Below, piece by piece: positions 1-64,000 of a stretch of 64,000 bases of DNA. Origin of the DNA: Nocardioides sp. Kera G14. GTDB taxonomy: Bacteria; Actinomycetota; Actinomycetes; Propionibacteriales; Nocardioidaceae. The position numbers and the translations under genes were made by a program. The first letter of the stretch is position 1; each line of letters begins with the position of its first letter. The notes below the pieces were generated by a model that saw nothing but the letters and a program-made list of their open reading frames with translations, was not told where the DNA came from and searched no databases. Location: NCBI RefSeq assembly GCF_020715565.1, contig NZ_CP085839.1, positions 372,001 to 436,000 on the forward strand. The letters run 5' to 3'.

Positions 1-488
1 GAGAGGAGCAGCGAGGCCTTGTCCGGTGTCATGTGCGCGAGGACGAGCGCGATCACCTGCGGGTGCTCCTCGGCGATGAAGCCGCGCAGCTGTGCCGGGT
101 CGGCGCGGTGCAGGAACTGGAAGGGCATCTGGACCGCGGCGGCGTGCAGACGGTCGATGATCTCCTGGGCGCGCTCCTCGCCGATCGAGCTGTTGAGCAG
201 CTCCTGGGCGAAGTTGAAGCCGCCCTGTGCGATGTGGGCGCGGGCCTGCATCAGCTGGTGGAACTCGGTGAGGACCTCGTCGGTCTCCGCCGAGGTGATC
301 ATGTCCAGCTGGGAGATCTGGGCGGTGATCGCCTCGACCTCGGAGTCGCCCATGTGCTTGAGCACGGCGGCAGCCTTCTCCTGGCCGAGGTTGACCAGCA
401 GGATCGCGGCCTTGCGGACGCCGAGCGAGCCGGACAGCGAGCCACCGGAGGCAGCCATGACAGCGAGGGCAGGGGTCATCGTGCTCAT
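1..488 (-). CDS. fliG: Flagellar motor switch protein FliG, N-terminal part (runs off window)
   Basis: Only the first 162 codons are present; the rest lies beyond position 1. The ATG at 488 overlaps the fliF stop by four bases (ATGA), as in translationally coupled fliF-fliG pairs. The visible part contains the segment VRKAAILLVNLGQEKAA and later HPQVIALVLAHM, both typical of FliG N-terminal and early middle domains. FliG binds the MS ring through its N-terminus and transmits torque and switching in the C-ring. It is last of the visible flgB-flgC-fliE-fliF-fliG operon. Confidence 0.93.
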   Translation of the reverse strand, partial: MSTMTPALAVMAASGGSLSGSLGVRKAAILLVNLGQEKAAAVLKHMGDSEVEAITAQISQLDMITSAETDEVLTEFHQLMQARAHIAQGGFNFAQELLNSSIGEERAQEIIDRLHAAAVQMPFQFLHRADPAQLRGFIAEEHPQVIALVLAHMTPDKASLLL

Positions 489-2095
489 GACTTCTGGTCC
501 ACCAGCCATCCACGGAGCAGGGCGGCGACGTCCTCGGGCTGGCTCTCCACGAGGGTGTTGAGCTGGTCCCGGATCTCGTCGACGGGGTTGAGTTCGAGCG
601 GGGTCACGGAGTTCTCGAGCTCGGCCATCATCCGGCCGGCCTCGAGCTCCTGGGCTGCGGCGCGGGACTCGGCGTCGGCACGCAGCTGCTCCACGACGTA
701 CGACGTCGCGACCTCGCGGGCCTTGGCCTTGCGGCGCGCCTTGAGCCAGGCGAGCAGGAGGATGAGGAGGACCAGCGCGGCGATGCCACCGTCGCGGATC
801 CACGTCATGCGCTGGGCGCTTGCCTGGGCGGCCTCGGCCTTGGCGAGCTCCTTGGCGGCGGCCGTCTCGGTCGTGCGGTCGAACGGCATCGAGCTGACGT
901 CGATCGTGTCGCCACGCGTGGTGTCGATGCCGATCGCAGCGGAGACGACGTTCTTGATGTCGGCGGGCTGGATCTGCCCGATCTTGTTGGCGTCGAGGAT
1001 GACGCTGGTGTGCAGTCCGGCGACCTGCCCGGGGGCCGACTCGATCTCCTGGTCCACCTGGCCGACGGCGTTGTCCTTGGTCGCCGTCTCGCTCTTGTAG
1101 TCCGACGGCGCGCCGCTCGCGGTGCTGGTCGGGTCCATCTGGCCGTCGGGGCCAACGACGCCGCCGACCGCGGAGCTCTCCGCGTCGCCGGTGCCGTTGT
1201 AGCTCTCGGTCTGCGACGACTCCGAGAGCGGCGGGACGGTCTTGTCGTAGGTGTACTTGCGACTCTTCGTCGTGGTCTTGTCGAAGTTGAGCGCGGCCGT
1301 GACGGTGGCGGTCGCGTTGCCCGGGCCGACGACGCGGTCGAGCACGGCCTGGATCTGCGCCTGCATCTGGTTCTGGAAGTTCTGGACCTCCTGCAGCTGC
1401 GTGCTGGCGGCGCCGGCAGCCGTGTCGTCCTGGACGGTCAGCACCTTGCCGGTCGCATCGGCGACGGTCACGTTGTCGGGGTCGAGCCCGTCGATCGAGG
1501 AGGCGACGAGGTGGACGATCGCCTGCACCTGCTCCTGGCTGAGCGTGCTGCCGATCGCCGTCTTCACCAGCACCGATGCGGTGGTCGGGTCCTGCTCGTC
1601 GCTGAAGACCTCCTTCTCCGGGATCGCGAGGTGGACGACGGCGGTCTGGACGCCGTCGATCGCCTCGATGGTCTTGGTCAGCTCACCCTCCATCGCCCGC
1701 TTGAAGTTCGTCTGCTCCTGGAAGTCGGACGTCGAGAGGTTCTGGTTGTCGAGCAGGGCGTAGCCGCCGTCGTCGCTGGCCGGCAGGTTCTTGCCCGCCA
1801 GCGCCACGCGGGCGGTGTAGACCTCGGACTGCGGCACCATGATCGTCGAGCCGCCGTTGGTCAGCTCGTACTTCACGCCCTCCTTGTCGAGCTCGTCGAC
1901 GACCGCGGAGGCGTCGGTCCCGCTCAGGCTGGAGTAGAGGGGTGAGTACGTCGGTGCGCTGGCCCACTTGAAGACGAGGAAGCCTCCGAGGAGGAGTGCA
2001 GCGGTGCCGACAAGGGCGACCGCCTTCTGGCCGACCGTGAAGTCGGCGAAGGTCCGGGTGTAGCGGCCGAGCTGGCCGGTCAGTCTCTCGCGCAT
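485..2095 (-). CDS. fliF: Flagellar MS-ring protein FliF
   Basis: This 536-residue protein forms the membrane-embedded MS ring on which the flagellar motor and export gate are built. A first membrane segment lies near residues 26-50 (AVALVGTAALLLGGFLVFKW) and a second near 435-455, followed by a basic then acidic cytoplasmic tail that in the family binds FliG. The periplasmic part has the ring-building motifs, including TAVVHLAIPEKEVF and ASVLVKT. The length is normal for FliF. It starts ten bases after the fliE stop and overlaps fliG, so it is one operon. Confidence 0.95.
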   Translation of the reverse strand: MRERLTGQLGRYTRTFADFTVGQKAVALVGTAALLLGGFLVFKWASAPTYSPLYSSLSGTDASAVVDELDKEGVKYELTNGGSTIMVPQSEVYTARVALAGKNLPASDDGGYALLDNQNLSTSDFQEQTNFKRAMEGELTKTIEAIDGVQTAVVHLAIPEKEVFSDEQDPTTASVLVKTAIGSTLSQEQVQAIVHLVASSIDGLDPDNVTVADATGKVLTVQDDTAAGAASTQLQEVQNFQNQMQAQIQAVLDRVVGPGNATATVTAALNFDKTTTKSRKYTYDKTVPPLSESSQTESYNGTGDAESSAVGGVVGPDGQMDPTSTASGAPSDYKSETATKDNAVGQVDQEIESAPGQVAGLHTSVILDANKIGQIQPADIKNVVSAAIGIDTTRGDTIDVSSMPFDRTTETAAAKELAKAEAAQASAQRMTWIRDGGIAALVLLILLLAWLKARRKAKAREVATSYVVEQLRADAESRAAAQELEAGRMMAELENSVTPLELNPVDEIRDQLNTLVESQPEDVAALLRGWLVDQKS

Positions 2096-2105
2096 CGTCT
2101 CTGCT

Positions 2106-2441
2106 TCAGACCGTCATCTGCATGATCTGCTGGAAGGCCGAGACCGCCTTGTCGCGCACTGCCGTGGTGAGCTGGGTCGCGAGCTGCGCCTCGGACGCCG
2201 CGATCGTGTAGTCATGGATGCTGCTCAGGTCACCGGTGGCCGCCTTGACCGACAGGTCGGCCGCCTTGTCGGTCTTGGCCTCGAGGCTGTCGATGCCCTC
2301 GCCGAGCATCGCGCTGAAGTCGGTGCCGGTCGCTCCGGTGGCAGACGTCGCCGACGTGCTCGCCGTGGCGTCGGTGTCGCCGATGCTGAGGAAGTTGCTG
2401 GGGGAGAAGCCGCTGACGGCCTCGATACCGGAGATGCTCAT
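2106..2441 (-). CDS. fliE: Flagellar hook-basal body protein FliE
   Basis: A 111-residue FliE, the adaptor between the MS ring and the proximal rod. The C-terminal half has the family pattern DLSSIHDYTIAASEAQLATQL followed by AFQQIMQMTV, as expected for the helix shared with rod proteins. A low-complexity Ser/Thr/Ala stretch occupies residues 20-45. The ATG lies just after the flgC stop on the minus strand, in operon order flgB-flgC-fliE-fliF. Confidence 0.9.
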   Translation of the reverse strand: MSISGIEAVSGFSPSNFLSIGDTDATASTSATSATGATGTDFSAMLGEGIDSLEAKTDKAADLSVKAATGDLSSIHDYTIAASEAQLATQLTTAVRDKAVSAFQQIMQMTV

Positions 2442-2442
2442 C

Positions 2443-2835
2443 TCACTTTGCGCCGATCGAGAGCGCGGAGTCGTAGGTGTCCTGGGCGGACTTCGTCACC
2501 TGGACGGAGGACTGGTAGCCGCGCTGGGCCATGATCAGCTGGCTCATCTGGCTGCTCATGTCGATGTCGGGCTCGCGCACCATGCCGTCGGCGTCGGCGA
2601 GCGGGCTGTCGGGGGAGGAGACCTCGATCCCCTCGGCGCTGCTCTGGGCGAAACCGGCCACGTCGACCCCACCGTTGGCGTCAGGCGTGAAGACGGCGAA
2701 CTTCGCCTGGTACGCCGACTGGCTGGTCGAGGTCACCGTGTTGACGTTGGCGATGTTGTCCGACAGCGCGTCGAGCCAGGTCTGGTGTGCACCGAGCGAC
2801 GTGTTGGCGATGCTGAGCATGTCGAAGGCGCCCAT
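2443..2835 (-). CDS. flgC: Flagellar basal-body rod protein FlgC
   Basis: Proximal rod protein of about 130 residues. The N-terminus MGAFDMLSIANTSLGAHQTW and the ANVNT motif match the rod/hook N-terminal consensus, and the C-terminal MAQRGYQSSVQVTKSAQDTYDSAL is the matching D0 helix. I chose the ATG at 2835, directly after the flgB stop (2837-2839). A GTG twelve bases upstream would overlap flgB and only add four residues. Confidence 0.93.
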   Translation of the reverse strand: MGAFDMLSIANTSLGAHQTWLDALSDNIANVNTVTSTSQSAYQAKFAVFTPDANGGVDVAGFAQSSAEGIEVSSPDSPLADADGMVREPDIDMSSQMSQLIMAQRGYQSSVQVTKSAQDTYDSALSIGAK

Positions 2836-2836
2836 G

Positions 2837-3202
2837 TCACGCACCACCCGCCGCAGCGGTCTTGAGCAGTGAGTACTGGTCGGAGAGCGCGCGGCCGACC
2901 ATCTGGTACGAGTACTGGGTCTGGATCATCGCCATCGTCTCCTTGCGGAGGTCGACGTTGTTGCCGTTGGCGCCGACGGGGGTCTGCGTGTCGGTCGAGG
3001 TCGTCACGACCGAGTCGGAGCCGTCGAACTCACCATCGCTGATCGCCTGCTGGAGCGAGGACTCGAAGTCGACCGACTGCGCCCGGAAGTTCGGGGTGTC
3101 GACGTTCGCGATGTCGTCGGAGATGACGTCCTGCCGCTGGGTCAGGCCGTTGAGCGCGGTGTGCAGGGTCAGCGTGACGTCGCTGGAGACACCAAAGGAC
3201 AC
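2837..3202 (-). CDS. flgB: Flagellar basal-body rod protein FlgB
   Basis: Proximal rod protein, 121 residues from the GTG at 3202. It has the rod motif DDIANVDTPNFRAQSVDFE and the C-terminal helix ETMAMIQTQYSYQMVGRALSDQY... The frame stays open far upstream, but those residues look non-coding and contain the flagellar promoter, so the GTG with GAGAGG about nine bases before it is the better start. It is the first gene of the basal-body operon and is preceded by a sigma-28-like promoter at 3302-3326. Confidence 0.9.
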   Translation of the reverse strand: MSFGVSSDVTLTLHTALNGLTQRQDVISDDIANVDTPNFRAQSVDFESSLQQAISDGEFDGSDSVVTTSTDTQTPVGANGNNVDLRKETMAMIQTQYSYQMVGRALSDQYSLLKTAAAGGA

Positions 3203-3301
3203 GGATGCAGCCCTCTCGAAGAGCCGGCATCTGGTGATGCCGATCGGGGGAAGCCGATCCTTCGGCGGGTGGTGCGAGCTATCCGTGCTCGGCCTTTCCC
3301 T

Positions 3302-3326
3302 TCGGCCCTGCCCGGTGCTACCTGAG
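3302..3326 (-). promoter_or_regulatory. Sigma-28-like flagellar promoter before flgB
   Basis: On the minus strand the site reads CTCAGG, 14 bases, then GCCGAAGG. The same elements with identical 14-base spacing stand before six other flagellar/chemotaxis units in this window. The GCCGA box matches the -10 core of FliA/WhiG/SigD promoters (GCCGATAA). The predicted leader to the flgB GTG is about 90 bases. Confidence 0.72.
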
Positions 3327-4448
3327 GGGTCGAAGGTCCCGAGATCGCTGGTGGAACTCGGATGCTCGCCCGGGCTGGCCCATGGATTCGTAGAGGACCG
3401 CAAGGTTGTACGCCGCCAGGTGGCCGCCCCGTCCGGCGACGGCTCCGACCAGGTCGGGTCGATCGCCGATCTCGAGGGCCCGCAGCCACGCGCCCTCGAT
3501 CATCGGCAACACCTGGGTCGTGTCCTCCGGGTGCGCGATGCCGTGGGTGAGCAGCAGGTCGCCGAGGCAGAAGTGGAAGTCCGGTGACTCACTCCAGCGC
3601 GTGCCCTCGGCGTCGGCGACGTCGAGCGCCTCCTGCGTCCGGTCGGCCTGGCCGAGCGTGAAGAGCAGGCGCACCACCAGGTCATGGCGTGCGGGCACTG
3701 CGGGGTCGGTGAGGGAGAGTGCGCGGAGGTAGGTGTCGGCCGCGTCGGCGTACTCCCGGTCGGATTCGAGCGCGCGGCCGAGCTGGAGCAGCAGGTAGGC
3801 GTCATCCGGCTGCTCCTGCAGCTCGGTGCGCAGCAGGGCGGCGTTGCGGCCGCGCTTGGCGGCGATCAGCTCGGGTGTGTAGCCGTCATGGCCGGCCCGG
3901 ATCCCGGTGCGGAGGATCGGTCCGCTCCAGTCGGGCTGCTCGTGGATCCGGCCGGTCCAGCGGACACCGCGTGGCAGCAGTCGTGGAATCCATCCCGACG
4001 CCGTCGTCCCCCCGTCCACTGCCGAATCCGGGCTCTCCTCCCGCCGAGTCCCGGGCTTCCTGCCGTCGAGTCCGGGGTCCCCTGCCGTCCGGAGCCCGAT
4101 GGTGCTGGCAACGTCGATCTCCCCGACGAAGGTCGGTGCCTGTCGTCGTACGTCGGCGAGGACTGCGTCCGCGCCGGGCAGGAGCCACTCGTCGGCGTCG
4201 AGCATGAGCACCCAGTCACCGCTCGTGTGCGCGATCGCGGCGTTCCGTGCCGCGGCGAAGTCGTCCACCCACGCGAAGGTGTGCACCGTGGCGCCGTGCT
4301 CGTCGGCGATCGCTACGGTGCGGTCCGTCGAGCCGGTGTCCAGGACGACGGTCTCGTCGAAGAGTCCCGCCGTGGAGCTGAGGCAGCGCGCCAGACAACG
4401 CTCCTCGTCCTTGACGATGAGCGCCAGCGACAGGGTCGGGGTCGGCAT
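3318..4448 (-). CDS. Family 2 glycosyltransferase with tetratricopeptide-like tail
   Basis: About 376 residues. The N-terminal GT-A domain shows LSLALIVKDEERCLARCL, VVLDTGSTDRT and LMLDADEWLLP (DxD), as in SPBc2/Cps-type glycosyltransferases. The C-terminal half has TPR-like helices (YLLLQLGRALESDREYADAADTYLRAL). Its place between flagellar operons suggests glycosylation of flagellin or another surface component; this is inference. The start ATG 4448 is chosen because LSLALIVKDEE follows at once. Residues near 130-155 (AGDPGLDGRKPG...) are encoded by 22-bp-type repeats and look like an in-frame insertion. A second tandem copy of the repeat lies directly upstream of the gene. Confidence 0.82.
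   Translation of the reverse strand: MPTPTLSLALIVKDEERCLARCLSSTAGLFDETVVLDTGSTDRTVAIADEHGATVHTFAWVDDFAAARNAAIAHTSGDWVLMLDADEWLLPGADAVLADVRRQAPTFVGEIDVASTIGLRTAGDPGLDGRKPGTRREESPDSAVDGGTTASGWIPRLLPRGVRWTGRIHEQPDWSGPILRTGIRAGHDGYTPELIAAKRGRNAALLRTELQEQPDDAYLLLQLGRALESDREYADAADTYLRALSLTDPAVPARHDLVVRLLFTLGQADRTQEALDVADAEGTRWSESPDFHFCLGDLLLTHGIAHPEDTTQVLPMIEGAWLRALEIGDRPDLVGAVAGRGGHLAAYNLAVLYESMGQPGRASEFHQRSRDLRPLR
4016..4095. repeat. In-gene 22-bp-type degenerate repeats
   Basis: Plus-strand reading shows successive units beginning GCCGAATCCGG, GCCGAGTCCCGG and GTCGAGTCCGGGG, each about 19-22 bases. They fall inside the glycosyltransferase coding region and keep its frame. They resemble the tandem units at 4454-4515, 56013-56056 and 61115-61160. 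Confidence 0.6.
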
Positions 4449-4453
4449 CAGGA

Positions 4454-4515
4454 ATGTCCCCACTCGGCGGGAGGAAGGGCCGGATTCGGCGGGAGGAAAC
4501 CAGGGATTCGGCGGA
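4454..4515. repeat. Tandem 22-bp repeats upstream of glycosyltransferase gene
   Basis: Read on the minus strand, two exact-length 22-base units follow each other, both beginning GCCGAATCC and ending TTCCTCCC, then a partial third unit beginning GCCGAGT. The array fills the 71-base gap between the glycosyltransferase start and the unknown chemotaxis-cluster gene. Confidence 0.7.
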
Positions 4516-4519
4516 GGGG

Positions 4520-5014
4520 TCAGGCGATCATCACGAGGCTGAGGCGGCCGACGCCGTAGCCGGCGATGTCCACGCTGAGGTCCTCGCGACGACCGAGGGT
4601 GAGCGCCTGGGCACGCACCATCGGGTCCAGCGGTACGCCGGCGGGATGGAGCTGGTGCAGACGCAGGTGTGCATGGTTCGGCTCGTTGAACATCGACGAG
4701 GCGATGTTCAGCACCTCGTAGAGCGTCTCGGCGAGCGTCTGGTCCAACGTGCCCGCCTCGACCGCCTCGTCGGCGGACTTCAACGGGACGAGGGCCAGCG
4801 CCCCGCCGGCGTACGCGGAGAACTTGAGGTCACCGGCGATGAGGGCCATCGGCCGGAGCGAGTCGTCGGTGTAGACCGCGATCGACGCCGGCTGGTTCGG
4901 CCCGGGCGCGAACGGCGCGGACTGGGAGAGCGTCACCTCCTTGCCGAGCAGGTCGACCAGGAGGTCGCGGACCTGCTTCGGGGTCGGCAGGTGGGTCGGG
5001 AGGTAGGTCTGCAT
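4520..5014 (-). CDS. Unknown protein of the chemotaxis operon, possibly CheC/CheX-like
   Basis: 164 residues, no named family recognised with certainty. No signal peptide or membrane segment. The stretch LAETLYEVLNIASSMFN has the E-x-x-N spacing found in CheC/CheX phosphatase helices, and the true CheX-like protein two genes upstream has GELVNMVGG at the comparable place. The overall length also fits a diverged single-unit CheX. The ATG overlaps the cheY stop (TGATG), so it is probably co-translated with the cheY at 5014-5376. A role in CheY-P dephosphorylation or coupling is a guess from motif and context. Confidence 0.6.
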   Translation of the reverse strand: MQTYLPTHLPTPKQVRDLLVDLLGKEVTLSQSAPFAPGPNQPASIAVYTDDSLRPMALIAGDLKFSAYAGGALALVPLKSADEAVEAGTLDQTLAETLYEVLNIASSMFNEPNHAHLRLHQLHPAGVPLDPMVRAQALTLGRREDLSVDIAGYGVGRLSLVMIA

Positions 5015-5376
5015 CAGACCAGCACGTCCTTCAGGTGCTCGTCGAACGTCTCAGCCGTGAACGGCTTCGCGATCAGGAAGAGCGCACCGGCCTGCGAGGC
5101 CCGGGCGCGCATGTCGTCGGAGCCTTCGGATGTGACGAAGCCGAACTTCACCTCGTTGCCCGCGGAGCGCAGTGCCTGCAGGCAGTCGATGCCGTTCATC
5201 TCGGGCATGTTCCAGTCGGACAGCACGAGGTCCGGCTTCTCCACGACCACCTTGTCCAGGCAGTCGCGGCCGTTCTCGGCCTCGACGATGTCGTGCCCGC
5301 TCATGCCCGCCTGGCGCAGGGTGCGGATGATGATCTGGCGCATCACCCGGCTGTCGTCGGCGACGATGATCTTCAT
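5014..5376 (-). CDS. cheY: CheY-like single-domain response regulator
   Basis: A 120-residue stand-alone receiver domain. The acid pair is D7/D8, the phospho-acceptor D54 (VLSDWNMPEMNG), the switch residue T82 and the conserved lysine K104 (AKPF). The aspartate context DWNMPEMNG is the CheY signature. It would carry the signal from CheA to the motor switch. It is one of two cheY copies in this operon. Confidence 0.92.
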   Translation of the reverse strand: MKIIVADDSRVMRQIIIRTLRQAGMSGHDIVEAENGRDCLDKVVVEKPDLVLSDWNMPEMNGIDCLQALRSAGNEVKFGFVTSEGSDDMRARASQAGALFLIAKPFTAETFDEHLKDVLV

Positions 5377-5414
5377 GGGTCTCTCTTCTCGCGTTGTTGT
5401 CGTGGGGGAGAGGT

Positions 5415-5876
5415 TCAGTTCTGGGAGAGGACGTGCACGCTGACGCGCACGGGCAGCGCTGCCCAGGTGCCGTCGAAGCGGGAGACCTCCATCGCACCGC
5501 TCGGATGAGCGGAGCGGCCGGCGGCCACGGCCGGGAGCGACAGCACGCTCGGGCCGGGCATGAGCGACTTGATGTTGCCGCCGACCATGTTGACCAGCTC
5601 TCCGACGGCGTCGGCGACGTCGCCGTCCTCGAGCGCGTCGTCGTCACCGAAGCCCAGCATCAGGCGCGTGAGCGCGACGGCGAGCTCGGCGGAGACCTCG
5701 ACCGTCACGGTCGCGTCCCAGCCGCCGCTGATCGACACGGCGGCAGACCAGCACGGCTCGACGAACGGCCCGGCAGCGGCGGGAGTGGGGAGGAGCGGCT
5801 GCTCCTCACCGAGGAAGCTGCTCCAGACCTGCCCGACGACGGCGGCGACGTCGGTCTGTTCGGGTGCAAGAGTCAT
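5415..5876 (-). CDS. cheX: CheX-like chemotaxis phosphatase domain protein
   Basis: 153 residues. The segment DAVGELVNMVGGNIKSLMPGP contains the CheX/CheC signature E-x-x-N-M followed by a glycine pair, the residues that dephosphorylate CheY-P in that family. It lies between two cheY genes, which supports the role. It begins two bases before the upstream cheY stop region (5879), so translation is probably coupled. A role in receptor adaptation or an inactive CheX variant cannot be excluded. Confidence 0.83.
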   Translation of the reverse strand: MTLAPEQTDVAAVVGQVWSSFLGEEQPLLPTPAAAGPFVEPCWSAAVSISGGWDATVTVEVSAELAVALTRLMLGFGDDDALEDGDVADAVGELVNMVGGNIKSLMPGPSVLSLPAVAAGRSAHPSGAMEVSRFDGTWAALPVRVSVHVLSQN

Positions 5877-5878
5877 GG

Positions 5879-6259
5879 CTAGGCGACTCCCCTCTCGAGA
5901 AGGCCGAGGAGCTCCAGCTTCTCGACGATGGCATCGGGCGTGAACGGCTTGATGACGTACTCGTGGGCGCCGGCGGCCAGCGCCCGCACGATCTGCGTCT
6001 GCTCGGACTCGGTGGTCACCATCATCAGCGTGACCCTGCGCCAGTCGGGGTTGGAGCGGACGGCGGTGATGAACTCGTAGCCGTTCATCACCGGCATGTT
6101 CCAGTCGACCAGGCAGAGGTCGGGGACCTCGCCCGCGTTGAACTGGTCGAGCGCCTCCTGGCCGTGACCGGCCTCGGAGGTCTCGAAGTCCAGCTCGGAG
6201 ACGATGCGTCGCAGGATGCTCCGCATGGCTCGGGAGTCGTCGATGATCATCGCGCGCAT
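5879..6259 (-). CDS. cheY: CheY-like single-domain response regulator (second copy)
   Basis: A 126-residue receiver domain with the acid pair in IIDDS (D7/D8), phospho-acceptor D52 in LVDWNMPVMNG, T82 and K104 (IKPF). It differs clearly from the copy at 5014-5376, so the two are not a recent duplication. It starts four bases after cheR and precedes cheX. Two CheY proteins with a CheX suggests that one may act as motor ligand and the other as phosphate sink; that division is inference. Confidence 0.92.
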   Translation of the reverse strand: MRAMIIDDSRAMRSILRRIVSELDFETSEAGHGQEALDQFNAGEVPDLCLVDWNMPVMNGYEFITAVRSNPDWRRVTLMMVTTESEQTQIVRALAAGAHEYVIKPFTPDAIVEKLELLGLLERGVA

Positions 6260-6263
6260 ATGG

Positions 6264-7115
6264 TCATGCTCCGATCGGTGAGGCGAGAGGAGTGGATGAG
6301 GTGCTGCGGTGAGCCTGGACCCGGCCCAGGGGCTCAGTGCGCCAGAGGTCGGCGACGTGGGCGGGCATGTCGAGGGTCGTCTCGGTGGAGCCCAGCAGGA
6401 GATAACCGTCGTGGTCCAGGTGGTGGTGGATCCGGCGGAGGATGTCGTACTTCATGCTCGCCTCGAAGTAGATGAGGACGTTGCGCAGGAGGATGACGTC
6501 GAAGCCGCCGACGCCGAGGAACGGCTCGGCGAGGTTGAGGGAGCGGGCGCGGACCATCTGCCTCAGCTGCGGGACGACCTCCCATTCGCTGCCCACCCGG
6601 GTGAAGTACTTCACCAGGCTCGTCGCGGGCAGGCCGCGGTTCATCTCGACCTGGCTGTAACGCCCCGTGGCCACCCGCGCCACCATCGCCTCGGAGACGT
6701 CCGTCGCGAGGATCTCGGCCGTCCAGCCGGCCGGCAGGTGCTGGTCGAGCAGCATCGCGATCGAGTACGCCTCCTGGCCGCTCGAGCAGGCCGCGGACCA
6801 GATCCGCAGGTGCCGGGAGGCAGCACGCGTCTCCAGGAGGCGGGGCAGCATGTGCTCGGTGAAGGCCTGGTACGGCGACAGGTCGCGGTACCAACTGGTC
6901 TCGTTGATCGTCAGCGCGTCCACGGCCCTGCGGCGCTCGACCGGGTCGACCGTCACCCGCTTGATGTAGGCGTCGACGTCGTTCCCGAAGCCGGCGGCGG
7001 CCGCGAGCGGCAGCAGGCGGGCCTCGACGAGGTAGTCCTTCGCCTCGTCGTAGTAGACCATCGCCGTCTCCCGACGCACGAGCGTCGAGATGAGCTGGAA
7101 GCTGGTCGCTGACAT
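6264..7115 (-). CDS. cheR: Chemoreceptor glutamate methyltransferase CheR
   Basis: About 283 residues. CheR methylates glutamates of chemoreceptors with S-adenosylmethionine and opposes CheB. The protein has the helical N-domain, the motif ALTINETSWYRD (NET/FRD region), the SAM-binding IWSAACSSGQEAYSIAM and EILATDVSE, and RNVLIYF near the C-terminus. The ATG at 7115 is preferred because an upstream ATG at 7139 lies inside the predicted promoter. It is first in a minus-strand operon with two cheY genes and cheX. Confidence 0.93.
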   Translation of the reverse strand: MSATSFQLISTLVRRETAMVYYDEAKDYLVEARLLPLAAAAGFGNDVDAYIKRVTVDPVERRRAVDALTINETSWYRDLSPYQAFTEHMLPRLLETRAASRHLRIWSAACSSGQEAYSIAMLLDQHLPAGWTAEILATDVSEAMVARVATGRYSQVEMNRGLPATSLVKYFTRVGSEWEVVPQLRQMVRARSLNLAEPFLGVGGFDVILLRNVLIYFEASMKYDILRRIHHHLDHDGYLLLGSTETTLDMPAHVADLWRTEPLGRVQAHRSTSSTPLASPIGA

Positions 7116-7131
7116 TGCCACGGGTTGTCCA

Positions 7132-7156
7132 TCGGGCACAGGCCGGAATTTCTGAG
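7132..7156 (-). promoter_or_regulatory. Sigma-28-like promoter before cheR
   Basis: Minus strand: CTCAGA, 14 bases, CCCGATGG. One mismatch (C for G) from the GCCGA box of the other sites. It ends 16 bases before the cheR ATG at 7115 and supports that start. Confidence 0.6.
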
Positions 7157-7181
7157 AGGTCCTGAGGTGTGGGACAGGATG

Positions 7182-7206
7182 CTCATGCGGCCATGGGTGG
7201 GGCCGA
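7182..7206 (+). promoter_or_regulatory. Sigma-28-like promoter before cheB
   Basis: Plus strand: CTCATG, 14 bases, GCCGATGG. Exactly ten bases separate GCCGA from the GTG at 7217, so transcription would begin at or next to the start codon. The cheR and cheB promoters lie back to back in this 100-base gap. Confidence 0.68.
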
Positions 7207-7216
7207 TGGAAGGCGC

Positions 7217-8287
7217 GTGATCCGTGTGCTCATCGTCGACGACTCGGCCCTCATCAGAAGGCTGATCGCCTCGGCCCTCCTGGACGCACATGAGATCGAG
7301 ATCGTGGGCAAGGCGCGCGACGGTCTCGAGGCCATCGACATGGTGGAGGAGCTGCAGCCCGACGTGGTCACGCTCGACATCGAGATGCCCCGCCTCGACG
7401 GACTCGGTGCACTCGAGCGGATCCGCGCGTCGCACCCGCGCCTGCCCGTCATCATGTTCTCCACGCTCACTGAGCGCGGCGCGGCCGCGACCCTCGAGGC
7501 GCTCTCGCGCGGTGCCTCGGACTACGTGACCAAGCCGTCGAACACCGGCTCCGTCGCCGAGGGACTCGCCTCCGTCCGCGACCAGCTCGTCCCGCGGATC
7601 CGTGCGCTCGCGGGCATGCGCCTGCTGGCTCCTGCCACCCCGGCGCCCAGGCCGCGTCGCGCTGAACCCGTCGTCAGTGGGACGAAGGCCCACGCCGGCC
7701 CGCCGGAGGTCCTCCTCATCGGCTGCTCCACCGGCGGTCCCGACGCGCTCGCCACGCTGCTCACCGACCTGCCGGCCCACCTCCCGGTGCCGGTGCTCGT
7801 CGTCCAGCACATGCCGCCGGTCTTCACCACGATGCTCGCCCAGCGACTCGACAAGATCTCACCGTTCACCGTGCGTGAGGCGGTGGAGGGCGACGTACCG
7901 AGGGCGGGGACGGTGCTGCTGGCACCCGGCGACTTCCACGTCCGCGTCGTCGCACGGGCCGGGGGAGTGGCCCTCAAGCTGGACCAGGGGCCGCAGGAGA
8001 ACTTCTGCCGCCCTGCCGTGGACGTCCTCTTCCGGACGGCGTCGGAGGTGTACGGCGGCCGCGCGGTCGCCACGATCCTGACCGGGATGGGCCAGGACGG
8101 ACTCGAGGGAGTCCGCGCGCTTGCCGAGAAGGGTGCCCGTGTCCTGGTGCAGGACGAGGCCAGCTCGGTCGTGTGGGGCATGCCCGGCGCGGTTGCGATG
8201 GCGGGTCTGGCGGACGAGGTCCTGCCGCTTCCCCACCTCCCCCACCGGGTGGCCCGCGCATGCATGTCTATGCAGGTCGGGACCTAG
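7217..8287 (+). CDS. cheB: Chemoreceptor methylesterase/deamidase CheB
   Basis: 356 residues from the GTG at 7217. The receiver domain has VLIVDDS, phospho-acceptor D54 (VTLDIEMPRLDG) and TKPS. The esterase domain has the catalytic triad serine in IGCSTGGPDAL, histidine in VVQHMPP and aspartate in TGMGQDG. CheB removes methyl groups from receptors when phosphorylated by CheA. The frame is open to a GTG at 7169 and an ATG at 7193, but the promoter motif lies at 7182-7206, so these would not be on the mRNA. GGAAGG sits just before the chosen GTG. Confidence 0.92.
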   Translation: MIRVLIVDDSALIRRLIASALLDAHEIEIVGKARDGLEAIDMVEELQPDVVTLDIEMPRLDGLGALERIRASHPRLPVIMFSTLTERGAAATLEALSRGASDYVTKPSNTGSVAEGLASVRDQLVPRIRALAGMRLLAPATPAPRPRRAEPVVSGTKAHAGPPEVLLIGCSTGGPDALATLLTDLPAHLPVPVLVVQHMPPVFTTMLAQRLDKISPFTVREAVEGDVPRAGTVLLAPGDFHVRVVARAGGVALKLDQGPQENFCRPAVDVLFRTASEVYGGRAVATILTGMGQDGLEGVRALAEKGARVLVQDEASSVVWGMPGAVAMAGLADEVLPLPHLPHRVARACMSMQVGT

Positions 8288-8401
8288 GGCCCTCCGCCGG
8301 GGTCCGGGACTCCGGGACCTCTGTCCTGATTTGCAGCTGATCGGGGTGGAAGCTGGACCAAAGTGCCCTACGGGCGTGTCTGGCTTGACACAGTTTCGTC
8401 C

Positions 8402-9274
8402 GTGACCGAGCACATTCCCCCGAGCGACGACCCCCGCGTCGCACACGAGCTGCTGATCACCAGCACCATGCCGCTGGTGGGCCACATCGTCCGCGAGACG
8501 ATGGGTCGCGTCCCCTCGCATGTCAGCCGCGATGACCTGACCTCGGCAGGCCTGACCGCTCTGGTCCAGGCCGCCAAGGCCTATGACGCCGAGCGTGGCG
8601 TCCCCTTCGAGCGTTACGCCGCCACCCGCATCCGCGGGGCGATCCTCGACGAACTCCGCAGCGTCGACTGGGCCTCGCGGTCCGTACGCCGCCGTGCCCG
8701 AGACCTCGAGGAGACCCGCACCAGGCTGACCTCCGCCCTCGGCCGGACACCGTCCGTCGCCGAGGTCGCCTCCGCGCTCGGGATGAGCGTCGAGGAGGTC
8801 GCTGCCAACGAGGACGACGTCGCCCGCGCGCAGATCCTGTCGCTGCACGGTGCGACGACCGCCTCGCTCGATGAACTCATCCCGACCCGCGCCCCGAGTC
8901 CGGAGGCGTTGCTGGAGCACCAGGAGAAGCTGGTCTACCTGGCTGAGGCGATCGAGGAGCTCCCCGAGCGGCTGCGCATCGTGGTCCAGGACTACTTCTT
9001 CGCCGAGCGCCCGATGGCCGACATCGCCGCCGAGCTCGGTGTGACCGACTCCCGGATCTCGCAGATGCGCGCCGAGGCGCTCGTACTGCTGCGCGATGCG
9101 CTCAACAGCCAGCTCGAGCCGTCGCTGGTGCAGCCGGTCGGCAAGGAGGGCGGCTGCGCCAGCCGCCGTCGTGAGTCCTACTTCGCGGCCGTCGCCGCCC
9201 GCCACGCCGAGAGTGCCCGCCGCGGCCTCACCGTCGTCGAGGCCAGCCGGGGCCAGTACGACGAGGCCGGCTGA
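8402..9274 (+). CDS. fliA: FliA/WhiG-family flagellar sigma factor
   Basis: About 290 residues. It shows sigma region 2 (DLTSAGLTALVQAAKAYDAERGVPFERYAATRIRGAILDELR...), region 3 (RTPSVAEVASALGMSVEEV) and region 4 (LPERLRIVVQDYFFAERPMADIAAELGVTDSRISQMRAEA). These match sigma-28 proteins. It should direct the CTC-N17-GCCGA promoters in this window. A C-terminal tail of about 45 residues past region 4 is longer than usual. The start is uncertain: GTG 8402 gives a sensible N-terminus but no clear ribosome site is seen. No GCCGA box precedes it, so it may be driven by a housekeeping promoter; TTGACA lies at 8386. Confidence 0.9.
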   Translation: MTEHIPPSDDPRVAHELLITSTMPLVGHIVRETMGRVPSHVSRDDLTSAGLTALVQAAKAYDAERGVPFERYAATRIRGAILDELRSVDWASRSVRRRARDLEETRTRLTSALGRTPSVAEVASALGMSVEEVAANEDDVARAQILSLHGATTASLDELIPTRAPSPEALLEHQEKLVYLAEAIEELPERLRIVVQDYFFAERPMADIAAELGVTDSRISQMRAEALVLLRDALNSQLEPSLVQPVGKEGGCASRRRESYFAAVAARHAESARRGLTVVEASRGQYDEAG

Positions 9275-9296
9275 ACCGATCCAGCTCGCGATCCCC

Positions 9297-9331
9297 GGGA
9301 TCTGAGGGTCGGATACCGACCCTCAGATCCC
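9297..9331. terminator. Bidirectional terminator between fliA and glycosyltransferase
   Basis: Perfect 16-bp inverted repeat, arms 9297-9312 and 9316-9331, loop ATA. It lies between the convergent ends of the sigma gene and the minus-strand glycosyltransferase and overlaps the last codons of the latter. Confidence 0.85.
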
Positions 9332-10345
9332 AGCGATCGCGTGCTTCGAGGCGAGGGCCTCGCGGTAGGTCTCGACCCATCGTGCGGCCCATTCGCCCGT
9401 GACGAGGGTGCGGGCCCGTTCGCGGGCGGCCGCGCCCATCGTGCGACGGCGGTCCTCGTCGTACGCCAGAGCCTTGAGCGCGCGTTCCCAGTCGTTGCGG
9501 GTGCGGCATAGGAAGCCGGTCTCGCCGTCGATGACGAAGTCCGGGTAGGGGCCGGCCGCGGCGGCCACCGTAGGGATGCCGAGGGCTGCGGCCTCCAGTG
9601 CCTTGAGCGGTGACTTCGAGCGGTTGAAGTCGTCGTCCCGCAGCGGCGCGAGCATCACGTGCAGATCACTGATCAGGCCGTAGTACTCCGACAGTGACTC
9701 GGTGCCGGGCCGGAACTCCACCGGGTGGTTGAGCAGGAAGCTGTAGTCCGAGCCGATCATGATCATCCGGGCCTTCGCGGCCTTGAGCCCGCGGGCGATG
9801 CCCGGGCCATGGTCCATCCACCCTGTGTCGTGGGTGCCGGTGCCACCCCATCCGACCTTGAGCTGCTCGCCGTCGGCCCGCTGTGGGGAGGGCAGCGACA
9901 GCAGGCTGCCGTGGATCGTGTTGGGCAGCACGACGGTCGGTGCGTCGGTGTGCGCGCGGAGGCGCTCGGCCAGCGGTGCGACCGAGACGGTGACGAGGTC
10001 GGCGCTCGCCAGGGCGCGGGCCATCGCGGGCACCCACTGATCGAGGTAGAGACGCCGGTCGAGGCTGTGGAAGACACGGCTGTCGGCGCGCAGGGCGAGC
10101 AGGTCGTCGTCGTACTCGAGCACCTTCAGGCGGGCCACGGCCGAGGTGAATTGGTCGGCCATCTCCGGGGTCATCAGGCGCTGTGCGACGAGCACGTCCG
10201 GGACGGTCTCGCCGGTGTTGCCCCAGTCCAGGAAGGCGACGTCGGTCAGGCCCTGGTCGTACGCCGCGCTCAACGGCAGCGCGAGGCGGTAGAGGAAGCT
10301 GGCGTCGAAGTCGCCGCGCCAGACGAGGGTGCGGATGCTGCTCAT
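9323..10345 (-). CDS. Glycosyltransferase (GT-B type), paralogue of the neighbour
   Basis: 340 residues from ATG 10345. The C-terminal half has the GT-B nucleotide-sugar binding pattern: QLKVGWGGTGTHDTGWMD, APLRDDDFNRSKSPLKALEAAALGIPTVA and the downstream WERALKALAYDEDRRR. It is closely similar to the gene immediately upstream (10342-11373), with the shared SKSPLKALEAAALG block, so the pair arose by tandem duplication. Position beside fliC suggests flagellin glycosylation. Its ATG overlaps the upstream stop (ATGA). Confidence 0.8.
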   Translation of the reverse strand: MSSIRTLVWRGDFDASFLYRLALPLSAAYDQGLTDVAFLDWGNTGETVPDVLVAQRLMTPEMADQFTSAVARLKVLEYDDDLLALRADSRVFHSLDRRLYLDQWVPAMARALASADLVTVSVAPLAERLRAHTDAPTVVLPNTIHGSLLSLPSPQRADGEQLKVGWGGTGTHDTGWMDHGPGIARGLKAAKARMIMIGSDYSFLLNHPVEFRPGTESLSEYYGLISDLHVMLAPLRDDDFNRSKSPLKALEAAALGIPTVAAAAGPYPDFVIDGETGFLCRTRNDWERALKALAYDEDRRRTMGAAARERARTLVTGEWAARWVETYREALASKHAIAGI

Positions 10346-11373
10346 CGGGCGGTGCCGGCCAGCAGTCCCTTGCGGGCAAGGGCATTGCGGTAGGTCTCCG
10401 CCCAGGTCGGCGCCCACTCCGAGGCGATGAAGCCACGCGCACGTTCGCGGGCGGCCAGGCCCATCGCGCGCCGCATCTCCTCGTCGTTGCCGAGGGCGCG
10501 GATCGCCTTCATCCAGTCGTCGTCGGTGCGGCAGAGGAAGCCGGTCTCCCCGTGCACGATGAAGTCGCGGTACGGCGTCGCGTCGCCGACCACGGCCGGT
10601 ACTCCGAGCGCGGCGGCCTCGAGGGCCTTGAGCGGGCTCTTGGACCGGCTCCACTGCTCATCGGTGAGGGGCGCTATGACGACGTGCCAGCCGTGGATGG
10701 CCAGGTAGTAGTCACTGATCACGTCCGTCCACTGCACGAACGAGCTGTCGCGGTAGCCCAGGACCGGACGGAAGTCGCTGCCCATCATCACCATGTGGGC
10801 GTCGGCCTTGGTGAGGCCGTACTTCACGCCGCGACCGCAGAGCTGCCAGTCACGGGCGTGGCTGCCGGTGCCGCCCCACCCGACGATCAGCTGCTCACCG
10901 GGCTGGCGCTCTCGCTGCGGGACCTCGAGGAGTACCTCGTCGACGGTGTTGTGCAGCACGACGATCTCGGCGTCGGTGTGCTGGCGGTAGACCTCGGCGA
11001 GGTGGGGTACCGAGACGGTGATGAGGTCGGCCAGTTGCAGCGAGCGGATCACCGAGTCGCGGCCCCAGTCGGTGTAGTCCTGCCACGACATGCCGTGCTG
11101 GAACGTCGGGTGGTCGGAGCGGAAGTTCACGTAGTCGTCGTCGTGCTCGAGCACGAGGAGTGCGCGGTCACCGAAGCCGGCCCACCCGTCGACGTACTCT
11201 GGTGCGGCGAGGCGGTGGCCGATGAGTACGTCGACCTGAGCGTCGTGCTGCAGCACCGGTCCCACCCCGACCTCGGCGTGGCCCTGGTAGGCGAGCTCCG
11301 TCAGGGGCGCGTTGATCCGGTAGTGGAAGGACGCGTCGGTCGCCAACGCGGTGGACCAGGCAAAGATCTTCAC
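10342..11373 (-). CDS. Glycosyltransferase (GT-B type), divergent from flagellin gene
   Basis: 343 residues from a GTG at 11373. Motifs: LIVGWGGTGSHARDW, APLTDEQWSRSKSPLKALEAAALGVPAVVGDATPY and FLCRTDDDWMKAI. No signal peptide or membrane helix, so probably cytosolic. It is the first gene of a two-gene unit that diverges from fliC and carries its own flagellar-type promoter at 11385-11409. Modification of flagellin before export is the likeliest role, by analogy with flagellar glycosylation islands; the sugar cannot be read from sequence. Confidence 0.8.
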   Translation of the reverse strand: MKIFAWSTALATDASFHYRINAPLTELAYQGHAEVGVGPVLQHDAQVDVLIGHRLAAPEYVDGWAGFGDRALLVLEHDDDYVNFRSDHPTFQHGMSWQDYTDWGRDSVIRSLQLADLITVSVPHLAEVYRQHTDAEIVVLHNTVDEVLLEVPQRERQPGEQLIVGWGGTGSHARDWQLCGRGVKYGLTKADAHMVMMGSDFRPVLGYRDSSFVQWTDVISDYYLAIHGWHVVIAPLTDEQWSRSKSPLKALEAAALGVPAVVGDATPYRDFIVHGETGFLCRTDDDWMKAIRALGNDEEMRRAMGLAARERARGFIASEWAPTWAETYRNALARKGLLAGTAR

Positions 11374-11384
11374 GAGGTGATCGA

Positions 11385-11409
11385 TCGGCTGGGACGGTCC
11401 CGATCCGAG
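11385..11409 (-). promoter_or_regulatory. Sigma-28-like promoter before the glycosyltransferase pair
   Basis: Minus strand: CTCGGA, 14 bases, GCCGATCG. GCCGA ends 11 bases before the GTG at 11373, the same close spacing as at cheB and fliS. Confidence 0.62.
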
Positions 11410-11441
11410 GTCCGGGGTTCGGAAAAATGCCGGAATTGTTG

Positions 11442-11466
11442 CTCAGGTGCGCTCAGGGGGAGCCGA
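11442..11466 (+). promoter_or_regulatory. Sigma-28-like promoter of fliC
   Basis: Plus strand: CTCAGG, 14 bases, GCCGATCA. It gives a leader of roughly 58 bases before fliC. A second CTCAGG lies inside the spacer and is not at the right distance. Confidence 0.78.
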
Positions 11467-11480
11467 TCATCCCGGCTGGA

Positions 11481-11525
11481 AGCCCACGGACGGGCTCCGA
11501 ACTCAGGCTTCACCTCCAGGAAGGA
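11481..11525 (+). promoter_or_regulatory. Candidate CsrA-binding sites in the fliC leader
   Basis: AGCCC (11481-11485) pairs with GGGCT (11492-11496), leaving the loop ACGGAC, which presents a GGA. A second pair of GGA motifs (AGGAAGGA, 11518-11525) overlaps the ribosome-binding site. Two GGA sites, one in a hairpin loop and one on the Shine-Dalgarno, are the known layout of CsrA control of flagellin mRNA in Bacillus. csrA and fliW are in the same cluster. Confidence 0.55.
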
Positions 11526-11532
11526 AAACCAC

Positions 11533-12393
11533 ATGAGCCTTCGCATCAACACCAACATCGACGCCCTCACCGCGTACCGCAACCTCACCTCGACGCAGTC
11601 GTCGATGAGCACGTCGGTCGAGCGTCTCTCCTCCGGTCTGCGGATCAACAAGGCGGCCGACGACGCCGCCGGCCTCGCCATCAGCCAGGGCCTCACCGCC
11701 CAGATCAACGGCACCGGCCAGGCTGTCCGCAACGCCCAGGACGGTATCAACGTCGTTCAGACCGCCGACGGTGCTCTGTCCGAGACTCAGTCCATCCTGC
11801 AGCGTGTCCGCACCCTCACCGTTCAGGGCGCGAACGACTCCAACGACTCGGCGGCCAAGGGCAACATCGTCACCGAGATCGGCCAGCTCTCCAAGGAGCT
11901 CGACCGCATCGCCAACACCACGGAGTTCAACGGCAACAAGATCCTCTCCGGTTCTGCCAACCTCCACTTCCAGATCGGTGCCCGCTCGGTCACCAACCAG
12001 GCCGGTAACCAGCTCAACATCGACCTGACCAAGACCGGCACCAACAAGGTCGACCTCTCCGGCTCCGCGCTTCTCGGTGCTGCGGCCAACCTGAAGGGCA
12101 GCGACGACGCCACCACGTGGTCGAACGCCCTTGACGACCTGGACAAGGGTCTGCAGAACGTCTCGACGCTCCGAGCGAACCTCGGTGCCTACCAGAACCG
12201 CCTGCAGCACACCATCAACAACCTGTCGGTCACGCAGACGAACCTGCAGGCGTCGAACAGCGCCATCCAGGACACCGACATGGCCTCGGAAATGAGCAAC
12301 TACACGCGTACCCAGATCCTCTCGCAGGCTGGTACGTCGATGCTCAGCAAGGCCAACCAGAACGCGCAGAGCGTCCTCTCGCTCCTGCAGTGA
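11533..12393 (+). CDS. fliC: Flagellin
   Basis: 286 residues, the filament subunit. The N-terminal D0/D1 region (MSLRINTNIDALTAYRNL, VERLSSGLRINKAADDAAGLAIS, NAQDGINVVQTADGAL) and the C-terminal region (LGAYQNRLQHTINNLS, QDTDMASEMSNYTRTQIL, LSLLQ) are complete. The central variable part is short, about 80 residues, so this is a near-minimal flagellin. Ser/Thr-rich central residues could be glycosylation sites. A strong AGGAAGG precedes the ATG at 11533. A terminator follows, so it is probably a single-gene, highly expressed transcript. Confidence 0.97.
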   Translation: MSLRINTNIDALTAYRNLTSTQSSMSTSVERLSSGLRINKAADDAAGLAISQGLTAQINGTGQAVRNAQDGINVVQTADGALSETQSILQRVRTLTVQGANDSNDSAAKGNIVTEIGQLSKELDRIANTTEFNGNKILSGSANLHFQIGARSVTNQAGNQLNIDLTKTGTNKVDLSGSALLGAAANLKGSDDATTWSNALDDLDKGLQNVSTLRANLGAYQNRLQHTINNLSVTQTNLQASNSAIQDTDMASEMSNYTRTQILSQAGTSMLSKANQNAQSVLSLLQ

Positions 12394-12400
12394 TTCTGGC

Positions 12401-12453
12401 GAACCCGGGTGGGTCGCGCGCTGGGGAGACCCAGAAGGCGCCCACCCGGGTTC
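12401..12453 (+). terminator. Terminator-like structure after fliC
   Basis: A perfect 13-bp inverted repeat (12401-12413 with 12441-12453) encloses a second small hairpin, CTGGG...CCCAG (12421-12434). The branched stem separates fliC from fliD and may act as terminator or as 3' stabiliser of flagellin mRNA. Confidence 0.75.
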
Positions 12454-12490
12454 ACCCCTTTCACCCCGAACGTGAACCCCGGAGGCTGAC

Positions 12491-13945
12491 ATGACGTCCA
12501 CGACCAGCTCGACCAGTACCGCGAGCACGAGTGGCTCGACCATCACGTTCAGCGGCATCGCCAGTGGGCTGGATACCACGAGCATCATCAGCGCTCTGAT
12601 GGCGGTCGAGCAGGCGCCCCAGGACGCACTCAAGACCCGACTGGCGACCGAGCAGGCCAAGCTCTCCGCGATGCAGACCCTCAACTCCGGGATCGCCGCA
12701 ATGGGCACGTCCGCCGCCAGCTTCGAGAGCGGCAGTACCTGGCAGTCGCTCACCGCGAAATCCTCCGACAGCAACATCAGCGTCACCGCCGACAGCACGG
12801 CGAGCGCCGCGAGCCTGACCGTCGCCGTCACACAGCGCGCGACCGCGGCCACCCTCAGCTTCAGCGACGCGCACGCGCTCACCGACGTCGTCGCGACCCC
12901 GTCGACGACCGACGCGCCGAACTCTCTCACCCTCACGCTCGCCGACGGGACCACCGCGTCGGTCGACACGGGCGACGGCACGCTCAAGACCATCCTCGCC
13001 AACCTGAACGCCCTCAAGGGCAGCGACGGTGAGTCCCTGGTCAGCGCCGCCAGCGTGAGCCTCGGGGACGGCACCTACCGGGTGCTGCTCACCGACGCCA
13101 AGACCGGCGAAGGCACCGTGGGACTCAGCGGTGACGGCCTCTCGCTCGGCACCGCCAGCTCGACGGCAGGGAAGAGCGCGAAGATCACGGTCGGCGACAT
13201 CGCCGTCACCTCGCGGTCCAACACGTTCGACGATGTGCTCCCCGGGGTGGACATCGCCCTCGGTGCCGGCGCGTCGAGCTCGACCGTCTCCCAGGTCAGC
13301 GTCACCACCGACGCCACGTCCCGCTCGACGGCCGTGGCCGCGATGATCTCGCAGCTGAACTCCGTCCTGGACGACCTCAGCTCGGCGACGTCGTATGGCA
13401 CCATCGACGACACCAGCAGTGGCACAGCCGCCTCGGACGCAGGGGTGCTCGCCGGCGACAGCTCGATCCGCGCCCTGGCCAATCAACTGATCAACACGAT
13501 CTACACGTCCGACGGCAAGGGTGTGCTGAACGACTACGGCATCGAGATCGACCGCGACGGCCAGTTCACCTTCGACGCCACCACCTTCGCCGCCGCCTAC
13601 GCCAAGGACCCCAGCGGCGTGCAGGAGGCGATCGCCGGCTCGGACGGCTTCGCGGCGCGCCTGGTCAAGGCGGCCAAGTCCATCTCGGGCACCAAGGGCC
13701 TGCAGAGCGATAACACGATCCTCGCGAGCGACGGCAGCCTCACCCAGATGATCTCGGGGATGAAGAGCAACCACGGCATCATCACCACGCTCAACGACGA
13801 GATCTCCCAGTGGGACGACAGGCTGACCGCCAAGCAGGCCAGCCTCCAGACGCAGTACACCGCGCTCGAGACCGCGATGAGCAAGCTCACCACCCAGCAG
13901 TCCTGGCTCACCTCGGCGATCGAAAGCCTCGACTCCAGCGACTAG
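12491..13945 (+). CDS. fliD: Flagellar filament cap protein FliD
   Basis: 484 residues. The N-terminal domain (ITFSGIASGLDTTSIISALMAVEQAP) and the C-terminal domain (GVLNDYGIEIDRDGQFTFDATTFAAAYAKDP, and the terminal coiled coil ending KLTTQQSWLTSAIESL) are those of FliD. The cap helps flagellin fold at the filament tip. GGAGG lies seven bases before the ATG. Confidence 0.94.
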   Translation: MTSTTSSTSTASTSGSTITFSGIASGLDTTSIISALMAVEQAPQDALKTRLATEQAKLSAMQTLNSGIAAMGTSAASFESGSTWQSLTAKSSDSNISVTADSTASAASLTVAVTQRATAATLSFSDAHALTDVVATPSTTDAPNSLTLTLADGTTASVDTGDGTLKTILANLNALKGSDGESLVSAASVSLGDGTYRVLLTDAKTGEGTVGLSGDGLSLGTASSTAGKSAKITVGDIAVTSRSNTFDDVLPGVDIALGAGASSSTVSQVSVTTDATSRSTAVAAMISQLNSVLDDLSSATSYGTIDDTSSGTAASDAGVLAGDSSIRALANQLINTIYTSDGKGVLNDYGIEIDRDGQFTFDATTFAAAYAKDPSGVQEAIAGSDGFAARLVKAAKSISGTKGLQSDNTILASDGSLTQMISGMKSNHGIITTLNDEISQWDDRLTAKQASLQTQYTALETAMSKLTTQQSWLTSAIESLDSSD

Positions 13946-13952
13946 GTGCCGA
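13928..13952 (+). promoter_or_regulatory. Sigma-28-like promoter before fliS
   Basis: CTCGAC, 14 bases, GCCGATAGG, starting inside the last codons of fliD. Ten bases separate GCCGA from the fliS ATG at 13963, as at cheB, so the fliS transcript would be leaderless or almost so. Confidence 0.62.
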
Positions 13953-13962
13953 TAGGTCTGGC

Positions 13963-14349
13963 ATGACGACGATGCGTGACCCTCGGGCTGCCTATCAGAA
14001 CGCCTCCGTCAACACGGCCAGTCCGTTGAGGCTCTTCGTGATGCTGTTCGACCGGCTGGTCCTGGACTGTGAGCGCGGCCTGCGGGCCGTCCAGGCGGGC
14101 AACCGCCAGGAGGCCAACACCCACTTCCAGCACGGCCAGCGGATCGTCTTCCACCTGATCTCGACCCACGAGGTCGACGAGATGCCGGCCGGCCGCCAGC
14201 TGCTCGCGCTCTACGACTGGATCAGCCGTCAGCTGATCAAGGCGAACGTCGAGCAGGACGAGAAGGCCGCCGCCGAGGCGCTGCTCCGCAGCAGCGAGCT
14301 CGCCGACACCTTCAAGCAGGCGGCGCTCCTGGGCGCGGTGGCGTCATGA
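13963..14349 (+). CDS. fliS: Flagellin export chaperone FliS
   Basis: 128 residues, all helical in appearance: AAYQNASVNTASPLRLFVMLFDRLVLDCERGLRAVQAGN then a second half with LYDWISRQLIKANVEQDEKAAAEAL. These are FliS features. The protein keeps flagellin monomeric before export and in other bacteria antagonises FliW. It follows fliD as usual and overlaps the next gene by four bases. Confidence 0.93.
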   Translation: MTTMRDPRAAYQNASVNTASPLRLFVMLFDRLVLDCERGLRAVQAGNRQEANTHFQHGQRIVFHLISTHEVDEMPAGRQLLALYDWISRQLIKANVEQDEKAAAEALLRSSELADTFKQAALLGAVAS

Positions 14350-14651
14350 GTGCCGAGCTCGCCTGGGCCGAGGCCCTGGAGCGGCTCGAGGCGAACCTCG
14401 CCGGCGCGGAGACCCTCGTCGCCGAGCTCAACGTCGACGCAGTCACCGACTGGGCAGTCGTCAGTCTCGAGGGGCCTATTCCGGAGCACCTCGTCGAGCG
14501 GGCCCGTGAGCTCGCCGCCCGCCAGCAGAAGCTTATCGACGCGATCCCGGCCGTGATGGCCGCGACCAGCGAGCGCCTGCGTGGCACCCATCGTTTCCGT
14601 TCGTGGGGTCGCGCGGAGCGCCCCGCCGTCTATGTGGATGTGTCTGCCTGA
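14346..14651 (+). CDS. Small helical protein between fliS and flgN, possible FliT-like chaperone
   Basis: 101 residues, largely alpha-helical with leucine/alanine heptads (LAWAEALERLEANLAGAETLVAEL; HLVERARELAARQQKLIDAIPAVMAAT). No recognised domain. Its size, helical content and position directly after fliS (ATGA overlap) fit FliT-type chaperones, which bind FliD. That role is inferred from position only. Its stop overlaps the flgN start (TGATG). Confidence 0.68.
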   Translation: MSAELAWAEALERLEANLAGAETLVAELNVDAVTDWAVVSLEGPIPEHLVERARELAARQQKLIDAIPAVMAATSERLRGTHRFRSWGRAERPAVYVDVSA

Positions 14652-15133
14652 TGGAGAAGCTGTCCCTGGTCCTGTGGCGCGAGCGTGAGCTCCTCGAGCT
14701 CCTCGCCTACAAGCTCGAGATCGAGCAGCTGGTGCTCGCCAGCGGGCGCAGTCGCTGGCTCGCCCACGCCAACCGCGAGATCGAGGATCTCCTCGTCACC
14801 GTGCGTGAGACCGAGGTCCTGCGCGCCATGGCGGCCGACGAGGCCGGCGAGAACGTCGGCCTCGGCCCGAACCCGGGCCTCACCGCACTCGCGGACGCTG
14901 CCGCGGAGCCGTGGCGCTCGATCCTGATGGAGCACCGCGACGCCCTCGTCGGTCTCACGCGGGACATCGCCGACCTCTCGGAGTCCAACAAGACGCTCAT
15001 CACCGCGGGCTACCGCTCCGCCCGGGAGACCCTGCTCGCCATCGGCGCGGCCTCGACCGAGCAGAGCTACACCCCCACCGGTGAGGCGGTCGTCGCCGCC
15101 CCACGTCCGCGCCTCGTCGACAGGAGCCTGTGA
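14651..15133 (+). CDS. flgN: FlgN-type hook-associated protein chaperone
   Basis: 160 residues with the FlgN pattern MEKLSLVLWRERELLELLAYKLEIEQLVLASG at the start and a helical core ending near SNKTLITAGYRSARETLLAIG. FlgN holds FlgK and FlgL for export; both genes follow at once. The ATG at 14651 overlaps the previous stop. In-frame residues upstream belong to the preceding gene's region. Confidence 0.86.
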   Translation: MEKLSLVLWRERELLELLAYKLEIEQLVLASGRSRWLAHANREIEDLLVTVRETEVLRAMAADEAGENVGLGPNPGLTALADAAAEPWRSILMEHRDALVGLTRDIADLSESNKTLITAGYRSARETLLAIGAASTEQSYTPTGEAVVAAPRPRLVDRSL

Positions 15134-15137
15134 CCCG

Positions 15138-16598
15138 ATGACCGGCACCTTCAGCGGCCTCAACACGGCGCTCAGCGGTTTGCGCTACCAGCAGATCGCC
15201 CTCGACGTCGCCAACAACAACGTCTCCAACGTCGACACCGACGGCTACGTGCGCCGTCGTGCGGTCGCGGCCGAGGTCGGCGGCACCGGCCAGTCGACCC
15301 TCTACGCGACGTACGACGGCCACGGCGACGGTGTGACGACCAGCGCCGTCCAGCGGATGACCGACGGGCTCCTCGACGCGCGCGTACGACGTGAGAACGG
15401 CACCCTCAGCTACCTCACCACCCAGCAGACGATCCTCGACCGCGTCGAGACCGCGATCAACGAGCCCGGGGTCGATGGCATCAACCAGGCCATCAGCGAC
15501 TTCAACTCCTCGCTGCAGGATCTCGTCAGCGACCCGGGCGGCATGGCCGCCCGGCAGACGGTCGTGGCCAAGGCGGACGCGCTCAGCGCGGCGATCCGCA
15601 CCCAGTCGGACAACGTCACGCAGGAGGCATCCGACCAGCGGACCAACGCCGGCCTGACCGTCACGCAGATCAACGACGGCGCCTCCCAGCTCGCCGACCT
15701 GAACAAGAAGATCTACACCGCCCAGAGCAACGGCTCCGACGTCGGCGACCTCGAGGACCAGCGCGACACCATCGCACTCAACCTGGCGAAGCTCGTCGGC
15801 GGCGTGGTCACCGTCGCGCCCGACGGCCGCTACAACGTGAACGTCCCCGTCGCTGGCGGAGCGTCGAGCTTCGCGCTCGTCAAGGGGGACACCGCCAACC
15901 AGATGTCGGTCCAGACGGACGCGACGACCGGCGACCTCTCCTACACGGTGACCGACCGGGCGACGCCGCCGACAACCCTGGCCACCGTGGACTCCACGCA
16001 GGGGAACCTCTCGGGCCAGCTCGGCGGCATCACCGACGTCGTCAACGGCACCCTGGCGGATCAGAAGACGGCGCTCGACGCGATCGCCACGTCCTTGGCC
16101 GACCAGCTCAACGCCCAGAACGCGAAGGGCAAGGACCTCTACGGGGCACTGGGCGGCGACCTGCTCAGCTACGACCCTGCCGACCCGGCGGGGACCCTCG
16201 CCGTCGCGCAGACGGTCGTCGACGACCCGAACCTGATCGCCGCGTCCAGCACGGTCACCGTCGACACCTCGACCACGCCGCCGACGTACACGACGGACGG
16301 CAGTGCAGACCTCGACGGTGGCAACGCCGATGCGCTCAGCCTCACCACGTCGATCACCTCGGACTACGGCTCGATGGTCACGTCCTTCGGCGCGAAGGTC
16401 TCCTCGCTCAACTCGCGCGTGGCGACGCAGCAGACCCTCACCGACCAGGTCGAGGACGAGCAGCAGCAGCAGGTCGGAGTCAACCTCGACGAGGAGACGG
16501 TCAATCTCGTGGCGGCGCAGCACGCCTACGAGGCGGCAGCGAAGGTCATGTCGACCCTCGACTCCATCCTCGACACCCTCATCAACATGAAGAACTGA
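15138..16598 (+). CDS. flgK: Hook-filament junction protein FlgK (HAP1)
   Basis: 486 residues. N-terminus MTGTFSGLNTALSGLRYQQIALDVANNNVSNVDTDGYVRR is the FlgK/rod-hook D0 signature; the C-terminal ...GVNLDEETVNLVAAQHAYEAAAKVMSTLDSILDTLINMK is equally typical. FlgK links hook to filament. It starts four bases after flgN. Confidence 0.96.
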   Translation: MTGTFSGLNTALSGLRYQQIALDVANNNVSNVDTDGYVRRRAVAAEVGGTGQSTLYATYDGHGDGVTTSAVQRMTDGLLDARVRRENGTLSYLTTQQTILDRVETAINEPGVDGINQAISDFNSSLQDLVSDPGGMAARQTVVAKADALSAAIRTQSDNVTQEASDQRTNAGLTVTQINDGASQLADLNKKIYTAQSNGSDVGDLEDQRDTIALNLAKLVGGVVTVAPDGRYNVNVPVAGGASSFALVKGDTANQMSVQTDATTGDLSYTVTDRATPPTTLATVDSTQGNLSGQLGGITDVVNGTLADQKTALDAIATSLADQLNAQNAKGKDLYGALGGDLLSYDPADPAGTLAVAQTVVDDPNLIAASSTVTVDTSTTPPTYTTDGSADLDGGNADALSLTTSITSDYGSMVTSFGAKVSSLNSRVATQQTLTDQVEDEQQQQVGVNLDEETVNLVAAQHAYEAAAKVMSTLDSILDTLINMKN

Positions 16599-16609
16599 GG
16601 AGAGCGACC

Positions 16610-17512
16610 ATGGCCATCACCCGCGTCACCCAGCAGATGCTGTCGAACCGCAGCATGACCGCCGTCATGAGCGGACTCTCCCGGATGTCGAAGTACGAGG
16701 AGCAGCTCGAGACCGGCAAGAAGCTCAACCGCCCCTCCGATGACCCCGCCGGCACCAACACCGCTTTGCGCGTGCGCAGCGCGCTCGCCGAGCAGACCCA
16801 GTACGGCCGCAACGCGGAGGACGGCCAGGCCTGGCTGTCGACGATCGACTCCACGCTCAGCGGCATCACGGACCAGATCCAGCGTGCCAACACGTTGGCG
16901 CTGCAGGGCGCGAACAGCGGCTCGATGTCCCAGGCCTCGCGCGACTCCATCGCCTCCGAGCTCGACCAGATCCGCGAGAGCGTGCTGCAGTCGGCGAACA
17001 CCGACTATCTCGGCCGTCCCGTCTTCGGGGGTACGACGTCGGGTTCGGTCGCCTACAACGACGACGGCACCTACGCTGGCGACGACGGCGAGGTTCTGCG
17101 CCGTGTCGGCTCCGGGGTGCAGGTACGGGTCGACTCCCGGGCTCAGGACGTCTTCGGCCCGGACGACGACAACATCTTCAAGCACCTCTCCGACCTCGCG
17201 ACAGCCCTGTCCTCCACGTCCTCGACCGACTCGGACGAGGCGATCCAGGAGGGCATCGCCAATCTCCAGGCGGACCTCACCCGGATCACGAGCGCCCAGT
17301 CGGACGAGGGGGCCCGGATGAACCGGCTCACCAAGGCCTCCGACCTCGCCAGCCAGGCGACGCTCCAGCTCCAGACGTCCCTCTCGGACGTCGAGGACGC
17401 CGACCTCGCCGAGACCACGCTCAACGTGCAGCAGTCGGAGACCGCCTACCAGGCGGCTCTCGCCGCGACCGGCAAGACCCTGCAGCCGAGCCTGCTGGAC
17501 TTCCTGTCGTGA
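16610..17512 (+). CDS. flgL: Hook-filament junction protein FlgL (HAP3)
   Basis: 300 residues, flagellin-like N-terminus (MAITRVTQQMLSNRSM, LETGKKLNRPSDDPAGTNTALRVRS) and C-terminus (DLAETTLNVQQSETAYQAALAATGKTLQPSLLDFL). FlgL lies between FlgK and the filament. GAGGAGAG precedes the ATG. The stop overlaps the fliW GTG. Confidence 0.95.
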   Translation: MAITRVTQQMLSNRSMTAVMSGLSRMSKYEEQLETGKKLNRPSDDPAGTNTALRVRSALAEQTQYGRNAEDGQAWLSTIDSTLSGITDQIQRANTLALQGANSGSMSQASRDSIASELDQIRESVLQSANTDYLGRPVFGGTTSGSVAYNDDGTYAGDDGEVLRRVGSGVQVRVDSRAQDVFGPDDDNIFKHLSDLATALSSTSSTDSDEAIQEGIANLQADLTRITSAQSDEGARMNRLTKASDLASQATLQLQTSLSDVEDADLAETTLNVQQSETAYQAALAATGKTLQPSLLDFLS

Positions 17513-17943
17513 GCACGCTGACCGGTAACGTGGCCGACGTGACGACCACCCTCGGCTGCTCGACGCTGCCCGTCATCGAACTCGCGCACCCGATGCCCGG
17601 CTTCCCCGAGGCGCTCCGCTTCACGCTCGAGCACCTCGATGAGGCGGGTGTCCTCGGCGAACTGCGCTCGCTCGACCAGGCCGGGCTCAAGTTCCTGACC
17701 GTGCCGTCCTCGACGTTCTACCCCGACTACGTGCCGGTCATCGACGACGAGACCGTGGCAGCGCTGGAGATCGAGGACGTCAACGACGTCCTCGTGCTGC
17801 TGATCGTGCACGCGGGCCCGGCCCTGGCCACCACCACGGTCAACATGCTGGCGCCGATGATCGTCAATACGACGATCGGCCGTGGGATGCAGGTGATCCT
17901 CGACGACGCGAGTCTGGCCGTCGACGCGCCTCTGCTCCCGTGA
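17509..17943 (+). CDS. fliW: Flagellar assembly factor FliW
   Basis: 144 residues. FliW binds both flagellin and CsrA, so that CsrA blocks flagellin translation until export proceeds. The protein has the FliW features GFPEALRFTLEHLDEAG, LKFLTVPSSTFYPDYVPVIDDETVAALEIED and LAPMIVNTTIGRGMQVIL. It begins with GTG overlapping the flgL stop (GTGA) and is followed 27 bases later by csrA, the conserved pair order. Confidence 0.94.
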   Translation: MSTLTGNVADVTTTLGCSTLPVIELAHPMPGFPEALRFTLEHLDEAGVLGELRSLDQAGLKFLTVPSSTFYPDYVPVIDDETVAALEIEDVNDVLVLLIVHAGPALATTTVNMLAPMIVNTTIGRGMQVILDDASLAVDAPLLP

Positions 17944-17970
17944 GGCATCCCGGCCGGTAGGGTCGGACCC

Positions 17971-18216
17971 ATGCTGGTCCTGAGCCGTCGGGTGGGGGAG
18001 AGCGTCGTCATCGGCGACGAGGTCACCGTCACCATCCTCGAGGTGCGTGGTGACGTCGTGCGCGTCGGCATCGACGCGCCCCGCTCGGTGACCGTGCATC
18101 GCGCCGAGCTCCTCGCCGAGCTCGCCACCTCCAACCAGGAGTCCGCATCGCCGTCGGAGGCGGCCGTCGCCTCGCTCTCTGACGCCCTCTCGGAAGCGCT
18201 CAAGCCCAAGGAGTAG
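17971..18216 (+). CDS. csrA: Carbon storage/translational regulator CsrA
   Basis: 81 residues. The first 60 form the CsrA fold ([47 protein letters not shown]...). A Ser/Ala-rich tail of about 20 residues follows. CsrA dimers bind GGA motifs in mRNA leaders; the fliC leader in this window has two candidates. The cheA promoter lies over the last codons of this gene. Confidence 0.96.
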
Positions 18217-18223
18217 CGGCCGA
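18199..18223 (+). promoter_or_regulatory. Sigma-28-like promoter before cheA
   Basis: CTCAAG, 14 bases, GCCGATTGG, starting inside the 3' end of csrA. It gives cheA-cheW-mcp its own entry point, with a leader of about 20 bases that contains GGAAGGGGG before the ATG. Confidence 0.66.
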
Positions 18224-18250
18224 TTGGCTCCCTCGGAAGGGGGCGCCAAC

Positions 18251-20512
18251 ATGGACGACGACGCCGAGATCATCGCTGAGTTCCTCGTGGAGAGCCACGA
18301 GAACCTCGACCAGCTGGACCAAGACCTGGTCGACCTCGAGCAACACCCGGCAAGTCGGGAGCTCCTTTCGAGCATCTTCCGCACGATCCACACGATCAAG
18401 GGCACGTCGGGCTTCCTCGCCTTCGGCCGCCTCGAGCGGCTGACGCACGTCGGTGAGACGCTTCTCTCCAAGCTCCGCGACGGAGAGATGACGATCACCC
18501 CCGTCATCGGCGACGCCCTGCTCACCATGGTCGACACGGTCCGTGCGCTGCTCGACGTCATCGAGCGCACCGGCGCCGACAGCGACCCCGCGGTCGACGT
18601 CGACCCTGTGGCCGCACGGATTCAGGCGATCCTCGACGGTGAGGTCGACGTACGCGCCGGCGCCGTCGCCAGCGCGATAACTGCTGGTGAACCCGGTCGC
18701 TCCGCGGCTGAGGCGACCGATTCACCAGCAGTTAAGCCCGAGCCCGAGCCCGAGCCCGAGCCGGCCGAGCCCGACGCCGAGCCCGAGCCCGAGCCGGCCG
18801 AGCCCGCCGAGGCCGAGTGGGACGGCGTCGAGCGCCGCAGCGCGGAGCCCGCCGAGGAGGCCGACGGCAGCGAGCGCCGCAGCGCGGTCGACTCCAGCAT
18901 CCGCGTCGACGTCGACCTGCTCGACAACCTGATGCAGCTGGTCGGTGAGCTCGTGCTGACCCGCAACCAGATCCTCCAGCGCGCCAACGGCAACGACGAC
19001 GTCGAGCTCGTCCGAGCCTCGCAGCGCCTCGACCTCGTCGCCTCCGAGCTGCAGGAGAGCGTGATGAAGACGCGCATGCAGCCCATCGGCCAGGTCTGGT
19101 CGAAGATGCCGCGGATGGTGCGCGACCTGTCGCACCAGCTCGGCCGCGAGGTCGACCTCCAGATGGACGGGCACGAGACCGAGCTCGACCGCTCACTCCT
19201 CGAGGCACTCAAGGGCCCGCTGACCCACCTGGTCCGCAACTCCATGGACCACGGCATCGAGCTGCCCGCCGACCGCGTCGCCGCCGGCAAGCCGCGGATG
19301 GGCAAGCTCCTGCTCCGCGCTTTCCACGAGTCCGGCCAGGTCGTGGTCGAGATCACCGATGACGGCAAGGGCATCAACCCGCAGAAGATCGCGGACGTCG
19401 CCGTCGAGCGAGGCCTCATCACCCGCGACCAGGCCAGCCGGATGGACTCCAAGGAGATCGTCAACCTGATCTTCCGCCCCGGCTTCTCCACCGCCGCCGA
19501 GGTCACCAACGTCTCCGGGCGGGGTGTCGGCATGGACGTCGTCCGCACCAACATCGAGCGCATCGGCGGCTCCGTCGACGTCATCTCCGAGGTCGGCAAG
19601 GGCTCCACCGTCCGCGTCCGCATCCCGCTGACGCTCGCGATCATCCCGGCGCTCATCGTCGGTGAGGGCGAGGAGCGTTACGCGATCCCGCAGGCCAACC
19701 TCGTCGAGCTCGTCCGGATCGAGGGCGAGAACCTCGCCCGTGACGTAGAGGAGCTCGCCGGTGGTCCGGTCCTCCGCCTCCGCGGTCGACTGCTCCCGCT
19801 GGTCAGCCTCACCGAGGCGCTCGGCGGCCCCCGCCCCGAGACCGATGCCCTCACGGTGGTCGTCCTGCAGAGCGACGACATCCGCTTCGGCCTCTGCGTC
19901 TCCGAGGTGCACGACACCCAGGAGATCGTGGTCAAGCCGATCGGTCGCCAGCTCAAATCCCTGACGATGTACGCCGGCGCCGCGATCATGGGCGACGGCC
20001 GGGTCGCCCTGATCCTCGACGTCTCCGGTGTCGCCGACACGCAGAAGATCGGCGCGGTCCAGAGCGACCTCGTCGAGCCCAAGTCCAAGGACGACGACGC
20101 TGAGGGCATGGCGGCCCTACTCGTCCTCGAGGTCTCGGCGGGCCGCCGCGCCGCGCTGCCGCTCTCGTCGGTCGCCCGACTCGAGGAGTTCTCCCTCGAC
20201 CGGATCGAGCGCTCCGGCGGCTTCGAGGTCGTCCAGTACCGCGACGGCATCCTGCCGCTCGTGCGCCTGGCCTCCGCGATCGGCCTGCCGGACACCTCCA
20301 CCCACTCGGAGCAGCTGTCTGTCGTCGTACACGAGCTGGACAACCGCTCCGTGGGCATCGTCATCGACCGGGTGCTCGACGTCGTCGACACCCACATCGT
20401 CCCGACCGAGACCGGTCGCCGTCCCGGCGTGACGGGCTCGGCCATCGTCCAGGAGCACGTGACGGACCTCGTCGACCTCGAGGCCGTCGTCACCCGCGCA
20501 GGAGTGAACTGA
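18251..20512 (+). CDS. cheA: Chemotaxis histidine kinase CheA with extra C-terminal CheW-like domain
   Basis: 753 residues. The HPt domain has the phospho-histidine H47 in SIFRTIHTIKGTSGF. A long linker (about 140-215) is rich in Glu-Pro repeats. The dimerisation domain (NLMQLVGELVLTRNQI), kinase N box (LTHLVRNSMDHGIE), G boxes (ITDDGKGI, SGRGVGMDVVRTNIE) and a CheW-like P5 domain follow. A second CheW-like domain occupies the last 130 residues (MAALLVLEVSAGRRAALPLSSVARLEEF...), which is unusual but known in some CheA proteins. No CheY-binding P2 domain is recognisable. An in-frame palindrome (18678-18734) lies in the linker. ATG 18251 has GGAAGGGGG upstream. Confidence 0.95.
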   Translation: MDDDAEIIAEFLVESHENLDQLDQDLVDLEQHPASRELLSSIFRTIHTIKGTSGFLAFGRLERLTHVGETLLSKLRDGEMTITPVIGDALLTMVDTVRALLDVIERTGADSDPAVDVDPVAARIQAILDGEVDVRAGAVASAITAGEPGRSAAEATDSPAVKPEPEPEPEPAEPDAEPEPEPAEPAEAEWDGVERRSAEPAEEADGSERRSAVDSSIRVDVDLLDNLMQLVGELVLTRNQILQRANGNDDVELVRASQRLDLVASELQESVMKTRMQPIGQVWSKMPRMVRDLSHQLGREVDLQMDGHETELDRSLLEALKGPLTHLVRNSMDHGIELPADRVAAGKPRMGKLLLRAFHESGQVVVEITDDGKGINPQKIADVAVERGLITRDQASRMDSKEIVNLIFRPGFSTAAEVTNVSGRGVGMDVVRTNIERIGGSVDVISEVGKGSTVRVRIPLTLAIIPALIVGEGEERYAIPQANLVELVRIEGENLARDVEELAGGPVLRLRGRLLPLVSLTEALGGPRPETDALTVVVLQSDDIRFGLCVSEVHDTQEIVVKPIGRQLKSLTMYAGAAIMGDGRVALILDVSGVADTQKIGAVQSDLVEPKSKDDDAEGMAALLVLEVSAGRRAALPLSSVARLEEFSLDRIERSGGFEVVQYRDGILPLVRLASAIGLPDTSTHSEQLSVVVHELDNRSVGIVIDRVLDVVDTHIVPTETGRRPGVTGSAIVQEHVTDLVDLEAVVTRAGVN
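18678..18734. repeat. Palindromic element inserted in frame in the CheA linker
   Basis: Perfect 14-bp arms TAACTGCTGGTGAA (18678-18691) and its complement (18721-18734). Inside them a second 7-bp pair, CGGTCGC (18694-18700) and GCGACCG (18713-18719), continues the stem. The element encodes about 19 residues in the linker between HPt and Glu-Pro repeats. The lower GC of the arms differs from the flanks. Confidence 0.8.
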
Positions 20513-20994
20513 TGAGCACGGCCACCCACGACAGTCGGACGACCGTCAACCAGTACTGCTCGTTCTGGGTCGCCGGCCTCTTCTTCGGCGTCGACGTCGC
20601 CGAGGTCCAGGAGGTGCTCCGCACCCAGCCGATGACACCCGTCCCGCGCGCGAGTGAGGCCGTCCGCGGGCTGATCAACCTGCGCGGCCAGATCGTGACG
20701 GCCGTCGACATGCGGGTCCGCCTGGGCCTGCCGCCGCGTCCCGAGGGGACGCTGCCCATGAACGTGATCGTCCGTAGTCGAGGAGAAGTAGTGAGCCTCC
20801 TCGTCGACGACATCGGGGACGTGATCGACACCGCCGGTCTCGAGATCGAACCGGCGCCTTCCAACCTGCCCGAGAGCGTCAAGGAGGTCATCGACGGCGT
20901 ACGACCGCTGCCCGAGGCCATCCTCCTCGTCCTCGACGCAGACCGTGCGGTCGACGTGACGACCGTGCCCGAACCCCCCGGAGGAAACCCATGA
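20512..20994 (+). CDS. cheW: Chemotaxis coupling protein CheW
   Basis: 160 residues of a single CheW domain: [55 protein letters not shown] and [19 protein letters not shown]. It links the receptor to CheA. The ATG overlaps the cheA stop and the gene overlaps the receptor gene by four bases. Confidence 0.96.
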
Positions 20995-23249
20995 CCGCGC
21001 TTGAGACGGAGCCGGCGGCGCCGGCCCCTCTGGGCGGGGCGCACGGCCTCAGCGCCGAGCTCTTCGCCTCCATGATGGAGAACTCGCCGACGAACATGAT
21101 GTTCGCCGACCGTGACCTCGTCATCCGTTACATGAACTCCGCGTCCCTCGAGACGCTCCGCGGCCTGGAGGAGTTCCTCCCGGTCCGCGCCGACGATGTC
21201 GTCGGCAGCTCCCTCGACATCTTCCACAAGAACCCGAGTTACCAGCGCGGCATCCTCAAGAGCGCCAGCTCCCTGCCGCGGCGGGCCAACATCAACGTCG
21301 GCCCCGAGATCCTCGACCTGCTGGTCTCGCCGATCACCGACTCGCAGGGCCAGTACGTCGGCGCCATGGCGACCTGGGAGGTCGTCACGGAGAAGGTGCG
21401 TCTCGAGAACGAGATGGCCCAGGTCCGCTCGATGATGGACAACGCGCCGACGAACATGATGTTCGCCGACCGCGACTTCGTCATCACCTACATGAACCCC
21501 GCCTCGCTCACCACGCTCCGCAGCCTCGAGCAGTTCCTGCCCGTCAGGGCCGACGACGTCGTGGGCAGCTCCCTCGACATCTTCCACAAGACCCCGGCCT
21601 ATCAGCGCGGGATCCTCGCGGACGCGAAGAACCTGCCGCGTCGCGCCAACATCCAGGTCGGCCCGGAGACGCTGGACCTCAACGTGTCGCCGATCACGGA
21701 CAAGGACGGCAACCACATCGGTGCCATGGCCTCGTGGGAGGTCATCACCGACAAGCTCCGCATCGCGGCCGAGGCCGAAGACGCCCGTGCCAACACCGAG
21801 GCCGTCAACGCCGTCCTCGCAGCCATCGCCAGCGCCACCAACCCGGAGCAGGCCGTCCAGATCGCCCTCGACACGGTCCGTCGAGCCTTCGGCGTCGAGT
21901 ACGGCTCGGCCGCGATCGTGAGGGACGGTGAGCTGGTCAACACGCTCGAGAGTGGCATGGTCTCGGCCGAGTTCAGCGCGGCCACCAAGGCCGCGCGGTT
22001 CCGCCGGGGCGTCGGCCTCGCGGGGCGTGCCTGGGAGCGCAACGACGTCTTCTTCTGCCCGGACATGTCCCAGTTGACCGACTGCGTCCGGCTCCCCGTC
22101 GCCCTGCGCGCCGGCGTGAAGTCCGGCGTCTCGTTCCCGGTCTCGGTCGAGGGTGAGGTCAAGGGCGTGATGGACTTCATCTCCACCCACGAGCTGGACT
22201 GGAGCCAGGCCCGGATCGACGCGTTGCGCAGCGTCGCCCGGATCGTCTCCGACACCGCCGCCAAGCTCGAGCGCGACGCGGCGGAGAAGGCCGCTGCCGA
22301 GGAGACCGCGACGAAGGTCGCCAAGCTCCTGAGCATGGTCGAGGCCGCGGCCGCCGGGGACCTGACGCAGACGGTCGACATCGACGGCGACGACAACGTC
22401 GGCCTCATGGCCGCCGGGCTGCGCAAGCTGCTCGACGCGCTCCGGGCCAGCATGGGGACCATCGGCCAGACGGCCGACGGCGTCTCCGTCGCTGCCGAGC
22501 AGCTGACGGTGCTGAGCGAGGGCATGGGCGAGGGCGCTTCCCTCACCTCCGACCGTGCCGCCTCGGCCTCGTCCGCCTCGGTCCAGGTCAGCGCCTCCAT
22601 CCAGACCGTCGCCACGGCGGCCGAGGAGATGACGGCCTCGATCCGCGAGATCGCGAAGAACGCCACCGAGGCCGCCTCGGTCGCCACCGCTGCGGTCACC
22701 GTCGCCTCCGAGGCCCAGGGCACCGTCGCCTCGCTCGGTGAGTCGAGCGCGGAGATCGGGCAGGTCATCAAGGTGATCACCTCGATCGCCCAGCAGACCA
22801 ACCTGCTGGCCCTCAACGCGACCATCGAGGCCGCCCGTGCCGGAGACGCCGGCAAGGGCTTCGCGGTCGTCGCCAACGAGGTCAAGGAGCTCGCCAAGGA
22901 GACCGCCAAGGCCACCGAGGAGATCGGCCAGAAGATCGAGGCCATCCAGAGCGACACGGCCGGTGCCGTCGGTGCCATCAGTCGGATCACCGAGGTCATC
23001 GCCAAGATCAACGACATCCAGACCACGATCGCCTCGGCGGTCGAGGAGCAGACCGCGACCACCAACGAGATCGCTCGTTCGGTGACCGAGGCTGCCGCCG
23101 GTGCCAACGGCATCGCCGAGGACGTCACCCAGGTGGCCTCCGCGGCCTCCGAGACGCGTCAGGGTGCACAGAACACCCTGTCGTCCGCCACCGAGCTCAC
23201 CACGATGGCAGGAGAGCTCAAGAGCCTGGTCGGGCAGTTCAAGCTCTGA
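20991..23249 (+). CDS. Soluble methyl-accepting chemotaxis protein with two PAS-like units and a GAF domain
   Basis: 752 residues with no membrane segment or signal peptide, so a cytoplasmic receptor. Residues about 20-145 and 146-250 are near-copies of a PAS-like unit (both have [29 protein letters not shown] and LPRRANI), i.e. an internal tandem duplication. A GAF-like domain follows (about 265-430), then a HAMP-like stretch and the MCP signalling coiled coil with the hairpin tip around [30 protein letters not shown]. It is last in the cheA-cheW-mcp operon. The sensed signal is internal, perhaps redox or a bound cofactor; this is inference. Confidence 0.93.
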
Positions 23250-23270
23250 GCCGGCCTGCCACACAGACCC

Positions 23271-23309
23271 ACAGAGCCCCCGGGAGATCGCTGCTCCCGG
23301 GGGCTCTGT
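23271..23309 (+). terminator. Terminator after the chemoreceptor gene
   Basis: Perfect 16-bp GC-rich stem, 23271-23286 with 23294-23309, loop of seven bases, followed by GCCTTTCC. Confidence 0.85.
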
Positions 23310-23356
23310 GCCTTTCCCGCAGATGCCTCGTCTGCGGCACACCGGAGGCGAGAAAT

Positions 23357-23396
23357 CACCACGGCCGGCATCCCCGAGAGGATGCCGGCCGTGGTG
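23357..23396 (-). terminator. Terminator of the NarL-type regulator gene
   Basis: Perfect 17-bp stem, 23357-23373 with 23380-23396, six-base loop, eleven bases past the stop of the minus-strand regulator. Together with the hairpin at 23271-23309 it insulates the convergent genes. Confidence 0.85.
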
Positions 23397-23407
23397 GCGG
23401 AGATGGG

Positions 23408-24106
23408 TCAGCGGATGAGTTCGCTGAGCAGGCCTGCGCGGGAGCCGACCCGCTGCTGCGGTACGGCGACACCCGACTGGTCACCGCGGAGCTTGAGTGC
23501 CAGCACGGCCGCCTGGGTGCGGTGCTGCACGCCGAGACGGGCCAGGAGGCCGGTGACGTGGTTCTTGACCGTCTTTTCCGCGAGGAAGAGCCTCTCGGCG
23601 ATCTGCCGGTTGGTGAGGCCCTCGGCGATGAGGAAGAGGATCTTCGACTGCTGCGGCGTGAGGTCGGCCATCAGGTCGAGGGTGCGGCGGTGGAACTGCA
23701 CCTGCTGCACCACCCGGGCCGCGACGGCAGGGTCGATCAGGCTGTGGCCGGACGCGATCAGGCGCACCCCGCTGACCAGCGAGTTGCCCTCGATCTGCTT
23801 GAGCACGAAGCCGGCCGCACCCGCGAGGATCGCGGCGGAGATCGCGTTGTCGTCGTCGTACGACGTCAGGATCAGAGCCTTGATGTCCGGGTTCGAGGCG
23901 CGGACCTCACGGCACACATCGATGCCGGAGCCGTCCGGCAGATTCGCGTCGAGCACACAGACGTCCGGCTTCGCCGCCAGGATCGCGGGGAGTGCACCGG
24001 CGGCCGTGTCGGCTTCCCCGACGACCTCGATGTCTCCTTCGGATTCCAGCAGGCTCTTGACGCCCCGACGCACGATTTCGTGGTCGTCCACGAGAAATAC
24101 GCGCAC
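23408..24106 (-). CDS. DevR/NarL-family LuxR-type response regulator
   Basis: 232 residues from the GTG at 24106. Receiver domain: VRVFLVDDHEIVRRGVKSLLE, phospho-acceptor in VCVLDANLPDGSG, LTSY switch and LKQI lysine. The C-terminal LuxR helix-turn-helix is LTPQQSKILFLIAEGLTNRQIAERLFLAEKTVKNHVTGLLARLG. These resemble DevR/DosR. The GTG is chosen because AGGGAGGGAAC precedes it directly; an in-frame ATG at 24124 lies just upstream. No histidine kinase is adjacent, so the partner is elsewhere. Relation to the chemotaxis genes is only by position. Confidence 0.88.
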   Translation of the reverse strand: MRVFLVDDHEIVRRGVKSLLESEGDIEVVGEADTAAGALPAILAAKPDVCVLDANLPDGSGIDVCREVRASNPDIKALILTSYDDDNAISAAILAGAAGFVLKQIEGNSLVSGVRLIASGHSLIDPAVAARVVQQVQFHRRTLDLMADLTPQQSKILFLIAEGLTNRQIAERLFLAEKTVKNHVTGLLARLGVQHRTQAAVLALKLRGDQSGVAVPQQRVGSRAGLLSELIR

Positions 24107-24253
24107 GTTCCCTCCCTGTCCCATGGGTGCATCATCGGCAGGTAGGACGAAAGTCGCAGCATTTCCGACAGCGAAGCGCGGAAAATGTGCGGCCGGTGCC
24201 ACGCATGGCCCAGGTGGGCTATGCGGCCCCGGTCGGTCCCGGGTCGGTCCTGG

Positions 24254-24601
24254 TCAGAGCTGGGCGCGCGCGAGGCGCGTCTCGAGGAACTGCCGCGAGG
24301 CGCGCAGGTGCCCGAGCAGGTCCAGGAGGTCGTGGCGCTGCAACGGGCCACCCGTCGGCTGGCGGACGCGGTCGGCGACCTCGTCGGCCTCCAGCCGGAC
24401 GCCGAGCTCGAGACGGTAGAGCGTGTCTGCGATCTCGAAGTCCACATCGGCGACCGTGGCCACCCAGTGGAAGTCGTCGTCGCTGAGGATGACCTGCTCA
24501 CCGCGCTCCAGGCCACGTGTCAGCATGGTCTCGCTGTGACGCGCCACCACCGAACGACTGCGCCGACTGAAGTCACTGAGCGCAACTGTCAGGATCTCCA
24601 T
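24254..24601 (-). CDS. Hypothetical protein, 115 residues
   Basis: Unrecognised. The protein starts MEILTVALSDFSRRSRSVVARH and contains EQVILSDDDFHWVATVADVDFEIADTLYRLELG; the second half is helical. The first half vaguely recalls Phd-type antitoxins (LSDFxRR... then a strand such as VILSDDDF), but no toxin gene is next to it. GGGAGGGAAAG stands before the ATG at 24601, good evidence for translation. In-frame codons further upstream lack a ribosome site. Confidence 0.65.
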   Translation of the reverse strand: MEILTVALSDFSRRSRSVVARHSETMLTRGLERGEQVILSDDDFHWVATVADVDFEIADTLYRLELGVRLEADEVADRVRQPTGGPLQRHDLLDLLGHLRASRQFLETRLARAQL

Positions 24602-24764
24602 GACTTTCCCTCCCCGAGCGGGCTCCCTGTGCCGCCTTCTACCCCTCCAACGAGCCGGCAAACGCGACGCTACGAAACTCGGGACCAAGGTCCCAAGGGT
24701 CCTCGGTGAGGCCGATTCGGACTGCCGCGGCCGATGCGAGAGGATGGGCCGACGCAACGCCGTC

Positions 24765-24837
24765 GCCCCAGTAGCTCAGTGGATAGAGCAGCCGCCTCCT
24801 AAGCGAAAGGTCGCCAGTTCGACTCTGGCCTGGGGCA
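24765..24837 (+). tRNA. tRNA-Arg (anticodon CCT)
   Basis: 73-base cloverleaf, acceptor GCCCCAG/CTGGGGC, D arm GCTC/GAGC, T arm GCCAG/CTGGC, loop CTCCTAA with anticodon CCT. CCA is not encoded. The anticodon stem reads GCCGC against GCGAA, so positions 28-42 and 27-43 are C-A and G-A mismatches. Confidence 0.88.
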
Positions 24838-24897
24838 CAGTCTCCGCCTCCCGGGAGCTCTCGTCGCTTTGGGTGTTTCTCAGGGACCGGCGGCAGA

Positions 24898-26223
24898 ATG
24901 GGGAGGGTGACCGAGGTGGAGGATCGCGCTGACGCTGCGCCGCGCGACCCGCGCGTCGCGGTGCGACCGACCTCGCGCACCGGGCGGGGCAAGCGCCGGG
25001 CCAGGACCCGCCGGCGGCACACCGTCGCCAAGGTGCTGCTCTCCACGCTGGTGGTGCTCGCCCTCATCTCCGCCATGTCGGTGGCCTACTTCTACCGCCA
25101 CCTCAACGGCAACCTGAACCGCATCGACGTCACTGACGACATCCTCAGTGCACGCCCGACGAAGCCGGCGGACGTCGGCCCGAAGGGCCCGATCAACATC
25201 CTCGTGATGGGCACCGACACCCGCGACTGCGACGGCTGCAACATCGACGGGCTCAACGGCGAGGGAGGCTCGGACACGACGATCCTGTTGCACCTGTCGG
25301 CCGACCGGAAGTCGGCGTACGGCGTCTCCATCCCGCGCGACTCGCTCGTCGACCGGCCCGCGTGCAAGGACAAGGACGACAAGTCCGTCATCCACCCGGC
25401 CGCGACGCAGCAGATGTGGAACGCGGCCTACGCGATCGGCGGAGAGGCCTGCACGATCGCCCAGTTCGAGCAGAACACCCACATCAAGGTCGACCACTTC
25501 GTGTCGGTCAACTTCGGCAGCTTCAAGAACATGGTCGACGCGGTGGGCGGCGTCGAGGTCTGCGTCCCGGAGGACATCCACTCCGAGGAGTACGGCATCT
25601 TCATCAAGAAGGGGACGCGCAAGATCTCCGGCAAGGCGGCGCTGGCCTACGTACGCGTCCGCCACGGCATCGGGGACGGCTCCGACATCGGCCGCGTGAA
25701 GCGCCAACAGGCCTTCATCGGGGCGATGGTCAGCCAGGTCCTCTCCGCGGACACGCTGGCGAATCCCATCAAGGTGACGCGCTTCCTCGACGCGGCGACC
25801 AAGTCCCTCACCCTCGACATGGACATCACACAGCTCGCGAAGCTGGCGCTGCAGTTCAAGGGTGTCGGCAGCAGTGGCATCCGGTTCATCACCATCCCGT
25901 GGGAGCCCCCGTCGTGGGATCCGAACCGCGTCGTCTGGAAGCCGGAGGCCGCGGAGGTGTGGCGCAAGCTGCTCCACGACAAGCAGCTTCCCGCCGACCT
26001 GACGACTGACGCGATCAGCGTCAACCACCTTCCCGGACAGAGCGCAAGCCCCACGCCGACGCCGTCGGAGTCGCCCTCCACGTCGCCCTCGGAGAGCCCG
26101 TCCAGCAGCCCGTCGGAGAGTAGCTCCGCGACGTCGAGCCCTTCTCCGTCGCCGACGCTCGAGGCCAACGGCCGCACGGCGGAGGAGAACAAGGCGCTCG
26201 AGAACGCCGGTCTCTGCACATGA
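24898..26223 (+). CDS. LytR-CpsA-Psr family cell-wall glycopolymer ligase
   Basis: 441 residues. A basic cytoplasmic start (about 1-42) precedes one membrane helix (VAKVLLSTLVVLALISAMSVAYF). The LCP domain follows with INILVMGTDTR, SDTTILLHLSADRKSAYGVSIPRDSLV, VNFGSFKNMVDAVGGVEVCVPEDI, ALAYVRVRHGIGDGSDIGRVKRQQ. Such enzymes attach lipid-linked polymers (arabinogalactan, teichoic-type or capsule) to peptidoglycan. The C-terminal wall-spanning tail is Ser/Pro-rich (SPSTSPSESPSSSPSES). ATG 24898; a GTG at 24907 is possible. It overlaps the next small gene by four bases. Confidence 0.92.
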   Translation: MGRVTEVEDRADAAPRDPRVAVRPTSRTGRGKRRARTRRRHTVAKVLLSTLVVLALISAMSVAYFYRHLNGNLNRIDVTDDILSARPTKPADVGPKGPINILVMGTDTRDCDGCNIDGLNGEGGSDTTILLHLSADRKSAYGVSIPRDSLVDRPACKDKDDKSVIHPAATQQMWNAAYAIGGEACTIAQFEQNTHIKVDHFVSVNFGSFKNMVDAVGGVEVCVPEDIHSEEYGIFIKKGTRKISGKAALAYVRVRHGIGDGSDIGRVKRQQAFIGAMVSQVLSADTLANPIKVTRFLDAATKSLTLDMDITQLAKLALQFKGVGSSGIRFITIPWEPPSWDPNRVVWKPEAAEVWRKLLHDKQLPADLTTDAISVNHLPGQSASPTPTPSESPSTSPSESPSSSPSESSSATSSPSPSPTLEANGRTAEENKALENAGLCT

Positions 26224-26405
26224 GCGACGCCTCCGCCCGTACGCCGACGCCCGAGCCGGAGTGGAAGCGCCGGCGTCGCCTCGCCGAGATCTTCGGGGAC
26301 GTCCTCCCCGAGACCACCTCCGACGATCGTGAGCAGCCGCGCGAGCAGCGTGGTTCCGACCAGTGGCTCAAGGAGCAGAAGCCGCCCCACCACGGCAACG
26401 TCTGA
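26220..26405 (+). CDS. Small charged hypothetical protein
   Basis: 61 residues, very hydrophilic: WKRRRRLAEIFGDVLPETTSDDREQPRE and SDQWLKEQKPPHHG. The pattern RRRRLAEIFGDVLPE...WLxxQxPPHHG is common in short actinobacterial proteins of unknown function. ATGA overlap with the LCP gene makes co-translation likely. Confidence 0.75.
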   Translation: MSDASARTPTPEPEWKRRRRLAEIFGDVLPETTSDDREQPREQRGSDQWLKEQKPPHHGNV

Positions 26406-26476
26406 GAGCCCCTGACCGCTCCGGCCCTGTGGACAACCCCGGACGCTGAGCGAGGATCCGACCTAGCCTCGCGGCC

Positions 26477-26980
26477 ATGGTTTCTCGGGACTCGCTCCAC
26501 CGGCGCCTGCGCCGGCTCGTGCTCGGCCACCGGCGACTCCTGGCCGGGCTGCTCGCGGCTGTCGCGGTCGGCGCCGGCCTGCAGGTGCTGCGACCGCCTC
26601 AGCCTGAGCCATCGGTGGTCGAGGCGCCGCCGGCCTCCCTGGGCGCCCGCCTCGGCGCGGCCCATCCCGGCCTGGTCCCCATTCCGGTGCGGCTGCCCGA
26701 CGCCGGCATGGCCGACCTGCTGGAGCCGGGGGACAGGCTGACCGTCCTCGCCACGGACACCTCGGGAGCAGGCGACGCGACATCGGCCGGGACCGTGGCC
26801 GTTGCTGACGACGTACTGGTGCTGGACGTGCCACGATCGGGGTCATCGACGAGTGCAGAAAACGGCGTCATGGACTCGGCCGCAGGACGTCTCGTCATCA
26901 TCGGAGTCGAGGCGAGTGCCGTCGGACCGGTGACCAATGCCGCGGTGAGGAGTGTTCTCACCTTCAGCTGGGATCACTAG
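26477..26980 (+). CDS. SAF-domain protein, CpaB/RcpC-like
   Basis: 167 residues. A basic start and one N-terminal membrane segment (LLAGLLAAVAVGAGLQVL) precede a SAF-like region: LVPIPVRLPDAGMADLLEPGDRLTVLAT and TVAVADDVLVLDVP, then GRLVIIGVEASAVGPVTNAAVRSVLTFSW. CpaB/RcpC proteins act in Flp/Tad pilus secretion, but no other tad gene is here. Gene 26477 to 26980 stands alone between the LCP unit and mscL. Confidence 0.75.
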   Translation: MVSRDSLHRRLRRLVLGHRRLLAGLLAAVAVGAGLQVLRPPQPEPSVVEAPPASLGARLGAAHPGLVPIPVRLPDAGMADLLEPGDRLTVLATDTSGAGDATSAGTVAVADDVLVLDVPRSGSSTSAENGVMDSAAGRLVIIGVEASAVGPVTNAAVRSVLTFSWDH

Positions 26981-27037
26981 GTTCGACCTGCTCGGGGGTC
27001 TCCGGAACCCACATCACTGGATCACAGGAGAACAGCT

Positions 27038-27394
27038 ATGAATGGCTTCAAGAAGTTCCTGCTGCAGGGCGACCTGGTGTCGCTGGCCGTCGCCTTCGTC
27101 ATCGGCGGTGCCTTCGCGACGGTCGTCAAGGCCATGGTGACGGTCATCATGGACCTGGTCGGCAAGGCCGGCGGTACGCCTGACTTCTCGTCCTACCACC
27201 CGGGTGGCGTCCACGTCGGGGCGCTGATCACCGCGCTCATCGCGTTCGTCGTCCTGGCGGCGATCGTGTACTTCGCCATCGTGGCGCCCTACACGAAGGC
27301 CAAGGAGCGCTTCTTCCCCGAGCCGGAGCCGGGCGCCACCGAGCTCGACGTGCTCAACGAGATCCGCGACCTGCTGGCCGCCAAGAACGTCTGA
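27038..27394 (+). CDS. mscL: Large-conductance mechanosensitive channel MscL
   Basis: 118 residues. N-terminal amphipathic start MNGFKKFLLQGDLVSLAVAFVIGGAFATVVKAMV leads to the first membrane helix; a second (ALITALIAFVVLAAIVYFAIV) follows a short periplasmic loop, then a charged C-terminal helix. This is the standard MscL plan; the pentameric channel releases solutes on osmotic downshock. ACAGGAGA precedes the ATG. Confidence 0.92.
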   Translation: MNGFKKFLLQGDLVSLAVAFVIGGAFATVVKAMVTVIMDLVGKAGGTPDFSSYHPGGVHVGALITALIAFVVLAAIVYFAIVAPYTKAKERFFPEPEPGATELDVLNEIRDLLAAKNV

Positions 27395-27395
27395 G

Positions 27396-27710
27396 TCAGT
27401 CGCTCGACGACGACGAGGTCGTCGATGACGAGGACGCTGCCGCGCCCGCTCCCGCGCTGGGGGCGGGCGTCGTGCTTGCGCCGGCCTTGTCGGAGCTGCC
27501 CGAGCCGTTCGAGCTTCCGGAGTCGGCTGAGGAGCTGCGTGAGTCGTTGCGGTAGAAGCCGCTGCCCTTGAAGACGACGCCGACGGCGTTGTAGAGCTTG
27601 CGCAGCCGGCCCGAGCACTGCGGGCACTCGGTGAGTGAGGCCTCGGAGAAGCTCTGCACCTGCTCGAATGCGTGGCCACACTCGGTGCAGGCGTACTGGT
27701 AGGTCGGCAC
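27396..27710 (-). CDS. FmdB-family zinc-ribbon protein
   Basis: 104 residues from GTG 27710. The N-terminal ribbon PTYQYACTECGHAFEQVQSFSEASLTECPQCSGRLRKLYNAVGVVFKGSGFY has two CxxC pairs, diagnostic of FmdB putative regulatory proteins. The last 45 residues are a Ser/Ala/Thr-rich disordered tail. An ATG upstream (27740) would add ten residues without clear support. It is convergent with mscL, one base apart. Function of the family is not settled. Confidence 0.85.
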   Translation of the reverse strand: MPTYQYACTECGHAFEQVQSFSEASLTECPQCSGRLRKLYNAVGVVFKGSGFYRNDSRSSSADSGSSNGSGSSDKAGASTTPAPSAGAGAAASSSSTTSSSSSD

Positions 27711-27772
27711 GGTCACTCCTTCAGGGATCAGGCTTGGCACTCAGGCGTTGCGAGTGCCAAGAATATAGACGC

Positions 27773-28354
27773 TCAGGAGAAGAGCGTGATTCCCGAGGGC
27801 GTGAGCGCGCCGGTCACGGGCCGGTCGTGCACCTCGGTCGGTACGTCGACCCCGACCTCCTCCGGATAGAGCACGATCCACACGTCGGTCCCAGGCGTCA
27901 CGCGGGCGAGCGCCCGGTCGTAGGAGCCGCCACCGCGACCGAGTCGCTCGCCGGTCCTCGAGACGGCCAGGCCGGGAACGAGGACGAGGTCGGCGCCCAC
28001 GACCGCCTCGGGGCCGAGCAGCGGACCGTCCGGCTCGAGCAGCCCGCGGCGAGCGGGGACCAGTCGCCCGGTGTGGACCGCCCACTCGAGGTCGTTGTCC
28101 GGCAGCAGCACCGGAAGGATCACGCGCTTGCCGGCGAGCAGCAGGGCGTCGAGCAGGTGACCGGTGCCCGGCTCGGAGCCGATGGAGACGTAGGCGGCCA
28201 CGGTCGCGGCCCGGCGTACGACCGGATGCGCCATCGCCACACTGCTCAGGTCGCGCGCGGATCGGCCGATCTGCACGAGGGAGTGGCGGTTGCGGGAGGT
28301 GAGTAACTGGTCACGTAACGCCGTTTTTCCAGCGCTCGGTTCCCACTTGCTCAC
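27773..28354 (-). CDS. 5-formyltetrahydrofolate cyclo-ligase
   Basis: 193 residues. The enzyme converts 5-formyl-THF to 5,10-methenyl-THF with ATP. Seen: SKWEPSAGKTALRDQLL at the start (ATP-binding Lys/Arg), EPGTGHLLDALLLAGKRVILPVLLPDNDLEW and the glycine-rich signature LVLVPGLAVSRTGERLGRGGGSYDR. It diverges from the UGPase gene with 23 bases between starts. Confidence 0.92.
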   Translation of the reverse strand: MSKWEPSAGKTALRDQLLTSRNRHSLVQIGRSARDLSSVAMAHPVVRRAATVAAYVSIGSEPGTGHLLDALLLAGKRVILPVLLPDNDLEWAVHTGRLVPARRGLLEPDGPLLGPEAVVGADLVLVPGLAVSRTGERLGRGGGSYDRALARVTPGTDVWIVLYPEEVGVDVPTEVHDRPVTGALTPSGITLFS

Positions 28355-28377
28355 GACAGCACCCTACGATCGCCCCT

Positions 28378-29760
28378 ATGGGTAGCGCAGGGCTGCAGCA
28401 GGCCACCGCCAAGATGCGGGAGGCGGGCGTGGACAAGGTCGCGATTGAGACCTTTGCCCACTATTACCGCCTGTTGGAGCACGGTGAGACCGGGATGATT
28501 CCGGAATCGTCCATTGAGCCCCTCGACATGCCGGCCTTGGCCGATGTCGAGGTCGATGACGCAGCCGCGGTCGACGCGCTGCGTGCCACGGTGGTGATCA
28601 AGCTCAACGGTGGTCTAGGGACCTCGATGGGCATGGACCGCGCCAAGTCGCTGCTCTGTGTGCGCAAGGGCCTCTCCTTCCTGGACGTGACCGCACGGCA
28701 GATCCTGCACCTGCGCCAAGCCCACCAGGCGCCCCTGCCGATCCTCTTCATGAACTCCTTCCGCACCACCGGCGACACCCTCGCCGCGCTGGCGCGGTAC
28801 ACCGAGCTGCCCGTGGAGGGCCTGCCGCTGGAGTTCCTGCAGAACATGGAGCCCAAGCTCCTGGAGTCCGACCTCACGCCGGTGGAGTGGCCCAAGGACC
28901 CGACCCAGGAGTGGTGTCCGCCCGGTCACGGTGACCTCTACACCGCCCTGCGGGGCACCGGCCTGCTCGACCAGCTCATCGACGAGGGCTTCCGTTACGT
29001 CTTCGTCTCCAACTCCGACAACCTCGGTGCCACCCCGGACCCCAAGGTCGCGGGCTGGTTCGCCGGCAGCGGCGCCCCGTTCGCGATCGAGGCCGTCAAG
29101 CGCACCCCGAGCGACCGCAAGGGCGGTCACTTCGCCCGCCGGAAGTCCGACGGCCGGATCGTGCTGCGCGAGACCGCGCAGACGCTGCCCGAGGACCGCT
29201 CCGCGCTGGCCAACCTGGACAAGCACCGCTTCATGTCCACCAACAACCTCTGGTTCGACCTCGTCGCGATGCGGGACACCCTCGACGCCCGCGGCGGGAT
29301 CCTCGGCCTGCCGCTCATCCGCAACGTGAAGAACGTCGACCCCGCCGACCCCAAGAGCCCGAAGGTCGTGCAGATCGAGACCGCCATGGGTGCCGCGATC
29401 GAGGTCTTCGAGGGCGCCACCCTGATCGAGGTCGGCCGCAACCGGTTCGTCCCGGTCAAGACCACCAACGACCTCCTCGTGCTCCGCTCCGACGTCTACG
29501 ACATGGGCGCCGACTTCGTCCTGGACCAGACCGTGGAGGAGATCCCCTACATCGACCTCGACGACAACTACTACAAGCTCGTCTCCGAGTTCGAGAAGCG
29601 GTTCCCCGACGGCACCCCCTCGCTGAAGAAGGCCAACGCCCTCAAGGTCAAGGGCGACTTCACCTTCGGACGCGGCGTCCAGGTCATCGGCGAGGTCGAG
29701 CTCAGCGGCGCCGGCGCACAACGGGTCGACCCCGACTCGGTACTGTCGTCTGGTGCCTGA
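28378..29760 (+). CDS. UTP-glucose-1-phosphate uridylyltransferase, eukaryotic-type
   Basis: 460 residues. It makes UDP-glucose. The nucleotide-binding motif VVIKLNGGLGTSMGMDRAKSLL and the segments HGDLYTAL, VFVSNSDNLGATPD and KHRFMSTNNLWFDL are those of the UDPGP family found in eukaryotes and some actinobacteria, not of GalU. Its last eight bases overlap moeA/glp. Position before a gephyrin-like gene is shared with galU in mycobacteria. Confidence 0.93.
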   Translation: MGSAGLQQATAKMREAGVDKVAIETFAHYYRLLEHGETGMIPESSIEPLDMPALADVEVDDAAAVDALRATVVIKLNGGLGTSMGMDRAKSLLCVRKGLSFLDVTARQILHLRQAHQAPLPILFMNSFRTTGDTLAALARYTELPVEGLPLEFLQNMEPKLLESDLTPVEWPKDPTQEWCPPGHGDLYTALRGTGLLDQLIDEGFRYVFVSNSDNLGATPDPKVAGWFAGSGAPFAIEAVKRTPSDRKGGHFARRKSDGRIVLRETAQTLPEDRSALANLDKHRFMSTNNLWFDLVAMRDTLDARGGILGLPLIRNVKNVDPADPKSPKVVQIETAMGAAIEVFEGATLIEVGRNRFVPVKTTNDLLVLRSDVYDMGADFVLDQTVEEIPYIDLDDNYYKLVSEFEKRFPDGTPSLKKANALKVKGDFTFGRGVQVIGEVELSGAGAQRVDPDSVLSSGA

Positions 29761-31000
29761 CACCTCCCCGCTCTCGGTCGAGGAGTACCGCGACAAGGTC
29801 CTGGCCGACCTGACCCCGCTCGCGGCCTATCCGATGCCGCTGCTCGAGACCCTGGGTCTCGCGGCCGCGACGGACGTGACCGCGCTCGTCTCGCTGCCCG
29901 GCTTCGACAACTCCTCGATGGACGGATACGCCGTGGCATGGCGCGACGTCGCCACTGCCTCGGAGGGGTCGCCCGTCGTGCTACCCGTGGTCGGCGAGAA
30001 CGCCGCGGGTGCCGCCACGCTCCTCGCACTCCCGCCCAGGGCCGCCGGCAAGATCATGACCGGGGCGCCGCTGCCGGTCGGTGCAGACACCGTCGTGCCC
30101 TACGAGTGGACCGATCGAGGTGTCGCCTCGGTGACGATCACCCAGGCCCCGTCGGGACAGGGTCAGCACGTGCGGCGTGAGGGTGACGACGTACGCCGGG
30201 ACGACCTGATCCTCTCCGCCGGCACGATCCTGGGGCCGCGCCAGCTCGGGCTCCTCGCGGCGACCGGCCATGCGTCGGTGCCCGCCCGTCCGCGGCCGCG
30301 TGTGGTCGTGCTCTCGACGGGCAGCGAGCTGCGTGAGCCGGGCAGGCCGCTGGGCCCTGACTCGATCCACGACTCGAACTCGTTCCTCCTCGCGGCTGCG
30401 GCCAAGGCGGCCGGTGCGATCGCCTACCGCGTCGGGATCGTCCCCGACGAGCCCGACGCCTTCCTCGAGGCGCTCGACGACCAGCTGGTGCGGGCGGATC
30501 TCGTGGTCACGTCCGGCGGGGTGTCGGCAGGTGACTACGACGTCGTCAAGGAGGCGCTCGCGCCCCGCGGCGTCTGGTTCGGCCCGGTCGCCATGCAGCC
30601 CGGCAAGCCCCAGGGGTTCGGGTACGTCGGCGCCGACCGCGAGGACCCCGTGCCCGTCTTCGCGCTGCCCGGCAATCCCGTCTCCGCCTACGTCTCCTTC
30701 CAGCTCTTCGTCCGCCCCGCGCTGCGGCGGCTGATGGGCGTCTACCCCGAGGCGCCGACCACGGCGACCGCGCGGCTCACCGAGCCGGTCAGTTCGATGC
30801 CGGGGCGTCGTCAGTTCCTGCGCGGCGTGCTCGGCAGTGACGCCGCAGACGGCCCTGGCCGGACCGTCTCGGTCGCCGGCGGCGCGGCCTCCCACCTCCT
30901 CGGTGACCTTGCCGTCGCCACCTGCCTGATCGTGATCCCCGAAGAGGTGACCGCACTGCCCGAGGGCGCCGAGGTGGAGGTGCTGGCCTTCGATGACTGA
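29753..31000 (+). CDS. glp: MoeA/gephyrin family protein, probable divisome factor Glp
   Basis: 415 residues, GTG start overlapping the UGPase end. MoeA motifs are FDNSSMDGYAV, MTGAPLPVGADTVVPYE, VVLSTGSELREPG, VVTSGGVSAGDYD and ALPGNPVSAYVSFQLFVRPALRR. MoeA inserts molybdate into molybdopterin. In Corynebacterium the equivalent gene, placed between galU and rimJ and near glpR, encodes Glp, a gephyrin-like protein that binds FtsZ and the membrane receptor GlpR. The same neighbours occur here, so Glp is the preferred reading. It may also serve the formate dehydrogenase cofactor. Sequence alone does not separate the two roles. Confidence 0.85.
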   Translation: MPDTSPLSVEEYRDKVLADLTPLAAYPMPLLETLGLAAATDVTALVSLPGFDNSSMDGYAVAWRDVATASEGSPVVLPVVGENAAGAATLLALPPRAAGKIMTGAPLPVGADTVVPYEWTDRGVASVTITQAPSGQGQHVRREGDDVRRDDLILSAGTILGPRQLGLLAATGHASVPARPRPRVVVLSTGSELREPGRPLGPDSIHDSNSFLLAAAAKAAGAIAYRVGIVPDEPDAFLEALDDQLVRADLVVTSGGVSAGDYDVVKEALAPRGVWFGPVAMQPGKPQGFGYVGADREDPVPVFALPGNPVSAYVSFQLFVRPALRRLMGVYPEAPTTATARLTEPVSSMPGRRQFLRGVLGSDAADGPGRTVSVAGGAASHLLGDLAVATCLIVIPEEVTALPEGAEVEVLAFDD

Positions 31001-31496
31001 CACGCCGAATGGGCCCTCGGTCACGCCCGAAAGGGGCCTTACGCACCTTGACGAGACCGGCGCCGCCCGAATGGTGGACGTGACGGCGAAGGACGTCACC
31101 GATCGGAGCGCCGTGGCCACCGGACGGGTGCTCGTGTCGGCCGAGGTCGTGGCACTCCTCCGCGGCGAGGGCGTGCCCAAGGGTGATGCCCTCGGGGTCG
31201 CCCGGATCGCCGGCATCATGGGCGCCAAGCGCACCCCCGAGCTGGTCCCGCTCTGCCACCCGCTCGCGATCAGCGGAGTCAGCGTCGACATGAAGGTGCT
31301 CGACGACGCCGTCGCGATCACCGCGACCGTCCGCACCACCGATCGGACGGGCGTCGAGATGGAGGCGCTCACCGCCGTCTCCGTCGCCGCGCTCACCGTC
31401 GTCGACATGGTGAAGGCGGTCGACAAGGGCGCGGTCATCACCGACATCCGGGTCGAGTCCAAGACGGGCGGCAAGAGCGGCTCATGGCAGCGCTGA
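30993..31496 (+). CDS. moaC: Cyclic pyranopterin monophosphate synthase MoaC
   Basis: 167 residues. MoaC acts in the first step of molybdopterin synthesis. Seen: LTHLDETGAARMVDVTAKDVTDRSAVA, LCHPLAISGVSVDM and DRTGVEMEALTAVSVAALTVVDMVKAVDK with the family's conserved residues. The first 16 residues (TPNGPSVTPERG) are extra compared with the usual MoaC start, and the DNA there may be a small inserted element. Overlaps glp by eight bases and mog by 13. Confidence 0.93.
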   Translation: MTDTPNGPSVTPERGLTHLDETGAARMVDVTAKDVTDRSAVATGRVLVSAEVVALLRGEGVPKGDALGVARIAGIMGAKRTPELVPLCHPLAISGVSVDMKVLDDAVAITATVRTTDRTGVEMEALTAVSVAALTVVDMVKAVDKGAVITDIRVESKTGGKSGSWQR

Positions 31497-31963
31497 AGGC
31501 CGGAGTCGTCGTCGCGTCCAACCGCGCGGCCGCCGGGATCTATGAGGACGTCACCGGTCCGCTGATCGTCGACTTCCTTGCAGGGATGGGCTTCTCGGTG
31601 TCACCGGCCGCCGTCGTGCCGGACGGTCAGCCGGTGGGACAGGCGATCTCGACGTACGTCATGCAGGGTGCGCGGCTCGTCCTCACCACGGGTGGCACCG
31701 GCCTGACGCCGACCGACGAGACACCCGAGGTCACCCGACCGTTGCTCGACCGCGAGGTGCCCGGCATCGCCGAGGCGATCCGTGCCGCAGGCATCGCGAA
31801 GGGCGTGCCGAGCGCGATGCTGTCGCGGGGCGTGGCCGGCACGATCGGTGACTGTCTGGTCGTGAACCTTCCCGGGTCGCGCGGGGGAGTGAGCGACGCG
31901 CTCGAGACCCTGCGTCCGGTGCTCGAGCATGCCCTCGCCCAGATCCTCGGCAGCGACCACTGA
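31484..31963 (+). CDS. mog: Molybdopterin adenylyltransferase MogA/MoaB
   Basis: 159 residues. It adenylates molybdopterin ahead of metal insertion by MoeA. Seen: GVVVASNRAAAGIYEDVTGPLIVDFL, LVLTTGGTGLTPTDETPEVTRPLLDREVPGIAEAIR and VVNLPGSRGGVSDALETLRPVLEHAL. ATG overlaps the end of moaC. Confidence 0.92.
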   Translation: MAALKAGVVVASNRAAAGIYEDVTGPLIVDFLAGMGFSVSPAAVVPDGQPVGQAISTYVMQGARLVLTTGGTGLTPTDETPEVTRPLLDREVPGIAEAIRAAGIAKGVPSAMLSRGVAGTIGDCLVVNLPGSRGGVSDALETLRPVLEHALAQILGSDH

Positions 31964-31977
31964 GCCGCGACGACCCG

Positions 31978-32583
31978 ATGACCACCCCCAAGCTCTGGCC
32001 TGCGACCCTGCACTCAGGCGAGGTCGCCGTCCGGCCGCTGGCGATGCGCGACGGCATGGCGTGGGCGACCGCGCGCCGTCGTAGCGCCGCCTGGCTCGCG
32101 CCCTGGGATGCGACCGTCCCGCCCGGCGGCGACGCGCGTCCTGCCACCTTCGCCGCCCTCGTACGCCGACAGCGCAGGGCTGCACGCCGCGGCACCACCC
32201 TGCCCTTCGCCGTCGACGTCGACGGCCGCTTCGCCGGTCAGGTGACGGTCTCCAACATCGTGCGCGGCTCGGCGATGTTCGCCTCGGTCGGTTACTGGAT
32301 CGACGTCTCCTTCGCCGGACGCGGTGTGATGCCACGCGCGGTGGCGCTCGTGATCGACCACTGCTTCGCGGCCGGGCTGCACCGGATCGAGGTGTCGATC
32401 CGACCCGAGAACGCCAACTCGCTGCGCATCGTGGAGAAGCTCGAGATCGGGCAGGTCGGCTACTCGCCGCGCTACCTGCACATCGACGGCGAGTGGCGGG
32501 ACCACATGAACTTCGCCATCACGCGCGAGGAATGGCCGCCGGGTGGCCTCATCGGGCGTGTCGAGTCACACCAGTCACACTGA
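31978..32583 (+). CDS. GNAT acetyltransferase, RimJ-like
   Basis: 201 residues with RimJ/RimL layout: VAVRPLAMRDGMAWATARRRSAAWLAPWDAT, then acetyl-CoA fold GYWIDVSFAGRGVMPRAVALVIDHCFAAGLHRIEVSIRPENANSLRIVEKL. The neighbour order glp...rimJ-like...glpR is conserved in actinobacteria. The target (often a protein N-terminus) is not known from sequence. Confidence 0.88.
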   Translation: MTTPKLWPATLHSGEVAVRPLAMRDGMAWATARRRSAAWLAPWDATVPPGGDARPATFAALVRRQRRAARRGTTLPFAVDVDGRFAGQVTVSNIVRGSAMFASVGYWIDVSFAGRGVMPRAVALVIDHCFAAGLHRIEVSIRPENANSLRIVEKLEIGQVGYSPRYLHIDGEWRDHMNFAITREEWPPGGLIGRVESHQSH

Positions 32584-32602
32584 TCGCACTTAATCTCAAT
32601 GC

Positions 32603-33514
32603 GTGGACCCCAGCGCGTTGATCTTCGTCGCCCTCGCCGTGGCGTGGGCCGCCTACCTCATCCCGAAGGCGCTCGAGCATCACGATGCCGGCGCCCGGAC
32701 CCGCACGGTCACCACCTTCTCCGAGCGGATCCGTGTTCTCGCGCGCCGTGAGGCGATCAGTCGCCGCAAGTCCGCGCTCGTCCCGGCCACGCCGCCCAGC
32801 GCTCCGGGCAGCATGCCCGCCAAAGCGGTCGAGCCGGCTGCCGCCCACACTCCCGAGGTCACCGACGAGAAGCCGGTCGAGGTCATCGTCGAGGAGATCC
32901 TCCTGGACTCCCTGCTCGAGACCACCCAGTCCGGTCGGCTGCACCTGCCCAGTGGCGGCCAGGCGAAGCGCCCACCGATCTCAGCCGCCCGCCGCCGTCG
33001 CCGTGTCCTCGGCGTCCTGATCTTCCTCTTCGCCGCCACCGCCGCCACCGCTGCCGGCCAGGTCATCAGTTGGGCATGGCTGGCCGTTCCCGCAGCCGTC
33101 ATCGTCGCCTGGCTCGTCGCCTGCCGCCTGATGGTGAGGAACGAGCGAAAGGGCGCTCGCTCACCCGGGAAGGGCCGCTCGCTCACCGCCGGGTCCGGGC
33201 CTGCTCACACGGAGGAGGAGTCCGCCGCGCTGACCGTCGCCGTGCTGGAGGCCGACGCCACCACCGACATCCCGGTCATCACCGAGCCCCTCGCCGACGG
33301 CACCTGGGAGCCCGTGCAGGCTCCGCTGCCGACGTACGTCACCAAGACCGCGGCCCCGCGCCGGACGGTGACCATCGACCTGGACTCCACCGGCGTGTGG
33401 ACCTCGGGCCGTACCGAGGCCGACTCCGCGTTGGCCCGCGAGGCCGACGCGGTCCGCGCAGCAGCGGTGACAAGCGCCGAGCAGGCCACCCAGCGCCGCG
33501 CGAGTGGAGCCTGA
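32603..33514 (+). CDS. glpR: GlpR/SepX-type divisome membrane protein
   Basis: 303 residues, GTG start. An N-terminal helix (LIFVALAVAWAAYLIPKAL) precedes an Arg-rich cytosolic segment ERIRVLARREA, then an Arg cluster (RRRRR) and a hydrophobic pair VLGVLIFLFAATAATAAGQ and WLAVPAAVIVAWLVACRLMV, then a long hydrophilic tail with ITEPLADGTWEPVQAPLPTYVTKTAAPRR. That layout and motif fit GlpR of Corynebacterium and SepX of Streptomyces, which tie Glp, FtsZ and the polar scaffold together. A 22-bp-period repeat (33134-33200) sits in frame right after the last helix. Confidence 0.78.
   Translation: MDPSALIFVALAVAWAAYLIPKALEHHDAGARTRTVTTFSERIRVLARREAISRRKSALVPATPPSAPGSMPAKAVEPAAAHTPEVTDEKPVEVIVEEILLDSLLETTQSGRLHLPSGGQAKRPPISAARRRRRVLGVLIFLFAATAATAAGQVISWAWLAVPAAVIVAWLVACRLMVRNERKGARSPGKGRSLTAGSGPAHTEEESAALTVAVLEADATTDIPVITEPLADGTWEPVQAPLPTYVTKTAAPRRTVTIDLDSTGVWTSGRTEADSALAREADAVRAAAVTSAEQATQRRASGA
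33134..33200. repeat. In-frame direct repeat inside glpR/sepX
   Basis: GCTCGCTCACC occurs twice exactly 22 bases apart, and GAGCGA / TCGCTC just upstream can pair. The block encodes about 20 basic/Gly/Ser residues (ERKGARSPGKGRSLTAG) immediately after the membrane helix. Confidence 0.6.
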
Positions 33515-33560
33515 TTTCAGCTCCACAAAGGCCCGGTGCTAGCCTCATCCACGCACTCGC

Positions 33561-33633
33561 GGGGGTATGGCGCAGCTGGTAGCGCGCTTCGTTCGCATCG
33601 AAGAGGCCAGGGGTTCGAATCCCCTTACCTCCA
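33561..33633 (+). tRNA. tRNA-Ala (anticodon CGC)
   Basis: 73-base cloverleaf: acceptor GGGGGTA/TACCTCC, D arm GCGC/GCGC, anticodon stem CTTCG/CGAAG with loop TTCGCAT (anticodon CGC), T arm AGGGG/CCCCT. CCA not encoded. All stems pair, with one G-U in the acceptor. Confidence 0.95.
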
Positions 33634-33643
33634 CGCGATGAGT

Positions 33644-33677
33644 GAAGGCCGGATCCGATCCATCGGATCCGGCCTTC
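33644..33677 (+). terminator. Terminator after tRNA-Ala
   Basis: Perfect 16-bp stem (33644-33659 with 33662-33677) closing a two-base gap, ten bases past the tRNA. Confidence 0.82.
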
Positions 33678-33755
33678 GTCGTCCGTAAGGTGCGCTGGGC
33701 CGCTCCGGTGTGACGGTCAGGTTGCCGCCATGTCCGTCGACGTAACGTCGAAGGC

Positions 33756-35264
33756 GTGCTTGCCGGCGTACGACCTCCGATCCGACTCCTCGTCGGGCTC
33801 GCCTGCCTCGGCACGCTCGCGCTCCATCTGCTGTACGTCGACGGGCCGCTGCTCTCCGACGAGGGCGGCTTCGCGATGGTGGCGCGGTGGTGGTCCGACG
33901 GGGGCGGGCAGCTCTACGGCTCGCAGTGGGTGGACCGGCCGCCGGGACTGATCGCGGTCTTCCGGATCGCCGACCTGCTCGGCTCCCACGGCGTCCGCGT
34001 CATGGCGGGCATCGTCGCGGCGTGCTTCGTGCTCGTGGCGGCGTGGGCCGGCTGGGCGGTGCGTGGTCCGAAGGCCGCGGCCTGGGCCGCCTGGACGGCG
34101 TTCTTCCTGATGAACACGCCGCTCACCGAGACCTTCGCGCTCAACGGCGAGCTGGTCGCAGCGACCTGGACGATGACCGCGGTCGCCGCAGGGCTGCATG
34201 CGGTCCGTGGCACCGCGGTGAACCGATGGGCCGTGGTGCTGGGGTTCGTGGCAGGTGCGGCCTCGGCCGCCGCCGTCCTCACGAAGCAGAACTTCGTCGA
34301 TGCGGCCGTCTTCCTCGGCGTCCTCGGCCTCGCCGAGCTGTACGTCGGACGGCGGCAGGTGGAGCGGCGCCGGCGGCTCGCTGTCGTCGCGGCCTCGGTG
34401 CTCGTGGGGCTGCTCGTGCCCACCGTGGTCGCGCTCGTCTGGGCGCGCGCCAACGGCGGCATCCACGACCTCGTCTTCGCGATGTACGGATTCCGCGTCG
34501 ACGCCGCGAGCGTCCTCACGCGCTGGTCCGACGCCGACCAGGACCAGCGCATGTCCGAGCTGGTCTGGCTCGCGCTGGGCAGTGGGATCATCACGCTCCT
34601 CGGCGCGCTGATCGTCGCCGGACGGCGCTCGATCAACCTCCGCTCGCCCCTCTTCCTCGCGGCCGCCGCTGCAGGCCTGGCTGAGCTCGTCGGGGTGCTG
34701 CTGGGCGGCAGCTACTGGCCGCACTACCTCATCGGCATCTCGCCGATGATGACCCTCGCTGCCGGCACCCTGGCCGTCCAGCGCGGGCGGGCCCGTCGCT
34801 TCGTGCGGCTCTTCGTCATCGCGCCGGTCGTCGTGACGCTCGGCGTGACACCGGCCGCCGCTGAGGAGCTGACCGAGGTCAACACGATCGAGGCGACCGG
34901 CTACTGGCTCCATGCCGCCGCAGAGCCGGCGGACTCCCTGGTCGTGCTCTACACACATCCCAACGTCATCGCGGCCTCCGGCCTCCGCCCCGCGTACCCC
35001 TACTCGTGGAGCCTTCCGCTGCGCACGCTCGATCCGCAACTGACGCTGCTCGCGGCCACGCTCCGCGATCCGGTCAAGGCGCCGACGTGGGTCGTGGGCT
35101 GGGACGGCCTGCACGATTGGGGCCTGGACGCCGACCACCAGGTCGAGACGTCCCTCGTCACCGACTACGCGCGCGTCGCCACCGTCTGCGGCCATCCGAT
35201 CTGGCTGCGGCGCGGCCTCGCCCGCCCCCTGCCCGCGTGGCACTGTCGTCCGCCTGGGAGATGA
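33756..35264 (+). CDS. Polytopic membrane protein, GT39/ArnT-like glycosyltransferase
   Basis: 502 residues, GTG start, about ten hydrophobic segments. The first loop has DGPLLSDEGGFAMVARW (acidic pair as in PMT/ArnT families) and QWVDRPPGLIAVFRIADLL, the RPPG motif of dolichyl-phosphate-mannose-type transferases. The C-terminal soluble part has LVVLYTHPNVIAASGL and ends near CHRPPG-like residues. It would transfer a sugar from a polyprenyl phosphate donor at the outer face of the membrane. Substrate unknown. It stands alone between tRNA-Ala and the formate dehydrogenase locus. Confidence 0.78.
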   Translation: MLAGVRPPIRLLVGLACLGTLALHLLYVDGPLLSDEGGFAMVARWWSDGGGQLYGSQWVDRPPGLIAVFRIADLLGSHGVRVMAGIVAACFVLVAAWAGWAVRGPKAAAWAAWTAFFLMNTPLTETFALNGELVAATWTMTAVAAGLHAVRGTAVNRWAVVLGFVAGAASAAAVLTKQNFVDAAVFLGVLGLAELYVGRRQVERRRRLAVVAASVLVGLLVPTVVALVWARANGGIHDLVFAMYGFRVDAASVLTRWSDADQDQRMSELVWLALGSGIITLLGALIVAGRRSINLRSPLFLAAAAAGLAELVGVLLGGSYWPHYLIGISPMMTLAAGTLAVQRGRARRFVRLFVIAPVVVTLGVTPAAAEELTEVNTIEATGYWLHAAAEPADSLVVLYTHPNVIAASGLRPAYPYSWSLPLRTLDPQLTLLAATLRDPVKAPTWVVGWDGLHDWGLDADHQVETSLVTDYARVATVCGHPIWLRRGLARPLPAWHCRPPGR

Positions 35265-35333
35265 GCGTTCAGGATCCCCGTCGCATGCTCGCGCCTCGAC
35301 CGCGGTCGGGGGTGCAGAGCTACGCTGTGGTCC

Positions 35334-38300
35334 ATGGCCGCCTGGAGTCCTCTCGAGTGGCCCGTCTTCCGCCAGGCGAAGTCGGGTGACCGCTTCGGGC
35401 GCGGCCCCGCCGTCCAGTCGGCGCACACCAGGAAGATCGTTCCGCGCACCGCCACTGCCGACCGTGTCGTACAGAGCGTGTGTCCCTTCTGTGCGGTGGG
35501 CTGCGGCCAGCGGGTCTACGTCAAGGACGAGAAGGTCATCCAGATCGAGGGCGACCCGGACTCGCCCATCTCGCGTGGCCGACTGTGCCCCAAGGGGTCG
35601 GCCAGCGAGCAACTGGTCAACGCCCCGGGCCGCATCACCGAGGTCCTCTACCGTCGGCCGCACGCCACCGAGTGGGAGCGCCTCGACCTCGAGACCGCCA
35701 CCGACATGATCGCCGACCGCTTCATCGAGAGCCGCCGCAACGGTTGGCAGGAGCGCGACGAGAAGGACCGGCTGCTGCGGCGCACGATGGCCATCGCCTC
35801 ACTCGGCGGAGCCACGCTCGACAACGAAGAGAACTACCTGATCAAGAAGCTCTTCACCGCGGCCGGCGCGATCCAGATCGAGAACCAGGCTCGTATTTGA
35901 CACTCCGCCACGGTTCCCGGTCTGGGAGCCTCCTTCGGACGCGGTGGTGCCACACAGCCGTTGCAGGACATGGCCAACGCTGACTGCATCGTGCTGCAGG
36001 GCGGGAACATGGCCGAGGCACACCCGGTGGGCTTCCAGTGGGTGGCGGAGGCCAAGGCGCGCGGTGCCAAGGTCATCCACGTCGACCCGCGCTTCACCCG
36101 AACGGGTGCCGTCGCCGACAAGCACATCCCGATCCGGGCCGGCTCCGACGTCGTCCTCCTGGGTGCGCTGATCAACCACGTGATCACGAACGACCTCTGG
36201 TTCAAGGAGTACGTCGTCGCCTACACCAACGCCGCGACGCTGATCAACGGGGAGTTCCGCGACACCGAGGACCTGCACGGCCTCTTCTCGGGCTACGACC
36301 CGGAGACGGGGCAGTACGACCTCAGTACGTGGGCGTACGACCACCCCGACACCGAGGGCCCGGGCACGGGGCCGCTGGGCGGGGACGCCGAGTCCGGCAA
36401 GAGCAGGGCCGACCGCGCGGCCGGCGACGCGTACGGCAGCGGTGGTCCCGCGCTCCAGGGCCGAGAGGTCCTGCGCGACGAGACCCTTCAGCATCCCCGC
36501 ACCGTCTTCCAGATCCTGAAGCGACACTTCTCGCGCTACACGCCGGAGATGGTCCAGGACCTGTGTGGGATCAGTGCCGAGGACTTCGACTACCTCGCCC
36601 GGGCGGTCACCGAGAACTCAGGACGCGAGCGCACCACCTGCTTCGGCTACGCCACCGGCTGGACGCAGCACACGTTCGGGGCGCAGTTCATCCGCACGGC
36701 GTCGATCCTGCAGCTGCTGCTGGGCAACATGGGTCGCCCCGGTGGCGGGGTCATGGCGCTGCGCGGCCACGCCAGCATCCAGGGCTCCACCGACATCCCG
36801 ACGTTGTTCAATCTGCTGCCCGGCTACCTGCCGATGCCCAAGGCCGGCGCGCACGACACGCTGGCGGAGTACATCGCGGCGATCGGGTCGAGCAACGTGA
36901 AGGGCTTCTGGGCCAACTCCGACGCCTACACGGTGAGTCTGCTCAAGGCATGGTGGGGAGACGCTGCCACGGCGGAGAACGACTGGGCCTACGACTATCT
37001 GCCCCGGCTGACCGGCGCGCACGGCACCTACCAGACCGTGCTCGGCATGCTGGCCGACGAGGTGGAGGGGTACTTCGTCCTCGGACAGAACCCTGCGGTG
37101 GGCTCGGCCAACGGGCGGATGCAGCGCCTGGGCATGGCCCACCTGAAGTGGCTCGTGGTGCGTGACTTCAGCATGATCGAGTCGGCCACTTGGTGGAAGG
37201 AGGGCCCCGAGATCGACTCCGGCGAGCTCCGCACGGAGGACATCGGGACCGAGGTCTTCTTCATGCCCGCCGCGACGCATGTGGAGAAGGCCGGCTCCTT
37301 CACTCAGACCCAGCGACTCGTGCAGTGGCGTCATCAGGCGCTCGCCCCGCCGGGGGAGTGCCAGAGCGAGCTCGAGTTCTTCTACCGGCTCGGCCAGCGC
37401 ATCCGGGAGAAGCTGGCGGGCTCCACCGACGAACGTGACCGGCCCCTGCTCGACCTGACCTGGGACTATCCCCTGGACGAGCACGGCGAGCCTGATCCCG
37501 TCTCCGTCGTCGCGGAGATCAACGGCTGGAACCTCACCGGGCCGGACGCCGGCAAGGCCGTCTCCGCCTACACCGAGCTCAAGGCCGACGGCACCACGGC
37601 CAGCGGCTGCTGGCTCTACGCCGGCATCTACGCCGACGGGGTCAACCAGTCCGCGAACCGCGCCCCCGGCGGGGGACCCGGACCGATCGCCGCCGACTGG
37701 GGCTGGGCCTGGCCCGCCAACCGGCGACTGCTCTACAACCGTGCCTCGGCGGACCCGGACGGCAAGCCCTGGAGCGAGCGCAAGAGGTTCCTCTGGTGGG
37801 ACGAGGAGCAGGGGCGCTGGGTCGGCGACGACGTACCGGATTTCCCGGTCGACCTCGCGCCGCACACCCGGCCGCCCGCCGGGGTCGGTGGCCCCGAGGG
37901 GCTGGCAGGCGACGACCCGTTCATCATGCAGGCCGACGGCAAGGGCTGGCTCTTCGCGCCGAAGGGCCTGGTCGACGGGCCGCTGCCCACGCACTACGAG
38001 CCGCACGAGTCCCCGGTGAAGAACTCGCTCTATCCGCAGCAGCAGAGCCCGAACCGGATGATCATCGCCCGTGAGGACAACTTCGGCGCCCCGAGTGCCG
38101 GGGAGGCCGGGGTGACGGTGTACCCCTACGTCTTCACCACCTACCGGCTCACCGAGCACCACACCGCGGGCGGCATGAGCCGGTGGCTCCCCTACCTCTC
38201 GGAGCTGCAGCCGGAGATGTTCTGCGAGATCTCGCCACAGCTCGCCGAGGAGCGGGGCCTGGAGAACGGCGGATGGGCGACGCTGATCTCGCCTCGGGCC

Positions 38301-38639
38301 GCGATCGAGGCCCGAGTCTTGGTGACGGACCGGATGCGTACGCTGACGATCAACGGACGCGACGTCCAGCAGATCGGGTTGCCCTATCACTGGGGCGTCG
38401 GCTCGCACGCCGTCGTCAGCGGCGACGCGGCCAACGATCTGCTCGGCGTCTTCCTCGACCCCAATACCCAGATCCAGGAGTCCAAGGTGGCCTCCTGCGA
38501 CATCATCGCCGGCCGTCGACCCACGGGGCAGGCACTGCTCGACCTGGTGCGCGAGTACCAGGAACGCGCGGGCATCACGGTGGAGACCGACAACCAGCGC
38601 CTCACCCGGCCCGACCTCGACGAACCCCGGAGGACCTGA
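35334..38639 (+). CDS. fdhA: Formate dehydrogenase catalytic subunit with selenocysteine
   Basis: 1101 residues if the in-frame TGA at 35898-35900 is read as selenocysteine (residue 189, context NQARI-Sec-HSATVPGLGASFGRGG). The N-terminal [4Fe-4S] motif uses C50, C53, C57 and C85 (CPFCAVGCG, RLCPKG). Molybdopterin-domain blocks and the C-terminal dinucleotide domain (NGGWATLISPRA, LPYHWGVGSHAV) follow. The enzyme oxidises formate to CO2 and passes electrons to the Fe-S and membrane subunits. No twin-arginine signal is seen, so the active site probably faces the cytoplasm. selD, tRNA-Sec, selA and selB lie directly downstream. Annotation pipelines may split the gene at the TGA. Confidence 0.95.
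35898..35930 (+). promoter_or_regulatory. SECIS-like element after the selenocysteine TGA
   Basis: TGA (35898-35900), an 11-base gap, then stem GGTTCCC (35912-35918) pairing with GGGAGCC (35924-35930) around the loop GGTCT. The 11-base gap and the GGUCU loop are the same as in the E. coli fdhF SECIS. It lies within coding sequence, as bacterial SECIS elements do, and would recruit SelB. Confidence 0.85.
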
Positions 38640-39640
38640 TGGGACAACTCAGCGGCCCGACCGACCCGTCGGCAGACGCACACTGGACGCTCGAGAGGCC
38701 GCGCAAGGGCTTCTTCACCGACACGTCAATCTGTATCGGCTGCAAGGCGTGCGAGGTGGCGTGCAAGGAGTGGAACCGCAACCCGCGCGACGGCGACCTC
38801 GAGCTCACGGCGATGTCGTATGACAACACCGTCTCGCTCGGAGCGAGCACCTGGCGTCACGTCGCCTTCATCGAGCAGGACCGGGCGCGGATCGAGGAGG
38901 CTCGGGAGACAGGCCGAGCCCTGGTCGATCTCGGCATGCCCTCGATGCCGGGCGCCGCGGCCACGGCCGTCCTCCCGGAGACGGTCGACACCACCCCGCC
39001 CGACACCCCCGAGTTCCGCTGGCTGATGGCCTCGGACGTCTGCAAGCACTGCACCCACGCCGGCTGCCTCGACGTCTGTCCCACGGGGGCCCTCTTCCGG
39101 ACCGAGTTCGGCACCGTCGTCATTCAGGACGACGTCTGCAACGGCTGCGGCACCTGCGTGGCGGGCTGCCCGTTCGGGGTCGTCGAACGTCGCGCCGACG
39201 GCACGGCCGCGCCGACCACGCAGCGCGGTGAGAAGAAGGGCGAGCAGCCCGACGTGCCCAAGCGCGGCGTCGCACAGAAGTGCACGCTCTGCTACGACCG
39301 GCTGCTCGATGACGAGACCCCGGCCTGCGCCAAGACGTGTCCGACGACCTCGATCAAGTTCGGGGACCACGACGAGCTTGTCGCCGATGCCAAGGAGCGG
39401 GTCGCCCAGCTCCATGCCCAGGGCCTCACCGAGGCACGGCTCTACGGCGCCAACGAGAACGACGGCGTCGGGGGCACCGGCTCGGTGTTCCTGCTGCTCG
39501 ACGAGCCTGAGGTCTATGGCCTGCCGCCGGACCCGAGAGTCTGCACGGCCGACCTGATGACGATGTACAAGCGGGCGGGCATCGCTGCGGCAGGCATGCT
39601 CGCCGCTGCCGCGATCTCGTTCCTGGGAGGACGCCGATGA
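38639..39640 (+). CDS. fdhB: Formate dehydrogenase iron-sulfur subunit
   Basis: 333 residues with four ferredoxin-type cysteine sets: CIGCKACEVACKEWN, CKHCTHAGCLDVCPTGA, CNGCGTCVAGCPFG and CTLCYDRLLDDETPACAKTCP. It would hold four [4Fe-4S] clusters and pass electrons from FdhA to the membrane subunit. A hydrophobic stretch near the C-terminus (GIAAAGMLAAAAISFLGG) could anchor it. ATG overlaps the fdhA stop (TGATG). Confidence 0.94.
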   Translation: MGQLSGPTDPSADAHWTLERPRKGFFTDTSICIGCKACEVACKEWNRNPRDGDLELTAMSYDNTVSLGASTWRHVAFIEQDRARIEEARETGRALVDLGMPSMPGAAATAVLPETVDTTPPDTPEFRWLMASDVCKHCTHAGCLDVCPTGALFRTEFGTVVIQDDVCNGCGTCVAGCPFGVVERRADGTAAPTTQRGEKKGEQPDVPKRGVAQKCTLCYDRLLDDETPACAKTCPTTSIKFGDHDELVADAKERVAQLHAQGLTEARLYGANENDGVGGTGSVFLLLDEPEVYGLPPDPRVCTADLMTMYKRAGIAAAGMLAAAAISFLGGRR

Positions 39641-40734
39641 CCACCTCAGAGTTCGACTCGTTCCGGCCTCCGGAGCCGCCTCGCCGCAAGCGGCGACGGG
39701 CGGTCGGCCAAGGACGCCGCCCGGGCCAGCACCACGGCGGCGACGGCAGCCGCGAGGTCTTCATGGTCCCGGACGTCGAGTTCACCTCCTACTACGGCCG
39801 GCCTGTCGTGAAACCGCCGCCGTGGGGTCACGAGGTGGCGGCGTACCTCTTCCTCGGGGGTGTCGCCGGCGGCTCCGGGCTGATCGCGGCGGGCGCCCAG
39901 CTCACCAAGCGGCCCCTCCTGCGCCGCAACGCGCGGCTCGCCTCCATGGGCGCGGTCGGCCTCGGCGGCATCGCGCTGGTGGCTGACCTCGGCCGCCCCG
40001 ACCGGTTCTACAACATGCTGCGGACCTTCAAGGTCACCTCGCCGATGAGCGTCGGCTCCTGGATCCTGAGTGCCTACAGCGGCGGCCTCGCCCTGACCGT
40101 GGCCAACGAGGTGGACCGGATGCTCGGCGAGCGACTGCCGCTCGGTCCGCTGCGGCGGCTGCTGCGTCTCCTCGAGGGGCCGGCGGGCCTGCAGGCGGCG
40201 GCCTTCGCACCGCCGCTGGCGGTGTACACGGCGGTGCTGCTGGCCGACACCGCCGTACCCACGTGGAACGCCACCCACCGTGACCTGCCGTTCGTGTTCG
40301 TCAGCTCGGCGAGCCTGGCCGCGGCCGGGATGGCGATGATCACGACGCCGACCGCCGAGACCGGGCCGGCGCGGACCCTGGCGGTGCTCGGTGTCGCGGG
40401 CGACCTCACCGCGATGAAACTCATGGAGCGGCGGATGGACCCGGTCGCCGCCGAGCCCCTGCACCACGGCCACCCGGGCACCATGCTGCGGTGGAGCGAG
40501 CGGCTTGCGGTCGCCGGCGCGATCGGCACCCTGGTCGGCGGACGGTGGCGGCCCACCGCGATCCTCTCCGGGGCAGCCCTGATGGCGGCGTCGGCCCTCA
40601 CCCGTTTCGGCGTCTTCGAGGCGGGCATCCACTCGGCCAAGGACCCGCGCTACACGATCGAGCCGCAGAAGCGTCGCCTCGCCGCCCGTCGGGCGGCCGG
40701 TCAGACCGGCGACTCCATCACCACGGCGGGCTAG
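39637..40734 (+). CDS. NrfD/PsrC-type membrane subunit of formate dehydrogenase
   Basis: 365 residues. After a basic N-terminus and the motif TSYYGRPVVKPPPWGHEVAAYLFLGGVAGGSGLIAAG comes a polytopic protein with about eight helices (GLGGIALVADLGRPDRFYNMLRTFKVTSPMSVGSWIL is the NrfD-family signature). NrfD subunits hand electrons from Fe-S subunits to quinone without haem. Overlaps fdhB by four bases, so fdhA-fdhB-nrfD are one transcript. Confidence 0.92.
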   Translation: MTTSEFDSFRPPEPPRRKRRRAVGQGRRPGQHHGGDGSREVFMVPDVEFTSYYGRPVVKPPPWGHEVAAYLFLGGVAGGSGLIAAGAQLTKRPLLRRNARLASMGAVGLGGIALVADLGRPDRFYNMLRTFKVTSPMSVGSWILSAYSGGLALTVANEVDRMLGERLPLGPLRRLLRLLEGPAGLQAAAFAPPLAVYTAVLLADTAVPTWNATHRDLPFVFVSSASLAAAGMAMITTPTAETGPARTLAVLGVAGDLTAMKLMERRMDPVAAEPLHHGHPGTMLRWSERLAVAGAIGTLVGGRWRPTAILSGAALMAASALTRFGVFEAGIHSAKDPRYTIEPQKRRLAARRAAGQTGDSITTAG

Positions 40735-40737
40735 GGC

Positions 40738-41739
40738 TCAGCGGACCTCGATGGGTCCCGCCTCGCCGGGGCTTGCCGCAACGGTGTGACCGATCACCGG
40801 ATAGCCCGGCACCTCGCCGACGACCAGCAGGCCACCGGAGGTCTGGGCATCGGCGAGGAGGAGGAGGTCGTCCTCGCCAATGCCGGGGCCGGCGCTCACG
40901 TGGGGGCCGACCCAGTCGAGGTTGCGGCGTGTGCCACCGGAGACGAATCCCTCGGCAAGCGCCTCCATGGCGCCCGTGACGGTCGGCACCGCCGTACGGT
41001 CGATGACGGCGCCGACGCCGGACGCACGTGCCAGCTTGTACAGATGGCCGAGGAGGCCGAAGCCGGTCACGTCGGTGCCGGAGCGAGCACCGGCCGACAG
41101 CGCCGCCTCCGAGGCGTCCCGGTTGAGTCGGGTCATCACCTCGATCGCCTCGGGAAAGACCTCGCCGGTGCTCTTGTGCCGGTTGTTGAGCAGCCCGACG
41201 CCGATCGGCTTGGTCAGCGTCAGCGGGAGGCCGGGCTCGGCCGCGTCGTTGCGCAGGAGTCGGTCGGGGTGGACGGTGCCGGTCACCGCCATGCCGTACT
41301 TCGGCTCGGGGTCGTCGACGGTGTGACCGCCGATCACCGGGCAGCAGGCCTCGGCGGCCACGTCGAGGCCGCCGCGCAGGACCTCGCCGAGCAGCTCCAT
41401 CGGCAGCACCCCCCGGGGCCAGCCGACCAGGTTGATCGCCACGACCGGATGTCCTCCCATGGCGTAGACGTCGGAGAGGGCGTTGGCCGCCGCGATCCGT
41501 CCCCAGTCGTAGGCGTCGTCCACGACCGGAGTGAAGAAGTCGGCCGTCGAGATCACGGCAAGGTCGTCGCGGACCCGGACCACCGCGCCGTCGTCGCCCG
41601 CGTCCAGGCCCACGAGGATGTCCGGCCCGGCCTGGCCGACGAGGCCGCGGACCGCATCCTCGAGCTCACCCGGCGGGATCTTGCAGGCGCAGCCGCCGCC
41701 GTGCGCGTACTCGGTGAGGCGGCGCGAGGTGGTCGTCAT
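40738..41739 (-). CDS. selD: Selenide, water dikinase SelD
   Basis: 333 residues from ATG 41739. SelD makes selenophosphate from selenide and ATP. The catalytic start is YAHGGGCACKIPPGEL, with Cys (not Sec) at the active site and the conserved Lys. Later: DDGAVVRVRDDLAVISTADFFTPVVDD, ANALSDVYAMGGHP, VIGGHTVDDPEPKYG, TSGTDVTGFGLLGHLYKLARASGVG. Convergent with the nrfD-type gene (3-base gap) and divergent from tRNA-Sec. Confidence 0.96.
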   Translation of the reverse strand: MTTTSRRLTEYAHGGGCACKIPPGELEDAVRGLVGQAGPDILVGLDAGDDGAVVRVRDDLAVISTADFFTPVVDDAYDWGRIAAANALSDVYAMGGHPVVAINLVGWPRGVLPMELLGEVLRGGLDVAAEACCPVIGGHTVDDPEPKYGMAVTGTVHPDRLLRNDAAEPGLPLTLTKPIGVGLLNNRHKSTGEVFPEAIEVMTRLNRDASEAALSAGARSGTDVTGFGLLGHLYKLARASGVGAVIDRTAVPTVTGAMEALAEGFVSGGTRRNLDWVGPHVSAGPGIGEDDLLLLADAQTSGGLLVVGEVPGYPVIGHTVAASPGEAGPIEVR

Positions 41740-41819
41740 GGCCTCACGGTAGGCGATGGGGTCACGGCACCGGTGGCTGCGCCGGGTGCCGAGGCGGAGG
41801 TGGTTGGATAGGCCCGCAC

Positions 41820-41915
41820 GGAGGCGTCTGGGTTCCTGGTGGTCCCCCCGGTCTTCAACACCGGTGAGGCCGAGCATCTCGGTCTGGCGGGTTCGATTCC
41901 CGTCCGCCTCCGCCA
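41820..41915 (+). tRNA. selC: Selenocysteine tRNA (anticodon TCA)
   Basis: 96 bases including the encoded GCCA end. Extended acceptor GGAGGCGT region pairing with CGCCTCC, anticodon loop with TCA (CTTCAAC), a long variable arm (GAGGCCGAGCATCTCGGTCT) and T arm GCGGG/CCCGT around TTCGATT. These are the features of bacterial tRNA-Sec. It lies 32 bases upstream of selA. Confidence 0.93.
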
Positions 41916-41947
41916 GATCTCGAGATCTGCAGATCCAGGGAGGGGAC

Positions 41948-43255
41948 ATGAGCGAGGCCGACCCGCGGCGACTCATCCCGCGCACCGACCATCTGCTCGG
42001 CATGCCGCAGGCACGGGAGACGGAGCTCGGCGCGGACGCGGTGCGAGCGCTCGTCCACGACCTTCAGGAGCGGGCCCGCGCCGGCGAGCTGCCGCCGGAG
42101 GACGTGGAGGCCGCGTTCCTGGCCGCGCTCGCCGATCGCCGTCCCAGCTCGCTCCGTCCGGTCCTCAACGCCACCGGAGTGGTGGTGCACACCAACCTCG
42201 GTCGGGCGCCGCTCTCGGACGCCGCCGTCGATGCGGTCGTCGCCGCCAGCCGGTACGTCGACATCGAGCTCGACCTGGCCACCGGTACTCGCTCGCGGCG
42301 GGGTGTCGCCGCCCGCGCGGCGCTGCTCGACGCCTGCCCGGCTGCCGAGGACGCCCTCGTCGTCAACAACGGCGCGGCTGCCCTCAGTCTCGCCACCACG
42401 ACGCTCGCCGGGTCCGGCGACGTGATCGTCTCGCGAGGCGAGCTGATCGAGATCGGCGCCGGCTTCCGACTCACGGACCTGATCATTTCGACCGGCGCTC
42501 GTCTGCGAGAGGTCGGCACCACCAACCGCACCCACCTGGCCGACTACGCCGACGCGATCGGACCGGAGACCGGCTGCCTGCTCAAGGTGCACCCGAGCAA
42601 CTTTCGGGTCGAGGGCTTCACTGCGGCGGTGAACCTGCCCGTGCTGAGCGAGGTGGCCGCTGAGCACGGCCTGCCCCTCGTCGCCGACCTCGGCAGCGGC
42701 CTGCTCCGGCCGGACCCGGCGCTGCCCGACGAGCCTGACGCCGCCACGGCTCTCGCCGCGGGAGCAGACCTGGTGATCATGAGCGGCGACAAGCTGCTCG
42801 GCGGACCCCAGGCCGGCATCGTCCTGGGCCGCGCCGACCTCGTTCAGCAGCTCGCGCGGCATCCGTTGGCGCGCGCCTTCCGTGCCGACAAGCTCGCGCT
42901 GGCCGCGCTGGAGGCGACTCTCAACGGCGGGCCGACCCCGGTGGCCCGGGCTCTGCACGCGGATCCCGATGAGCTTCGCCGGCGGGCGGAGCGGATCGCT
43001 GCGGCGGTCGGTGGCGCCCCGGTCGTGCAGCACGACGGCCGGGTGGGCGGTGGCGGAGCGCCCGGATTCCCGCTGGCCGGCTGGGCCGTCAGCCTGCCCG
43101 AGGAGGTCGCCGCGCCGCTGCGGGCCGGGCAGTCTGCCGTCCTCGCGCGGGTCACTGACGGCGCCTGTCTCGTCGATCCGCGCTGCGTGCCGCCGGCCGA
43201 GGACGATGCCTTGATCCGTGCCCTCGCCGCGGCGTTGAGGGCGGTACGGCCGTGA
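41948..43255 (+). CDS. selA: L-seryl-tRNA(Sec) selenium transferase SelA
   Basis: 435 residues, PLP-dependent. SelA converts Ser-tRNA(Sec) to Sec-tRNA(Sec) with selenophosphate. Seen: RPVLNATGVVVHTNLGRAPLSDAAVDAV, LVVNNGAAALSLATTTLA, SRGELIEIGAGFRLTDLI, VGTTNRTHLADY and LVIMSGDKLLGGPQAGIVLG with the PLP lysine. AGGGAGGGGAC precedes the ATG at 41948. The stop overlaps the selB GTG. Confidence 0.96.
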   Translation: MSEADPRRLIPRTDHLLGMPQARETELGADAVRALVHDLQERARAGELPPEDVEAAFLAALADRRPSSLRPVLNATGVVVHTNLGRAPLSDAAVDAVVAASRYVDIELDLATGTRSRRGVAARAALLDACPAAEDALVVNNGAAALSLATTTLAGSGDVIVSRGELIEIGAGFRLTDLIISTGARLREVGTTNRTHLADYADAIGPETGCLLKVHPSNFRVEGFTAAVNLPVLSEVAAEHGLPLVADLGSGLLRPDPALPDEPDAATALAAGADLVIMSGDKLLGGPQAGIVLGRADLVQQLARHPLARAFRADKLALAALEATLNGGPTPVARALHADPDELRRRAERIAAAVGGAPVVQHDGRVGGGGAPGFPLAGWAVSLPEEVAAPLRAGQSAVLARVTDGACLVDPRCVPPAEDDALIRALAAALRAVRP

Positions 43256-45048
43256 CGACTCACGTCGTCGCCACCGCCGGACACGTCGACCACGGCAAGA
43301 GCACGCTCGTCCGTGCGCTCACCGGGATGGAGCCCGACCGGTGGACGGAGGAACGCCGCCGTGGCCTCACCATCGACCTCGGCTTCGTCTGGACCACGCT
43401 GCCCTCGGGTCGTGAGGTGGCGTTCGTCGACGTGCCGGGTCACGAGCGGTTCGTCGCGAACATGCTCGCCGGCGTCGGCCCGGTCGGGGTCGTCTGCTTC
43501 GTGGTTGCGGCCGACGAGGGCTGGTCGGTGCAGTCCACCGACCACCGGGACGCCCTCGCGGCCCTCGGCATCGAGCACGGCGTCATCGTGGTCACGCGTG
43601 CCGACCGCGCCCCGGAGCGGGTGGAGGAGGTGATGGCGCGTGCGCGCGACGAGTTCGCCGAGACCGGCTTGGCAGACGCGCCGATCGTGGCGGTCTCCGC
43701 CGTCACCGGCGAGGGGATGGACGAACTGCGACGCACCTTGGACGCCGTCCTCGGCGCGCTGCCCTCGCCACCGACCGACGAGCGGGTCCGACTTTGGCTC
43801 GACAGGTCGTTCAGCATCACCGGCGCGGGCACCGTCGTCACCGGCACCCTGACGGCCGGTACGTTGCGTCGCGGCGACAGGCTCACGGTCGTCGGGCCGC
43901 GTGGGTCTGCGACCACGGTCCAGATCCGCGGGCAGGAGAGCCGGCGGGTTGCTGCCGCCGAACTGCTGCCGGTCGACCGGGTCGCGCTCAACCTGCGCGG
44001 TGTCGCCACCGACGAGGTGGGGCGCGGCGACGCCCTCGTCACCCCCGGTGCCTGGCCCGACACGCAGGTCCTGGACGTACGACGCTTCACCGGCGAGCCG
44101 CTCGACGAGGTCCCGGCGCACGTCGTCGTCCACGTCGGCACGGCCGCGATCCCGGCACGGCTGCGCTCCTTCGACCCCACACACGCCCGCCTGACCTTGG
44201 AGCGCCCGGCGCCGCTCGTCGCCGGCGACCGGCTCCTCCTCCGTGCCCCGGGAGGTCACGCCGTGCTCGGTGGAGTGGGTGTGCTCGATCCCGAGCCGCC
44301 ACGGCTGCGCAGACGCGGCGACGGTGCCCGGCGCGCCGCGATCCTCGCCGCAATGCCGCCCGGTGGCGACGTACTGCCGAAGCTGGCGCGCGAGGGGGCG
44401 GTCGAGATCGCCCACATGCGACGTCTCGGCCTCGTCGCCGCGGGGGAGAGCGCGCCCGACGGGATCCAGAGCATCGACGGCTGGTGGGTCGAGCCGGTGG
44501 CGTACGACGGCTGGCGGGTCCAGGTCGCCGAGCTGATCAAGCAGCACCACGCCCGCGACCCGCTCTCCGCCGGGCTCTCCCAGGAGACACTGCGCGCCGA
44601 GCTCGGCATGCCCGCCTCACAGTTCCTGAGCCGGCTCATCGCCGACGCCGGCCTCACGTCGCGCGGAGCGCACGTCAGCCTCCCTGGCGCCGGTGATGAT
44701 CTCGGTGCCGCCGAGGCGGGCCTCGCTCTGCTCGAGCAGCGCCTTGCCGCGGAGCCGTTCCGCGCGCCGGAGGCCGACGACCTGGCCGCTTGGCAGTTGG
44801 GCGTCCGTGAGGTCGCCGCTGCCGAGCGCCTCGGCCGGCTGATCCGGCTGACCGGCGGCGTGGTGCTGCTGCCGAGCGCTCCGGCCCTGGCGATGCGCGA
44901 GCTGGCCCGCCTTCGACAGCCCTTCACCACGAGCGAGGCGCGTCAGGCGCTGGGTACCTCTCGCCGTGTCGCCATCCCGCTGCTCGAGCACCTCGACGCC
45001 CGGGGGTGGACCCGCCGGGTCGACGAGGGGCATCGCGAGGTCACATGA
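43252..45048 (+). CDS. selB: Selenocysteine-specific elongation factor SelB
   Basis: 598 residues, GTG start. GTPase motifs: AGHVDHGKSTLVRALTG (G1), DVPGHERFVANML (G3) and VVTRADRAPER (G4-like). EF-Tu-like domains 2 and 3 follow, and the C-terminal winged-helix region (about 370-598) binds the SECIS. It brings Sec-tRNA to the ribosome at UGA. It completes the locus fdh-selD-selC-selA-selB. Confidence 0.95.
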   Translation: MTTHVVATAGHVDHGKSTLVRALTGMEPDRWTEERRRGLTIDLGFVWTTLPSGREVAFVDVPGHERFVANMLAGVGPVGVVCFVVAADEGWSVQSTDHRDALAALGIEHGVIVVTRADRAPERVEEVMARARDEFAETGLADAPIVAVSAVTGEGMDELRRTLDAVLGALPSPPTDERVRLWLDRSFSITGAGTVVTGTLTAGTLRRGDRLTVVGPRGSATTVQIRGQESRRVAAAELLPVDRVALNLRGVATDEVGRGDALVTPGAWPDTQVLDVRRFTGEPLDEVPAHVVVHVGTAAIPARLRSFDPTHARLTLERPAPLVAGDRLLLRAPGGHAVLGGVGVLDPEPPRLRRRGDGARRAAILAAMPPGGDVLPKLAREGAVEIAHMRRLGLVAAGESAPDGIQSIDGWWVEPVAYDGWRVQVAELIKQHHARDPLSAGLSQETLRAELGMPASQFLSRLIADAGLTSRGAHVSLPGAGDDLGAAEAGLALLEQRLAAEPFRAPEADDLAAWQLGVREVAAAERLGRLIRLTGGVVLLPSAPALAMRELARLRQPFTTSEARQALGTSRRVAIPLLEHLDARGWTRRVDEGHREVT

Positions 45049-45083
45049 AGTGAAGGAGTGGGGCCTCCCGACGCTCCGCGGGG

Positions 45084-45434
45084 TCACAACAGCTCAAGCA
45101 CCCGCTCGATAGGACGGGCGAGCACGGCCTTCTCCCCGCGTACGACGACGGGCCGCTGCAGCAGGGCCGGGTGCTCGGCCATCGCCTCGATGATCGCGTC
45201 GTCGCTCGTGGTCGGATCGGCCAGGCCGAGCTCCTTGTACTCCGGTTCACGCGTGCGGAGCAGCTCGCGTGGCGTGAGGCCCGTCTTCTCGACGATCTCC
45301 TCCACCTGGGCGCGGGTCAGCCCGAGGACGTGATAGTCGATCTTGTCGACGTCCACGCCTCGTTCCTTCAGGAGGGCGAAGAGATTCCTGCAGGTGGTGC
45401 AGGTCGGCTTCTCGTAGATCTTGATGTCGCTCAC
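45084..45434 (-). CDS. ArsC/Spx-family glutaredoxin-like protein
   Basis: 116 residues. The start SDIKIYEKPTCTTCRNLFALLKERGVDVDKIDY has a CTTC motif (C12, C15) on a thioredoxin-like fold, and LGLTRAQVEEIVEKTGLTPRELLRTREPEY and RPVVVRGEKAVLARPIERVLELL are usual for the ArsC/YffB family. It could be a glutaredoxin-dependent arsenate reductase, but YffB-like proteins have other or unknown roles. Stands alone, downstream of and convergent with selB. Confidence 0.85.
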   Translation of the reverse strand: MSDIKIYEKPTCTTCRNLFALLKERGVDVDKIDYHVLGLTRAQVEEIVEKTGLTPRELLRTREPEYKELGLADPTTSDDAIIEAMAEHPALLQRPVVVRGEKAVLARPIERVLELL

Positions 45435-45469
45435 GAGGCCAGCATGCCGTGTCGAGGTGGCCGTGCTCC

Positions 45470-46756
45470 TCAGGTCCTGCGGTAGAACCGGATGGTGCCG
45501 TCGGGGAGGCGCTCGTGCGTGTAGTCGGGTGAGTGGATCCTGCGGTGGCCGGGTTTGCAGAGCAGGACGAGGTCCTTGAGGTCGGTCTTCCCGCCTTGGG
45601 ACCAGGCGTTGAGGTGGTGGACCTCGGTCATGGCGGCCGGCACGTCGCAGCCTTCTTCGCTGCAGGTGGCCCGGATCAGTATGAGCGCCTTCTTCTGAGC
45701 CTTGGTGGCCAGCCGTGAGGTGCGGCCGAGGTCCAGCACGTGGCCCTGACCACCGAGGACGGCTGGGATGATCCCGGCCTCACAGGCCAGGCGGCGTGCT
45801 TCGTTTGCGGTGATCCGCTCGACGCCGTGGGGGCCGAGGACGGTGGCGGCGGCAAGATCGCGGCGGAGGTCGGCCAAGGGGATGGTGACGATGAGTTCGG
45901 TGCCGGTCGTGCCGTGTTGCGGCATCGAGTTCGGGTCGATGTTCTCCAGGAGCTCGCAGAAGGCGTGGCCGAGCTTCTTGTTGTTCGGCAGCTTCCACCA
46001 CACCCTCTCACCCGCCTCGTCGCCGGCCGCGTCCGCGAGTGCCTGCTTGTCGGCGGGGTCGTGCCGGGGGCTGGTGAAGGCGTGGAGGAGGTGGGCGAGG
46101 CGGGTGGCGGTGAGGTCGGGGACGACGATGGTGATCTTGGTGGTGCCGTCGTGCTTCTTCGCGAAGCTGAGCCGGGTCTTCTGGAACGCGGTGCGTTCCT
46201 CAGCCTCGAGCTTCTTCGCCTCACGGGCTTCGGTCCCGTCGGGGTCGATCACGTCGAGGACCTGACGGGCCAACACCCTCAGCTGGTTGGGGTTCCACCG
46301 CGACGCTTCGTCGACGAGGTGCGCCTCGGCGCGGGGGATCAACTCGGCCGCAGTGTCGTCCGGTAGGGCGTTCAGGGCGCGGGTGATGATCTCGGCCTGC
46401 TCGCGGTTCACCACCCCGGCACGCATCCCCGCCGCCACGGCCGGCCATGCTTCCAACGCTTCAGCAAGCCGTTTCTGGGCGCGTGCCTCCCTGGGGCCGA
46501 TATGGGTCTCATGGGCCAACCAGCCGGCAGTGTCGTGCTTCCCCGCGTCATCAGCGACCTGCGCGGCACTGGCCATGACGCGTGCTTGGAGCTCGGTGAG
46601 CTGGTTCGTGGCCGCGACCATCTCTCGGAGAGCTTCGGCCTGCGCGCCCGGTGACATGAACAGCGGGTTCACGTCCGCAAGGTCACCGAGGATCTCGCGG
46701 ATCTGCTGGGCGCCCGCGACGATCGGATGGGTCGGTTCGACGTACTGCACGACCAT
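45470..46756 (-). CDS. DUF222 / HNH endonuclease domain protein (13E12-type)
   Basis: 428 residues. The N-terminal DUF222 (helical, QLTELQARVMASAAQVADDAGKHDTAGWLAHETHIGPREARAQKRLAEALEAWP) is followed by an HNH nuclease near the C-terminus: CSEEGCDVPAAMTEVHHLNAWSQGGKTDLKDLVLLCKPGHRRIH. Such genes occur in many copies in actinobacteria and are linked to mobile DNA, with no settled function. A strong AGGAGGTG precedes the ATG at 46756. The frame is open upstream to 47074 but without a ribosome site. Confidence 0.9.
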   Translation of the reverse strand: MVVQYVEPTHPIVAGAQQIREILGDLADVNPLFMSPGAQAEALREMVAATNQLTELQARVMASAAQVADDAGKHDTAGWLAHETHIGPREARAQKRLAEALEAWPAVAAGMRAGVVNREQAEIITRALNALPDDTAAELIPRAEAHLVDEASRWNPNQLRVLARQVLDVIDPDGTEAREAKKLEAEERTAFQKTRLSFAKKHDGTTKITIVVPDLTATRLAHLLHAFTSPRHDPADKQALADAAGDEAGERVWWKLPNNKKLGHAFCELLENIDPNSMPQHGTTGTELIVTIPLADLRRDLAAATVLGPHGVERITANEARRLACEAGIIPAVLGGQGHVLDLGRTSRLATKAQKKALILIRATCSEEGCDVPAAMTEVHHLNAWSQGGKTDLKDLVLLCKPGHRRIHSPDYTHERLPDGTIRFYRRT

Positions 46757-46965
46757 CGGGGCACCTCCTTCGCGACACGGCAAACGGACCAGACCCCTGC
46801 CGAACAGCAGGTGGTCTCTCATCGTTCGCCGGCTCGAATGAGCGAAGGTGGGTGTTCCTCGGCTGACCGATCGCTTCGACCCTGTGGACTGGGCCTCCTT
46901 CACGACCGGATACTCCGATCCTACTCCCGAGCACCGACAGTAATGATCGGAACACTCCACCGGGG
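46757..46965. other. Non-coding gap between HNH gene and IS110 element
   Basis: About 200 bases upstream of the HNH gene. No gene is supported. Contains CCTGCCGAACAGCAGG-like short pairs at about 46797-46812. The left boundary of the IS element is probably between here and about 46990, but I could not fix it since IS110 elements lack terminal inverted repeats. Confidence 0.4.
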
Positions 46966-47156
46966 TCGTGGCTCGATGTGTCCGACTGACGTCCTGCTGG
47001 GCTGTCTTGATTCTGTAATGCCCGGCTCTGGTGGAGGCCGTTGAACGGCGCCAGCCGGGCGGACATGACTTCATAAGAGCCTGGCAAGCGCCTCATTACT
47101 GTCCTGTCTGCCCACCCGGCTGGGGCCCACCCTCACGAGTGGAAGGCAGTTCCAGC
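46966..47156 (+). ncRNA. Candidate IS110 bridge RNA region
   Basis: Roughly 190 untranslated bases before the IS110 transposase. It contains a strong nested hairpin: GCCCGGCT..GG (47020-47031) pairs with CCAGCCGGGC (47051-47060), enclosing GCCGTT/AACGGC (47037-47042, 47044-47049). IS110-family elements are known to encode a structured bridge RNA in the 5' non-coding end that guides the recombinase. RNA boundaries and the guide loops are not determined here. Confidence 0.5.
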
Positions 47157-48368
47157 ATGACAGTCGAAGCACAGTCCGGGCAGGTCTACGGCGGCGTGGA
47201 CACCCACGAGGAATCGATCCATGTCGCCGTCATCAGCGCCTTGGGCCACGACCTGGGCGACAAGGAGTTCCCCACCAGCCCCGAGGGCTACCAACGCACC
47301 TTGGCGTTCATCACCAGCCACGGCGATGTGGCCGCGGTCGGGATCGAGGGCACCTCCTCCTACGGAGTCGGCATCGCCACCGCGGCCCGCGCCGCCAACA
47401 TCGAGGTCGTCGAGGTGATGCGGCCCGAACGCGCCGAACGTCGTCGCCTGGGCAAGTCTGACCCGATCGATGCCTACCAGGCGGCGCGCGCGGCGCTGGG
47501 CTCCCATCGCACGGCTCCCGCCAAGGACCCCGCGGTCATTGAAGGCATCCGGGCCCTGCACAACGCCCGCCGCTCGGCACGCAAGGCGAGGACTGCAGCG
47601 ATGATCCAGATCCACCACCAGCTCATCACCGCGCCCACGGCGATCCGCGAGCGCTACCGCTCGATGGGACGCGAGGAGCGCATCAAGGTCCTCGCCCGCA
47701 TCCAGATCCGACCAGACCGTGAGTCCCTCGAGCGGGCCATCATGCTGGCCCTGAAGACCCTGTCCCAGCGCTGCATCGAACTGCAGCGTGAGCACGACAA
47801 GCTCGGCATCGAGCTCGACCAGCTCGTCACCGCCGCCAACCCCGGGCTGCGGGCCGCCTACGGCGTCGGCCCCGACACCGGTGCCCAACTGCTGCTCACC
47901 GCCGGCGGCAACCCCGAGCGCCTACGGTCCGAGGCAGCCTTCGCAGCACTCTGCGGCACCAGCCCGATCCAGGCATCCTCGGGCAAGATCACCCGGCACC
48001 GGTTGTCCCGTGGCGGGGACCGTACCGCTAACAGCGCACTGCACAGCATCGCACTGGTACGCATGGCCAAGGACCCCCGCACCAAGGACTACGTCACCAA
48101 GCAACGCCAGGCCGGCCTCAGCTCGATGGAGATCATCCGCAAACTCAAGCGCGCGATCGCCCGGGAGGTCTTCCGTTACCTGACGACCCCCGTCACCGTC
48201 CCGGCCGTCGACGACCTGCGTCCGCTGCGCCAGGCCAAGAACATCACCCTGACCACCGCAGCCAACGAGCTCGGCGTCTGGCCCATCACCATCAGCGAGC
48301 TCGAACGCGGAATCCGCCGCAACGACAACCTCGCCCAGACCTACCGAAACTGGCTCCACGTCGCTTGA
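47157..48368 (+). CDS. IS110-family DEDD transposase with XRE-like C-terminal tail
   Basis: 403 residues from ATG 47157 (GGAAGG upstream). The RuvC-like DEDD domain has GGVDTHEESIHVAVI, VGIEGTSSYGVG and KSDPIDAYQAARAAL. The C-terminal Tnp20 domain has AYGVGPDTGAQLLLTAGG, CGTSPIQASSGKITRHRLSRGGDRTANSALH with the candidate catalytic Ser. Both look intact. The last 45 residues (LTTAANELGVWPITISELERGIRRNDNLAQTYRNWL) resemble an XRE helix-turn-helix, which many IS110 transposases lack. Confidence 0.93.
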   Translation: MTVEAQSGQVYGGVDTHEESIHVAVISALGHDLGDKEFPTSPEGYQRTLAFITSHGDVAAVGIEGTSSYGVGIATAARAANIEVVEVMRPERAERRRLGKSDPIDAYQAARAALGSHRTAPAKDPAVIEGIRALHNARRSARKARTAAMIQIHHQLITAPTAIRERYRSMGREERIKVLARIQIRPDRESLERAIMLALKTLSQRCIELQREHDKLGIELDQLVTAANPGLRAAYGVGPDTGAQLLLTAGGNPERLRSEAAFAALCGTSPIQASSGKITRHRLSRGGDRTANSALHSIALVRMAKDPRTKDYVTKQRQAGLSSMEIIRKLKRAIAREVFRYLTTPVTVPAVDDLRPLRQAKNITLTTAANELGVWPITISELERGIRRNDNLAQTYRNWLHVA

Positions 48369-48455
48369 CGGACGATAGGAGCATCAGAACCTAGGAGGAA
48401 AAGAGGCGGATCCCCTTATCTTATTGGGCTTTCGCGGTTGCCCTACGCTTGCGAC

Positions 48456-49400
48456 GTGCTTCCCTTCTGGGCCTCCGACGCTGTCCTCATCACGGTGCAG
48501 GCGGCGTTGGTGTGTGGTCCGCTGCCGAAGCTGCCACGCGCATTGGCGCGGGCGAAGGGGAGTGTCTGGGGCTGGGTGCTGCTGCCCGGCTCCCTGGGCG
48601 GGACGATCGCGTTGTTGGCGGCGGTGCCGTCACTGGCCGACGTCTACGCCTGGGTCGCCGCCATCGGGGTGCCGCTGCTCGCGGCGATCGCGTTCGGTGC
48701 CTGGGCGCGCGGCGTCGGGAGGGCAGCGGCCGTCACGATCGGCCTTCTCACCGCCGGCGTCCTGCTCGCGATCGCCTGGGCCGGAGACGGATGGATCGCG
48801 CAGGCCGCCGCGGTCACCCTGACCGCGCTGAGCGTCTCAACGATCGCAGCCTGGCTGGCCGAGCTCGCCCCCTCACTCGTCCTGAGGATCGCCCTTGTCG
48901 TGATGGCGGTGCTCGACTGCGTGCTCGTCTTCGGCCACCTCCTCGAGGGCCCCAACGACACCCTCAATGCCGCCTCGGCAAGCAGCCTGCCGCACCTGCA
49001 GGTGGCGCACTTCCAGCATGCGCTGATGGGTTATGGCGACTTCTTCGTCGCGGCTGTCCTCGGTGCGATCCTGGCGACGGCGGCGACGCCGCCCTGGCCG
49101 GCCCGTCGCACGGGAGCAGTGATCGTCCTGGCCCTGTCGGTCCTCTTCGACCTGCTCTTCTTCGTCGTCGACATGCTTCCGGCAACCGTCCCCGTCGCCG
49201 TGGCCCTGCTGGTCCTCAGTGCGCTCCGTGCTCGTGCGCCGCATGACTCGCAGGCTCGAACTGGAAGGTCGAGTGCTCCACGTCGAAGTGGTCGTGCAGG
49301 CACTCCTGCACCGCATCCAGGAGCTGCGGAGTATGACGGTCGCCGAAGCACTGATCCTCGACGGTCAGATGAGCCGACAACGTGGGAAGACCCGACGTGA
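48456..49400 (+). CDS. Polytopic membrane protein with GxGD motif, presenilin/SPP-like
   Basis: 314 residues, about nine hydrophobic segments. Segment VVMAVLDCVLVFGHLL carries D154 and the later segment HALMGYGDFFVAAVLGAIL carries GYGD (D195). Paired intramembrane aspartates with GxGD are the signature of presenilin/signal-peptide-peptidase-type proteases. The match is by motif and order only. The last 60 residues are hydrophilic (Arg/Ser/Pro-rich) and their DNA overlaps the antisense 3' end of the CDF transporter gene by 185 bases. GTG 48456 is preferred to a TTG at 48438. Confidence 0.72.
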   Translation: MLPFWASDAVLITVQAALVCGPLPKLPRALARAKGSVWGWVLLPGSLGGTIALLAAVPSLADVYAWVAAIGVPLLAAIAFGAWARGVGRAAAVTIGLLTAGVLLAIAWAGDGWIAQAAAVTLTALSVSTIAAWLAELAPSLVLRIALVVMAVLDCVLVFGHLLEGPNDTLNAASASSLPHLQVAHFQHALMGYGDFFVAAVLGAILATAATPPWPARRTGAVIVLALSVLFDLLFFVVDMLPATVPVAVALLVLSALRARAPHDSQARTGRSSAPRRSGRAGTPAPHPGAAEYDGRRSTDPRRSDEPTTWEDPT

Positions 49401-50127
49401 TCGTCCAGGCGTGCAGGTCGTGGACGTCGACGATGTGGTCGACCTCGAGCAGGTGACGGCGTACCTCCGCCAGATCCAGGTCGCCGGGCGTGCCCTCGAG
49501 GAGGATGTGCCCGGAGTCGCGGAGGAGGCTCCACGCCGACCGCAGCATCAGTACGACGACCACGAGTGCGGCCACGGAGTCGGCCTTCTCCCAGCCGGTG
49601 GTGAGGATCACGACGGCCGCGATCAGCGTGCCGACGAAGCCGAAGAGGTCGGTGAGGATGTGCTGGTAGGCACCCTCGATGTTGAGGCTCGACCGGTTGG
49701 CGCGGGCGATCAGCCACGCGGCGGCCACGTTGACCAGACATCCGACGGCGGCGACGACCAGCACCGGTCCGCCGGACACCGTGGGATGGGAGGAGACGAG
49801 CCGGCGTACGGCCTCGACGAGCACCACCCCGGAGACGACCAGCAGCGTGATGCCGTTGATCGCGGCGGAGAGGATCTCGGCACGCTTGAGGCCGAACGTC
49901 CACCGCTCTGACGCCGGTCGGGCGGCGAGCCGGATCGCCCACAGCGCCGCGGCGATCGAGCCGGCGTCGGTGAGCATGTGCCCGGCGTCGGAGAGCAGCG
50001 CGAGCGAGTCGGCCAGGATCGCCACGACCACCTCGCCGACCATGAACGCGACCAGCAGCGCGAGTGCCGCCAGCAGCGCACCGCGTGTGGCGTCGTCAGC
50101 GATGCCGTGGTCGTGATGGTGGCCCAT
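49216..50127 (-). CDS. Cation diffusion facilitator (CzcD/ZitB-like) metal exporter
   Basis: 303 residues. His-rich start MGHHHDHG and end HEHGAH. Six membrane segments; metal-site motifs LLSDAGHMLTDAGS (helix 2) and HILTDLFGFVGTL (helix 5), the HxxxD pattern of zinc-transporting CDF proteins. C-terminal cytosolic domain with VDVHDLHAWTITSGLPTLSAHL. Exports Zn2+ or similar ions by proton antiport. Same strand as and downstream of GNAT and arsC. Confidence 0.93.
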   Translation of the reverse strand: MGHHHDHGIADDATRGALLAALALLVAFMVGEVVVAILADSLALLSDAGHMLTDAGSIAAALWAIRLAARPASERWTFGLKRAEILSAAINGITLLVVSGVVLVEAVRRLVSSHPTVSGGPVLVVAAVGCLVNVAAAWLIARANRSSLNIEGAYQHILTDLFGFVGTLIAAVVILTTGWEKADSVAALVVVVLMLRSAWSLLRDSGHILLEGTPGDLDLAEVRRHLLEVDHIVDVHDLHAWTITSGLPTLSAHLTVEDQCFGDRHTPQLLDAVQECLHDHFDVEHSTFQFEPASHAAHEHGAH

Positions 50128-50175
50128 GGGATTGAGCCTAGAGATCTCGGCGCCGTGTTCCGGCTCGACTGTCCG

Positions 50176-50655
50176 TCAGGCGCGGAGTTCGAGCAGGATC
50201 GTGTCCCGCCAGGCTCCGTCGAGCTGGGCGATCCGCTCACGACAACCGACCTCGCGGAAGCCTGCCCGGCGGTGGAGGGCGAGACTCGCGGTGTTCTCCG
50301 GGAAGATCGACGTCTGCAGCGTCCAGAAGCCGGCCTCCTGCGCCGCCCGCACCTGGTGCGCGATCAGCAGCGTGCCGAGCCCGCGCCCGATCAGAGCGGT
50401 GTCGAGGTAGATCGACGTCTCGCCGACACCGCGGTAGCACTCGCGTGCCGACACAGCGGTCATCGCGGCCCAGCCGGCGACGGCTCCCTCGTGCTCGATC
50501 ACCCAGCGCTGACCTGCGATCCACTTGGCGTCGAGCGCCTCTGCGTCCGGAACGGCCGTCTCGAAGGTCGCGTTCCTCGTCTCGATGCCGAGCCGATAGA
50601 TCCGGCGTACGTCGCCCCAGTCCCGTTCCTCGAGGGCCCGGATCTGCGCCGCCAT
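50176..50655 (-). CDS. GNAT acetyltransferase, phosphinothricin/methionine sulfone type
   Basis: 159 residues: IRALEERDWGDVRRIYRLGIETRNATFET, VAGWAAMTAVSARECYRGVGETSIYLDTALIGRGLGTLLIAHQVRAAQEAGFWTLQTSIFPENTASLALHRRAGFREVG. These match the Pat/MnaT family. In arsenic clusters a member of this family (ArsN) acetylates arsenical analogues of phosphinothricin. Here its ATG overlaps the arsC stop (TGATG), so an ArsN-like role is a fair inference. Confidence 0.85.
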   Translation of the reverse strand: MAAQIRALEERDWGDVRRIYRLGIETRNATFETAVPDAEALDAKWIAGQRWVIEHEGAVAGWAAMTAVSARECYRGVGETSIYLDTALIGRGLGTLLIAHQVRAAQEAGFWTLQTSIFPENTASLALHRRAGFREVGCRERIAQLDGAWRDTILLELRA

Positions 50656-51062
50656 CACCGGCTTCCGGGCACGAGTTCGGCCACCAGGGCGGTGACGCGC
50701 CCTTTGATGTCGTCGCGGATCGCCCGGACGGTCTCGATGCCCTGACCGGCCGGATCCGCGAGATCCCAGTCGAGATAACGCTTGCCGGGATACCAGGTGC
50801 ACTCGTCGCCGCAGCCCATGGTGATGACGATGTCGGCGGCCTGCATCAGCTCCGGGGAGGCGAACTGCGGCGCGGCCGACGAGATGTCGATGCCCTCCTC
50901 GGCCATCGCCTCGACGGCCACCGGATTCAGCGCCGTCCCGGGCTGGGAGCCGGCGGAGAGGACGGCGACCGAGTCCCCCGCGAGGTCGCGGAGGAACCCG
51001 GCCGCCATCTGGGAGCGCCCAGCGTTGTGGACGCACATGAAGAGCACGGTGGGGGCGCTCAT
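50655..51062 (-). CDS. arsC: Arsenate reductase, low-molecular-weight phosphatase type
   Basis: 135 residues from ATG 51062. P-loop VLFMCVHNAGRSQMAAGFLRDLA with the nucleophilic Cys; later ITMGCGDECTWYPGKRYLDWDLADPAGQ with the Cys pair region and Asp acid. It reduces arsenate to arsenite. A longer form from ATG 51104 is possible but lacks a ribosome site. The chosen ATG is one base after the stop of the six-cysteine mini-ORF, suggesting coupling. Confidence 0.9.
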   Translation of the reverse strand: MSAPTVLFMCVHNAGRSQMAAGFLRDLAGDSVAVLSAGSQPGTALNPVAVEAMAEEGIDISSAAPQFASPELMQAADIVITMGCGDECTWYPGKRYLDWDLADPAGQGIETVRAIRDDIKGRVTALVAELVPGSR

Positions 51063-51063
51063 G

Positions 51064-51120
51064 TCAGCAGCAGCCTCCGCAGCAACCGGGGTCGCAGCAG
51101 TCATCGTGTGTTGTCGTCAT
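51064..51120 (-). CDS. Cysteine-rich 18-residue peptide upstream of arsC
   Basis: MTTTHDDCCDPGCCGGCC: six cysteines in three adjacent pairs in the last eleven residues, plus one His and three Asp. The ATG at 51120 has AAGGTGAAGGC just before it. The stop is followed after one base by the arsC ATG, so the two are probably translationally coupled. It is the first reading frame transcribed from the ArsR-type control region. It could be a metalloid-binding peptide or a leader peptide controlling arsC. No homologue is known to me; too short for most gene callers. Confidence 0.6.
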   Translation of the reverse strand: MTTTHDDCCDPGCCGGCC

Positions 51121-51132
51121 GCCTTCACCTTG

Positions 51133-51171
51133 CGACATGACATAGACGGCTGTCAATATAGATACATGTCG
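51133..51171. promoter_or_regulatory. Divergent ars control region, candidate ArsR operator
   Basis: TGACA (51138-51142) and TGTCA (51151-51155) form an inverted repeat with an eight-base centre; CGACATG (51133-51139) and CATGTCG (51165-51171) form an outer pair. The site lies between the divergent arsC-side and arsR-side genes and includes the AT-rich TATAGAT. ArsR-family dimers bind such imperfect palindromes. Confidence 0.58.
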
Positions 51172-51504
51172 AAGTCCCTGCCCCTCGTCGAGTGCTGTGC
51201 ACCGGTCACCAAGGAGCCGATGACGGCCGAGCAGGCCGAGGGCGTCGCGCCGATGCTCAAGGCGCTCGCGGACCCGGTGCGCCTGCGTCTCCTCAGCCTC
51301 GTCGCCGCCCACGAGGACGGGGAGGCCTGCGTCTGCAACCTCAACGACGCCTTCGACCTCTCCCAGCCGACGATCAGCCACCACCTCAAGGTGATGCACG
51401 AGGCGGGCCTCCTCGACCGTGAGAAGCGCGGCACCTGGGTCTACTACGCCGTACGCCGCGACGCGCTCGCCGATCTCGCCGCGCTGCTCGGAGGGGCGGC
51501 GTGA
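51166..51504 (+). CDS. arsR: ArsR-family metalloregulatory repressor
   Basis: 112 residues. Winged helix: LKALADPVRLRLLSLVAAHEDGEACVCNLNDAFDLSQPTISHHLKVMHEAGLLDREKRGTWVYYAV. Possible sensing cysteines are C10 and C11 near the N-terminus and C55 and C57 in ACVCNL. That set resembles the As(III) site of corynebacterial ArsR (N-terminal Cys pair plus one Cys before the DNA helix). It would release the divergent promoter on arsenite. Confidence 0.93.
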   Translation: MSKSLPLVECCAPVTKEPMTAEQAEGVAPMLKALADPVRLRLLSLVAAHEDGEACVCNLNDAFDLSQPTISHHLKVMHEAGLLDREKRGTWVYYAVRRDALADLAALLGGAA

Positions 51505-52214
51505 GGGCCGACGTCGGACGCCGCCTCCTGGCCGAGTTCCTCGGGACGGGTCTCCTCGTCGCCGTCGTGGTCGGCTCGGGCATCGCCGCTCAGCAGCTGT
51601 CGCCGCACGACGTCGGGCTGCAGCTGCTCGAGAACTCGATGGCGACGGTCTTCGGGCTCGCTGCGCTGATCCTCGTCTTCGGGCCGGTCTCGGGCGCCCA
51701 CTTCAACCCGGTCGTCACCCTCGCCGACTGGGCGCTCGGGCCCGACCGTCACGCCGGTGGCCTGCCGGGAGTGGCCGCCTATCTCGTCGCCCAGGTGGCG
51801 GGTGCAATCGGGGGCGCGATCCTGGCCAACGTCATGTTCGGCGTCGACACGTCCCTCTCGGGCAAGGACCGCGACTCGGGCGGGCACCTCGTGGCCGAGG
51901 TCGTCGCCACGGCCGTCCTCCTCCTGCTGATCTTCAGCCTGGTCCGCACCGGCCGCGACGCGTGGGTCGCCCCCGCCGTCGGCGCCTACATCGGCGCCGC
52001 CTACTGGTTCACCTCGTCGACGAGCTTCGCCAACCCTGCCGTCACGGTCGGCCGGATCTTCTCCGACACCTTCGCCGGCATCGCCCCTGCGTCGGCGCCG
52101 GCGTTCATCGCCATGCAACTGGTCGGGCTGGCCGTCGGCGTACTGCTGGTGGTGGTGCTCTACCCGGTCGCCGCGCCGGTCGTGCCGACAGCGCCGGGCC
52201 CCGTGGAGGACTGA
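51501..52214 (+). CDS. Aquaglyceroporin of the ars operon (AqpS-like)
   Basis: 237 residues, MIP family with six helices. The two half-helix motifs are HFNPVVTLADW (NPV in place of NPA) and SFANPAVTVGRIFSDTFAGI. In Sinorhizobium an aquaglyceroporin, AqpS, replaces an ArsB pump and lets arsenite made by ArsC leave the cell. No ArsB/Acr3 is present here, so the same arrangement is likely. Overlaps arsR by four bases. Confidence 0.9.
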   Translation: MRADVGRRLLAEFLGTGLLVAVVVGSGIAAQQLSPHDVGLQLLENSMATVFGLAALILVFGPVSGAHFNPVVTLADWALGPDRHAGGLPGVAAYLVAQVAGAIGGAILANVMFGVDTSLSGKDRDSGGHLVAEVVATAVLLLLIFSLVRTGRDAWVAPAVGAYIGAAYWFTSSTSFANPAVTVGRIFSDTFAGIAPASAPAFIAMQLVGLAVGVLLVVVLYPVAAPVVPTAPGPVED

Positions 52215-52238
52215 CCCTCTCTCGCTGCTCCTTCGTTG

Positions 52239-52255
52239 TTGCGATACGTTTGCAA
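52239..52255 (+). promoter_or_regulatory. Nur-like nickel box before the NiCoT gene
   Basis: TTGCGA, five bases, TTGCAA. This matches the Streptomyces Nur box (tTGCaa-N5-ttGCAA) with two differences. It lies 30 bases before the transporter ATG. It is also the core of a longer palindrome GTTGTTGC-N9-GCAATAAC (52235-52259). Confidence 0.65.
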
Positions 52256-52285
52256 TAACGCACATCGAGCCGGCAGGAGGAGCAG

Positions 52286-53410
52286 ATGAAGTCGGTGCAG
52301 GCCCTCTGGGCGACCCTCGGCGCGGCGGACAAGCGCTCCCTCGCCGGGATGTCCGCCTTCATCGTGCTGCTCCACGTCGTCGGCTTCGGGATCCTCTTCG
52401 GGGCAGTCACGCCGCAGCACCTCCCGCTCGGCGGCGACCACCCGGTCTTCACCGTCGGAGTCGGGCTGCTCGCCTACACCTTCGGCCTGCGACACGCCTT
52501 CGACGCCGACCACATCGCTGCGGTCGACAACACCACGCGCAAGCTGCTCGCCGACAACGTCTCCCGCGAGAGCTCGGGAGAGCCGCAGCAGCGCAAGCCG
52601 CTCTCGGTCGGCTTCTGGTTCTCGCTCGGTCACTCGACGATCGTCTTCGCGCTCGCCTTCCTGCTCTCCCTCGGCGTGAAGGCCCTCGTCAGCGGCGTCG
52701 AGGATGAGGGCTCCACACTCCACACCATCACCGGCCTGATCGGTCCGTCGGTGTCGGGCGTCTTCCTCTGGATCCTCGGAATCCTCAACCTGGTCTCGCT
52801 TCTCGGCATCCTCGCGGTCTTCCGCAAGCTCCGTCGCGGCGAGTTCGACGAGGCCGAGCTCGAGCGCCAGCTGGACTCACGCGGCTTCATGAACCGCATC
52901 CTCGGCGGGCTCACGAAGTCGGTCCGCAAGCCGTGGCACATCTACCCGATCGGTGTCCTCTTCGGACTGGGCTTCGACACGGCGACCGAGGTCGGGCTGC
53001 TCGTGCTCGCCGGCGGCGCGGCCGCGTTCAGTCTGCCGTTCTACGCGATCCTCGTGCTGCCGATCCTCTTCGCGGCCGCGATGTGCCTGGCCGACACGGT
53101 CGACGGCGTCTTCATGAACGCCGCCTACGGCTGGGCCTTCGCCAAGCCGGTGCGCAAGATCTTCTACAACCTGACCATCACGTCGCTCTCGGTCGCCGTG
53201 GCCCTCGTCATCGGCACGATCGAGCTCGTCGGCGTCCTCGCCGACCGACTCGACATCACCACCGGCCCGCTCGCCGCCGTCGCCGACATCCCGCTCGACT
53301 ACGCCGGCTACGTGATCGTCGGCCTCTTCCTCACCGCCTGGGCCGTCGCCCTCGGCATCTGGAAGATCGGGCGGATCGAGGACCGCTGGACGGTCCCCGC
53401 GACCGACTGA
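52286..53410 (+). CDS. NiCoT-family nickel/cobalt transporter
   Basis: 374 residues, about eight helices. Signature in helix 2: GLRHAFDADHIAAVDNTTRKLL. Further NiCoT motifs: FWFSLGHSTIVF, LGFDTATEVGLL and FAAAMCLADTVDGVFMNAAYGWAF. It imports Ni2+ and/or Co2+. GGCAGGAGGAG precedes the ATG. Probably controlled by Nur through the box at 52239-52255, rather than co-transcribed with ars genes, although the gap is only 71 bases. Confidence 0.93.
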   Translation: MKSVQALWATLGAADKRSLAGMSAFIVLLHVVGFGILFGAVTPQHLPLGGDHPVFTVGVGLLAYTFGLRHAFDADHIAAVDNTTRKLLADNVSRESSGEPQQRKPLSVGFWFSLGHSTIVFALAFLLSLGVKALVSGVEDEGSTLHTITGLIGPSVSGVFLWILGILNLVSLLGILAVFRKLRRGEFDEAELERQLDSRGFMNRILGGLTKSVRKPWHIYPIGVLFGLGFDTATEVGLLVLAGGAAAFSLPFYAILVLPILFAAAMCLADTVDGVFMNAAYGWAFAKPVRKIFYNLTITSLSVAVALVIGTIELVGVLADRLDITTGPLAAVADIPLDYAGYVIVGLFLTAWAVALGIWKIGRIEDRWTVPATD

Positions 53411-53411
53411 T

Positions 53412-55127
53412 CTAGATCCAGCGGGAGAACCAGATCCGGTCCAGCCACTGGCTGTGGGTCAGCAGCGCGTTGGTGTAGATCGGCCAGAACCAGGCGAAGT
53501 TCGCCACCACGAGGATCGTGAAGATCCCCGCGATCGCGGTGCCGACCGTACGCCGACGCCCGACCGTTGCAGGACCGATGATCGTCCCGAGCGTAAGGGC
53601 CAGCGCGACCACCGTGAACGGCAGGCAGACGATCGCGTAGTAGCTGAAGATCGGGCGGTCGTCGTACTGGAACCAGGGCAGCCAGGTGGAGGCGACACCG
53701 ACGACGGCGACGCCGAACCGCCAGTCCCGCTTGAGGATCCACATCACGCAGGCGAAGACCAGCGCGAGCACGCCGCCCCACCACAGCACCGGCGTGCCGA
53801 GCAGGAGGACCTGGCGCAGGCAGTCCGAGCCCTGGGGTGCGGTGCAGGTCTCGCCCTCACTGCTCACGCCGGGCTGGATGCCGGTGTCGGCCGCGACGCC
53901 GACGGGCCGGTTGAGCAGCAGCCAGCCGGCGGGGTTGGAGGCATAGGTGTGCGTCGCGCAGTTGAGGAAGTGGGTGTGGAAGGTCCACACGTCCTCGTGG
54001 TAGTACCAGAGGCTGCGCAGCGACTGGGTGATCTCGCCCAGGCCGGAGGCGTCCGGCTCGGTCGCCGTGGGCCACTTCGCCGAGGTGTCGGGGTCGTCGC
54101 TGATGTACGTCTCGTTCTTGTCGCCCCCGCAGTGACCGTGCCCGGTGTACTGCGTGTACTGCGTCGAGGAGAGGTTCGCCTCGTAGACGTCGGCGTGGGC
54201 GAGCCAGCCTCCCCACGTCGCGACGTACACGACGAAGGCGACGACGACGAGGTAGAGCACCGCGGGGAGGCCGTCGGTGATCGCTGCCTTCAGCAGGGCG
54301 AGGCGGACGCCGAAGGAGCGGCGGGCACCGGCACTCCAGATCCAGACCATGATCCCGAAGGCGGCGAGCGGGTACATCGCGGTCCACTTGGTGCCGCAGG
54401 CCAGCCCCCACAGCAGGCCGCTGGCCAGCAGCCACGGGCGCCACAGGACCAGCGGACCCCACGACCGGGCGGCCTCGATCGGTGCTTCGAGCCGGGCAGC
54501 GAGCCGGCCGCGGTACCAGTCGCGGTCCGCGACCATGCAGCTCACCGCGGCGAGGGTGAAGAGCGCCAGGAAGATGTCGAGCAGGGCCAGCCGGGAGAGC
54601 ACGAACTCCAGGCCGTCGAAGCAGAGCAGTACGCCGGCCAGGCAGCCCAGCAGCGTCGAGCCGCTCAGCCGCCGGGTGAGCCGGATGACCACCATGACCA
54701 GGAGCGCGCCGGCGATCGCCGGCGCCATCCGCCAGCCGGTCGGATCCATGCCGAAGACCTTCTCGCCCAGCGCGATCAGCCACTTGCCGACCTCGGGGTG
54801 GACGATCATCTCCGGCGTCTCCTTCCAGACGCCGGTGAGGGTGCCGTCGAGGATCTTCTCGTTCGCGCCGTCGATGTAGTCGCGGGCGTAGCCGAAGTGG
54901 AGCAGGCTCCACGCGTCCTTGGCGTAGTAGGTCTCGTCGAACTCGAAGGTCCGGGGCGTGCCGAGGTGCCAGAGCCGGAGCACGAAGGCGGCGACCGTGA
55001 TCAGGACGGTCGCGCACCAGCCGACCACCGGGTCGCGGCCGCGGATCGCGCCGCGGGCACGCTGCCACGCCGTCGGCGTCGTCGTGGTCAGGGGCGCGTG
55101 CGGCTCGCCGTCGATCAGCAGGGTCAC
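53412..55127 (-). CDS. pmt: Protein O-mannosyltransferase (PMT, GT39)
   Basis: 571 residues from GTG 55127, about ten helices. Catalytic loop: HLGTPRTFEFDETYYAKDAWSLL (Asp-Glu), then PEVGKWLIALGEKVFG. A C-terminal PMT 4TM region (WLPWFQYDDRPIFSYYAIVCLPF) is present. It transfers mannose from polyprenyl-phosphate mannose to Ser/Thr of exported proteins. The GT2 at 61.5 kb could supply the donor. Convergent with the NiCoT gene (1-base gap) and divergent from rsmI. Confidence 0.92.
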   Translation of the reverse strand: MTLLIDGEPHAPLTTTTPTAWQRARGAIRGRDPVVGWCATVLITVAAFVLRLWHLGTPRTFEFDETYYAKDAWSLLHFGYARDYIDGANEKILDGTLTGVWKETPEMIVHPEVGKWLIALGEKVFGMDPTGWRMAPAIAGALLVMVVIRLTRRLSGSTLLGCLAGVLLCFDGLEFVLSRLALLDIFLALFTLAAVSCMVADRDWYRGRLAARLEAPIEAARSWGPLVLWRPWLLASGLLWGLACGTKWTAMYPLAAFGIMVWIWSAGARRSFGVRLALLKAAITDGLPAVLYLVVVAFVVYVATWGGWLAHADVYEANLSSTQYTQYTGHGHCGGDKNETYISDDPDTSAKWPTATEPDASGLGEITQSLRSLWYYHEDVWTFHTHFLNCATHTYASNPAGWLLLNRPVGVAADTGIQPGVSSEGETCTAPQGSDCLRQVLLLGTPVLWWGGVLALVFACVMWILKRDWRFGVAVVGVASTWLPWFQYDDRPIFSYYAIVCLPFTVVALALTLGTIIGPATVGRRRTVGTAIAGIFTILVVANFAWFWPIYTNALLTHSQWLDRIWFSRWI

Positions 55128-55175
55128 GGCGCACAGACTATGTCTCGCCCTGTCACCGTCTGCGAGGATCACCGG

Positions 55176-56012
55176 GTGAGTGGAGTCCTGGTGCTGGCGG
55201 CGACCCCGATCGGCCGGATCGAGGACGCGCCGCCGCGGCTCGCCACCGAGCTGGCCGCCGCCACGGTCATCGCCGCGGAGGACACCCGTCGCCTCCGCCG
55301 GCTGGTCTCGGAGCTCGGCGTCGAGCTCAGCGGCCGCGTCGTCTCCTATTTCGAGGGCAACGAGGTGCAGCGCACGCCGCAGCTGCTCGACGCGCTGCTC
55401 GCGGGGGAGCGGGTCGTGCTGGTGACCGACGCCGGGATGCCGTCGGTCTCCGACCCGGGCTACCGGCTCGTGGCCGCGGCGGTCGAGGCCGACGTACGCA
55501 TCACTGCTGTGCCGGGCCCGTCGGCCGTGCTCACGGCGCTGGCCGTGAGCGGCCTGCCCGTGGACCGCTTCTGCTTCGAGGGCTTCCTCCCGCGCAAGGC
55601 CGGCGAACGCTCTCGCCGCCTCGACGGCCTGGCGACCGAGGAGCGGACGATGGTCTTCTTCGAGGCGCCGCACCGAACCCACGCCGCCCTCGCCGCGATG
55701 GCCGAGGCCTTCGGTGCCGACCGCCCCGCGGCCGTCTGTCGCGAGCTGACCAAGACCTATGAGGAGGTACGTCGGGGCCCGCTCGGCCAGCTCGCCGACT
55801 GGGCCGCCGAGGAGGTCCGTGGCGAGATCACGATCGTGGTCTCGGGCCACGTGCCGGCCGAGGTCGACGCGAGCCCGGAATCGCTGCGCGCGCTCGTCGC
55901 GGCGTTGGAGGACGACGGCATGAGCCGCAAGGACGCGATCGTCGCGGCCGCGAAGCAGGCCGGCGTGCCCAAGCGCGAGGTCTACGACCTCGTGCACAAG
56001 CCGAAGCCCTAG
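55176..56012 (+). CDS. rsmI: 16S rRNA 2'-O-ribose C1402 methyltransferase RsmI
   Basis: 278 residues from GTG 55176. Seen: LVLAATPIGRIEDAPPRLATELAAATVIAAEDTRRLRRL, LVTDAGMPSVSDPGYRLV, AVPGPSAVLTALAVSGLP and FFEAPHRTHAAL. These are RsmI motifs. The open frame extends far upstream but antisense to pmt and without coding features. Confidence 0.95.
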   Translation: MSGVLVLAATPIGRIEDAPPRLATELAAATVIAAEDTRRLRRLVSELGVELSGRVVSYFEGNEVQRTPQLLDALLAGERVVLVTDAGMPSVSDPGYRLVAAAVEADVRITAVPGPSAVLTALAVSGLPVDRFCFEGFLPRKAGERSRRLDGLATEERTMVFFEAPHRTHAALAAMAEAFGADRPAAVCRELTKTYEEVRRGPLGQLADWAAEEVRGEITIVVSGHVPAEVDASPESLRALVAALEDDGMSRKDAIVAAAKQAGVPKREVYDLVHKPKP

Positions 56013-56076
56013 CCGACCTCCGGGTTCTCGCCCCTCGAGAGCCGGACTTCTGCCCCACCTCCCTAGGCTTGCGGGC
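56013..56076. repeat. Two 22-bp degenerate repeats between rsmI and tatD
   Basis: Immediately after the rsmI stop region, two units of exactly 22 bases follow each other (about 56013-56034 and 56035-56056), one beginning CCGACCTCCGGG and the next TCGAGAGCCGGA, both ending in CCCC. They match the units inside the ABC-F gene and near the 4-kb glycosyltransferase. Confidence 0.6.
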
Positions 56077-56904
56077 GTGAGCTTCCCGCCGATCCCTGCG
56101 CCCCTTCCGCACCCGGTCGTCGACAACCACACCCACCTCGACATCGAGCGTGCTGGCGAGCATCTCGCGATCGACGAGGCGCTGGAGAGGGCGGCTAGCG
56201 TCGGCGTCACCCGCATGGTGCAGGTCGGCACCGACCTCGCCTCCTCGCGCTGGGCCGTCGAGGCGGCCGCCTCGCATCCGCAGCTGATCGCGGCCGTCGC
56301 GCTGCACCCCAACGACGCACCCCTGCACAGCGCGGCGGACCTGGAGGCCGCGCTCGACGAGATCGAGGAGCTCGCCCACGTCCACGACCGGGTCCGTGCG
56401 GTGGGGGAGACCGGCCTCGACTTCTTCCGGACGGCTGAGGACGGCGTCGCGGCGCAGCAACACAGCTTCCGCCGGCACATCGACATCGCCAAGCGGCACG
56501 ACCGCACCCTCCAGATCCACGACCGCGATGCGCACCAGGCGATCCTCGAGGCGATCGATGCCGAGGGCGCCCCCGACCGCTGGGTGATGCACTGCTTCTC
56601 CGGAGACGCCTCCTTCGCCCGGGAGTGCCTCGACCGCGGAGCCCATCTCTCCTTCGCCGGAACCGTCACCTTCAAGAACGCACCGCACCTACGCGAGGCC
56701 CTCGCGATCGCGCCACTCGACCGGATCCTCGTCGAGACCGACGCGCCCTTCCTCACGCCGCACCCGCACCGCGGCGACACGAACAGCTCCTACCTGATCC
56801 CCGTCACGCTTCGCGCGATGGCCGAGGTCCGCGAGATGGATCTCGGCGAGCTGTGCGCCGCGATCGACGCGAACACCGAGGCCGCGTTCGGCGGCACGTG
56901 GTAG
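56077..56904 (+). CDS. tatD: TatD-family metal-dependent hydrolase
   Basis: 275 residues, GTG start. Metal ligands: VVDNHTHLD, RAVGETGLDFFR, LQIHDRDAHQA, VMHCFSGD and ILVETDAPFLTP. TatD proteins are 3'-5' exonucleases or DNases. Gene order tatD-rpf-rsmA-ispE is standard in actinobacteria. Confidence 0.94.
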   Translation: MSFPPIPAPLPHPVVDNHTHLDIERAGEHLAIDEALERAASVGVTRMVQVGTDLASSRWAVEAAASHPQLIAAVALHPNDAPLHSAADLEAALDEIEELAHVHDRVRAVGETGLDFFRTAEDGVAAQQHSFRRHIDIAKRHDRTLQIHDRDAHQAILEAIDAEGAPDRWVMHCFSGDASFARECLDRGAHLSFAGTVTFKNAPHLREALAIAPLDRILVETDAPFLTPHPHRGDTNSSYLIPVTLRAMAEVREMDLGELCAAIDANTEAAFGGTW

Positions 56905-57796
<892 letters not shown>

Positions 57797-57821
57797 GTCG
57801 CGAGGCCGATAGCCTTCCCTC

Positions 57822-58679
57822 ATGCTTGCACCTCGTCTGCTCGGCCCTGCCGAGGTGCGCACGCTGGCCGCGGAGCTCGACCTGCGCCCCACGAAGCAGA
57901 AGGGCCAGAACTTCGTCATCGACGCCAACACCGTCCGCCGGATCGTCCGTGAATCCGGCGTCGGTGCCGACGATGTCGTCGTCGAGGTCGGGCCGGGACT
58001 CGGCTCGCTGACCTTGGCGATCCTCGAGACCGGCGCGCAGGTGACGGCGATCGAGATCGACGACCTGCTGGCCTCGCGCCTGCCGCAGACCATCTCGGAG
58101 CACGCACCGGACCAGGCGGCCGCCTTCCGGCTCGTCCACGCCGACGCGCTGCGCGTGACCGCTGCGGACCTCGCCGAGACGCCCGCCCCGACGGCGCTCG
58201 TGGCCAACCTGCCCTACAACGTCAGCGTCCCTGTCCTGCTCCACCTGATGGCTCTGCTCCCCACGCTGGAGAAGGGCCTCGTGATGGTCCAGGCCGAGGT
58301 GGCCGACCGCCTCGCCGCCACCCCGGGCTCCAAGGTCTACGGCGTCCCGTCGGTCAAGGCCGCCTGGTACGCCGACGTACGCCGTGCCGGTGCCATCGGC
58401 CGCAACGTCTTCTGGCCCGCGCCGAACGTCGACTCCGGTCTCGTCTACTGGGAGCACCACGCGCCACCGACGACCTCCGTGGCGCGCGAGGACGTGTTCA
58501 AGCTCGTGGACGCCGCGTTCGCGCAGCGCCGCAAGGGACTCCGCGGTGCGCTCAAGGCGTACGGCGTCACCGAGTCCCACCTCCGGGCCGCAGGGCTCGA
58601 CCCGCTGGTCCGCGGCGAGCAGCTCACCATCCACGACTTCGTCCGACTGGCCGAGGCGACCTCAGGAGTCTCCGCATGA
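57822..58679 (+). CDS. rsmA: 16S rRNA dimethyladenosine transferase RsmA (KsgA)
   Basis: 285 residues. SAM-binding [35 protein letters not shown], and the active-site [14 protein letters not shown]. Start near [10 protein letters not shown] as in KsgA. It dimethylates A1518/A1519 (E. coli numbering). Overlaps ispE by four bases. Confidence 0.95.
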
Positions 58680-59596
58680 CGCAGGCAGTGACCGTCCGGG
58701 CGCCGGCCAAGATCAACCTCTACCTCGGTGTCGGTCCGGTCCGCGAGGACGGCTTCCATCCGCTCGCGACGGTCTACCAGGCGATCGGGCTCTACGACGA
58801 CGTCACGGTGACGCCGGCGGAGCAGTGGGAGATCCACACCGTCGCAGACGCCGGCATCGACCTGGCCGCCGTCCCGGACGACGAGGACAACATCGCGATC
58901 CGTGCCGGCAAGGCACTGGTGGCCCACCACCACAGGCCCGAGCTCGCCGCGCATGTCGAGATCCACAAGGGGATCCCGGTCGCAGGCGGCATGGGCGGCG
59001 GTAGTGCTGACGCCGCCGCGACCCTCGTCGCGGTCGACCGGCTCTTCGACCTCAACACCTCCGACGACGACCTGCTCGCGATCGCGGCCGAGCTCGGCTC
59101 CGACGTCCCCTTCGCGCTCATCGGCGGGACGGCCATCGGCACCGGCCGCGGCGAGATCGTCGAGCCCGTCGTCGACACCACGCAGTGCTGGTGGGTCGTC
59201 GTACCGCATGAGATCGGCCTGTCCACGCCGCTCGTCTACAAGCACTTCGACATGATGGTGGCCGAGGAGCTGCTCGAGGCCTTCCAGCCGGCGATTCCCC
59301 AGTCCCTGCTCGGAGATCTCGCGACCGGGGACGTGTTGACGCTCACGCCCGACCTCGAGAACGACCTCGCTGCGGCGGCGTACGACCTCCGTCCCGACCT
59401 TGTCGAGCTCCGCGAGCGGCTGGAGCGGCTGTGGCCCGACGCCGTGCTGCTCTCGGGCTCCGGCCCGACGCAGCTCGCCCTCTTCGCCGACCGCGACGCC
59501 GCCCGCATCGCGGCCGGCACCCTGAGCCAGGAGGGCCTCACCCACTGGCTCGCCCCAGGCCCGGTCGCCGGCTGCACCGTCATCGACTACAGCTGA
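58676..59596 (+). CDS. ispE: 4-diphosphocytidyl-2-C-methyl-D-erythritol kinase IspE
   Basis: 306 residues, GHMP kinase. Motifs: [50 protein letters not shown] and [13 protein letters not shown]. It phosphorylates CDP-methylerythritol in the non-mevalonate isoprenoid pathway. Coupled to rsmA. Confidence 0.95.
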
Positions 59597-59626
59597 TCGG
59601 GAGCGGCCTGAGAGACTGGAGGCCTC

Positions 59627-61444
<1,818 letters not shown>

Positions 61445-62492
61445 GCCTCAGCAACACGTGGCTCGCAGGTCGTCCGGAGTTCACCGGGCGCTGTGACGAT
61501 CGGCGGATCAGCTCAGACCCAAGGAGCGCTGCCATCGACATCTCGGTTGTCATCCCCGCCAAGGACGAGGCCCGCACGATCCGTCCGCTCGTCGACGAGA
61601 TCGTGGTCGCTCTCGGGGCCAATCCTGACGCCACGTGGGAGGTCGTCTTCATCGACGACGGCAGCACCGACGGCACCTGGGAGGAGATCCGCAGCGTCGC
61701 GAAGGACGTCCCGGAGGTCCGGGGGCTCAAACTGCGCACCAACGTGGGCAAGGCCGACGCCCTCTCCGCCGGCCTCGACGAGGCGCGCGGCCGCGTCATC
61801 ATCACCATGGACGCCGACATGCAGGACGATCCGGCCGAGCTGCCGCGGATGCTCGCCACGATGGACGAGGGCTACGACCTCGTCACCGGCTACAAGGTGG
61901 TCCGCAAGGACCCGCTCAGCAAAAGACTCCCGAGCAAGCTCTTCAACCGCGCGACCGGCGTCGTGACCGGCCTGAAGCTCAACGACCACAACAGCGGCCT
62001 CCGCGTCGGCTACCGCGAGATCTACGACCAGGTCCCGCTGTACGGCGAGCTCCACCGCTACGTCCCGGCACTCGCCCACGCCAACGGCTTCAAGGTGACC
62101 GAGGTGCCGGTCAACCACCGGCCGCGGACCTACGGCCACTCCAAGTACGGCTTCGAGCGCTACGTCCGCGGCGCCCTCGACCTGCTCACGGTCGTCTCGC
62201 TGACCCGCTACGGCCGCCGGCCGTCCCACCTGCTCGGCGGCCTCGGCCTGGTCTTCGGCCTGATCGGCACGCTCACGCTCATCTACCTCACGGGCGTCTG
62301 GCTCTTCACCGACCACGCGATCGGCACCCGGCCGCTGCTGCAGTTCGGTGTCCTCTTCGACATCCTCGCGGTGCAGCTGCTCGGCATGGGCCTGATCGCC
62401 GAGCTCATCCTCAACCGCACGGACCTCCGCCGCACGCGGATCACGCCGGTGACGGCGTACGTCAACCGGCTTCCCGGCGAGGCCGACGCCGC

Positions 62493-62993
62493 CTAATCCC
62501 CGCTGAAGGTGACGAGCAGTCGGCGCAGCAGACCGGCGAGCTCGTCGGCCTGGTGCGGCGTGAGGTCCGCCATGAACTCGTGCTCGGCGTCGACGAGCCG
62601 GGTGAAGGCGACATCGACGGCCTGCTTGCCCTCGGGCGTGAGCCGCACGAGGACGCCGCGACGGTCCTCGGGGTCGGGGTAGCGCTCCACGAACCCGCGC
62701 GCGGCCAGTCGGTCGACGCGGTTGGTCATCGTCCCCGACGTCACGAGGGTCTCCCTCAGGAGGCGACCGGGGGAGAGCTCGTACGGCGACCCCGTCCGTC
62801 GCAGCGCCGCGAGGACGTCGAACTCCCAGGCCTCGATGCCGCCCGCGGAGAAGGCGTCGCGCCGGGCGAGGTCGAGGTGGCGGGAGAGCCGGGAGAGCCG
62901 GGAGAAGATCGCGACGGGGGAGAGGTCGAGATCGGGTCGCTCGCGCGCCCACGCCTCGGCCAGCTCGTCGACCTCGTCGCGCCGCGGTGTCAT
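62493..62993 (-). CDS. MarR-family transcriptional regulator
   Basis: 166 residues from ATG 62993 (an in-frame ATG at 63005 adds four). Winged helix: IEAWEFDVLAALRRTGSPYELSPGRLLRETLVTSGTMTNRVDRLAARGFVERYPDPEDRRGVLVRLTPEGKQAVD. MarR proteins bind palindromes and respond to small phenolic or other ligands. Divergent from the thioesterase gene; overlaps the GT2 gene convergently by four bases. Confidence 0.93.
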   Translation of the reverse strand: MTPRRDEVDELAEAWARERPDLDLSPVAIFSRLSRLSRHLDLARRDAFSAGGIEAWEFDVLAALRRTGSPYELSPGRLLRETLVTSGTMTNRVDRLAARGFVERYPDPEDRRGVLVRLTPEGKQAVDVAFTRLVDAEHEFMADLTPHQADELAGLLRRLLVTFSGD

Positions 62994-63045
62994 GCAGGTG
63001 AGCATAGACCGGTGAAGATTCTTGACGTCGAGAGGACGCGTCAGG

Positions 63046-63059
63046 TTACTCGTGAGTAA
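63046..63059. promoter_or_regulatory. Palindrome at the thioesterase start, candidate MarR operator
   Basis: TTACTC-GT-GAGTAA, perfect six-base arms with a two-base centre, ending one base before the ATG at 63061. TTGACG lies at 63032-63037. The location between marR and the divergent gene suggests control of one or both. Confidence 0.55.
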
Positions 63060-63060
63060 T

Positions 63061-63552
63061 ATGAAGTCCATGGTGAAGCTCGACAACCTCTGGAAGCAGA
63101 CCACCGACGCCCCGATCGTCGGCAACCTCGTGGGCAAGAAGGCGTTCTCCTTCCTGTTCAGCCAGGTGGCGCCGTACTTCGGCTCCATCCACGCGACCAT
63201 GACGGTCCTCGAGCCGAACCACGCCGAGCTCGTGATCCCCGACAAGCGCCGCGTGCATAACCACATCGGCACGGTGCACGCGATCGCGCTCTGCAACGGC
63301 CTCGAGATGGCCATGGGTGCGCTGGCCGAGGTGACGATCCCGCGCACGAAGCGCTGGATCCCCAAGGGGATGACCGTCTCCTACACCGCCAAGGCCGTCG
63401 GTGACATCACCTGCGTCGCGACCACCACGCAGGACCAGTGGGACAGCGCCGAGGGTGACCTCGAGGTCAAGGTCCAGGGCCTGACCAAGGACGGCACCGT
63501 CGTCATCGACGGCGTGATCACACTCTGGGTCACGACGAAGAAGCAGAAGTAG
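63061..63552 (+). CDS. Hotdog-fold thioesterase-like protein (DUF4442 type)
   Basis: 163 residues. The segment VAPYFGSIHATMTVLEPNHAELVIPDKRRVHNHIGTVHAIALCNGLEMAMGALAEVTIPRTKRWIPKGMTVSYTAKAVGDI has the hotdog N-H-x-G-T-V-H-A pattern of PaaI/DUF4442 proteins. Probably an acyl-CoA thioesterase. ATG 61 (MKSMVKLD) or 70 (MVKLDN) could be the start; the transcript may be leaderless given the operator position. Confidence 0.82.
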   Translation: MKSMVKLDNLWKQTTDAPIVGNLVGKKAFSFLFSQVAPYFGSIHATMTVLEPNHAELVIPDKRRVHNHIGTVHAIALCNGLEMAMGALAEVTIPRTKRWIPKGMTVSYTAKAVGDITCVATTTQDQWDSAEGDLEVKVQGLTKDGTVVIDGVITLWVTTKKQK

Positions 63553-63578
63553 CGCCTGCCGCGTAATCTTGACGGGCC

Positions 63579-64000
63579 ATGACCGAGCTCGCCACGCCCG
63601 CCACCCAGTCCCGGACCTACGAGGTCAAGACCTACGGGTGTCAGATGAACGTCCACGACTCCGAGCGCCTCTCCGGGCTGCTCGAGGGTGCGGGCTATCT
63701 GCGGGCCCCTGAGGGCGAGCAGGCTGATGTCGTCGTCTTCAACACCTGCGCGGTGCGGGAGAACGCCGACAACAAGCTCTACGGCAACCTCGGCCACCTC
63801 GCGCCGGTCAAGGCGAGCCGCCCGGGCATGCAGATCGCCGTCGGTGGCTGCCTCGCCCAGAAGGACCGCGACACGATCACGACCAAGGCACCGTGGGTCG
63901 ACGTCGTCTTCGGAACGCACAACATCGGCTCCCTGCCGGTCCTGCTCGAGCGCGCTCGGGTCCAGGAGGAGGCGCAGGTCGAGATCCTTGAGTCGCTCGA
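63579..64000 (+). CDS. miaB: tRNA-2-methylthio-N6-dimethylallyladenosine synthase MiaB, N-terminal part
   Basis: The first 140 codons are present; the gene runs off the right edge. N-terminal UPF0004 domain with cysteines in [37 protein letters not shown] and [11 protein letters not shown], which hold the auxiliary [4Fe-4S] cluster. MiaB adds the methylthio group at tRNA position 37. The radical-SAM domain is outside the window. Confidence 0.95.

Follow-up and report, generated by a model that had tools for sequence, protein, structure and literature searches.

Bacterial metallothioneins such as SmtA/BmtA, and MymT of the mycobacteria, are small proteins, rich in cysteine and poor in aromatic residues. 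SmtB and ArsR belong to one superfamily, and a metallothionein is expected under the control of a metal-sensing repressor. Phytochelatins, which an enzyme makes from glutathione, are thiol-bearing short peptides with many acidic residues and glycines, and they chelate As(III). The peptides described here are like metallothioneins in being small, rich in cysteine and poor in aromatic residues and in their expected control by a metal-sensing repressor, and like phytochelatins in composition. They differ from phytochelatins in being encoded by genes, and from bacterial metallothioneins, which have about 50 amino acids or more, in their length of 7-30 amino acids, their neighbouring CC pairs and their position in ars operons.

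Polycysteine short-ORF attenuators of mycobacteria were reportedly described by Canestrari et al. in 2020. Cysteine leader peptides precede cys operons, with one lying before cbs in B. longum (PMC1262725), and cysteine-responsive short ORFs of M. smegmatis are cited in PMC9094748 and PMC9031893. These actinobacterial ORFs are very short and dense in Cys codons, and some lie immediately 5' of the next gene; they are described as preceding cysteine or operon genes and as acting in cis. The ORFs described here are similarly short and rich in Cys codons; they differ in having ars neighbours, in being led by Shine-Dalgarno-like sequences, in having their cysteines mostly as spaced pairs and in that two copies have no gene directly downstream.

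In the window, the whole 64 kb stretch of DNA that was analysed, an arsenic-resistance operon is headed by a Cys-rich mini-ORF, MTTTHDDCCDPGCCGGCC (51064..51120, minus strand; 18 codons, TGA included in the coordinates). It encodes 18 residues with six cysteines in three pairs, and a Shine-Dalgarno-like sequence, AAGGTGAAGG (51122..51131, minus strand), lies just 5' of its ATG. One base separates its TGA from the arsC ATG at 51062-51060 (TGA-C-ATG); translation and coordinates thus bear out the earlier note, which had reported an 18-residue, six-cysteine peptide with its own ribosome site and a stop one base before arsC. The sequence GGAGG (51074..51078, minus strand), 11 nt 5' of the arsC ATG, overlaps the GGA GGC (Gly-Gly) codons of the mini-ORF and is probably the Shine-Dalgarno sequence of arsC itself, a detail absent from the earlier note. 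The arsC gene (50655..51062, minus strand) encodes an arsenate reductase of the LMW-phosphatase type, the single match in the 3.47 Mb genome at E <= 0.001. A CDF transporter and an ArsN1-like acetyltransferase are encoded 3' of arsC on the same strand, the latter (50176..50658) being a GNAT protein that resembles ArsN1a (142.8 bits, under the NCBIfam cut-off of 170). The divergent side carries an ArsR/SmtB-type regulator with an N-terminal CC (51166..51504, plus strand), which resembles the Rv2640c family (103.9 bits, under the cut-off of 155), and a MIP/aquaporin-family channel (51501..52214, plus strand). No Rfam match up to E 1 is present in 50500-51800, and a scan of 50900-51500 gave no consensus sigma-70 promoter. 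Near the ars cluster there is also a transposase-like ORF (47031-48368, plus strand), which from reading has the look of the IS110 family.

The mini-ORF is the sole match in the 64 kb window to a fixed set of criteria (6-45 codons, at least four Cys, at least 20% Cys, at least two C.?C motifs and a Shine-Dalgarno-like 4-mer). The same criteria gave no match in 400 kb of control DNA, which comprised 20 regions of 20 kb from related genomes, and when the 105-nt arsR-arsC stretch was resampled 20000 times with a first-order Markov model, a qualifying ORF arose in only 5 of the resamples. The Shine-Dalgarno sequence is part of this contrast, because when it is not required there are four matches in the 400 kb of control and nine in the 488 kb covered by 80 arsR loci. 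A chance origin of the window's mini-ORF is therefore unlikely. That it is a chance ORF with no function in this genome is in our view very improbable: its slot, composition and codon usage agree with those of other copies, although the exact peptide has no close relative in 198 genomes of the family and, of the ten operator-like sites found, its own matches least well.

The same DNA can be read in another frame. An in-frame ATG at 51104, missed in the earlier note, would give ArsC a 14-residue Ala-rich N-terminal extension, MTAATPVAAEAAAD (51063..51104, minus strand), over the mini-ORF. If this were the true arsC start (MTAATPVAAEAAADMSAPTVLF...), the Cys frame would be the shadow of a run of Ala codons. 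The extension frame is open and has an ATG, and N-terminal extensions occur in many relatives (e.g. P0008-P0011). Codon usage speaks for the peptide: with a codon table built from 28 long high-GC3 ORFs of the window, the synonymous log10 likelihood over the shared stretch is -4.20 in the peptide frame, against a mean of -4.15 (sd 1.70) for 938 gene windows, and -11.78 in the extension frame, a value as low as that of 0.2% of those windows. The extension frame scores low because seven of its codons (five GCT, one GTT and one ACT) are rare here. Of the three frames, that of the mini-ORF scores best on codon usage in all 11 copies tested, which are all arsR-divergent and include the window and L210; this is strong and not final evidence, as gene starts may have atypical codons. 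No Shine-Dalgarno sequence is seen at a normal distance 5' of 51104. We therefore disfavour the upstream start and regard the extension as improbable. A similar overlap, which could be counted in its favour, is found in L210 (2853-2888, minus strand), where the next gene, which reads as glpD-like, has an open frame that crosses the mini-ORF as an Ala-rich stretch. The overlap parallels the arsC frame in the window, and codon usage favours the Cys frame in both.

A positional scan found similar ORFs in ars neighbourhoods at 26 distinct loci, the window included, after duplicates were merged (L001/L031/L140, L014/L062/L150 and L026/L210). They encode 7-30 amino acids with paired cysteines and otherwise mostly Asp, Gly and Thr, and 25 of the 26 end in CC. 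In 25 of the peptides, with 440 residues in total, there are 152 Cys, 96 Asp and 61 Gly (309 together) and eight of FWYILVM, a high cysteine content with few aromatics as in metallothioneins; Cys content was also a search criterion, and the census is positional, covers the loci fetched and required a Shine-Dalgarno-like motif. The CC ending is found in 24 of these 25 and likewise in the 26th, L420. The mini-ORFs probably represent a group that annotation has overlooked, of very short and acidic peptides, rich in glycine and with their cysteines in pairs, in what appear to be ArsR-controlled arsenic operons of soil actinobacteria. The copies may share common descent, although their sequences vary strongly between groups.

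In the family of the window, the Nocardioidaceae, the copies besides the window's own are MDDCCTGTGCC (L062, Nocardioides sp. Root240), MCDCGCC (L159), MDTCGCGCCGC (L210), MSENECCDCCGCC (L203), MAENECCDCCGCC (L204), MSCCEDCCDNCQEDCC (L211), MTDLEIACCADAAVAEASTDGCCGGIPCC (L079, Nocardioides phosphati) and MDDCDCGCC (L103, an Aeromicrobium MAG). A Cryobacterium MAG (L096) has MHDCCDPVECPTNCATRCPGGPCC and a Micrococcales MAG (L112) has MHECCDPVDCPPDCGTHRPDGPCC. The remaining copies, 15 of what is here called the Arthrobacter type, are found on chromosomes and plasmids of Arthrobacter, Pseudarthrobacter and Paenarthrobacter, and in L297 and L420; examples are MNTGCCGDSGCCDDDQDCC (L125) and MTTGCCENGCCDDDQDCC (L420).

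The distribution is patchy. Copies are present in 13 of 80 named arsC loci, in 7 of 110 arsR loci of the family (window included), in 1 of 30 arsO loci and in 5 of 10 plasmid loci, these last picked by arsC or arsO matches. Neither 60 arsR loci taken from elsewhere in the class, outside this family, nor the 20 controls have any. The sets overlap in two loci and the control alone was meant as a random sample; the 110 family arsR loci are the best 110 of a longer match list. Two ORFs that pass the final criteria were judged to be chance and are not in these counts: MCCGSCCECTNAWCTNR in L067, about 1.7 kb past arsC, and MSGTRPGCCPASVRPPCTACCSPW in L227, where the slot is held by cadI. Three others (L095, L099 and L172) fail the final criteria and were dropped. 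A loose scan of the 60 class loci gave CC...CC frames in nine, mostly within or at the end of longer frames, and none was counted. Frames ending CC...CC...CxCR were seen in two other families (L363, 2737-2877, and L417, 1987-2097, both on the minus strand); these are perhaps the ends of larger proteins.

Searches by sequence are insensitive to these ORFs and missed copies found by position. With the 18-mer as query, only the window itself scored below E 0.01-0.02 in the family (198 genomes) and the class (394 genomes). The class matches, judged on the 24 of 26 rows with full flanks, looked like chance, and a scan with the final criteria of 54 loci matched by the 18-mer (28 in the family and 26 in the class, the window's own excluded) gave no mini-ORF. 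A search in the family of genome G199 (197 genomes) found L420 and missed the copy of G199 itself (L297). The 30-aa peptide of L137 gave no tblastn match in plasmids, though plasmid records reached through arsO hold copies, and it has no PDB match. Up to E 10, six longer members (20-30 aa) match nothing in Pfam or NCBIfam, so that neither a metallothionein model nor the VOC domain model NF041414 recognises them, and peptides of 7-30 aa are too short for a VOC domain; the window's 18-mer is below the 20-aa limit of this search.

The genomic contexts of the copies differ. In L062, L079, L159, L203, L204 and L210 the mini-ORF is divergent from arsR, opposite an arsR-aqp-arsC operon, and in L211 it is divergent from a second ArsR-like gene. 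It is the first gene of a divergent peptide-aqp-arsC operon in L096, L103 and L112, and directly precedes arsC in the window. Most Arthrobacter-type copies have the order trxB-peptide-arsO-like, where the arsO-like protein is named weakly by NCBIfam (62.6 bits, cut-off 425). The other orders of this type are arsC-peptide-arsO-like in L137, arsR-aqp-peptide-arsO-like-arsC-trxB in L297 and arsR-aqp-arsC-peptide in L420. In L103 (2328-2380) the two ORFs seem to overlap tightly, the last codons of the peptide containing the aquaporin ATG (GGATGCTGCTGA in two frames).

The position before arsC is where conservation had been expected in other actinobacteria, and there the expectation failed: none of 80 named arsC loci has a mini-ORF directly 5' of arsC, and among 30 family loci only the window's own does. 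What did hold is that mini-ORFs with paired cysteines recur in ars operons, at the 26 loci above, with purifying selection on the Arthrobacter-type frame. Since none of these loci shares the arrangement and the 18-mer matched only itself below E 0.01 in 198 family genomes, the coupling to arsC is peculiar to this genome. Cys frames that end about 100 nt before arsC in L126 and L134, and those in several of the 30 family loci, were judged to be chance or parts of longer frames.

These contexts bear on a second role suggested by the earlier note, that of a cysteine-rich leader. As a Cys-codon uORF, the mini-ORF would let the speed of its ribosomes report the supply of Cys-tRNA or thiols, perhaps depleted by arsenite, and so set the expression of arsC (or aqp or arsO). 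This is a serious rival because actinobacteria use Cys-rich leader ORFs, as described in PMC1262725, PMC9094748 and PMC9031893, because the layout of the window suits it and because 10 of 15 copies folded are unusually stable after the stop. The next gene is close to the ORF in the window, where arsC begins one base on, and in L096, L112 and L103. The 60 nt past the stop are unusually stable (z <= -2.7, 100 mononucleotide shuffles) in those 10 copies, which include the tRNA of L079 and exclude the window (z -1.0), L159, L203, L204 and L211. Between the mini-ORF and the arsO-like gene, each of the three Arthrobacter copies folded has a hairpin that is GC-rich (CCTGCCGG...CCGGCAGG) and lacks a T run (L113, 4592-4650; L137, 3527-3600; L328, 3917-3980).

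Two copies tell against a leader, since neither has a gene directly downstream for it to regulate. In L420 the peptide is the last gene of its operon; a strong hairpin follows it, with z -5.4, and then a convergent ORF. In L079 the mini-ORF stands alone, its stop codon abuts a convergent tRNA-Lys and the next open frame on the same strand is about 300 nt on. A leader acting in cis therefore cannot explain these two, and in L062, L159, L203, L204 and L210 the next gene on the same strand, read from the sequence, is unlike an ars gene. An attenuator ORF of the known kind is leaderless; Shine-Dalgarno-like sequences precede the copies found, as the scan required. The genes regulated by such attenuators belong to sulfur or cysteine metabolism, and here the neighbours are arsR, aqp, arsC, trxB, arsO-like genes or genes that read as unrelated. 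In the Arthrobacter-type group the non-Cys residues are constrained as well. We consider a leader unlikely as the general role, although it is possible for other copies, and favour the other suggestion of the earlier note, a miniature metallothionein, as the predicted function.

In the 14 aligned ORFs from which the constraint on the Arthrobacter-type frame was estimated, pN/pS is 0.37 in the mini-ORF frame, with a range of 0.22-0.57 when codons are bootstrapped, as against 2.0 and 1.1 for the two alternative frames; the sequence pairs are not independent. A slightly different set of 14 gives 0.40 in frame, and all 14 copies of this set have the first two CC pairs, the third being absent from L327 through an in-frame deletion. 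The frame is thus under purifying selection in the Arthrobacter-type group. The evidence does not extend to the copy in the window, because that copy has no close relative.

The arsR-divergent copies are associated with an operator-like palindrome. A sequence like CATCGA-N6-TCGATG starts 31-40 nt 5' of the mini-ORF ATG in 10 of 11 such copies, L211 having none that close. The window has CATAGA-N6-TCAATA (51141..51158, written on the plus strand), which is 20 nt 5' of the mini-ORF ATG and matches at 9 of 12 positions; L062 matches at 10 of 12 and the others at 11 or 12, so that 8 of the 10 have at least 11. In the 400 kb control there are 102 matches at 9 or more positions, 7 at 10 or more and none at 11 or more. 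The consensus was derived by eye from the loci that carry a peptide and the likeness is a computed one, so the match at those loci is partly circular; the presence of the palindrome in arsR loci without a peptide is not. Similar boxes adjoin arsR and the divergent gene in most of 30 arsR loci examined, and for this reason they are probably the ArsR operator.

The gene on the other side of this site varies between genomes (L140-L169 and L196-L275), as if it were a cassette site. Among the 110 family arsR loci, the best of the longer match list, the divergent slot holds arsI/cadI in 48, acr3-, arsO- or arsM-like genes (by reading) in others and nothing recognised in many; a mini-ORF holds it in six, and the seventh family copy, L211, lies by its second ArsR-like gene. 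In L152, for example, the slot protein matches NF041414 (188.6 bits, cut-off 116). At least two cysteines are present in the end stretch examined of 48 of 49 ArsI/CadI slot proteins. Their C-terminal tails (e.g. L197, L205 and L219) contain a CC pair or two, and CC or CCA is often their very end; the tail is possibly a metalloid-handling one beyond the VOC domain. The peptide is thus found at the promoter position that detoxification genes occupy, and it looks like a CadI tail on its own, free of the VOC enzyme domain.

The shared slot and the similar tails would also be expected if the mini-ORFs were decayed arsI/cadI genes in which internal deletions left a functionless start and CC tail. 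Strong Shine-Dalgarno sequences, clean stops and retained cysteines in L159, L203, L204 and L210 (four genomes of one genus with a shared neighbour that is glpD-like by reading) weigh against this, as do the Arthrobacter-type copies, which lie elsewhere and are under purifying selection. We judge functionless remnants to be highly unlikely; an origin by deletion with function retained is possible.

We therefore hold, with somewhat better than even confidence from composition and context, that the mini-ORF is a real gene whose product is most likely an ArsR-controlled miniature metallothionein that holds As(III). Arsenite or an organoarsenical would release ArsR from the divergent promoter, and the peptide would be made in the same burst as ArsC. 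Its neighbouring thiols may then hold As(III) until it is exported or undergoes further chemistry; if each As takes three thiolates, about two could be bound by six cysteines. In the window, translation of the mini-ORF may also feed ribosomes into arsC across TGA-C-ATG, so for this copy both roles could hold, that of the peptide and that of translational coupling. Peptides of such length may be degraded quickly. We infer that the peptide is translated, induced by arsenic, binds As(III) and protects the cell.

On a more tentative footing, such ORFs could constitute a class of gene-encoded, ultra-short As(III) chelators, in which ArsR-controlled CC-pair peptides of 7-30 residues replace ArsI/CadI and buffer arsenite between ArsC and efflux, as a ribosomally made equivalent of the phytochelatins. 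They would be candidates for the intracellular sequestration role for which ars operons reportedly lack genes. No description of such peptides was found in the open-licence PMC literature. Should they indeed bind As(III), they would rank with the smallest metalloid ligands that genes encode, easy to synthesise and test, with possible use in biosensors or remediation.

Position can reveal CC-rich ORFs of fewer than about 30 codons that a sequence search misses and annotation passes over. In five plasmid records of the Arthrobacter type the mini-ORF itself has no listed gene, the gene table describing itself as incomplete. In plasmid pTC2 (L326, 3863-4000) the deposited start of the next gene, a 'putative Secreted protein', overprints the mini-ORF, and in related plasmids this start is about 140 nt further on.
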